Part shown: one piece after another, positions 1 through 40,311 of the stretch
Position numbering within the stretch: the first letter of the stretch is position 1
Layout of the letters: each line of letters begins with the position of its first letter
Assembly: GCA_013215875.1 (NCBI GenBank)
Contig: JABSQK010000307.1
Coordinates: 1 to 40,311, forward strand
Source: Lentisphaeria bacterium
GTDB taxonomy: Bacteria; Verrucomicrobiota; Lentisphaeria; JABSQK01
DNA length: 40,311 nucleotides
Reading direction: 5' to 3'
The notes under the pieces: model-generated
Seen by the model: the letters and a program-made list of their open reading frames with translations, nothing else
The model's database searches: none
What the model was told of the DNA's origin: nothing
Program-made: the position numbers and the translations under genes

Positions 1-479
1 CGCTTTTGCTCGTTGAGCGCTACTGTACTGATGGTGGTGACTGTGTGGTAATTGGCTGCCCCATCTTTGCTGCCAATGCGGGTCACGCATACGAGGGTAT
101 TGTCACGTTCAAAAAACTGTGTAACTGGTGCGGACGCTGCGATCCAGTGCCTTTCGAACCCGGGCACAGCATCTGCCTTGTGTCCCAATTCTCTTGAAAC
201 AGACGATACAATTATACGGCCATTACCACTCAGCACCATACCGTGCTGAAAGTCAGCGCCAAGCAGTTCACTCATAAACGTCTTTTGTGAGAGGGTGTGC
301 AATTCCAGTTCACCCTGGGCGATTAATTGTCCAACCATACGTAATTGGGAGTAGGCACGTTCATCAACAGCTGCGCTGAAGCGCTGCATATAGAACCAGC
401 CGAGCAATCCGAGAGCAATGGTCTGGATGCAACAGACTAGCAACGCGATCTTTACGATCAGTCGCGATCTATGGAGCAT
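1..479 (-). CDS. Membrane-anchored sensor protein, N-terminal part (partial, runs off window start); probably a sensor kinase or similar
   Basis: Open frame on the minus strand from ATG at 479 to the window edge: MLHRSRLIVKIALLVCCIQTIALGLLGWFYMQRFSAAVDERAYSQLRMVGQLIAQGELELHTLSQKTF... It has one N-terminal TM helix followed by an extracytoplasmic-like region, and its start overlaps the stop of the upstream gene. The kinase domain is not visible. Confidence 0.55.
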   Translation of the reverse strand, partial: MLHRSRLIVKIALLVCCIQTIALGLLGWFYMQRFSAAVDERAYSQLRMVGQLIAQGELELHTLSQKTFMSELLGADFQHGMVLSGNGRIIVSSVSRELGHKADAVPGFERHWIAASAPVTQFFERDNTLVCVTRIGSKDGAANYHTVTTISTVALNEQK

Positions 480-1758
480 AATGCTTTGTATCCTCTAAAG
501 ATTCCAGGCGGGTTTCTTTGAGTTCTTTTTCATTGCTCACTGTCTCGGGGCTGGCACGCCCAATTATCTTGATACCATCTTGAGGCCGTTTGGCAGTAGG
601 GTCCCACTGGGCAATGTACACACATTGCTGTACGTGATGACTTACCGGGTCAATATAGGCATCCGTGTGTTGCATGCGCTCCTTCGCTGTCCACTTGTAA
701 TTTTCAAGCTCTTTAATGATTGCATGGTTGTCGGTGGTTCCTGCACGCTCGATTGATGTGAGCAAGGCCATTGTGGCCAGGTAGGCCATATGTACAACAT
801 TGCCGGGATAATCCAGTGTTGTTTTGCCATAACGCTGGCGATATTCTGCGACGAATTCTGCAGTTCCCGGGGTGTCCAGATTCCAGGCCCAAGTAGTGCC
901 GAAGAGCGGGCGCATGGTCCCGGGCGCATTATAAAGCGCCGGCCAGTCTGCCTGGTTTAAGAGCCATAACTGGTCGCGCAAAACCTCGGGTGTCACCTGG
1001 GAAAAAAGTTTGGTCTGATTGGACCCGCTGACGCTGAGCACAACAACGTCCGCTGGTATAGCAGCAATTTTGGCCAGTACCACCTTTGTATCTTTAAATT
1101 TTTCCGCGATAATAACTTCGCCAACGACTGTGCCACCAGCCTTCTTAATCAGCGGCCTAGCGGCAGCGGCATTGCTGTGGCCCCAGTCGTAGTCTTCAGT
1201 CAGAAGCAATACCCGTTTGGATTTGCGATTTACCAGGGCATAATCAATAAGTGCTCGGGCGAAATTGGCGCCATTGGCATCAAACACGAATTTACTGCGG
1301 TGGGCATTAATGCCTGATTCAGCCGGTGATGACGAATTTGTATTGATGAAAATGACGCCATATTCCTGGCAGACTTTGGACATGGCTGCAGCGACACCGG
1401 AATGGATGGCACCTACCATAAATGAAATTTTGTTTTCGACGATGAGTTCTCTGGCAACTTTAGCAGCTTTATCGGGGTACTCTGTGGGATCTCGCAGTAT
1501 CAAAACGATTTCACGTCCGAGGCAACCACCTTTTGCATTAAATTTGTCGATTGCCATTTGCACGCCGCGACGGTCTGCCTCTGAATCGGCGGAGAAGCGA
1601 CCCGAAACGGGGGGTACATGCGCGATGATGATTGGTTTTTTTGAGTCATTCGAATGAGAAGATGGAGTAGGTGCAATCGACTGTTCCGCCTTCGGTCTAA
1701 ATACCCAACAAAGTATGGCTATCAGACATACACTAACTACAATTAGTGACCTTTTCAC
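469..1758 (-). CDS. ABC-type branched-chain amino acid/urea-like periplasmic ligand-binding protein (Peripla_BP_6-like)
   Basis: 429 aa with an N-terminal signal/TM segment. Motifs such as PIIIAHVPPVSGRFSADSEADRRGVQMAIDKFNAKGGCLGREIVLILRD and VARELIVENKISFMVGAIHSGVAAAMSKVC are typical of the LivJ/UrtA family. Confidence 0.85.
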   Translation of the reverse strand: MKRSLIVVSVCLIAILCWVFRPKAEQSIAPTPSSHSNDSKKPIIIAHVPPVSGRFSADSEADRRGVQMAIDKFNAKGGCLGREIVLILRDPTEYPDKAAKVARELIVENKISFMVGAIHSGVAAAMSKVCQEYGVIFINTNSSSPAESGINAHRSKFVFDANGANFARALIDYALVNRKSKRVLLLTEDYDWGHSNAAAARPLIKKAGGTVVGEVIIAEKFKDTKVVLAKIAAIPADVVVLSVSGSNQTKLFSQVTPEVLRDQLWLLNQADWPALYNAPGTMRPLFGTTWAWNLDTPGTAEFVAEYRQRYGKTTLDYPGNVVHMAYLATMALLTSIERAGTTDNHAIIKELENYKWTAKERMQHTDAYIDPVSHHVQQCVYIAQWDPTAKRPQDGIKIIGRASPETVSNEKELKETRLESLEDTKHYAP

Positions 1759-2025
1759 TTCATTTCCTCATGCTTATACAGGCCGCCCAATAGACCTAGC
1801 GATTTCCTCACCCTTAAGGAATTAATTATTCCTCTTATTATAGGTCTTCTTGGCTTAAAATACCAGTTATTTAGAGTGATTCAAATACCTGAATTTGAAG
1901 ATTATTTGATAAGAAGAAACAACGGATTTATTATATTGCCTCCAGACTGATAACGGTTAGAGTAAAATGCCAATCCAGGTAACATTATAGAATGGCTTAA
2001 AAGATAAAATTTAGAGGAAAATAAC

Positions 2026-3573
2026 ATGCGAACATCAATTATACCCAAACCACAATCACTAACTGAATATGACGGCTATTTTATTTTAGATACAGATGCG
2101 TCCATTAGTTTTGCTGGTGAATCTTCAGATGGTGTTGCGGAACTATTAGTGGATTACTTAAAACCGGCTACCGGGTTTGAATTACCGATTGCTAACAGTG
2201 CAAGTATTAGACTGGACTGTGGGCCTGCCGGAGACGAAGACGAGGCTGGTTTTGTAGACGAAAGCTACACTCTTACTGTGAATGAAAATGGCATTCACTT
2301 AAAAGCAGCAAATGCCACTGGCCTTGCCCGGGGTATCCAAACGCTGCGCCAACTCTTTCCAGCAGACATAATGAAAGACACGGTTCAAGATTGTGAATGG
2401 TCTGTGCCTTGTGTGGAAATTGAAGACCGTCCGCGCTTTCGCTGGCGCGGGCAGCACCTGGATGTCTGCCGGCACTTTTTTTCGAAAGAGGACGTGTGTA
2501 AATTTATTGATCTGTTGGCATTGCACCGTTTAAATATGTTTCATATTCATCTGACCGAAGATCAGGGTTGGCGCATTGAAATAAAAAAATACCCGCGTTT
2601 AACGGAAGTGGGATCCATTCGTGAAAAAACACTAATTGGTCATGACAGGGATCGTCCCAGAAAATATGATGATACCCCCTATGGCGGATTTTACACTCAG
2701 GAAGACATCAAAGAGATTGTTGCTTTTGCATCCCGGCGACATATCACCCTCGTTCCGGAAATTGATATGCCGGGTCATATGGTTGCGGCGATTACTGCGT
2801 ATCCGGAACTGGGTAATTTTAAAATGGAAACACGGGTGCGCTGTCATTGGGGCATTTCGCAGAATGTTTTAAACATGGAGCAATCCACTGTTGATTTCAT
2901 GAAAGATGTCTTAACTGAAGTGATGGATCTTTTCCCTGGTCGCTTCATTCATATTGGCGGCGATGAAGCGCCCAAGTTTGAATGGAGTGAAAATGAAGCT
3001 GCGCAAAAACGCATGGCTGCACTCGGCTTGAAGAGTGAAGACGAGTTGCAATCCTGGTTTATCCAGCAAATGGATACACACATCAGCAGTGCCGGCCGAC
3101 GGCTCATCGGCTGGGATGAAATACTCGAAGGCGGGCTTGCAGATAATGCGGCAGTGATGAGCTGGCAAGGTGAAGATGGCGGACTTGCAGCCGCTGCTCA
3201 AGGTCATGATGTGGTCATGGCTCCGTGCCAAATTATTTATTTTGACTATTATCAGGCCGAACCGATTGAGGAAGAGCCTCCTGCAATTCGAGGCATGAGT
3301 AAGGTAAGTGATGTCTATGCGTATGAACCAATTCCAAATAATATGGGAGCTGAGGTTCAGCATCATGTACTTGGCAGTCAAGGCCAGCTTTGGACCGAAT
3401 ATATGGCAGATATGAAACATGTGGAATACATGGGTTTTCCAAGAATCAGTGCATTGGCGGAAGTCTTATGGCTGGATGCTGAAAATAAGAATTACGATGA
3501 TTTTATCGAACGTTTAGGCGGTTTTCGGCAGCGTTTGGATGCACTGAAAGTGAATGCACATCCACGGCCGTAG
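2026..3573 (+). CDS. Beta-N-acetylhexosaminidase, glycoside hydrolase family 20
   Basis: 515 aa. GH20 hallmarks: RFRWRGQHLDVCRHFF, LALHRLNMFHIHLTEDQGWRIEIKKYPRLTEVGS, and the catalytic-site HIGGDEAPK. RBS-like gagg upstream of the ATG. Confidence 0.93.
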   Translation: MRTSIIPKPQSLTEYDGYFILDTDASISFAGESSDGVAELLVDYLKPATGFELPIANSASIRLDCGPAGDEDEAGFVDESYTLTVNENGIHLKAANATGLARGIQTLRQLFPADIMKDTVQDCEWSVPCVEIEDRPRFRWRGQHLDVCRHFFSKEDVCKFIDLLALHRLNMFHIHLTEDQGWRIEIKKYPRLTEVGSIREKTLIGHDRDRPRKYDDTPYGGFYTQEDIKEIVAFASRRHITLVPEIDMPGHMVAAITAYPELGNFKMETRVRCHWGISQNVLNMEQSTVDFMKDVLTEVMDLFPGRFIHIGGDEAPKFEWSENEAAQKRMAALGLKSEDELQSWFIQQMDTHISSAGRRLIGWDEILEGGLADNAAVMSWQGEDGGLAAAAQGHDVVMAPCQIIYFDYYQAEPIEEEPPAIRGMSKVSDVYAYEPIPNNMGAEVQHHVLGSQGQLWTEYMADMKHVEYMGFPRISALAEVLWLDAENKNYDDFIERLGGFRQRLDALKVNAHPRP

Positions 3574-3804
3574 CGGTTTAGAGCTGGAAAAATTAGTAGC
3601 CTGCAACAAATGAAAGTGATGGTGGGGGATACTGACTTTGCTACGCGCGTCAACGTGGAGCAAGATACCCAGTGTGAATGGCAAAGTTTTAAGACGGGAA
3701 GACTGGGAATTTTCGTTCCCACACCATGAAATTTACTCGTAGTGGGACTTCTCAAGAGGCAGCAATACCGAATGGATGCTCTGAAATGCAGAGATGCCAG
3801 TTAA

Positions 3805-4683
3805 CTATTCAGGATCTTCGTGGACGGCAGTTTCGATGCACGCTTTGCCAATGAGGCCTTCGCGGTAATCTTGAAGGATACGCTTTGAAGCCTGGTCGAT
3901 AATCACTTCATTTTCCTGTTTCAGATAGCCAAATTTTTGGCCAATTTCTTCTATAAATTCTGCGGCATTTTGCGGAATTGATTTTAGACGATAGTGCTCG
4001 AGGCTCAGTCCGATATCCTGTTTGGTGAGATGCAGCAGGTATTCACAGAGCAGGTCGCGGCCGGGAATGCTATCTTTTAAGGATTCTATTAGGGCGAGTT
4101 TTAGTCCTGTTTCTACTGTTTTTATTGAGGGAATCATGATGCCCGGCGTATCCATGAGTTCGAGCTTGTCATTGAGCTTGACCCATTGTTGATGCCTGGT
4201 AACACCAGGTCTGGGGCCGGTTTGGGTGCGTTTCTTTTTTATGAGGGCATTAATTAGAGATGATTTTCCGACATTGGGCTGGCCAATGATCATGGCCCGT
4301 ATTGGACGAAGAAGAGGTGTTGTTGCACCTTGTACATCCTTACGGTATTTTGTGGCCGTATCTAAAATAAGTTGAGGAATTTTTTGCAGGATCTTTTGCT
4401 GTTTGTGGTGCATGCTGATACAGCCTTCTCCTTTGGCTCTAAAATAATGCTTCCATTCGGCGACTTGATTTTCATCTGCCAAATCAGATTTGCTGAGGAT
4501 GATGAGTTTGGCTTTGTTTTGAAAAATCGTTTCGAGTTGATGGTTCCGTGAACTCAGAGGGGCGCGGGCATCGCAAAGGATGACTGCAATGTCGATCAGT
4601 TTTAGTTTTTCCTTAAGCTCCCGTTCGGCCTTAAGCATATGGCCGGGGTACCAGGAAATTTTATGGTAGGCTTCAAAGTCCAT
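3805..4683 (-). CDS. rbgA: Ribosome biogenesis GTPase YlqF/RbgA-type (circularly permuted GTPase)
   Basis: 292 aa. G4 motif (ILSKSDL) precedes G1 (GQPNVGKSSLINAL) and G3 (DTPG), the circular permutation typical of YlqF. N-terminal ISWYPGHMLKAEREL. Confidence 0.92.
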   Translation of the reverse strand: MDFEAYHKISWYPGHMLKAERELKEKLKLIDIAVILCDARAPLSSRNHQLETIFQNKAKLIILSKSDLADENQVAEWKHYFRAKGEGCISMHHKQQKILQKIPQLILDTATKYRKDVQGATTPLLRPIRAMIIGQPNVGKSSLINALIKKKRTQTGPRPGVTRHQQWVKLNDKLELMDTPGIMIPSIKTVETGLKLALIESLKDSIPGRDLLCEYLLHLTKQDIGLSLEHYRLKSIPQNAAEFIEEIGQKFGYLKQENEVIIDQASKRILQDYREGLIGKACIETAVHEDPE

Positions 4684-5845
4684 CTTCGTTATATTCGTAA
4701 TCTATTTCGTTTTGCTCGTGATTTGTTTGCTGGAATATAGCTGTTTGTGATGGAATGGAAATTGGTTCGCAATAAATCTCTCGTTCTGGACATTGGTGGC
4801 GTGTCCATGCTGCAAAGTCGAGTATTTGCGGATAGTCCCAGTGCAGGTGTTCCGTCTTACGGTCGAGATGGCTGCCATTTGTGCAAATGCCAGGATTGAG
4901 ATTTTTAATGATGAGTGGATTTGTCGCAGCACTATTTGAGATGATTTTGCGGATCATACTTTTGAGGCGGCTCATATTTTTTCGTTTGGCAAAACACATG
5001 CTTTGATCCGTCTTTAAGCTTTTTTCGTCGACGGTTATTTTATGCAAATCTAAACAGATTGTCATATGTTCAGTTAGATCATCCCTCAGCTTTTTTGTAT
5101 CCACTTCGCCATTTTTTGATAGGGGGCAGTCGAGGGTTTCACCGACTTCCTTTGCAGGTAAATTATAGGACCAGGCAAGGAACCAGGTGAAGCGGTAGGA
5201 CCGTGCTGTAACCACTGTTTCATCTTCCACATCGCAAATTATTCGTTCGTATATAACGGTGCCACTCTCAAAGCTGAGTTTATATTTTTGGCTCATCTCG
5301 TCTATGTTCAAGCCATTGTTCCAGCGCCAAACATCGCTACCACAGCCTATTTCGAGGCAGTGCCCAGCTTTGTTTTTCAAAATGACCAGTAGGGGTAATG
5401 TCGCAAATTCGATTGTTGTACAGGGGGCCCAAGGGCTGAGTTTGTAGTCCTGGTCGAGGAATTGCATCTCAACAAAGCTTCCGTTTATTTCGAGTTTTGC
5501 CAGACTTAATGACGATGTAATGAACGTTTGTCCGGGGATAAGGATGTCGCTTGTGAAGCGAATGTTGTTTTCTGCATAACGGTGCGTATGTGAAAATCCG
5601 ATTCGACTACCAAATGGTAAACGACCTTTTGAGCTGAAGACTGCGATATTTGCTTTGCGAATAATTTTCGACTCATCGGCAATTGCCAGGGAATCATTTA
5701 GTTTATTGATTTCTGAAGTGATGGCGCCGAAATCTGCTATTTCAGGAATGTGTAAGGAGTCTGGTCCAGCAATCGAATCTTCGTCATACGAGGATAGCCA
5801 ATTTGCAGTAAAGCCGCTTATGCGGCGGAGGTCATCACTAATCAA
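4673..5845 (-). CDS. Hypothetical protein
   Basis: 390 aa ORF overlapping rbgA by 11 nt. No family recognised. Confidence 0.7.
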   Translation of the reverse strand: MISDDLRRISGFTANWLSSYDEDSIAGPDSLHIPEIADFGAITSEINKLNDSLAIADESKIIRKANIAVFSSKGRLPFGSRIGFSHTHRYAENNIRFTSDILIPGQTFITSSLSLAKLEINGSFVEMQFLDQDYKLSPWAPCTTIEFATLPLLVILKNKAGHCLEIGCGSDVWRWNNGLNIDEMSQKYKLSFESGTVIYERIICDVEDETVVTARSYRFTWFLAWSYNLPAKEVGETLDCPLSKNGEVDTKKLRDDLTEHMTICLDLHKITVDEKSLKTDQSMCFAKRKNMSRLKSMIRKIISNSAATNPLIIKNLNPGICTNGSHLDRKTEHLHWDYPQILDFAAWTRHQCPEREIYCEPISIPSQTAIFQQTNHEQNEIDYEYNEDGL

Positions 5846-5851
5846 GGGGAA

Positions 5852-6958
5852 CTAATCTTCGTCGAACAAGTCAGCTTGTTTTTTAGTTTGTTTTGCTTTT
5901 TCAGGCGCTTTCTTGGTTTTTTTAGGTGCTTTCTTGACGGGTTTTTCTTCCTCTTCATCCTCTTCATCATCCCAATCATCTTCCTCGCCTTCGTCATCCT
6001 CGCCTTCGTCATCCTCTTCGCCTTCGTCTTCGTCGCCAGCATCTTTTTTGTCGTCTTTTTTATCGTCGTCTTTTAGGAGGTCGAGGAATTTTTTACGCAG
6101 GTCCTCTATTTTACCCTTTGCCCCGGTTTTTTCAGTTTCAGTTTCTGTAACTTCTTCTTGAGTACCGCAAATTTCCCAACGTTGGAGGTCTCTATTCCAG
6201 CAGAAGCCACCTTTCTCGTAAACTTCGGACTCGACTTCACTGCGAATAATTTCAATTTTTTCGGCAAGAACCTTTGATAATGCTTCATTAAAAACTGTTT
6301 CTTTTGCTTCCCATTGATTGGCAATTTTGATATAGCCTTCACGGTTCCAGACAGCAGGGGAGAGTTTTTTGGAAATAATTTTCATTTCCATTTGTCGTTG
6401 ATTTTCAAATATATTTTCGAGCCGTTGTTTCTCTGTTTCAACTCTTTTCACATGCGTAGCAAGGTCGAAATGTGCTAAATGATTTGGGTCTATGAGATCT
6501 TTATTATATTTTACATCGCCCAGTCGAATCCATGTCCGGGCCAATTGACGAATATGCCCAGTGATTACTTTGTATTGTCCGCCACGTCGTATATTTTTTA
6601 TCCGGATAGTTACTTTTTCATTTAATTCATATATCCGGTATTTTTTCTTCACTTGTATGGCGATTTCTTCGTAGCGAGACTTTGGAAATGTTTTGCTTAC
6701 TTCGTCTTCAATTTCATGCTTAAGAATATCCGTAACAAATTTTTTACTGTATGTGGGTGGGTTTATCGGAAGACCCACATTTACCGCTTTGGCTATGTCG
6801 GTAACTGATAATTCCGTCATGGCCTTTTCTAATGTTTGTTTTTGAATGTCGTATTCAAATGCCTGCAGTTTTGCTTTAACTTCTGCAGCGTCGTATTTTA
6901 CAGCCCATGTATTTAGGGTCAGAAGAGTGAAGAGACTTAAAGATAGGATTGCTTTCAT
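5852..6958 (-). CDS. Exported hypothetical protein with a long acidic then lysine-rich low-complexity C-terminal tail
   Basis: 368 aa. Signal-peptide-like MKAILSLSLFTLLTLNTWA. C-terminal DDDKKDDKKDAGDEDEGEEDDEGEDDEGEEDDWDDEEDEEEEKPVKKAPKKTKKAPEKAKQTKK. Confidence 0.75.
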   Translation of the reverse strand: MKAILSLSLFTLLTLNTWAVKYDAAEVKAKLQAFEYDIQKQTLEKAMTELSVTDIAKAVNVGLPINPPTYSKKFVTDILKHEIEDEVSKTFPKSRYEEIAIQVKKKYRIYELNEKVTIRIKNIRRGGQYKVITGHIRQLARTWIRLGDVKYNKDLIDPNHLAHFDLATHVKRVETEKQRLENIFENQRQMEMKIISKKLSPAVWNREGYIKIANQWEAKETVFNEALSKVLAEKIEIIRSEVESEVYEKGGFCWNRDLQRWEICGTQEEVTETETEKTGAKGKIEDLRKKFLDLLKDDDKKDDKKDAGDEDEGEEDDEGEDDEGEEDDWDDEEDEEEEKPVKKAPKKTKKAPEKAKQTKKQADLFDED

Positions 6959-6973
6959 TGGGATTCTCCCGGG

Positions 6974-7780
6974 TTAACTGCCCAAAGGGAAGGGCATTTG
7001 ATGAATGTCGCCCTCACATAAATTCGTGAGTATATAAGCTGCTTTATGTACATTGTGTAAATTTCCATCTAACATTGCAGATAAAAAGATCTGACATAAT
7101 AACGTTAACCACAAATCTTTATTTGTGCAATGGTGAATTTTCGTTTCGCCTTTAGTGAAACGCGTAATTTTCCAATTTTCGGATGGATCCAGAAGATTAC
7201 CAAAGTTGTCGAGTAAGCAATGTTTTCCTCTGTAGAGGACAACAGACCCTTTCCAACTGGCATTTATCCCAAACTGTTGTGCCAAAATGGTCAAAACAAT
7301 TTGTGATCCTGTCCGATGCTTTAATACATCATTATTCATGAATAAGTCAAGTCCTAAAATATCTTCCTGAGGTATCGAGAATTCTTCATTGCGCATAAAT
7401 GTTGCCAGCCTGATTGTTGTTAAGCGCCTGGGCATACGTTTTGAAATTTCTCTAAAGACAAGTTCGGTGTTATTATGGTCTACATTTGGGTTGAAGAGAT
7501 AATTGATTTCTTTTACACCTTCCCAAAGAGAGAAGCTGTTTGACTGGACTTTACTTATAAAATTATCACGTTTGCGTCGCAGGGTGATGATATTACTAAG
7601 CTGGTGAATTTTTGAACGCAAAGCGGAATTGTTCGTTTCTTGAAATTCTTGAATAAGTTCATCTACATCGTCGTTTAATTCGAGCAATTGTTCCATTGCA
7701 ATAGATGAGACATGTTGATCTTCATCGGCCAGAAGATTTAAGAGGGCATTAATTTTTACGGATTCTGATACTTTTTCCAT
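6974..7780 (-). CDS. SirB1/transglutaminase-like (Transglut_core2-type) protein with N-terminal helical module
   Basis: 268 aa. RLTTIRLATFMRNEEFSIPQEDILGLDLFMNNDVLKHRTGSQIVLTILAQQFGINASWKGSVVLYRGKHCLLDNFGNLLDP resembles the SirB1 core. The N-terminal part is HEAT-like helices. Confidence 0.5.
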   Translation of the reverse strand: MEKVSESVKINALLNLLADEDQHVSSIAMEQLLELNDDVDELIQEFQETNNSALRSKIHQLSNIITLRRKRDNFISKVQSNSFSLWEGVKEINYLFNPNVDHNNTELVFREISKRMPRRLTTIRLATFMRNEEFSIPQEDILGLDLFMNNDVLKHRTGSQIVLTILAQQFGINASWKGSVVLYRGKHCLLDNFGNLLDPSENWKITRFTKGETKIHHCTNKDLWLTLLCQIFLSAMLDGNLHNVHKAAYILTNLCEGDIHQMPFPLGS

Positions 7781-8352
7781 TAATTTACCTTTTGACTGTA
7801 ATGACTTTTATACTTTACTACAGAACTAATATAGTTCCGGGTGGATGAAATGGGTATACGTTCGAGTAGGTTTTTCTTATAATTTTTATCCCAGCGTAAG
7901 GCTCTGCTTCTACCGGCATTATATTGGCTGAGGGCGAGAATGACCTGGCGTTCTTTTGAGAGGTGCTTAAATTGCGACATTGCTCGGTTCAAATACCAGC
8001 TGCCAATCTGAATATTGAGCTCAATTTGGAATAATTCGGATTTTTCAGGCATGGGGTTTTTAGTAATTCTCGACCAATCTTGGACAGCGCCCATTGTCAG
8101 TTGCATAAGGCCAATTTCACCCGCGTCACCCACGCTGTCTGCTTTAAAGTCGCTTTCCTGTCGAATTACAGCAATAATCAGGCTTGGATTCATGCTTTCT
8201 TTCTGGGCAACTGTATTTATTATCGGGGTAATTTGAGCAAGCCTTTCATACCTCTGATTGAGTGGCAGTAGCCCTGCAATTAACCCCAATGCAGATATAC
8301 AAACAATAAATACGATAACATACTTTATATGCTTTTTATTAAAGCGCCTCAT
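7780..8352 (-). CDS. Lytic murein transglycosylase (SLT domain)
   Basis: 190 aa. N-terminal TM, then NPSLIIAVIRQESDFKADSVGDAGEIGLMQLTMGAVQDW...ALSQYNAGRSRALRW, which is typical of Slt/MltC-family transglycosylases. Confidence 0.9.
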   Translation of the reverse strand: MRRFNKKHIKYVIVFIVCISALGLIAGLLPLNQRYERLAQITPIINTVAQKESMNPSLIIAVIRQESDFKADSVGDAGEIGLMQLTMGAVQDWSRITKNPMPEKSELFQIELNIQIGSWYLNRAMSQFKHLSKERQVILALSQYNAGRSRALRWDKNYKKNLLERIPISSTRNYISSVVKYKSHYSQKVN

Positions 8353-8480
8353 TGTCTTCCTCCATTAAAAATATACGCACAAACATTGCTTGAATCAAGT
8401 AGAATTAAATAATATAAAATACCTCTCTTGAAATTTTATAAATCTTTAGTAGTGTGATTCTTGGTAGATCATGGTGAAAA

Positions 8481-10685
8481 ATGGGTGTTGTAAGCAAAAT
8501 AGTAGTTGTATGTTCGGATGCGTACAGGTCTTCAATTTCTAAATGTCTGGATACGTTACCGGATTTGAACTTTATGTATATTGATGTTGAAGAGCATGTC
8601 GATATACCTGAAGACGCCCTTGCTGTAGTCATATCCTCACTTAATTACGAAGAAAATATTTCCTTTTATAGTCAGCTTAATTTAAATGACCACATTCCAG
8701 TTATCTGTATAAGTGAATTGGGCGAAGATGAAGTGATAAAGCTTCTTAGTAAAGGGATTGATTTTCACCTGGAGCCTTTCCAGATAAGTCGTCTGCCAGT
8801 ACTCATAAATAAATTTCGCAAATTTCATGAGCATTCTGATTTTCACTATATGAATCACCTGCCCTATGTGATTGTTGCTGTCGATCGTTTTCATCAATTG
8901 AAATACATGAATAAGTTGGCCACGACTTATTTTGGGCACTTTTCCAATTTAAAAAAGGTCGATTGGTTTGAGCACTATATCGACCATGATAATGGTATAA
9001 CCGAAGATAGTTTTTTTGAGTTTCTGATTAGTCCTGTGAATGAATTTCATCTTGATTTTCCAATCATAGATATAAATAAAGAATCTGTTGACATGCAGTG
9101 GCGAATATTGAAAATAGAAAATGATGCAGTTTTATTCTGTGCCACAGTCTGCTCTGTGGATGAGAGTAGTCTGGAGCGCATTCATGATCAGGAAATTCTT
9201 TTAGACCAGTCTACAGATGCGGTTTTTGTCTGTGAAAATAATGGTACAATTATTTATATGAATCACACAGTGTCGTTACTCTATGGTTTTGACCCGCATG
9301 AATTAAAGGGACGTACTATCGATGTGCTTTGTCCCAGCAGCGATTATGATGTGTTTGGAGAGATTCACGAACGTGCGTTGAAATCGAGAGAATGGATTGG
9401 TGAAATGAGGCAGGTGGATGTAAATGGAGATGAATTTATTGTCTGCAGTCGCTGGAGTGTAATGAATGAGAGCGGGCATCTTCTAATTACAAATACAGAC
9501 ATGACAGATATGAAAGTGTATGAAGATCATTTTCTTAGAACTCAACGTCTTGAAAGCATTGGAACACTGGCAGGCGGTGTGGCCCACGATTTAAATAATG
9601 TCTTATCGCCTATTATCATGGCGAGCTTTATGCTGCAAATGAAAGTCACTGACAAAAAATCTCAAAAACTATTAAAAACGATTGAGGAAAGTGCGGAAAG
9701 AGGCTCTGAGATTATTAAACAGATTCTTGCTTTTGCGAAGGGTGATGACAATCAACTTGGGGTGGTTCAACCGAAACATATTTTGCGTGAAACATTTAAG
9801 ATTATCTCCAGTACCTTTCCCAAAACCGTTGAAATTATTTCTGATATTCCCAAGGGTTTGTGGACTATTCAGGCAGATGCAGTACAAATTCAACAGATCA
9901 TTTTGAACCTTTGTTTGAATGCCAAAGATGCCATAAACTCGGATGGAAAAATAAATATACATGCCGAGAATATCATAATCGATAAGAACTTTTCCCAGCT
10001 TCATCCTGATGCCGAAGTGGGCCCTTATTTGAAATTAAGCGTGGTTGATAACGGCCATGGAATACTTCCTGACCACAAGGATAAAATCTTTCAGGCATTT
10101 TTTACGACCAAAGAATATGGCCAGGGAACAGGTCTTGGGTTGTCGACGGTGATGACAATCATTAAGCGGCATCATGGCTTTGTCCTGGTCGATAGTCATG
10201 CCGGCTTAGGGACGAATTTTCAGGTGTTTATTCCTGCATTGCCAGAGAACTATTCAGTTGAGAATAACGATATGCTGAGCTTATTTGATGTGAGAAAACA
10301 TGAAGAATGCATCTTATTAATCGATGAAAGCGAGGAACTATTAGAGCTCACAACGGAATTACTTGAAGCCTATGGTTATAGATGTATGCAATCGACAAAT
10401 GCGGCGGAAGCAATCGGGACGTACGTTCAATACCAGGATGAAATAGACCTTGTATTAACAAACCTGCATATGAGCGATATGAATGGCGCTTCTATTTTAA
10501 GAGCGATACGTAAAATAAATGACAAAGCTTTACTGATTGCCAGCGGGCATGACTACACAAAAGAAGTGGGTGAATTATTTAATGCAGCTTTGAAACGTCC
10601 TTACACAGCCAGAAAACTCTTGCAAACAATTAATGACTGTTTAGAAGTCAATTATAACGAGGAAGAAGCGCTCAGCGCTAATTAG
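8481..10685 (+). CDS. PAS-containing hybrid sensor histidine kinase with N- and C-terminal receiver-like domains
   Basis: 734 aa. PAS segment (LLDQSTDAVFVCENNGTIIYMNHTVSLLYGF), HisKA H-box SIGTLAGGVAHDLNNVLSPI, HATPase N-box and G-boxes (NLCLNAKDAI, VVDNGHGI, GQGTGLGLSTV), and a C-terminal receiver-like region ECILLIDESEE...LVLTNLHMSDMNG. Confidence 0.92.
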   Translation: MGVVSKIVVVCSDAYRSSISKCLDTLPDLNFMYIDVEEHVDIPEDALAVVISSLNYEENISFYSQLNLNDHIPVICISELGEDEVIKLLSKGIDFHLEPFQISRLPVLINKFRKFHEHSDFHYMNHLPYVIVAVDRFHQLKYMNKLATTYFGHFSNLKKVDWFEHYIDHDNGITEDSFFEFLISPVNEFHLDFPIIDINKESVDMQWRILKIENDAVLFCATVCSVDESSLERIHDQEILLDQSTDAVFVCENNGTIIYMNHTVSLLYGFDPHELKGRTIDVLCPSSDYDVFGEIHERALKSREWIGEMRQVDVNGDEFIVCSRWSVMNESGHLLITNTDMTDMKVYEDHFLRTQRLESIGTLAGGVAHDLNNVLSPIIMASFMLQMKVTDKKSQKLLKTIEESAERGSEIIKQILAFAKGDDNQLGVVQPKHILRETFKIISSTFPKTVEIISDIPKGLWTIQADAVQIQQIILNLCLNAKDAINSDGKINIHAENIIIDKNFSQLHPDAEVGPYLKLSVVDNGHGILPDHKDKIFQAFFTTKEYGQGTGLGLSTVMTIIKRHHGFVLVDSHAGLGTNFQVFIPALPENYSVENNDMLSLFDVRKHEECILLIDESEELLELTTELLEAYGYRCMQSTNAAEAIGTYVQYQDEIDLVLTNLHMSDMNGASILRAIRKINDKALLIASGHDYTKEVGELFNAALKRPYTARKLLQTINDCLEVNYNEEEALSAN

Positions 10686-10769
10686 TCTGCTTGAATAGCA
10701 AGTGGAAATTCTGAATCGATTTTTCTAAATAGTTGAGAATACTGACGTTTTGTATTTTACTGAATGAAA

Positions 10770-11516
10770 CTATAGAACCGTTTCACCATCAATCATACCA
10801 ATGGATATATCGAGCTCGTCTTTATTTGCTACTCGCTCAATCGCTCCATCTTTAATCCATACAACCCGGTCTGATGACGATAACATTTTCTTATCGTGTG
10901 TCGCTGAAATAATTGTAATATGTAATTCAGTTTTCAATTCCTGAAGCAGGTCGATGACCTGCTGTCCGGTCTTGAGGTCGAGGTTACCAGTTGGTTCGTC
11001 AGCCAGGATAATTTTTGGTTTATTAACGAGTGCTCTGGCAATGGCAATACGCTGCATTTGCCCACCTGAAACTTGTGTGGGTAAATGATCAAGTCTGTGT
11101 CCAAGACCGACACGTGTAAGAACTTCTTTCGCTTCTTCATTTGCCTGGTCAGGGCCGGCGCCTTTGAAAATTCGTGCAATTGCTACATTTTCTAAACAGG
11201 TCATTGTTTCAATGAGATTGAATGACTGAAAGATAAAACCGATACGATTACACCGCACCCATGCGAGTTGTTTGGAATTTAATTCCGACAACCTGAAACC
11301 ATCAATTGATACGTGTCCCTCTGTAGGCGTATCTAGACCACCAATCATATTGAAAAAGGTTGATTTGCCAGAACCGGATGGCCCCATTATTGAGATATAT
11401 TCACCGCGTACAATATCGAGTGTAATGCCACGAAGTGCATGCACTTCAATATCACCCTTGCCATAAACCTTGGTCACATTCTTAGAACTTATGATGATAT
11501 CGTCGTCGTCACTCAT
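10770..11516 (-). CDS. ABC transporter ATP-binding protein (LolD/MacB-type)
   Basis: Walker [10 protein letters not shown], signature [15 protein letters not shown], Walker [13 protein letters not shown]. The start is better placed at [11 protein letters not shown] (11516), forming a 1-nt TAATG overlap with the permease stop. The ORF track extends to 11576. Confidence 0.92.
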
Positions 11517-12190
11517 TATTCTTCCACTCGCATTGCTTCTACCGGCTCTTTTTTCGCTGCAACAATTGCCGGCCAAATTGCCGCCACAACAGAGATTATT
11601 GTACCAATTAAAAAACTGAGTATTACCGCAAAAAATATCGCAGCAAAAGGGAAGTCAATAAATACGAATTTTCCATAGTAAAAGAGATTCAGGACAATAG
11701 AAACGCAAAAACCGAGGGCTATACCCAATACGGTTCCTACGACACCTTGCAGGGATGATTCTATAAAATAACTTTTTATGATGAATGAATCCAGCGCTCC
11801 CAAACACTTGAGTGTACCAATTTCTTTGATACGTTCGGTAACACTCATAAGCATAGCATTTATAATCCCCACGAGGCAGATTAATAAACTCAAGCCAATA
11901 AGTAGAAATATCATCGTGTCTGTTTCGCCGGAGGAATATGCAATAATATCGACACTATTTTTTTGAAGTAGGCGTATCAAGGCATCACTATTTTGTGCAA
12001 CAAGGGCTTTCAAGATGCTTTCATTCATTAACATATAGGTTAAAAAGGCAATACCGAGTATGACACCAAACATGGTAATGAGACTGCGTAGAAAGCGACG
12101 TTTTAAGCCAGCAACACTGACATCAAAAATAACCTTCCAGGGAACTGAGCCCAGTTCCTCAATTTCGCTTAATTTATCATTTTCAGCCAT
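11516..12190 (-). CDS. Compact FtsX-like ABC transporter permease
   Basis: 224 aa. Four apparent TM segments and the FtsX-like signature [55 protein letters not shown]. No large periplasmic domain. Confidence 0.88.
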
Positions 12191-12933
12191 TATTCAATGC
12201 TCCCAATAGCGATATCGAGATCGGCACGTTCTTCCAAGCGTGCAGCCTTACCATCGCGGATCCATAAGATTCGGTTTGATGCATCGAGCATCTTCATATC
12301 ATGGGTTGCAGAAATAATGGTGATGTTGTGTTCATCTCTTAAGCGGACTAATAAATTGATAATTTCTTCGCCTGTTTTATCATCGAGGTTGGCAGTGGGT
12401 TCGTCAGCCAGGATTATAACCGGGTCATTTGCCAGTGCTCTGGCGATTGCCACGCGTTGTTGCTGGCCCCCGGAGAGTTCGTATGGGCGATGAAAGATAC
12501 GATCTCCCAAGCCGACCAGATCCAGAATATGGCGGCCTTTTTCCCGGGCATCATCTTGAGACATGCCTGCGAAGATCATCGGCAATGTAATGTTTTCCAA
12601 TGCAGTGAGAACGGGGAGGATATTGTAGCTTTGGAAAATATAGCCGATTTTGTGGCAGCGCATCCATGCAAGTTCAAAGCTGTCGAGTTGGGCCACATCG
12701 ATTTCATCGATAAAAACCATGCCTGAAGTTGGTGAGTCGATTCCGCCAATCATATTGAACAAGGTGGATTTTCCAGAGCCAGACGGACCCATTATCGCCA
12801 GGTACTCACCTCGATAAATATCGATTGTGACACCATCAAGAGCCTTGGTGACATTGTCGCCCTCACCATAGTAGCGCTTCACATCAATTGCCCGTATAAC
12901 GATGTCTTTAAATTCGTCTTCTGTCTTTGTCAT
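12190..12933 (-). CDS. ABC transporter ATP-binding protein (LolD/MacB-type)
   Basis: Walker [38 protein letters not shown]. Likely start at MTKTEDEF (12933) rather than 13002. TAATG junction with the permease. Confidence 0.92.
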
Positions 12934-13168
12934 CTTAACCAGTTGAATGTATCTAATTAGTCTGTGAAAATCTGAAAATACCCGCAATATTAGTGAGTTC
13001 AACCTTCAATTGGAGAATAGTGAAATAAAACGTAGTTTCACTGGTTTCAAAGCAGCGATATTACTGTGCCTTGTCGTGGCTTATTCGGGTGATTGGAAAT
13101 AGCGATTTTCGGGCATCTTTTGAGCGAGAGATACATTTAATTGATAGTCCCAGTAAATTCGTGTTTAA

Positions 13169-13801
13169 TTAGCGGCCTGTAATCCATTCTGATTCAAACC
13201 AGGTAATTTTGTATGTCGCACGGATATGTACACCCCACTGCGATTCAACAAACTTTTGAAGCTCTTTAAAGCCCCATAGCATGGTATGGTATGCTTCTCC
13301 TTCAGCAAGCTCAACAATGCCACCTCGTTTTTCCACATGGGCAATGCCTGTTGTATAGGCGACACGTTGGAGGACGAGGAGAAAGAAAAAATAGATCGTG
13401 GGTAATTTTCCCAGTTCGATCAGGAAATTTATATAGCGACAATGCAGAAATTCTTCTTCTGTTGTTTCTTCGGTGACTTCAATTGTTTCATAGTCCTGTA
13501 TCTCATTATAAAGTTTGAAGACAGAGAGCGGGTGCACTTTGAAAATATTTGTTTTGGTACTGTAATCGGCCTGCCATGAAGGGATCTTTTTCTTCTCTAA
13601 CCCTGATATAAACACCAATTCTGATACATCGGCAATGTGTTCTTTCACAAATAATGTAAGAATTGCGCCGGCAATTTCTACATCATTTGCCTTGTCACAA
13701 AGATCATCAATTTTTTCTAAAGTGTCTTCGTTCCCTTTTAAATAGGAATTTGAAAATTTTTCAAGTTGAGCCCAAGTGCTCTTTAAAGTTCGTTTTGCCA
13801 T
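13169..13801 (-). CDS. Hypothetical protein
   Basis: 210 aa ORF, no recognised family. Confidence 0.65.
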   Translation of the reverse strand: MAKRTLKSTWAQLEKFSNSYLKGNEDTLEKIDDLCDKANDVEIAGAILTLFVKEHIADVSELVFISGLEKKKIPSWQADYSTKTNIFKVHPLSVFKLYNEIQDYETIEVTEETTEEEFLHCRYINFLIELGKLPTIYFFFLLVLQRVAYTTGIAHVEKRGGIVELAEGEAYHTMLWGFKELQKFVESQWGVHIRATYKITWFESEWITGR

Positions 13802-13872
13802 AGTATCCTTTTTAGCTAATCAAGCACTATATCAAAACAGTAGGAATTTACCAATGCGTTTGGAACATTGAT

Positions 13873-14577
13873 ATGAAATACCCGGAACCCTTGATAAAAG
13901 CGCGTATAATTAAACGCTATAAACGCTTTTTAGCCGATGTCGAGCTCGAAGATAAAACAGTAATTACTGTGCATTGCCCGAATTCCGGCAGCATGAAAAC
14001 ATGTTGGGAAGAAGGCTGGGATGTACGCATTAGCGATAGTAAAAATCCCAAACGCAAGTTGCAATATACTCTGGAGATGACCCATAATGGCAGCTGCTGG
14101 ATCTGTGTGAATACACAAATTCCCAATAAAATTGCCCTCGAAGCAATTACTGATAAACGCATTCCCGGTTTAGAGGATTACGATACGATACGGACAGAAG
14201 TGAAATATGGCAAAAACAGCCGAATCGATTTACTGACAGAAAAAGATGGCAGGAAAACATTCATTGAAGTGAAAAATGTAACCTTGCTGGGCGATGATGG
14301 CAATTACCAGTTTCCAGATGGTGTAAGTGCCCGGGGTTTGAAGCACCTTAATGAATTAATCGATCAGGTAAAGGACGGCCAACGCTCTGTTATGCTATAC
14401 GTTATAAATCGATCCGACGGCTCTATTTTTAAGGCAGCAAAGGACATTGATCCTGACTATAGTGAGGGCCTTCAAAGAGCCTATGCAGCAGGAGTGGAAG
14501 TCATTTGCTGCCAGTCACGTGTCAGTCCTGAGGAAATCGAACTGACCGGTCAATTAATCGACTTTGAGATTGAGTAA
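13873..14577 (+). CDS. sfsA: DNA/RNA nuclease SfsA (sugar fermentation stimulation protein)
   Basis: 234 aa. KARIIKRYKRFLADVELEDKTVITVHCPNSGSMKTC, YGKNSRIDLLTEKDGRKTFIEVKNVTL, FPDGVSARGLKHLNELI. Confidence 0.95.
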   Translation: MKYPEPLIKARIIKRYKRFLADVELEDKTVITVHCPNSGSMKTCWEEGWDVRISDSKNPKRKLQYTLEMTHNGSCWICVNTQIPNKIALEAITDKRIPGLEDYDTIRTEVKYGKNSRIDLLTEKDGRKTFIEVKNVTLLGDDGNYQFPDGVSARGLKHLNELIDQVKDGQRSVMLYVINRSDGSIFKAAKDIDPDYSEGLQRAYAAGVEVICCQSRVSPEEIELTGQLIDFEIE

Positions 14578-14664
14578 TTCTCAGCAAACCGTCATGAAAA
14601 CCCACTGCCTTGAGCTGACATAAACGACATGTAATCCCGTCTAAAAATATAAAAAGGATTATTC

Positions 14665-15000
14665 ATGGATACAGAACGTGTCACAAAAGATGAACGCAAC
14701 TTCGCCCTCCTTTCCCATATTGGTTCTCTTTTTGCACCCATCCTGGCACCACTTGTTGTCTGGTTGATCAAAAAAGAAGAATCTGAATTTGTGGAAGAAC
14801 ATAGTAAAGAAAGCCTCAATGCAAGTATCAGCGTCAGCATTTATATGCTTATTTGTTTACCTTTATTTTTCGTACTCATCGGTATTCCGCTATTCTTTGT
14901 TGTATGGATTTGTTTTATTATTTTTACCATTCAGGCTACAATGGAAGCGTCAAAAGGGGACTATTATCAATATCCGATGATTATTCGTTTCGTTCAATAA
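14665..15000 (+). CDS. DUF4870 domain-containing small membrane protein
   Basis: 111 aa. DERNFALLSHIGSLFAPILAPLVVWLIKKEESEFVEEHSKESLNASIS matches the DUF4870 pattern. Confidence 0.85.
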   Translation: MDTERVTKDERNFALLSHIGSLFAPILAPLVVWLIKKEESEFVEEHSKESLNASISVSIYMLICLPLFFVLIGIPLFFVVWICFIIFTIQATMEASKGDYYQYPMIIRFVQ

Positions 15001-15044
15001 TTAATATAAAGTATGAATGGGTATTTGGGGTAAAAATTGAGAGT

Positions 15045-15362
15045 TTAGGCGAGCAGAGAAATATGTTGCCCAGTAATTTGATCGGGATTATAATTCAGGG
15101 TTAATTTGCGCCCACGATTATCATAGACCGAAAGCTTCATGATTTTTTGCTCGACCTGCTCCATTTCCTGAATGCGGCTTTCACTTAGAGCCTGGGAATC
15201 TTCCAATCGATCTTCTTTCAAATAGGAGAAAGCGATTGGGCCAAGATTAAACTGCAGGTGTTCTGTCGAGGACTGAACGACCTGCCGCTGCTGTTCGCGA
15301 AACTGATGATCGCGAACTGCTAAGCTTTGATTTTGTACCACCATAGTATTTTCAAGCTGCAT
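15045..15362 (-). CDS. Hypothetical protein
   Basis: 105 aa Gln/Glu-rich ORF, no recognised family. Confidence 0.5.
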   Translation of the reverse strand: MQLENTMVVQNQSLAVRDHQFREQQRQVVQSSTEHLQFNLGPIAFSYLKEDRLEDSQALSESRIQEMEQVEQKIMKLSVYDNRGRKLTLNYNPDQITGQHISLLA

Positions 15363-15475
15363 ATTGTTTCCGTATATTCTTCTTTAAACACAATCATCTA
15401 AAATTGACATATTACAAGATTCATTTAAACTTTATTTTATTTTAATTGTTTTAACAATAAAAGTTTTACCAAATA

Positions 15476-16297
15476 TTATTTTTCCGCCTCAAAAATTGTA
15501 GGAAATGGGTTGCTTAGGGCATCTGAATATAGGGTCATTAATTCGATTTTTCCAAGATGCGGGCACTTTTGCATGGCTCGTGTCTCATATTTAAATGCAC
15601 ATTTAAGATTATAGGACTTTTGCAGGTATTTTGCTAGGTCGACGCGATTGATTGCCGGAGCTGCAATGTGGCGGATGCCACAGATTTCACTTTCTGCATA
15701 GTCCATAATGAGCCTGCAAAGGGCATTTGTATACACGGCAGAGCGTGATTCGTCCTCTATGATGGTCATGGGCAATTGCTGAGAAGCACGGTATTTTAGC
15801 CAATCCAAATGACCGCTTCTTCCGTTAATTGATGGACCTATAGGCAAGCCAAAGCGTATAACAAGCGAGTTTCTGTTTTCCTGGACGCGAGTTTCAGCAG
15901 CTACCCGGCTTTTTCCATAGACAGATATGGGGCAGGGTAGGGAGTCTTCTGTATAGCTTCCATCTGCACCAAAAACATGATCGGATGACATATAGATAAA
16001 GCGCACCGATTGAGGTAATTCGTTGAGCATTCTCTCAATATGTGCAACATTTATCTCTTGAGCCCAGGCTGGATTTGTTTCACATTGCTCCACATCGCAT
16101 ACCGCATGGCAATAAATGATGTGACTGGGCTGATATTTCGCAATAATTGAGCGAATCCAGCTTGTTGATTCGAGCTCAAGCTGTTGCCAATTATTTTGAG
16201 GTGATTTATTTGGGGGAATAAAAGGGATTAAGTCAGGGTAGTTGATTGCCAGGTTGTAGCCACAAATTGAGCTCGCTCCGAATAGAAGCGCTTTCAC
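15476..16297 (-). CDS. NAD-dependent epimerase / RmlD-like sugar nucleotide reductase
   Basis: 273 aa. LLFGASSICGYNLA, RFIYMSSDHVFGADGSYTEDSLPCPISVYGKSRVAAETRV resemble the SDR-extended YxxxK region. Confidence 0.82.
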   Translation of the reverse strand: MKALLFGASSICGYNLAINYPDLIPFIPPNKSPQNNWQQLELESTSWIRSIIAKYQPSHIIYCHAVCDVEQCETNPAWAQEINVAHIERMLNELPQSVRFIYMSSDHVFGADGSYTEDSLPCPISVYGKSRVAAETRVQENRNSLVIRFGLPIGPSINGRSGHLDWLKYRASQQLPMTIIEDESRSAVYTNALCRLIMDYAESEICGIRHIAAPAINRVDLAKYLQKSYNLKCAFKYETRAMQKCPHLGKIELMTLYSDALSNPFPTIFEAEK

Positions 16298-17628
16298 GAT
16301 TGAATTAAAGCAGAAATATCGAGCATGGAAATGGTCTCACGTTCCCAATCTTTATAGTTGCTGATGAAAACGGGTCCCTTTTGGGGGTCTTTTGCCAAGC
16401 GGCCATGACTGCCTTTTACAAACGATGTATCTAGGGGTATGGCGTTCATCTGGTAGCGCATGCCTATCTTTTTTCGAGCTAAAGCCAATCCGGCGCGTTT
16501 TTTACCGCCTTTAGGATCAAAGAAGAGTTCACGGGGGTCATAGCCCGGTTTATTGTGAATATCGATGGTATTGGCAAAATCCGGTCGGTCCTGATCATTT
16601 AACCAATAATCATATGTAAACCAGTTCTCTTCATCGGCAATGGCAATTAATTCGCCAGATCGGGCATGATTTACGCCCATTTCAGCTTTTCCATCGCTAT
16701 CCAGGACACGCGCTACACCTGATATGCCCTGTAGCAATGTGCGTACTTTTGAGCTTGTTTCATCATCTTTGCAGTAAATATGAGCAATTTGATGATCCAC
16801 AACGGCAAATGCAGCGCTGCTACCAAAGTCGATCAACTCGCCAGTGGCATTTTTCATGACGGATAAGAATCCTGCTTCCCGCAGGTAAACGTTCAAGGAA
16901 ATGGCATGTTTCACGTCCTCAATGCCATATTCACTGGCAACAATAATCCGGCAGTCTTTTTCCTGAAAATGCTGCAAAATAATATCGATGATGTCATCGA
17001 GCTCTTTCAGGTTGCGAATGAGCGTTTCAGCATCGTTTCCGAAGCGTTGCAGGTCATAATCCAAATGGGGTAGATAGCAGAGCCCCAGATCGGGGTTTGT
17101 GAGGTCAAATGCCGTGCAAAAGCTTTCGGCGATCCATTTCGACGAACGACTATCGGCTAAGGGTCCCCAAAAGTTGAAAAAAGGGAATTCGCCATGTTTT
17201 TCGTTTAATTGCTGCTTTAAGTCATGCGGATATGTATAAATATCCGGGCTTTTTCGTCCATCGCTATGGTAAGCTGGGCGTGGGGTTACAGTTGCGCTCA
17301 CATCCGTATTCATTGCATACCAGAAGAAATGTTTTAAGACAGACATGTCCTTACTTTGCCAGAGCAGTGGGGCATCAATTAGTCGCTGGCTTTGGCGCCA
17401 GAGCCAGCCTTCGCCGAGCTCACGAAAATACCAGCCATTGCCTACAATGCCGTGTTCTGAGGCTGTTTTTCCCGTAAGCATGGATGTTTGTGCAGTCGTT
17501 GTCAGGGCGGGAAACACACCTTCCATTGGGCAAATAAAACCGCCGTCACTGAAGGCTTTCAGTTTTGGCATACGCGAATCGACCATATCAGGTGTCAGGC
17601 CAACAGTATTTATTAGGATCGTTTTCAT
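16294..17628 (-). CDS. Alkaline phosphatase superfamily / nucleotide pyrophosphatase-phosphodiesterase-like protein
   Basis: 444 aa. FPALTTTAQTSMLTGKTASEHGIVGNGWYFRELGEGWLWRQSQRLI and C-terminal SHGR resemble the type I phosphodiesterase family. 4-nt overlap with the downstream epimerase. Confidence 0.83.
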   Translation of the reverse strand: MKTILINTVGLTPDMVDSRMPKLKAFSDGGFICPMEGVFPALTTTAQTSMLTGKTASEHGIVGNGWYFRELGEGWLWRQSQRLIDAPLLWQSKDMSVLKHFFWYAMNTDVSATVTPRPAYHSDGRKSPDIYTYPHDLKQQLNEKHGEFPFFNFWGPLADSRSSKWIAESFCTAFDLTNPDLGLCYLPHLDYDLQRFGNDAETLIRNLKELDDIIDIILQHFQEKDCRIIVASEYGIEDVKHAISLNVYLREAGFLSVMKNATGELIDFGSSAAFAVVDHQIAHIYCKDDETSSKVRTLLQGISGVARVLDSDGKAEMGVNHARSGELIAIADEENWFTYDYWLNDQDRPDFANTIDIHNKPGYDPRELFFDPKGGKKRAGLALARKKIGMRYQMNAIPLDTSFVKGSHGRLAKDPQKGPVFISNYKDWERETISMLDISALIQS

Positions 17629-17705
17629 ATGAAGCTACTATGTCCTCAAAACAAGAATTAACTAATGATATTCGCTAAATTGATCGTCTCTAAATGATTT
17701 ACATC

Positions 17706-17735
17706 TTGACAAAGATATTTTATCAACTATTATAA
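17706..17735 (+). promoter_or_regulatory. Candidate sigma70-type promoter for the moxR operon
   Basis: TTGACA (17706-17711), 18-nt spacer, TTATAA (17730-17735), just upstream of the ATG at 17756. Confidence 0.45.
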
Positions 17736-17755
17736 AATCATTATAAAGAGTTACT

Positions 17756-18682
17756 ATGCAACTAGACATTAAGACAAATGATAAACTTGATCAACTGCGT
17801 GCCATTCTTAATACTCACATTATTGGCAATTCCTTCCAAATAGATTTATCTTTAACCAGTTTAATTGCCGGCGGACACATCTTAATTCAAGGCAATCCGG
17901 GTACAGGGAAAACCTCCTTTGCCAAGCTTCTTTCCGATATGATTCGTTGCAATTATAAGCGCATCCAATTCACTCCTGATTTACTGCCAGCGGATATTCT
18001 GGGATTTTCCATGTTTAACCAGAAAAACCAGGATTTTGAGTTCATTGAAGGACCCGTTTTTACAAATATTTTATTGGCCGATGAGATCAACCGTACCACT
18101 CCGCGGATTCAAAGTGCGCTTCTCGAGGCGATGAATGAAAAACAGGTTACCATCGATGGAAAAACCCGTCAGCTCTCAGACCTGTTTTTTGTTATTGCCA
18201 CCCAGAACCATTTTCATACGACAGGAACATACCCACTTCCAGAATCTCAGCTCGACCGTTTTCTTATCTCCTTTGAAATGAATTTGGCCAATGCGGAAAC
18301 AAATGCAGAGATCTTACGCCTGCATTTATCTCAGGAAAATACCCCAGAAGCTGTCATAAGTGAAGCAGATGTTTTAAGCTGGCAGGAATCCTGCCGAAAT
18401 ATGACAGTGAGTGATACATTGGTTGATTATCTTGGACGTCTTGGTGAAGCCTGTAATAATGATAAGTCCTTTCGTACGAGCATTTCCAGTCGTGCGCTCC
18501 TGGCACTCATGCGTGCATCACAGGCCTGGGCATTTTTAAATGAACAAACGGCCGTCTACCCGGAAGATGTTAAACTCTTGATGCCCTTTGTATTTGCGCA
18601 TCGTTTACAACTTAAGGCAGGCAATAAAAACTTCACTGTTCATGACCGATTGGATGAGATTCTAAAACAAACAGAAATCTAA
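17756..18682 (+). CDS. MoxR-family AAA+ ATPase
   Basis: 308 aa. IQGNPGTGKTSFAKLLSDMI, LLPADILGFSMFNQ, ILLADEINRTTPRIQSALLEAMNEKQVTIDG, IATQNHFHTTGTYPLPESQLDRFL. Confidence 0.95.
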   Translation: MQLDIKTNDKLDQLRAILNTHIIGNSFQIDLSLTSLIAGGHILIQGNPGTGKTSFAKLLSDMIRCNYKRIQFTPDLLPADILGFSMFNQKNQDFEFIEGPVFTNILLADEINRTTPRIQSALLEAMNEKQVTIDGKTRQLSDLFFVIATQNHFHTTGTYPLPESQLDRFLISFEMNLANAETNAEILRLHLSQENTPEAVISEADVLSWQESCRNMTVSDTLVDYLGRLGEACNNDKSFRTSISSRALLALMRASQAWAFLNEQTAVYPEDVKLLMPFVFAHRLQLKAGNKNFTVHDRLDEILKQTEI

Positions 18683-18685
18683 ATC

Positions 18686-19078
18686 ATGGCTGTTCAACGT
18701 ATTGAGATTCATTTGGACCACATCAAGTTCCCGGTTCCGGGGTTTCGTGGTTATCTCGTCTTATTTGCCAGTATGTTGTCTATCTACTTCGGTTATTTTT
18801 TTCAAGATATAATTCTAACAGCCATTGGAACTTTTCTGCTCTTTTTTCTGGTGCTCTCGTTCTACTTTTGCCGGCGCAACCTCAAGGATATGCGCTTAAC
18901 ACGGTATTCAGCTGCTGAGGTGTTTGCAGCATATCCGCTTAAAATTCGCTATCATATTGAGTCCGGAGATAACAAACAGCATTTTCAATTTGCCATTTAT
19001 GATTCCTTTTGTGGACATAGCTTTGAAAAGCCTGGTGAGTTGCGCCGCAAAGGAAAAATCTTGATGTCAGTGAATTGA
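18686..19078 (+). CDS. N-terminal fragment of DUF58 protein (two TM segments)
   Basis: 130 aa with hydrophobic FRGYLVLFASMLSIYFGYFFQDIILTAIGTFLLFFLVLSFYF. The downstream ORF in the -1 frame supplies the DUF58 core. Confidence 0.7.
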   Translation: MAVQRIEIHLDHIKFPVPGFRGYLVLFASMLSIYFGYFFQDIILTAIGTFLLFFLVLSFYFCRRNLKDMRLTRYSAAEVFAAYPLKIRYHIESGDNKQHFQFAIYDSFCGHSFEKPGELRRKGKILMSVN

Positions 19079-19824
19079 ATGAGCCTCAAGATTTGAAAGC
19101 ATTTACACAATTCAAAGAAAGGGGTGTGTGGGATTCATTCCCCATTCGAATTGAGTCCCGTTTCCCATTTGGTCTTTTCTGCAGCAGTTATCAACAAATT
19201 GTCGATTTCGAAATTACTGTCTTTCCCGAACCGCTTGAGGACCCGAACTTGATTCCCTTAAATTTTGCCAAAGTCGGTTCAGATGATATTGCCGTAAATG
19301 AATTAAACGAAGAATTTTACAAAGTGCGTGAATATCGCAATGGGGACCCTTTGAGATTGATAAATTGGGCCTTGTCGGCAAAACACAGCCAGCTGGTTGT
19401 CAGTGAATATCAAAGCTTGAGCAACAGTCAGTACCTGCTTGTTTATCATGCCAGCAAGATCAAATCGGCAGTTGTGAAAGAAGACAGCAGTTTAATTCTT
19501 AGAGCATTAAGTACGCTCATCTTGAACTTCAAAAATGAACATCGCACGCTGATATTTATCGCAGATTTTAACAACTGGGAGCGTATTGAGATCGTCAATG
19601 ATCATAGCATGAACGAAGCTTTAAAAAGCCTTGCCAGGGCAGATGTCAAAAGTACCCATGCCATTTCAAAACTCAAACATGTTCTTGAATCACACCAGGA
19701 TATGCACATCATACTTTGTAGCCATTTAGAAATTGAAAACTGGAACACACCCGACTTATCCCCCTATCAAATCATTTGTCTCGATGGCAATCTCGACTGC
19801 ACGGAGATGTCATATGAAGCGTAA
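19075..19824 (+). CDS. C-terminal DUF58 domain protein (frame-split from the preceding ORF, TTG start)
   Basis: 249 aa. SRFPFGLFCSSY and FYKVREYRNGDPLRLINWALSAKHSQLVVSEYQ are the DUF58 signature. Confidence 0.8.
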   Translation: MNEPQDLKAFTQFKERGVWDSFPIRIESRFPFGLFCSSYQQIVDFEITVFPEPLEDPNLIPLNFAKVGSDDIAVNELNEEFYKVREYRNGDPLRLINWALSAKHSQLVVSEYQSLSNSQYLLVYHASKIKSAVVKEDSSLILRALSTLILNFKNEHRTLIFIADFNNWERIEIVNDHSMNEALKSLARADVKSTHAISKLKHVLESHQDMHIILCSHLEIENWNTPDLSPYQIICLDGNLDCTEMSYEA

Positions 19825-21745
19825 ACGATTTGCTATCCTTATGTTCCTCATTCAGCTCGCTTTTCTGGCAGTTCTGAGCTTCAGCTGGCTGCTCGCACTG
19901 CCGCTGATCTGCCTGTTTATTCAATTGCTTTCGGGTACGAAGAAAAAAATCTCAGTTGTTCTGATTCATTTCAATCCGATTATTTTTGGTGCAGTGAGCA
20001 TGTCGTTTATGTTTAGCTTACAATATGTCTTACTCTTGGCATCTATTTATTTACTCATCTTTCTCATTGGCCGGGAACGTCTGGATTTTCAAAAATACCA
20101 GTTTAACGGGGCACTATTTTATTTATTAGAAACCGGTTTTTCATTGGTCTATTGTTATTATGCATTCAGTTTATATTTGCCCGATTATACACAAACACTG
20201 ATTCTCTATTGCTGTTCTATTGTATCTGTTTGCATTTCATTGCGGCTTGTCTTAACCGATTTCAGATTTAAGAAATCGGTCAGCTTGCATCTCTATCGCA
20301 TGCCTCTTTCGATTATGTTGACATCTGCATTTCTTCTTCTGCTGGCATTTCCCTATATCAAATCGGGCAAGAAGAAACAATCATTTTTGAATAACCCTCT
20401 ACAAGTTGATTCTAATGTACTTATTCTGGATGCGCCCTCGAAGAATAAAAAGCCGGAGGTTATTGCCTACTTGGAAGCAAAGAAAAAGCTCAAAAACGTC
20501 CCCTATTTGAGGGTCCGCAATTACAGCCTTTTTGAGGGTAATGTCTGGAAGATGGCCGATACTAAAGTGTCCTGGATTCAAGATCCGGATGATAAACAAA
20601 AAGATGGTTGGATCCAAATTGGAAAAGCGGATAAAAATGTGATTTCCTATCACATTTATCAGAAAAAAAGCAGCTCACACAGGCTTCTTTATTTAGGCAA
20701 TCTCAAGCGTATACACTTAGGCCAAATCCTCAGCTCAGGAGATGGCAATTTTCAAGTACCTGTCTCAACCAGGATAAATATTAATTACGAAATTGAATCA
20801 AGCACAGTTTTTTTTAATTCAAAAAGGCACCGACGAATAAATACACGTGCCAGTGCCAAAATGTATACCGAATTACCTCAGCACCCTTTTATAGATAAGG
20901 TCAAAACCCAGGCGAAAGATTTGACAGAGTATGCCACATCGGACGGCGAACGAATTGCCATACTGTTGAGTTACTTTAAAGATAATTTCACCTACGAACT
21001 GTGGAAAGATGCAGTGGGCAATCAAACGATGAATGACTTTCTCTTTAAAAAGAAAAAAGGCCACTGCACCCTTTTTGCCAGCGCGATGCTGTTTTATCTC
21101 CGGTCATTGGATATTCCCTGTCGTATGACTGTGGGCTATATTGGTAAACTTCACGACCCTCAAAAGAATCTATATTTGTTCAGTACAGCCTCGTATCATG
21201 CCTGGGTCGACGTGAAATATAATGGTCAGTGGATTACGGTAGACCCAACACCAGCGGCTCAACGACTGCCGCAATTGAACACTGCCAACAACGAATTCAA
21301 TATCAGTGAATTTGCAGCCCTGGGTTCAGGATCATTTGACGACCTCAAAAATGGCAAATCAAGACTTATTGACCCAAGAAAGATTCGTGCAGTAGCGAGT
21401 AAAGCAGCTATTTATATATTGCCGCTTATCATTCTTACACTTATGCTCTGTGGGGGTAGAAAAAAGAATCGTGTGGAGACGAAAAAAGCGCCGAAGAAAA
21501 AAGCGCCGAAGAAAAAAGCCGCGGAAACAATTTATCAGTTAATCAAAGTGCAGTATAAAGAGCGGGATATTCCTGGAGAAACGCCAAAAGAGTTTCGTCG
21601 GCGACTGAAAAAAACAAAACATGTTGTAGATGAACTGGATGCTTTTATCGACTATTATTACAAAATAGAATACGAAAATGAACTCGCCGATCCAGAAAAA
21701 GAAACTGCCTTTACGGAACAATTTTCGAAAGAGAAAGTGTCCTGA
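19814..21745 (+). CDS. Transglutaminase-like (TgpA-type) multi-TM protein
   Basis: Start placed at MKRKRFAIL (19814). Multiple TM helices. Transglutaminase core KKGHCTLFASAMLFYLRSLDIPCRMTVGYIG...YHAWVDVKYNGQWITVDPTP. Completes a MoxR-DUF58-TgpA operon. Confidence 0.9.
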   Translation: MKRKRFAILMFLIQLAFLAVLSFSWLLALPLICLFIQLLSGTKKKISVVLIHFNPIIFGAVSMSFMFSLQYVLLLASIYLLIFLIGRERLDFQKYQFNGALFYLLETGFSLVYCYYAFSLYLPDYTQTLILYCCSIVSVCISLRLVLTDFRFKKSVSLHLYRMPLSIMLTSAFLLLLAFPYIKSGKKKQSFLNNPLQVDSNVLILDAPSKNKKPEVIAYLEAKKKLKNVPYLRVRNYSLFEGNVWKMADTKVSWIQDPDDKQKDGWIQIGKADKNVISYHIYQKKSSSHRLLYLGNLKRIHLGQILSSGDGNFQVPVSTRININYEIESSTVFFNSKRHRRINTRASAKMYTELPQHPFIDKVKTQAKDLTEYATSDGERIAILLSYFKDNFTYELWKDAVGNQTMNDFLFKKKKGHCTLFASAMLFYLRSLDIPCRMTVGYIGKLHDPQKNLYLFSTASYHAWVDVKYNGQWITVDPTPAAQRLPQLNTANNEFNISEFAALGSGSFDDLKNGKSRLIDPRKIRAVASKAAIYILPLIILTLMLCGGRKKNRVETKKAPKKKAPKKKAAETIYQLIKVQYKERDIPGETPKEFRRRLKKTKHVVDELDAFIDYYYKIEYENELADPEKETAFTEQFSKEKVS

Positions 21746-21752
21746 AGAAAAA

Positions 21753-21826
21753 TGGCTACCCCGCCTAGACTTGAACTAGAACTCAGTGGATCAAAACCAC
21801 TTGTGCTACCATTACACCACGGGGTA
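21753..21826 (-). tRNA. tRNA-Gln (anticodon TTG), CCA encoded
   Basis: Reverse complement TACCCCGTGGTGTAATGGTAGCACAAGTGGTTTTGATCCACTGAGTTCTAGTTCAAGTCTAGGCGGGGTAGCCA folds as a cloverleaf: acceptor TACCCCG/CGGGGTA, anticodon arm AGTGG-TTTTGAT-CCACT, T-loop TTCAAGT. Confidence 0.95.
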
Positions 21827-21964
21827 AGCGCGTCTCACTATAGACAAAAAAAAATCCAATTCCAGTCATTGCAGGTGAATAATTAATCTAATTTTTCGCT
21901 TGTTTTTAAGCGTGTGGATTTAACCCTGAAGCGATGATTGGTGTACCTTAAACCTTATAATTGA

Positions 21965-22813
21965 CTACAATTGTTCAAAGATATGGCGCGTCGCCTGCGA
22001 TTTATTCAGGGTATAAAAATGTATACCATCGACCTTGTTCTTGAGTAAATCTACGCATTGTTCCACAGCCCAGTCGACACCGATTTTTCGAAGATCGTCA
22101 TTTGGCGCATTGTATATTTTTTTCAATAAGTCTGCCGGTACTCTAGACCCGCACATACCGCACATGCGTTCGACGCCTTTACGGCTCAGAATAGGCATAA
22201 TACCCGCAATGATTGGCACATTGATTCCAACAATTTCACAGCGCTCTTTAAAATCATAAAAATCCCGATTATCGAAGAAGAGCTGGGTAATGATAAGGTC
22301 TGCCCCGGCATCGACTTTTTGTTTCAGGTAATCCAGATCTTTCAATTTGTCGGATGTTTCAGGGTGACCTTCAGGATACCCGGCTACGCCAATCCCGAAA
22401 TCACCAATTTCACGAATGAGCGATACAAGCTCTGCAGCATAGGAGAGGCCATCCTTAGGCGGGATAAAAGCGGATTCTCCTTTAGGAGGATCACCACGCA
22501 GAGCCAGGATGTTTTTTACACCACTGTCGCGGTATTGTTCAATACTTGTGCGTAAGTCGGACCGAGTTTGTCCCACACAGGTCAAATGGGGGACAGCTGG
22601 TATGCCTAGTTCCTGGTTGAGTTTCAGGACGAGTTCTTCCGTGCGGTTACGCGTTGATCCGCCAGCACCGCAGGTAACAGAGACATAACTGGGCTTCAGG
22701 TCGGCTAATTCGCCTACCTGCTTTTCAAGCTCAGATGAAGCAGCTTCTGTTTTAGGGGGAAAAAACTCAAATGAATAGCTGACTTTTTCTTTTAATAGTT
22801 CTGCAATTTTCAT
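21965..22813 (-). CDS. metF: Methylenetetrahydrofolate reductase
   Basis: 282 aa. SYSFEFFPPKTEAA, LKPSYVSVTCGAGGSTRNRT, NILALRGDPPKGE, GADLIITQLFFDNRDFYDF. Confidence 0.96.
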   Translation of the reverse strand: MKIAELLKEKVSYSFEFFPPKTEAASSELEKQVGELADLKPSYVSVTCGAGGSTRNRTEELVLKLNQELGIPAVPHLTCVGQTRSDLRTSIEQYRDSGVKNILALRGDPPKGESAFIPPKDGLSYAAELVSLIREIGDFGIGVAGYPEGHPETSDKLKDLDYLKQKVDAGADLIITQLFFDNRDFYDFKERCEIVGINVPIIAGIMPILSRKGVERMCGMCGSRVPADLLKKIYNAPNDDLRKIGVDWAVEQCVDLLKNKVDGIHFYTLNKSQATRHIFEQL

Positions 22814-22897
22814 AACTTATTCGCTTATCCGGATATTTGAATATACTATAGATTCGCTATGGATAAGTTCAATAGCCAGGCTGGTCTGATTATCTGA

Positions 22898-23566
22898 TTA
22901 ATTAAAAAGTCTGTAAAAGCGGTCTTCATATTTTTCGAAGATTCCATAGCGCTGGAGCTTGTTGCCCAGGGCTTGTGCTTTTGATGGGTCAATTGAAGCA
23001 ACCTGGAAATCCATTTCTATTTCCCTCTCCAGTTCCAAATCTATTTCATGGGCCCGTGAATTAATTTGTTGAAAATTATGTGGTGCGGATTTTTCTATAT
23101 AATCACGTAAAAATTTCAGCAGCGATACTTCCCAAAGCTCATCAGCACCAACAATGACTGCCGCGAGCGGGTCATCGCTGTCGATGACAGCTTGTTTGAC
23201 TTTTTCAGTGATTTGGTCCAATGGTTCACTGAGTGTTTCAGAGCTGATATGTTCCTTGCGAAACTGCAGGCCGTATTGTAAAATCTTTATTGCATCGCCA
23301 TGATTAATGAGGAAGTCCGCGTACTCTTGAGCCTTATCCCCAAAGCCGTCGAGGAGTTGGTTTGCAAATGAGCGCGGGGTGATTATTTGCGGCCGTTCGG
23401 AAATAACTTTTCCTGTACGCACCCTTACTTTATTTATATTATCCATCAATTCACTGATCACATGATAGGTTAAAGTTGTTGCACCAAAGGTTTCCAGAGT
23501 CTGTTCTGGCGGGCGGATGACCCGGGTAATTTTTGCAGCATACCAAATGTCACTTTCATTTGACAT
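22898..23566 (-). CDS. Hypothetical protein
   Basis: 222 aa ORF directly downstream of the HspQ-like gene. No family recognised. Confidence 0.7.
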   Translation of the reverse strand: MSNESDIWYAAKITRVIRPPEQTLETFGATTLTYHVISELMDNINKVRVRTGKVISERPQIITPRSFANQLLDGFGDKAQEYADFLINHGDAIKILQYGLQFRKEHISSETLSEPLDQITEKVKQAVIDSDDPLAAVIVGADELWEVSLLKFLRDYIEKSAPHNFQQINSRAHEIDLELEREIEMDFQVASIDPSKAQALGNKLQRYGIFEKYEDRFYRLFN

Positions 23567-23610
23567 AAATTAATTGTCTCCTAGCGGTTGAGGGCTGGCA
23601 AGGTGTATGG

Positions 23611-24132
23611 TCACTCTGGCCATGGAAACCGGTTGCGTATATACTTACCATCTTTAAAGTCTATAAAAAAGCGCTGAATCAGAGGATGTTCGATACTTGA
23701 TTCATCACTGTCGAACCACAAGCTGCATTGTGCCGCATAGGTAACTTGCACCGTTTTGTTAACCAGAACATAATACCATGGCTGGTTTTTCTCAGGTTTG
23801 CTGCGGTTGTTTTCATACCAGGACTCTTCTGCCATACATTTTGTATGTACGTGAACAATGACACCACGATAACTGTAACGCCGGTGTTTGACAATTTGCC
23901 CGGGAACAAAAAGCTGTTCTGTGGCGCCGATTCCCAACTGCAAATGGTAATCGCTTACTAGTTTTAAAATTTCCATCACCTTTTCTTCTGGAATCGCTTC
24001 ATTCAGATTGCGTAGCTCATTATCCAGATTATCGCCAAATGCACTCAGTTGACGTACAATGTTTTTGCGTATATCAGTGTCATCTTCCTTAAGAAGCTCA
24101 ATCATAAAAGGTAATTGTTTTGAATCTGGCAT
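23611..24132 (-). CDS. HspQ/YccV-like (hemimethylated DNA-binding-like) domain protein with N-terminal helical module
   Basis: 173 aa. FVPGQIVKHRRYSYRGVIVHVHTKCMAEESWYENNRSKPEKNQPWYYVLVNKTVQVTYAAQCSLWFDSDESSIEHPLIQRFF matches the YccV-like pattern. Confidence 0.85.
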   Translation of the reverse strand: MPDSKQLPFMIELLKEDDTDIRKNIVRQLSAFGDNLDNELRNLNEAIPEEKVMEILKLVSDYHLQLGIGATEQLFVPGQIVKHRRYSYRGVIVHVHTKCMAEESWYENNRSKPEKNQPWYYVLVNKTVQVTYAAQCSLWFDSDESSIEHPLIQRFFIDFKDGKYIRNRFPWPE

Positions 24133-24330
24133 CTCTCACTATAAAATCACCTTCCCCACTTTGCAATGTTTGTTGGCATCTATATTGCGTTAACTAGTAG
24201 ATTAATTCAGGCTATTTGAAGTGGATTACAGTAAGAATAATTATAGATAAATTAAGGTATTCTTATTGATTTTCCTTGATAAAGATTTAGTATTGCAGCA
24301 TGGATTTAACTGAAAAGTGAGGGAATAAAA

Positions 24331-25629
24331 TTGAATAAAAATAAAATAGTGGCAATACTAGCCCTTTTCGCTGGCGTATTGACTGTAGTAAATGCCCAGG
24401 ATACGATCGATAATTTAAAAGATGCGGTTTCACTGGCTATCGAAAATCATCCTCAAGTAATGAAGGGTAAAGCCGAAAGAGATTCCACCATAGAATTACG
24501 TCAAGAAGCAAAGTCTGGCTACCTTCCAACTCTTGAGTTGCGTTCAGCGGGTGGCTATGAAAACAGTCAAACAGAATCAATTGAAAATGAAGGCGATCAT
24601 TATCGCTCACTTGGACGGAATGAAAATTCCTTATCCCTAAGGCAAATGATCTGGGATGGTGATGAAACAAAAAGCCGCGTGAGTCGCCAGAATGCGTTAT
24701 TGAAACGTGCAGACCATTCAATTCGTGACAACCAGGAGTCAGTTGCCTTACGTGTATCGCAATCTTACCTCGATGTTATGAAAAGTAATGAAAAAGTTAT
24801 CATCGCAGCAGAAAATGTGGAATCCCACCGTGTAATTCTAAAGACTGTGGAAGACCGCTTTAAGCAAAAACTTGGTCGTGAAGCAGATATCACGCAGGTC
24901 AAAGGTCGTCTTGCATTAGCGCTCGCACAGCTTAAGCGGGAAGAAGCTACAAGTAAAGCCTCAATTGCCCGATTTGAAGAAGCCGTTAACAAAAAGCCCG
25001 GCAAACTAAAGAAAGCACCCAGTCTTATAAAACAACTGCCCAAAAAACTTAGCGAAGCCAAGGAAATGGCCATGATTCTACACCCTGCATTAAAAGCACA
25101 AACAGAAGGAATAGAAGCACAAAAGGCCGCAGTTACAGAAGCAGAATCACGCTTCCAACCTAAACTATTCCTCGAGTCAACGGCTTCAGAAAATGAAAAT
25201 ATCGGTGGTAATCGTGGCAATGAAGATCACTTTACGGCGCTTTTGGTACTCACGTACAATATCTATCGTGGTGGTGGCGATGCTGCAAACTTAAGAGGAC
25301 AAAAGGCTGCATTGAAACAACAAGGAGCTGAATACAAAGAATTGCAATTAGCAATTATACGTGACCTGGCAGTGTCCTGGTACAATCGCGAAGGAACAAT
25401 TGTAGAACTCGAATACTTTATTCAGCATGAGGAAGCAAGTAAGAAAACGCTTGAAGCTTACAATGCTCAATACAAACTCGGACAACGTACTTTGTTTGAC
25501 TTACTCAATGCGCGTAGTGAACTTTTTCGTTCAAAAACCACAGTTGTTGATACACGTTATGCAAACATACTGGGTATTCACCAGATATTAGCTAACATTG
25601 GTATATTGAGCAAAAACCTGGCTAAATAA
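24331..25629 (+). CDS. TolC-family outer membrane efflux protein
   Basis: 432 aa, TTG start, signal peptide. AVSLAIENHPQVMKGKAERDSTIELRQEAKSGYLPTLELRSAGGYE; LTYNIYRGGGDAANLRGQKAALKQ; ARSELFRSKTTVVDTRYANILGIHQILANIG. Confidence 0.92.
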   Translation: MNKNKIVAILALFAGVLTVVNAQDTIDNLKDAVSLAIENHPQVMKGKAERDSTIELRQEAKSGYLPTLELRSAGGYENSQTESIENEGDHYRSLGRNENSLSLRQMIWDGDETKSRVSRQNALLKRADHSIRDNQESVALRVSQSYLDVMKSNEKVIIAAENVESHRVILKTVEDRFKQKLGREADITQVKGRLALALAQLKREEATSKASIARFEEAVNKKPGKLKKAPSLIKQLPKKLSEAKEMAMILHPALKAQTEGIEAQKAAVTEAESRFQPKLFLESTASENENIGGNRGNEDHFTALLVLTYNIYRGGGDAANLRGQKAALKQQGAEYKELQLAIIRDLAVSWYNREGTIVELEYFIQHEEASKKTLEAYNAQYKLGQRTLFDLLNARSELFRSKTTVVDTRYANILGIHQILANIGILSKNLAK

Positions 25630-25654
25630 ATTTAGATCCACCAAAGATAATACA

Positions 25655-25688
25655 CGCCTGTTTCTTATTTAGATGCAGGCTTTTTTTT
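25655..25688 (+). terminator. Candidate Rho-independent terminator after the TolC-family gene
   Basis: GCCTG ... CAGGC stem followed by T8 (25681-25688). GCAGGC-T8-GCCTGC also forms an inverted repeat between the convergent genes. Confidence 0.5.
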
Positions 25689-25698
25689 GCCTGCGACT

Positions 25699-26613
25699 TC
25701 AATCTTTATTTTCTGAGAGGAAACTATTAATTTCTGAGAGGGTGGGGATTGATGGTTGAGCGCCAATGCGAGTAACCGAAATTGCTGCGGCAGCATTTGC
25801 AAAGCAGGCCGCTTGTTGCAGGCTTTGTCCATCAATGAGGGCTGCAGCCAGTGCACCACAAAAGGTATCACCAGCGGCTGTTGTATCTTGTGCATCTACC
25901 CGAAACGAGGCAACTTTAAACAGCGTGCTATCTTCCACAATTAACGCACCTTCCGAACCCAGTGTCAGTATGACAAAATAAGGGCCCTTTTCTGCCAACG
26001 CCATGATGCTTGTTTCGTAGCCGGTATCATCTGGGTCTTTACCAAGCAGGGCATTTGCCTCAGTTTCATTTACAATTAGACCATGAAGATCCACAATAGA
26101 AGATGCCATTTCACAAACAGGGGCATAGTTCATAATCACCTTTGTATCCACTTCCTTTGCCAGCTTAAGTACATGGTTTGCCGTATCTGCCAATAGTTCA
26201 TTCTGCAAAATAATGTAGCCCGACTCGGCAACTAAAGCAGGATCGATGTCCTCAGGAAGAAGTTTATAATTTGCCCCTGGCGCCACCCCGATACAGTTTT
26301 CTCCACCGTCTTGAATCATAATTAAAGCAGTGCCGCTTGAGGTGTTATCGACACTCTTTATATGAGACGTATCAATTCCGTCATCTTGAAATCCTTGAAT
26401 CATTCCCGGACGATAAATATCATCGCCCAGGCAGCTGACAAACGTGACCTCTGCACCTGCTCTTGCTGCTGCAACCGCCTGGTTGGCACCTTTGCCGCCC
26501 ATAGCCTGCATATAAGTGCCACCAGTGACGGTTTCGCCAGGACGTGGCAAATGATCCAGAGTCATGATGAAGTCAATATTGGAACTGCCAATAATGCAGA
26601 GGCGTTTTTTCAT
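25699..26613 (-). CDS. rbsK: Ribokinase (PfkB family)
   Basis: 304 aa. GSSNIDFIMTLDHLPRPGETVTGGTYMQAMGGKGANQAVAAARAGAEVTFVSCLGDD, and DTTAAGDTFCGALAAAL. Confidence 0.93.
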   Translation of the reverse strand: MKKRLCIIGSSNIDFIMTLDHLPRPGETVTGGTYMQAMGGKGANQAVAAARAGAEVTFVSCLGDDIYRPGMIQGFQDDGIDTSHIKSVDNTSSGTALIMIQDGGENCIGVAPGANYKLLPEDIDPALVAESGYIILQNELLADTANHVLKLAKEVDTKVIMNYAPVCEMASSIVDLHGLIVNETEANALLGKDPDDTGYETSIMALAEKGPYFVILTLGSEGALIVEDSTLFKVASFRVDAQDTTAAGDTFCGALAAALIDGQSLQQAACFANAAAAISVTRIGAQPSIPTLSEINSFLSENKD

Positions 26614-26643
26614 ATGTGTCGAGTCAGATTAGCAACTAGCTAA

Positions 26644-26856
26644 TTAATCGTTGATTACGATATTTGTCGGATCTGCCTCGAAATTGCCATTATGTGACCC
26701 ATCGCAAAATGGTTTACTTTTAGATAATCCACAACGACAAAGTGCCACTGAGCCACCTTTGCCTTCGTTCACCTGTTCGTTGCCATCTGCATCTGTCCAT
26801 GTGGCGGTGCCTTTTACGATGATGGGGCCGTTTGGTACTGCGTTTAATTCAGTCAT
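26644..26856 (-). CDS. CDGSH iron-sulfur domain-containing protein
   Basis: 70 aa. CRCGLSKSKPFCDGSHNG is the CDGSH motif. Confidence 0.93.
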   Translation of the reverse strand: MTELNAVPNGPIIVKGTATWTDADGNEQVNEGKGGSVALCRCGLSKSKPFCDGSHNGNFEADPTNIVIND

Positions 26857-26987
26857 ATGTCATCCTTTTTAGTTGTCTAACTTGTTTGATTTGCCAAACC
26901 CACAATAAACCGTGTTAATTTCTTTTGCAAATTGGTAATTGCAAATCTCCAAGCTAAACTACAGTTATAATAAGGAAGGAGGGTGCT

Positions 26988-27575
26988 ATGAAACGTCGAT
27001 ATTTACACCGTATTCGCAATAAGCTAGTTCCTGAAATACGCGATGGTCGCTACCCCATAGTTGAAGCCTATGAGTCAATGCCAGAGATCATAAAACGCAA
27101 ACCGGGTTCAGGTTACAAACACTTACTACGCAAATCAGAGATCTATACATTTATCGAATTGATACCCGACTGGGAACTCATCTCTGAAGGCCTGGATTGT
27201 ATCATACTGGATACTTGTTTGGACGATTGCATGGGCTGGCACAGCGACAATACCATTGCCATAAGTGCCTGGGAACGGGAAATTGTCTGGCGCGACTGTG
27301 ATTATGAATTTTACACCGAGCATCGCGCAACGCTTGAACGTCTCGATGTACCCGTGGAAAAACACGGCAAAGATGTGCATATCATGTTTACCGAGAATAC
27401 CGCAAAAGCATTCCAGCTCCTGCATATATTTCTGCACGAACTGGGGCACCATCACGACCAGATGACCACAAAGAAAAAGCGAAATCCCGGCCGTGGTGAA
27501 CTATTTGCAGAAAAGTGGGCATTGGAATATGAAGAACTAATATTTGATGAGTATGTTCGACACTTTGAACTCTAA
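26988..27575 (+). CDS. Putative zincin-like metallopeptidase (HELGH motif), function unknown
   Basis: 195 aa. LLHIFLHELGHHHDQ followed by a downstream Glu-rich helix GRGELFAEKWALEYEE. RBS aaggaggg before the ATG. Confidence 0.65.
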   Translation: MKRRYLHRIRNKLVPEIRDGRYPIVEAYESMPEIIKRKPGSGYKHLLRKSEIYTFIELIPDWELISEGLDCIILDTCLDDCMGWHSDNTIAISAWEREIVWRDCDYEFYTEHRATLERLDVPVEKHGKDVHIMFTENTAKAFQLLHIFLHELGHHHDQMTTKKKRNPGRGELFAEKWALEYEELIFDEYVRHFEL

Positions 27576-28458
27576 GGCTGCTCTTCTAGCTCCCTCCTCA
27601 TCATTAAAAGAAAACGATCTTACGGCTGCTAGATCGTTTCTCTCATCCAGCGGAATAGAATCCATCGATTCCGCTCATTTATTTTCTCGTGAACGCTTTC
27701 TCGCTGGCAGCGACAGTGAGCGAAGCGCAGATATAAATGCTGCCTTTTCCGACACGGACATAGCATTGATTTTTACCGTACGCGGTGGCTATGGTGCCAT
27801 GCGGGTCCTGGATAAACTTGACTATGATCTAATCAGCCAAAATAAAAAACTATTATTTGGTCTATCGGACAGTTCAGCGTTGCAGCTTGCTTTGGCTAGT
27901 CAGGCAAACCTGAAATCATTTTCTGGATTATCATTAACATATGACTTAAAAAAAGACCAGCAGCTGAGTCCCAAAATTCGCGATTGTTTTAATTCTATTC
28001 TTAAGAATGAAGTCTACACTGAGACAGATTTTGAATCATTTGAAGCCCTTGAAATAGAGGGCAGGGTGTATGCATCTTGCCTCACTCTGCTTGCCTCCCT
28101 TTGCGGCTCTCCATACATACCGGACTTAAGGGACAGCATTCTGATTATTGAAGATGTAAAAGAAGAACCATACCGCATCGACCGTATGATTCAGCAGTTG
28201 AAGCTTTCCGGACATTTACAATCGCTCAAAGCTTTGATCTTTGGTGCATTCAATGGCTGCACATCAAAAGATCCGGGCGATGGTAGCATGATGGAGCTCG
28301 TAGCCGACTGGAATAAACAGCTCGATTGCCCCGTCATTTATAATTTTCCATATGGTCATATTAAAGATAGAGTGATTATTCCTGTCGGTGGCCATTTGAA
28401 AATTGCCAAAGAGACGATATTTATCTATCCTGAGACGGATCAATTAACGATAAACTAA
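27544..28458 (+). CDS. ldcA: LD-carboxypeptidase (peptidase family S66)
   Basis: 304 aa. [91 protein letters not shown]. True start may be MFDTLNSK (27553). Confidence 0.9.
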
Positions 28459-28468
28459 GGACGCTATT

Positions 28469-28903
28469 ATGTTAAAAGGAATTTCACCGCTTTTAAGCCC
28501 GGAGCTGCTCGCCACATTATGTGAAATGGGCCATGCAGACGAAATAATTCTAGCCGATGCACATTTTCCAGGAGCGACATTTAATGCGAATGTGATTCGC
28601 GCCGATGGCTTGCTGATTCCCGATCTGCTGCGGGCAATTCTTCCATTGCTTGTACTGGATGAATACGATGATCACCCTGCAATGATGATGGATGTTGTCA
28701 GTGGCGATACTTTGGACCCGAGCGTGGAATCTGCCTATCGTGCAGCGATTGATGAATCCTACCCTGAAACTCCAGAGATATTGCGTATAGAACGTTTTGC
28801 ATTTTATGAGCGAGCTAAAAATGCCTTCGCAGTGGTAATGACAGGTGATACATCCAAATACGGAAACATCATTCTCAAAAAAGGGGTTACACCCGTTTCC
28901 TGA
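28469..28903 (+). CDS. fucU: RbsD/FucU-family mutarotase (L-fucose mutarotase-like)
   Basis: 144 aa. [64 protein letters not shown]. Confidence 0.92.
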
Positions 28904-28917
28904 TTAACCAGGCGGGC

Positions 28918-30756
28918 TTAGAATTTATCGCGTAATTCTTTTTGCAATTTGGGATCTTTTTCTTTTGCTATAAACTTCTTTATCGCCACCAGTAATGCAC
29001 CATCTTTATGCTTTTTTGCAGCGCGGATCAAGTGGGTGGCTGAGCGAAGCTTTATCTCTCTATTTTTAGAGCTTAATCCGAGAAGAAGCAGTTTTCTGAA
29101 ATACTGATATTCAATTTTAGTAACGACTTCCACTTTTATCGCAAGATCGATAATTTTTTTATGCTGTGCATCCAATTTACTTATCTCATAGCAATCAATG
29201 AGCTTTTTGAGAATTTGAGAATTCAGTACTTTTCCCTTAAGAATGTGAATGATTTCCATTTTTACAGCGACAATTTTTACCGGGAAGAGCTCATTCAATT
29301 TTATGATTATACTCGCCATGCCCGGACCTTTACTCTTTTTTAGCTTTCCTTTTAATTGTGCCACTTCCACAAGGATTGCCTTTTTATACAGTTCCTGGCG
29401 CTCAGACTTAGGCGAGTCTTTTAGAAATACGCGTTTTACATCAGTACCGCTCTGCCCCATATCAATGAGTGTCTTTGCAGCTTTAAGACGAACATTACGA
29501 TATTTGCTTTTTATGAACAGTTTGAAAAAACGAACAAGTGTCTCTTCTCTATATGCCACTAATCCCTTTTTAAATTTTTTGCCACGCCCTATTTTTTGAA
29601 TGAAAAAATTAAGCAGCGTGAGGTGATTATTTTCATTGTTTATTTTGTTGAGATGTTTTTTCAAAACGACATAGAGCCGTTCTGTGAATTCGGGATAATC
29701 TTTAAGCATAGTTTTTAGGTTTTTTTCATTCCCCCCGCTGATCATTTTTTTAAGTAATTTTGTGTATACCTTTTCACGCTTTCTCCGCTTCAATGCAGCG
29801 CGAATGTCGGTAAGTTCATTCTTTGTTAAAAGCTTGGCTATCCGTTTCAATTCGGCGAGATCCTGTTCGCCTTGAGGTTCGGACAGAGCGACCAACATGG
29901 CTGAACTATAGTAGTAATCACGATTTATATCTGCCAGACTCTTTTGGCAAAATTGAATAAGCCTGTTCGGCATGTTTTTATCCAGACCATCATATATATC
30001 TATCACTGTTTGAAAACTATGCGCATTATATTTCATGCAAGGCAGCAGTTGATCATACTTATTACGCTGTATCAAGTAGAGACCTATGCGACGTATATTT
30101 TCTTTTACCAGATACGTTTCAGTGGCCAATGGAAAGGAGACTGTTAAATCATGGGCATACAATGAGATAATTCTGTTCAAACTGACTTCGTCGTATTCGA
30201 ATAAACTCTTTTGCCTAAACATCAGGGAATCCTTTCCACTAATATCGCGAGGGGCACGAACGAAAATTTTGACTTTTTCTAAAATGGTTTTGTCTTTAAT
30301 TATAAGCTTGCCGGGCCGCATCTCTCCAGGGCCATAATCAGCTTGAATGTGATAGATTTCTTTCCCTTTTAGGCCGATCTCCAATAGCAACTTGCATGAG
30401 CTGCCTTTTTTATATTGATACGTTTTCACAAGGAATCGTGTGACAGCACCGGGATCTATTAAAGTATGAAATCCCTTCTTTACGCTTATTTGCAACTTAC
30501 GATCCAGTTTCTCAGACTTGAAATGTATCGTGTAATCACCCGGAGCAAGCTCAAGCTTCTCTATGGATAAAGCTGCCAGTGTTTGAAATTAGCTGCCATC
30601 TTCAGAATATTGAATGTCATGGCGGTATCCATTTACAATGTGCACGGGCTCTGCATAAAGAGTCCCCAATGTAAAAATAGTAACTAAAATTATAATTTTT
30701 TTATAAGTCAAAATAGTCCTAAGTAATAGCTTATAAGCGCATTTAATATAAGACAT
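28918..30756 (-). pseudogene. Large exported protein with helical-repeat-like region, interrupted by an in-frame TAA at 30589-30591
   Basis: The 525 aa ORF (28918-30495, TTG start) continues upstream in the same frame through one TAA into a signal peptide: MSYIKCAYKLLLRTILTYKKIIILVTIFTLGTLYAEPVHIVNGYRHDIQYSEDGS*FQTLAALSIEKLELAPGDYTIHFKSEKLDRKLQISVKKGFHTLID... Confidence 0.6.
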
Positions 30757-30912
30757 ACTTTCTTTTTTTCCAATCCATTTATGTCCCTCATCGTGGGTAA
30801 ATTAAATATCGAATGAATCACATTTTAGAAAAAGAATAATGACTAATTTTAGTTCTACTGCTTGCCTGCACACTGTAAGAGTGATTTAGTTTCTTTAATA
30901 AAGGAGAAAGCT

Positions 30913-31254
30913 ATGCCGGATATTGAAGTGCAAGGGTTCGACCACGTTGCAATATGGGTAACTGATTTGCGAAAATCAGCCGACTGGTACATTGAGCATC
31001 TTGGGCTGCAGGAAGCCAGTGTTTCGGGTAATCATATCTTTCTAAAAATGGCTGGAGGTCAAGTGCTGGCATTGTTTGAAGCAACGAGCCCTGAGCAAGT
31101 GGGTTCAGGGGTTCAACATATTGCCCTTACCTTGGCCCCGGGCGAATCGGAAAAGGCTTTGCACATTTTAAAGGAAAAAGGATTTCCCCTTGAACGCCGC
31201 GGACACAGTATGGGCTTCCCAGATCCAGATGGGTATTGGATACATTTTAAGTAA
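30913..31254 (+). CDS. VOC-family (glyoxalase/bleomycin resistance-like) protein
   Basis: MPDIEVQGFDHVAIWVTDLRKSADWYIEHLGLQEA...HIALTLAPGESEKALHILKEKGFPLERRGHSMGFPDPDGYWIHFK. aaaggag RBS supports the start at 30913 rather than 30862. Confidence 0.9.
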   Translation: MPDIEVQGFDHVAIWVTDLRKSADWYIEHLGLQEASVSGNHIFLKMAGGQVLALFEATSPEQVGSGVQHIALTLAPGESEKALHILKEKGFPLERRGHSMGFPDPDGYWIHFK

Positions 31255-31512
31255 CTTAGGATTTATACTGCTTAATAAGTTAATCCAGTACTCTGTAAAC
31301 ACTTATAGTATACTGAGTGTACTAGTCGCATCGAAACACAAACACTGACGAACGTATCACGGTGCTGCATGAAGAACTTGTGGCGCATTAAAGGCCGACT
31401 TCGAAGTGGTCATTCCCCAGCAGTAATACAGTACTATTGGAAAAATTCATTTAAGCCTTGAGCTGGGCGGCAAAATTTTCTATACTATGTGGAATGGATC
31501 TCCGGGAGAGAT

Positions 31513-31908
31513 ATGTCAAATCCAGAATTAACAACTATAGAAAATGAAGAGCACGATAGAATTATGCTCGATGTGGTAGGGACGATGAATGAAAATAATG
31601 AAACAAGTATTCCAGATATTTTTCCAGAAGCAGTGCTTGTGAATGAATTGGAATATTGGGCTTCACTGGGTAATACGGGAAAAGTGAAAATGGCGCTTCA
31701 AAATGGGTCCGATATAAATGCCGCCAGTGACAATGCCTATACCGCATTACACGGCGCAGCCGAGAATGGACACATCGAGGTATTGGCAATATTGCTTAAA
31801 GAAGGGGCCGATGTTAATGCCAAACTCAATAGCGGTCAAACACCATTGGACCTCGCTCGCATGGCTGGACAGTCAGAAGCATTTTCATTCTTAGATGAAC
31901 AACGATAA
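31513..31908 (+). CDS. Ankyrin-repeat protein
   Basis: DNAYTALHGAAENGHIEVLAILLKEGADVNAKLNSGQTPLDLARMAGQSEAFSFL. Likely start MSNPEL at 31513 (ORF opens at 31489). Confidence 0.9.
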   Translation: MSNPELTTIENEEHDRIMLDVVGTMNENNETSIPDIFPEAVLVNELEYWASLGNTGKVKMALQNGSDINAASDNAYTALHGAAENGHIEVLAILLKEGADVNAKLNSGQTPLDLARMAGQSEAFSFLDEQR

Positions 31909-31984
31909 TAACTAGCCCGATTCTTCTTGAAAATATGTTTTATTCCCTTAAGTATTATATATCAAAATCTTAAACGGGAATTAA

Positions 31985-32365
31985 ATGACTGATAAACAGG
32001 AAAAATACTGGATCGTTGCTGGATCAATCATCATGCTGCTGGCCGTTGTACTAGGGGCCTTTGCGGCTCATGCACTGAAAGCCCAACTCAGCCCGGCATA
32101 TATGGCCGTTTTTAAAACTGCGAACCAATATCATTTTATTCATGGGCTGGCAATATTCATCTGCATGCTCATACCAAAACTAAATTATAAACTGCGTAAT
32201 GCCGCGCTCATCGCATTTAGCTCCGGCATCGTACTCTTCTCAGGAAGCCTGTACATTCTGGCTATAAGCGGAATGAAAAAGCTCGGCATGGTCACGCCCT
32301 TTGGCGGACTTGCATTCATTATCGGTTGGGCACTGCTCGCACTAGCTGCCATAAAGGCAGAATAA
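31985..32365 (+). CDS. DUF423 (YwdK-like) small membrane protein
   Basis: 126 aa. LGAFAAHALKAQLSPAYMAVFKTANQYHFIHGLAIF...FSGSLYILAISGMKKLGMVTPFGGLAFIIGWALLALAA. Confidence 0.93.
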   Translation: MTDKQEKYWIVAGSIIMLLAVVLGAFAAHALKAQLSPAYMAVFKTANQYHFIHGLAIFICMLIPKLNYKLRNAALIAFSSGIVLFSGSLYILAISGMKKLGMVTPFGGLAFIIGWALLALAAIKAE

Positions 32366-32393
32366 CTTTTTTCAGTTTTTTTTCATTTAGCAC

Positions 32394-32428
32394 TTGCACT
32401 TTCACAACTTTCACTTAATATTGAAAGT
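32394..32428 (+). promoter_or_regulatory. Candidate promoter with overlapping operator dyad upstream of the GbsR-like gene
   Basis: TTGCAC (32394-32399) N16 TAATAT (32416-32421). Dyad ACTTTCA (32407-32413) N8 TGAAAGT (32422-32428). An extra ACTTTCA half-site lies at 32398-32404. Confidence 0.6.
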
Positions 32429-32464
32429 ACAGGAACTATAACAAGCTGAATAAAGAGGAAGACC

Positions 32465-32977
32465 ATGTCAGATAAATTGAAAGATGCCCAGGACGAATTC
32501 TTAAACCACTGGGGCGTGGTTGGCCCGCAATGGGGGATTAATCGTACCATGGCCCAAGTACATGCCTTATTAATTATCTCAGTCGACCCAATTTCAACAG
32601 ATGACATCATGGAGGAACTGGCTATCAGCCGGGGCAATGCTCATAAAAATCTAAAAGAATTGCAGAACTGGGGGCTTATTCGAACAATCATAAAGCGCGG
32701 CGACCGCAAGGAATACTTCGAGGCAGAAAAAGATGTGCTCAAAATGTTTAAGCTTGTTATCAAGGAGCGTCGTCGTCGCGAATTGGACCCAGCCATAGAG
32801 GTGGTCACAGCCTGCGCAGAAAAAACTGTCGGAATGAAAGGCAAAGAAGCGGAACTCTTTCATAAACAAATGAAGGATATAAGTGAACTGCTTGGCACAG
32901 GTGCAAAAGTGCTCGATAAATTTTCTCAATCGGATAAAAATCTCGTTCTCACTCTACTACTAAAAACATTGAAATAG
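32465..32977 (+). CDS. GbsR/MarR-family transcriptional regulator
   Basis: 170 aa. NHWGVVGPQWGINRTMAQVHALLIISVDPISTDDIMEELAISRGNAHKNLKELQNWGLIRTIIKRGDRKEYFEAEKDVLKMF matches the GbsR wHTH. Confidence 0.92.
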   Translation: MSDKLKDAQDEFLNHWGVVGPQWGINRTMAQVHALLIISVDPISTDDIMEELAISRGNAHKNLKELQNWGLIRTIIKRGDRKEYFEAEKDVLKMFKLVIKERRRRELDPAIEVVTACAEKTVGMKGKEAELFHKQMKDISELLGTGAKVLDKFSQSDKNLVLTLLLKTLK

Positions 32978-33008
32978 GAAACACACAAACTAAAAAAATT
33001 TCCGTACA

Positions 33009-33030
33009 ACTTTCACTATTTACTGAAAAT
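33009..33030 (+). promoter_or_regulatory. Second copy of the candidate GbsR operator upstream of the downstream operon
   Basis: ACTTTCA (33009-33015) N8 TGAAAAT (33024-33030). Same arms and spacing as the 32407-32428 dyad. Confidence 0.55.
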
Positions 33031-33059
33031 ACAATAAAATAAAAAAGGAGTAATACGAA

Positions 33060-33461
33060 ATGAACAACTACATAATGATCACCTACAGTTTGTACATTGT
33101 AATCAGCGTCGGGATAACCATTTGGGTGGGGCGCACGCTCTACAAAAACGGCCGGATATTTTTGGTGGATAGCTATGCGGGAAATATTGAGCTGGCAGAT
33201 TCTGTAAATCACCTCTTGGTGGTGGGATTCTACTTAATTAATATTGGCTTTGTTAGCCTGGCCTTAAAAAGTGGTTTGCAGCCGACGCAGAATTACGAAG
33301 TCTTCGAGGTTTTGAGCGGCAAAGTAGGAAAGGTTTTACTTGTTCTTGGTGCAATGCATTTTATGAATTTAATAATCTTTAGCAAAATGCGCAAACGTGC
33401 GATGCTATTCAAAGAACCGCCACCAGTGCCTGCAGATAGAGCTATAAAAGTAGAAGGATAA
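33060..33461 (+). CDS. Small membrane protein, unknown function
   Basis: 133 aa, hydrophobic segments, aaaaaggag RBS. Confidence 0.8.
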   Translation: MNNYIMITYSLYIVISVGITIWVGRTLYKNGRIFLVDSYAGNIELADSVNHLLVVGFYLINIGFVSLALKSGLQPTQNYEVFEVLSGKVGKVLLVLGAMHFMNLIIFSKMRKRAMLFKEPPPVPADRAIKVEG

Positions 33462-33466
33462 ATGAC

Positions 33467-33904
33467 ATGAAATTACTCTATGTGCTATACGATAGAAATT
33501 GTGAGTTGTGCCGGCGCTGCAAAAACTGGCTGGCCAAGCAACCGAAGTATATCGATATGATTTTTATTGCACAGCAGAGCAATCAAGTAAAAATCATAAT
33601 GCCGGATTTGGTCAATGACTTGAGCCTCGATGATTTAATTCTAGTCAGCGATACGGGTTTGGTTTACAAAGGAAAAAAGGCTTGGATCATGTGCATGTAT
33701 GCATTGAAAAACTACCGAGAATGGTCCTTGCTCTTCGCCAGGCCTGGTTTTGATGTATTGACCAGAGCAGTCGTGCATCAGATCAGTTCAAACAGAAAAA
33801 GTATTTCCGGGGCATTATTGAAATTGAATGCGAGTAACTGTGAAACGGGAAATTGTGATATTCACAGTAATGACGTGAACAAAAACAGTAGGAGAGGATT
33901 ATGA
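33467..33904 (+). CDS. DCC-family thiol-disulfide oxidoreductase-like protein (DUF393)
   Basis: 145 aa. LLYVLYDRNCELCRRCKNWLAKQPKYIDMIFIAQ. Confidence 0.85.
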   Translation: MKLLYVLYDRNCELCRRCKNWLAKQPKYIDMIFIAQQSNQVKIIMPDLVNDLSLDDLILVSDTGLVYKGKKAWIMCMYALKNYREWSLLFARPGFDVLTRAVVHQISSNRKSISGALLKLNASNCETGNCDIHSNDVNKNSRRGL

Positions 33905-34869
33905 AAAAAATAGCCATTGCGGGTGGAAGCGGATACATGGGAAAGCTGCTTATTCATTATTTGATGGGCAGGGGCCATCAGCTGATTGTATTGAGCAGAA
34001 AGGACTTTGAAAATCAGAAAAATCTGGAGTTTGTTAAATGGGATGGGCGGACTCATGGAGCCTGGCATGCGGCTTTGGAAGATGCCGATGTCTTAATTAA
34101 TCTCTGCGGGCAATCTGTAAATTGCCGTTACAATGAAAAAAATAAGCAGGCAATTTATCAATCCCGCTTGAAGAGTACACAGCTTTTAGGCGAAGCACTT
34201 GAGCGACTGGATTGTGGTCCTGAGCTGTGGATGAATGCCAGTTCTGCGACGATCTACAGAAGCAGTAAAGTCGAAATGGATGAAGAGGCACAACATGGAG
34301 AAGGATTTTCAGTTGAAGTTTGTGAGCAATGGGAAAGCCGTTTTTACAAATACAAAAAAACCGGTGCCCGGCAAATTGCCTTGCGAATGGCCATGGTGTT
34401 CGATACGGCTGCAGGTGGCCCATATGATCATATGAAAGAGGCCGTACAACTTGGTTTTGGCAAGGGAATCGGCGATGGAAATCAATATGTCAGCTGGATT
34501 CACGGCCATGATTTATGCAGGGCGATTGACTTTATGCTCATGCACAAGGAGCTTGAGGGAAATATAAATATTTCATCTCCACAGCCTATACCAAATGCAG
34601 ATTTTATGAAGATTATCGCCGATAGCCAAAAGCCCCTATTTCGTATGCGTTGTCCGAATTGGTTGTTAAGCCTTGGGGTAATTGTGAAGCAAACGGAAAA
34701 AGAACTCGTGCTGAAGAGTCGTCGGGTTGTTCCAAAACGATTATTGGATGCCGGCTTCCATTTTCATTATGCAGATTTTGTTGATGCGGAAAAAGAACTT
34801 TCGAGCAGAACAAAATCTGCAACAAATAGCGAAAATGTATATTGCAATATCGATCGCTGGGAGAGGTAA
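33901..34869 (+). CDS. TIGR01777-family NAD(P)-dependent epimerase (SDR39U1-like)
   Basis: 322 aa. IAIAGGSGYMGKLLIHYLMGRGHQLIVLSR, DADVLINLCGQSVNCRYNEKNKQAIYQSRLKSTQLLGEAL, YVSWIHGHDLCRAIDFML. 4-nt overlap with the upstream gene. Confidence 0.93.
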   Translation: MKKIAIAGGSGYMGKLLIHYLMGRGHQLIVLSRKDFENQKNLEFVKWDGRTHGAWHAALEDADVLINLCGQSVNCRYNEKNKQAIYQSRLKSTQLLGEALERLDCGPELWMNASSATIYRSSKVEMDEEAQHGEGFSVEVCEQWESRFYKYKKTGARQIALRMAMVFDTAAGGPYDHMKEAVQLGFGKGIGDGNQYVSWIHGHDLCRAIDFMLMHKELEGNINISSPQPIPNADFMKIIADSQKPLFRMRCPNWLLSLGVIVKQTEKELVLKSRRVVPKRLLDAGFHFHYADFVDAEKELSSRTKSATNSENVYCNIDRWER

Positions 34870-34870
34870 A

Positions 34871-35596
34871 TTGCAATCTAAGCCGGTATTTTTAGAAGCA
34901 GACTGGTCGTGGCTTATCATGCTTAACTACGAGATCGACCCTGAGAAACTTTTGCCACTTGTACCGTTTGGCACAGAGCTCGACTTTTATAATGGCACGT
35001 GTTATATCAGCATTGTTGGATTCTGGTTTTCAAATACACGGGTAAAAAAGATCGGCTTTCCATTCCATCGCAATTTTGAGGAACTTAATTTGCGTTTTTA
35101 TGTGCGCCGAAAATCAGCCGGTGGCTGGCGCAGGGGAGTGGTATTTGTAAAAGAACTGGTCCCGAAATTTGCCATCGCCTTTATTGCCAGAACACTATAC
35201 AATGAAAATTATATATCACTGCCAATGGCCCACGAGCATATTTTTGAAAATAAAATTCCGCAAAAAATTTCCTATTCCTGGAAGCTAAATAATCATTGGA
35301 ATCATTTGTCTGTTAGCCCTGAAGTAGAAGAAAGATCATTTATTTCAAATAGCGAACAAGAGTTTATCACTGAACACTATTGGGGATATTCTGCCAAAAA
35401 TGAAAATTCCTCAATCGAATATGAAGTGCAACATCCCGCTTGGACATATCGATAAATAGATAAATTTGAGTTGCAATGCAATATGAAAGAACTCTACGGA
35501 GAATCATTCGGCCCTTATATAAAGGGTGACCCCAGTACTGCATATCTCTGTGAAGGGTCAAGAGTAACAGTTCATAACGGTATAAAAATGAGTTAA
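34871..35596 (+). pseudogene. DUF2071 (YqjF-like) gene interrupted by an in-frame TAA at 35453-35455
   Basis: TTG start at 34871 with gagagg RBS. KPVFLEADWSWLIMLNYEIDPEKLLPLVPFGTELDFYNGTCYISIVGF...IEYEVQHPAWTYR*IDKFELQCNMKELYGESFGPYIKGDPSTAYLCEGSRVTVHNGIKMS*. The peptide after the stop resembles the DUF2071 C-terminus. Confidence 0.65.
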
Positions 35597-35714
35597 AACC
35601 AATCTCCTCAAGAAAATTAATAATGCATTTATCAGTTGAAAAAGACCATTTTTCTTATAGATTTATATGACTTAGCGGTCTTGCATGATCGCGCTAAATA
35701 AAAGGGAAATTATT

Positions 35715-36188
35715 ATGAGCACATCATTGAATCTCGACGGACTGGAAGAAAAAAACTATTGCGCAGGAGATACAATTCTTGCAGAAGGACAAACGTCCGA
35801 TAATGTTTATGTATTAAAGAGTGGTACACTTAAAATATCTCGTGCCGGAATCGAAATTTGCAAAACAGATAAGACAAATACGATGTTTGGCGAAATGAGT
35901 GTTTTGTTAAGTAGCGAACTTACAGCAACGGTCTCAGCAGATACAGCTGCAACAGTCTATATTATTTCTGATTTAAAAGCTTATCTTCAGGGAAATTCGG
36001 ATGCAGCATTACAAATTTCCACAACACTTGCTGAACGTCTACAGGCTATGAATGACCATTTTGTGGAAATCAAAAATGAATTGGGCTCGGCAGAAGGTTC
36101 AGGCGGTGGCGCACTGCAAAATATTATTCGTTCCATGGATATGTTCTGGGGTACAGTAATTGTTGGACCTGATACGGATTCTGAATAG
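35715..36188 (+). CDS. Cyclic nucleotide-binding (cNMP/CRP-like) domain protein without an evident HTH
   Basis: YCAGDTILAEGQTSDNVYVLKSGTLKISRAGIEICKTDKTNTMFGEMSVLLSSELTATVSADTAATVYIIS. Likely start MSTSLN at 35715. Confidence 0.88.
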   Translation: MSTSLNLDGLEEKNYCAGDTILAEGQTSDNVYVLKSGTLKISRAGIEICKTDKTNTMFGEMSVLLSSELTATVSADTAATVYIISDLKAYLQGNSDAALQISTTLAERLQAMNDHFVEIKNELGSAEGSGGGALQNIIRSMDMFWGTVIVGPDTDSE

Positions 36189-36196
36189 CTGAAATA

Positions 36197-37177
36197 ATGA
36201 ATCGCATCAGTTTATTACAAAGGCCGCGGCGCAACCGGCAGTCTGCTGCAATACGAGACATGGTTCGCGAAACGGTTCTTACAGCTCAGGACTTTATTCT
36301 ACCTCTTTTCATTATTGACGGAGAGAATAAGTCCGAAGCAATCGCATCCATGCCGGGAATTTCCCGACTGAGCCCCGATCTTATTGTCAGCGCCTGCAAA
36401 GATGCTCATGCTGCAGGTATTCCGGCTGTCGCCTTATTTCCGTGTTTAGGTGATTCAAAAAAAGATCCCCTGGCCACAGAGGGTTCGAACCCGGATGGGC
36501 TTTTCCAGGATACGATAAAGCGGATAAAAGATGCAGTGCCTGAGATTGCCATTGTTTCAGATGTGGCAATGGACCCTTATTCCAGCGATGGCCATGATGG
36601 GCTTGTAAGAGATGGCGAAATTCTCAATGACCCAACTTTGGAAATACTTGCAGCAATAGCCATAAGCCAGGCAGAAGCCGGTGCGGATATCATAGCACCA
36701 TCGGATATGATGGATGGACGCATTGCATATATTCGCGATGTATTGGATGAGAGTGGTTTTGAAAAAGTTGCCATTCTGGCTTACTCCGCAAAATATGCCA
36801 GCAGTTTCTATGGGCCATTTCGTGATGCGCTTGATTCAGCACCGAAGGAAGGGGATAAAAAAACCTATCAAATGGATCCTGCAAATCTGCGCGAAGCCAT
36901 ACGTGAGGTGGAACTCGATATTGCAGAAGGAGCCGACATGGTTATGATAAAACCTGCTCTGCCTTACCTCGATGTAGTAAAGACCATATCAGATTTTTCT
37001 ACTGTGCCCGTCGCGGCATATAATGTAAGTGGTGAATATGCCATGATAAAAGCTGCTGGACAACTCGGCTGGCTCGATGCGGAACAGGCTGCGATGGAAT
37101 CTGTACTTTCAATAAAACGAGCCGGGGCAGATATCATTCTGACATATTTTGCTATGGAATTAGCCGATAAGCTCTAA
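36197..37177 (+). CDS. hemB: Delta-aminolevulinic acid dehydratase (porphobilinogen synthase)
   Basis: 326 aa. RPRRNRQSAAIRDMVRET, APSDMMDGRIAYIRDVLDESGF, ILAYSAKYASSFYGPFRDALDSAP, GADMVMIKPALPYLDVV, PVAAYNVSGEYAMIKAA. Confidence 0.97.
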   Translation: MNRISLLQRPRRNRQSAAIRDMVRETVLTAQDFILPLFIIDGENKSEAIASMPGISRLSPDLIVSACKDAHAAGIPAVALFPCLGDSKKDPLATEGSNPDGLFQDTIKRIKDAVPEIAIVSDVAMDPYSSDGHDGLVRDGEILNDPTLEILAAIAISQAEAGADIIAPSDMMDGRIAYIRDVLDESGFEKVAILAYSAKYASSFYGPFRDALDSAPKEGDKKTYQMDPANLREAIREVELDIAEGADMVMIKPALPYLDVVKTISDFSTVPVAAYNVSGEYAMIKAAGQLGWLDAEQAAMESVLSIKRAGADIILTYFAMELADKL

Positions 37178-37299
37178 GCTGGAATAACTCATAAATCCAT
37201 CTACTGCAAGGGCGATTTGTTGCAGTATCAGTCACTTAGAACTGATGATGATTTGAAGTGCTAAGCTCAAAAATCGGATCTTATATAGAGAAAGCTTGA

Positions 37300-38256
37300 T
37301 TAACGTAACGAATTTTTGATTGTCATTAATTGTTTCTGCAGGTCATTAATTTCCACTTGCCAAAAATCGCTTGTTCCCCAATGAGGGAAATTGTGTCTGA
37401 AGACGGGATCGTTTATTTGCATGGAGCACCAGGCGGAGAAGTAAAGCATACGCATCACCCGCAGTGGTTCGATGAGCTTCAATGAAAAATGGTCAAACTC
37501 ATAGAATTCTTCATAGCCATCAATCAAGAGATCGAGTATCTGGCGTGATTCCTCCACGGAGCTCGACAACATGAGCCAGAGATCCTGCACTGCCGGACCC
37601 ATTGCCATATCATCGAAGTCAATCAGCATTAAACCATCTTCAGAATGCTCAAGGATATTATTCATATGCAGATCGCCGTGAATGCGGATGCGGTCTACAT
37701 CTTCAAATAAAGGGCAAATGAGCGACATGAGCTCATCAGTAATCTCGTTAAATTGTGCCAGGTGCTTTTCGTCGATAAATCCTTGCAGGGTTGAGATGTC
37801 ACTTTTAGTTGATAATGACGGATCCATAATTATCCGGTGCTCCGCTTCGAAGCGTTGACCTACCATATGGCAGCGACCAACTATGCGGCCGAGACGCAAC
37901 CAGTTTTCATCATCTTCCACTTGCAGGGTATGGCCCCATTTCTTCGGAAATACGGCAAAGTAAATGCCCTTGTACTCGGCCAGCGTTGACTCGCCAATTA
38001 CCAGCGGAGGGATAACAGGAATTTCATCTTCGACACAGTCCATGATAAAATCGTGTTCATCAAGAAGAGCATCCATTTCCCAACGCCCGGGACGGTAAAA
38101 TTTTGCGACGAAGCGGTCGCCGTCGACATCCTGCAATTCATAGACCCGGTTGATATAGCTTGGGTGAGAGTGGGCCAGGCCTGTAAAGCCTTTACCCATG
38201 ACTTGCTCAACGGCATCAATTACATTATCGGGACTTAATTCTTCAAAATCATTCAT
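37300..38256 (-). CDS. srkA: Serine/threonine protein kinase of the SrkA/RdoA (YihE) family
   Basis: 318 aa. NRVYELQDVDGDRFVAKFYRPGRW, RIHGDLHMNNILEHSEDGLMLIDFDDMAMGPAVQDLWLMLS. Confidence 0.93.
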   Translation of the reverse strand: MNDFEELSPDNVIDAVEQVMGKGFTGLAHSHPSYINRVYELQDVDGDRFVAKFYRPGRWEMDALLDEHDFIMDCVEDEIPVIPPLVIGESTLAEYKGIYFAVFPKKWGHTLQVEDDENWLRLGRIVGRCHMVGQRFEAEHRIIMDPSLSTKSDISTLQGFIDEKHLAQFNEITDELMSLICPLFEDVDRIRIHGDLHMNNILEHSEDGLMLIDFDDMAMGPAVQDLWLMLSSSVEESRQILDLLIDGYEEFYEFDHFSLKLIEPLRVMRMLYFSAWCSMQINDPVFRHNFPHWGTSDFWQVEINDLQKQLMTIKNSLR

Positions 38257-39466
38257 AAAAATATTTTACGTTATATTCTTTTTTTGGATTCTTACAATAG
38301 TCCAGAAGCTTCGACATGTTTGCCTTCAGTCCATTATTTACTTTGAGCCGTTCGAGTATTTCATCTTTAGTGAATTTAGCATGAAGATCCTGCAGATTAA
38401 TTACTGCTATAGCATTGGCTAGATCCATATATAGTTGCCGTTTGCGTTTAAACAAGCGCAGCATCTTTTCCTTGCTGAAAAGACCTTTCTCAAGGTGCAC
38501 ATCAAGCTTCAGGGGAGATTTATCATCTTCCTTCCAGCCCCAGTTCGCCAACAATTCTTCAAGCCGCTGCTTTTTCTTTGGCGGACAGAGCTGTGAGTTC
38601 TTAAAGACACTGATCACATGGTTGCTAAAACCATCTTTGTATTCGATATTTGCCAGAGTTTTTTTGGGGATGATGGAACAGAGATAGCGTAAATATTTTT
38701 CTTTTTCAATTGAATAGAGCAGGGAGACCCAAGCTGTTTGAAGCGGATACTCGATTGTACCGGGCTTTACACCCTTAAATGAATTATTCCATTCATCAGC
38801 GAGCAGTTCGGTTTGCCCTTCGATGAAGAACGATTCAGCCAATCTGCTCTCGCTTACAGGAAGCAGATGATGCCAGAATTCATGTGCAAAGCTATCGATA
38901 AAGTTTCCAGTATTTTTGTAGGCGATGTCGAGATTAATCGCAATGACTTGTAATGCAGGAAAATATACAGCGGCAGTTTGAGATGTCTGACTGCGTTGAA
39001 AATAACGAAATCTGAAATGAAGCGTTTGTTTAAGGCGTTTTTTAAATAATTTCCTTACCTCGGCATCATTTGTCAGATTCTTTATGGACGCATCGAATGT
39101 CTTATTAACGAGCTTGTAATGAGCCGCGATTTCCTTACAGAACTTTAATCGTTTCTTTGCCGATACGTACAAAAGCTTTTCATTTGCCATCTCTTTTTTG
39201 TAACTGGTCCAGATCTTTTTACATTCGGGGCTACGGCAATTTTTACTGCTTATAAAATCATTTTTCTTTTTGTACCAGAGGGCTAATTTCTCATGCTGCC
39301 TTTGCATACGGCGGCGTTCATCCTTGAGCTCAAGGCCAGTTACTGGATCAATCGCTGCCTGCCGGTACAGTTCGTTGAGCAAAGCTGCATAGATCGAATC
39401 AGAAAAATCAGCAGCGGATGCACTCGTAAAATACAGCAAAAACAAGATGGTGAGTTTTTTTGTCAT
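38249..39466 (-). CDS. Exported putative zinc metallopeptidase-like protein (HEFWHH motif), unknown
   Basis: 405 aa. Signal peptide MTKKLTILFLLYFTSASA. FIDSFAHEFWHHLLPVSESRLAESFFIEGQTELLADEW has a HExxH-like motif with a downstream EGQTE. Confidence 0.6.
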   Translation of the reverse strand: MTKKLTILFLLYFTSASAADFSDSIYAALLNELYRQAAIDPVTGLELKDERRRMQRQHEKLALWYKKKNDFISSKNCRSPECKKIWTSYKKEMANEKLLYVSAKKRLKFCKEIAAHYKLVNKTFDASIKNLTNDAEVRKLFKKRLKQTLHFRFRYFQRSQTSQTAAVYFPALQVIAINLDIAYKNTGNFIDSFAHEFWHHLLPVSESRLAESFFIEGQTELLADEWNNSFKGVKPGTIEYPLQTAWVSLLYSIEKEKYLRYLCSIIPKKTLANIEYKDGFSNHVISVFKNSQLCPPKKKQRLEELLANWGWKEDDKSPLKLDVHLEKGLFSKEKMLRLFKRKRQLYMDLANAIAVINLQDLHAKFTKDEILERLKVNNGLKANMSKLLDYCKNPKKEYNVKYFYE

Positions 39467-39555
39467 AGCTTCATATAATATGCTTTACATTGCCTAAATG
39501 CTATATAAAGTCACAGCTTAAGCAAATTAATTGCCGCTCAGGAAGGAATCGAAAG

Positions 39556-40311
39556 ATGAAGACACATAAAATTGGTATTATAGGTATTGGCATGATCAGC
39601 GAATTTCATGCTAAAGCACTTGCAGAAATTCCCAATGCAGAACTCGTTGCGGCACATTCTCGCAGTCTGGAAAAAGCAGAAAAATTTACTGCAGAGTTTG
39701 GTGGCAAGGCATATGATTCCATTGATGAATTTATGGCTGATCCTGAGATTGAAATTGTCAGTATCTGCACGCCATCTGGTGCCCATGCTGAAACTGCCAT
39801 TGCAGCTGCCAAGGCTGGAAAGCATGTGATATGTGAAAAACCCATCGAGATTTCCCTTGAGCGCATCGATGCTATGACTCAGGCCCATGCGGATGCCGGT
39901 ACCAAGCTTTGCGGAATTTTTCCATACCGGTTTAACGATGTGACAAACGAAATGAAACGAGCAGTTGATGCCGGACGTTTTGGCAAGCTCACATTTGCTG
40001 CAGCTCATGTACCCTGGTGGCGCGACCAAAAATATTATGATGAAGGCGGCTGGAAAGGAACCCAACAATTAGATGGCGGAGGCGCTTTGATGAATCAATC
40101 AATTCATGCTGTCGATTCGCTTATCTGGTTAATGGGCGATGTGGATTCTATTATGGCCTATACAGATTGTTTGGCGCATGATAATATCGAAGTGGAAGAT
40201 ACTGCAGTTGCCTGTTTGCGTTTTAAGAATGGCGCATTGGGGCTTATCAGCGGTACAACCAGTATCTATCCGGGACATTTTCGCCGGGTGGAAATTTGTG
40301 GCAATGAAGGA
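39556..40311 (+). CDS. Gfo/Idh/MocA-family oxidoreductase (partial, runs off window end)
   Basis: MKTHKIGIIGIGMISEFHAKALAEIPNAELVAAHSRSLEKAEKF...VSICTPSGAHAETAIAAAKAGKHVICEKPIEIS. ggaaggaatc upstream. No stop before the window end. Confidence 0.95.
   Translation, partial: MKTHKIGIIGIGMISEFHAKALAEIPNAELVAAHSRSLEKAEKFTAEFGGKAYDSIDEFMADPEIEIVSICTPSGAHAETAIAAAKAGKHVICEKPIEISLERIDAMTQAHADAGTKLCGIFPYRFNDVTNEMKRAVDAGRFGKLTFAAAHVPWWRDQKYYDEGGWKGTQQLDGGGALMNQSIHAVDSLIWLMGDVDSIMAYTDCLAHDNIEVEDTAVACLRFKNGALGLISGTTSIYPGHFRRVEICGNEG

Follow-up and report, generated by a model that had tools for sequence, protein, structure and literature searches.

A gene for a GbsR-type MarR-family regulator (gbsR) lies in this stretch of Lentisphaeria DNA between two inverted repeats that have the same arms and spacer length, one ahead of gbsR itself and one ahead of the operon that follows. 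This arrangement raises the question of whether the two dyads are sites through which the regulator controls both its own gene and its neighbors, as a reading made from the sequence alone had proposed. Throughout, the window is the whole 40,311-nucleotide stretch that was analyzed.

The dyads and the regulator between them

The features at and around the regulator gene are as follows.

32398..32405, + strand: extra direct half-site, ACTTTCAC, read directly
32407..32429, + strand: candidate operator 1, ACTTTCACTTAATATTGAAAGTA, with its TTTCA-N8-TGAAA core at 32409-32426; best matrix match in the window and among the assembly's exact cores
32465..32977, + strand: GbsR-type MarR-family regulator, 170 aa; Pfam MarR_2 (PF12802), 33.6 bits (cutoff, 27)
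33009..33031, + strand: candidate operator 2, ACTTTCACTATTTACTGAAAATA, with its core at 33011-33028; second-best matrix match

Read directly, the stretch ahead of gbsR is ACAACTTTCACTTAATATTGAAAGTAC (32404-32430), and that ahead of the gene at 33060 is ACAACTTTCACTATTTACTGAAAATAC (33006-33032). The arms ACTTTCA/TGAAA[G/A]T and the 8-nt spacer that the sequence-only reading had described at both dyads are present as it gave them, as is the additional direct half-site that it had placed upstream of the first dyad. Exact matches to ACTTTCA-N8-TGAAARTA were limited to these two dyads, both in the window and in the whole 5.49-Mb host assembly, so the host has few copies of the full motif; when up to two mismatches were allowed, the assembly gave 66 matches, which is near the control's 52. 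A weight matrix trained only on Bacteroidota gbsR sites, with the window sites left out, ranked the dyads first and second in the window at 23.3 and 20.3 bits, with the next match at 6.4 bits. The host assembly was searched by pattern, and matrix scores cover the window and the assembly's 30 exact TTTCA-N8-TGAAA cores. The window dyads were the top two of these 30 cores, followed by a core within a gene at 13.2 bits, and no further exact-core site that would point to a wider host regulon scored near the window pair. The best other intergenic core, TTTCAACATAAATTGAAA (L218:1220), lies 5' of an ArsR-like gene and is a weak match at 11.4 bits.

The regulator has a MarR-like winged helix-turn-helix (predicted model pLDDT, 87.7). 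Its closest solved relative by sequence is MJ0223 (1ku9), the structural template of the GbsR family (phmmer, 5e-14), and MJ0223 was also the best Foldseek match to its predicted fold (1.1e-9; TM score of 0.64 by query and 0.71 by target). Its orthologues from four named genomes of Bacteroidota are 42 to 46% identical to it. A quick tree of 45 rows, of which one was cydAB linked and none was CydE itself, placed it together with GbsR-type proteins of Bacteroidota and two same-class relatives; the cydAB-linked relative (Microvirga) stood apart, and the separating branches had 100% SH-aLRT support. Since the window protein falls outside the Bacteroidota group, where support was only 84, a recent transfer from Bacteroidota is not supported. 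Identity with the choline sensor CudC was also rejected, as the CudC model scored 50.3 bits, far under its cutoff of 218, and so was a conserved cysteine-based sensing mechanism, given that cysteine is absent from 61 of 65 GbsR proteins.

Conservation and distribution of the dyad

Conservation was assessed at 64 Bacteroidota gbsR loci, 4 in named genomes and 60 in genomes that belong to the same class as one of those 4. An exact TTTCA-N8-TGAAA lay within 150 bp 5' of gbsR in 55 of the 64 loci (56 of 65 with the window included); the other 9 had none within this distance of the gbsR start that was chosen. Markov shuffles of the gbsR upstream regions yielded a mean of 0.06 loci with an exact dyad and never more than 1, and a spacer of 8 was the only favored length in these regions, other spacers giving 0 or 1 exact dyads. 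Because orthologues share ancestry, the 55 loci do not represent 55 independent events. A second exact core followed the gbsR stop codon within 150 nt in 37 of the 55 loci and within 600 nt in 41, and the two-operator layout in those loci is the same as in the window. Phylogenetic footprinting thus shows conservation of the dyad at both positions, ahead of the orthologous regulator genes and ahead of the operon downstream. Core density in the Bacteroidota loci was 5.7/kb upstream of gbsR and 3.8/kb after its stop, compared with 0.023/kb elsewhere.

The motif also tracks the presence of gbsR among relatives. When 44 Bacteroidota genomes were scanned with a strict form of the motif, which the window dyads do not match because their spacers begin with C, 13 of the 25 gbsR-bearing genomes and none of the 19 gbsR-less genomes gave a match, and a comparison of coordinates placed all 14 distinct sites at gbsR. 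Across 241 genomes from the phylum of the host, a near-identical pattern found only two sites, each immediately 5' of a gbsR homologue (E values of 1.2e-62 and 1.5e-64); one of these homologues is followed by a DCC-like gene. Since the dyad pair recurs at the regulator's relatives and almost nowhere else in the genomes, the dyads are, as judged from sequence comparison, very probably the binding sites by which the GbsR-type regulator acts on its own gene and on the operon that follows.

Related dyads were seen in other contexts. In the same-class relatives G022 and G016, dyads of the TTTCA-N8-TGAAA type in TTAT/ATAA-like flanks (L083:3481, L084:3428, L085:3357, and L087:3206) precede the gene for a fatty-acid desaturase, that for a sigma-70-family factor, and, in both genomes, that for an unnamed protein, and a wider regulon is possible in these two genomes. 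In G016 (L093:4405), gbsR and a TIGR01777 SDR gene are divergent and have one common dyad with one mismatch (TTTCA-N8-CGAAA). Distant GbsR-type genes carry TTTC-N10-GAAA palindromes, such as TTTCTGTCATGACAGAAA, in which the outer arms and spacing are kept; they occur at about 3460-3500 in L203 and L204 and upstream of gbsR in L034 and L036. TTTC-N10-GAAA is a possible family-wide operator frame.

Promoter geometry and mode of control

In 45 of the 55 Bacteroidota loci, the TTG in the right arm is spaced 18 to 20 bp from TAnnTTT/TAnnnTTG, relative to ~0.5 loci expected per spacing. The known -33/-7 promoter of Bacteroidota has this geometry. The operator in Bacteroidota therefore seems to form part of the promoter, and since the right arm falls on the -33 element, a dimer bound there would be expected to block the promoter. 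Two putative promoters overlap the dyads in the window.

32394..32421, + strand: putative gbsR promoter, TTGCAC (32394-32399)-N16-TAATAT (32416-32421), read directly; its -10 element is inside the dyad
33011..33040, + strand: putative operon promoter, TTTCAC (33011-33016)-N18-TAAAAT (33035-33040), read directly; it overlaps candidate operator 2

The hexamers and spacings of these promoters, which the sequence-only reading had proposed, are present as read, but they are weak, as a sigma-70 consensus scan gave window promoter matches that were not above chance. Operator 1 would cover the -10 element and operator 2 the -35 element of the respective proposed promoter. No terminator was found between gbsR and the following operon, and transcription of gbsR may continue into the operon.

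We consider it highly likely that the dyads are operators of the regulator encoded between them and that its dimer represses both its own promoter and the operon until a signal releases the two. A dimer of the regulator's winged helix-turn-helix domains would bind TTTCA-N8-TGAAA; at operator 1 it would cover the gbsR promoter and cause autorepression, and at operator 2 it would cover and repress the promoter of the membrane protein-DCC-TIGR01777-DUF2071 operon. Some signal would then free both operators, so that regulator and operon would rise together. Here, we infer that the window protein binds the dyads, that its effect is repressive, and that there is a signal, along with the kind of signal it is. 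Given the Bacteroidota promoter geometry and the parallels with CydE, CioR, and the Microvirga locus described below, promoter occlusion would be the likeliest mechanism. The autoregulation and operon control proposed earlier are thus supported, at the level of sequence, by the conservation of the dyads, the rarity of the motif, its tracking of gbsR, and the CydE footprint on the same dyad.

The same regulator could instead use these operators as an activator, or switch between both modes, and activation is possible from sites near -35. This seems improbable to us, however, because the right arm in Bacteroidota sits on the -33 box, where a bound dimer would occlude polymerase, and because CydE and CioR, relatives that have been characterized, are repressors of their own operons. 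That the dyads belong to another regulator, which controls gbsR and its neighbors by happenstance, is more doubtful still: the strict motif is missing from the gbsR-less genomes and elsewhere occurs only at gbsR, the motif-first scan arrived at gbsR both times, and this dyad is also the one that CydE binds. With arms that are inverted repeats in AT-rich DNA, the dyads could in principle reflect RNA hairpins or chance palindromes, but we give this reading almost no weight. At gbsR in Bacteroidota, the dyad precedes the -7 element, which places it outside the expected transcript, and chance (~0.06 loci) does not account for arms and a spacer length that are fixed over 55 loci; spacer specificity and the genome-wide counts rule out chance or AT-rich palindromes. 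Repression by the regulator encoded between the dyads thus remains the preferred reading.

The linked operon and known GbsR-type systems

The operon downstream of operator 2 consists of four genes.

33060..33461, + strand: small membrane protein, not assigned to any Pfam family; 21 of 64 Bacteroidota loci have relatives close to gbsR
33467..33904, + strand: DCC-type thiol-disulfide oxidoreductase (PF04134), 46.3 bits (cutoff, 27.8)
33901..34869, + strand: TIGR01777-family SDR oxidoreductase, 241.7 bits (cutoff, 207.35); relatives in 23 of 64 loci
34871..35455, + strand: DUF2071 protein with a TTG start, PF09844, 174.5 bits (cutoff, 27); relatives in 13 of 64 loci

With DUF423, these are the neighbors of gbsR in the window. 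The small membrane protein gave a poor structure model (pLDDT, 59). Cluster c1, which was typed as DCC by its N-terminal motif and whose representative has no Pfam match, was present in 20 of the 64 loci. At least one of the four families (membrane protein, DCC, TIGR01777, and DUF2071) occurs within ~6 kb of gbsR in 44 of the 64 Bacteroidota loci. A cyclopropane-synthase-like methyltransferase, desaturases, and a Luciferase-domain protein are further recurrent neighbors. The same-class GbsR homologues at L034, L035, and L036 adjoin a methyltransferase resembling the one that follows gbsR in some Bacteroidota. Judging from these neighbors, our guess is that the gbsR-linked module has a cell-envelope or lipid role. 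We lean slightly toward the view that this GbsR branch, in Bacteroidota and the window's phylum, controls a so far unassigned cell-envelope- or lipid-related module through paired operators in response to a signal other than choline; the module would comprise the small membrane protein, DCC, TIGR01777 SDR, and DUF2071 proteins, joined in some species by a desaturase or cyclopropane-synthase-like methyltransferase. In the literature searched on DUF2071, TIGR01777, and GbsR together, this association is not described.

The closest parallel in operator sequence is CydE of Alishewanella sp. WH16-1, a GbsR-type repressor of cydAB in an autoregulated operon (PMC6096048). Its DNase-footprinted site 1, TATTTCAGAAATTTCTGAAAGTTCA, has the same TTTCA-N8-TGAAA core as the window dyads and a GTTCA extension that is also found in many Bacteroidota sites; CydE also bound a second, unlike site (PMC6096048). 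The same dyad, GATATTTCAGAAAATTCTGAAATATC, is carried by the gbsR-cydAB locus of Microvirga. An operator in common with CydE suggests that one recognition code extends over a large part of the GbsR family. The targets nevertheless differ, since CydE controls cytochrome bd, whereas the window operon encodes the membrane protein, DCC, SDR, and DUF2071 proteins without cydAB. CioR of Chromobacterium violaceum directly represses its own operon, and its target is likewise cytochrome bd, unlike the window operon; the portion of the text searched gave no operator motif for CioR (PMC11837568). The choline and glycine betaine regulators GbsR, OpcR, OpuAR, and CudC (PMC6207618) have their structural family and MJ0223-like fold in common with the window regulator. 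In contrast, no osmoprotectant synthesis or uptake genes, the neighbors expected of a GbsR, OpuAR, or OpcR regulator, adjoin the window gbsR.

For the Bacteroidetes GbsR-type proteins, a 2018 survey reported no consistent gene neighborhood and no established role (PMC6207618, Figure 2), whereas a recurrent neighborhood and an operator were found here. This branch, previously without a target, thereby gains a defined operator, an arrangement of two operators, and a target operon that recurs, and the operator and target operon make the function and signal of Bacteroidetes GbsR directly testable.
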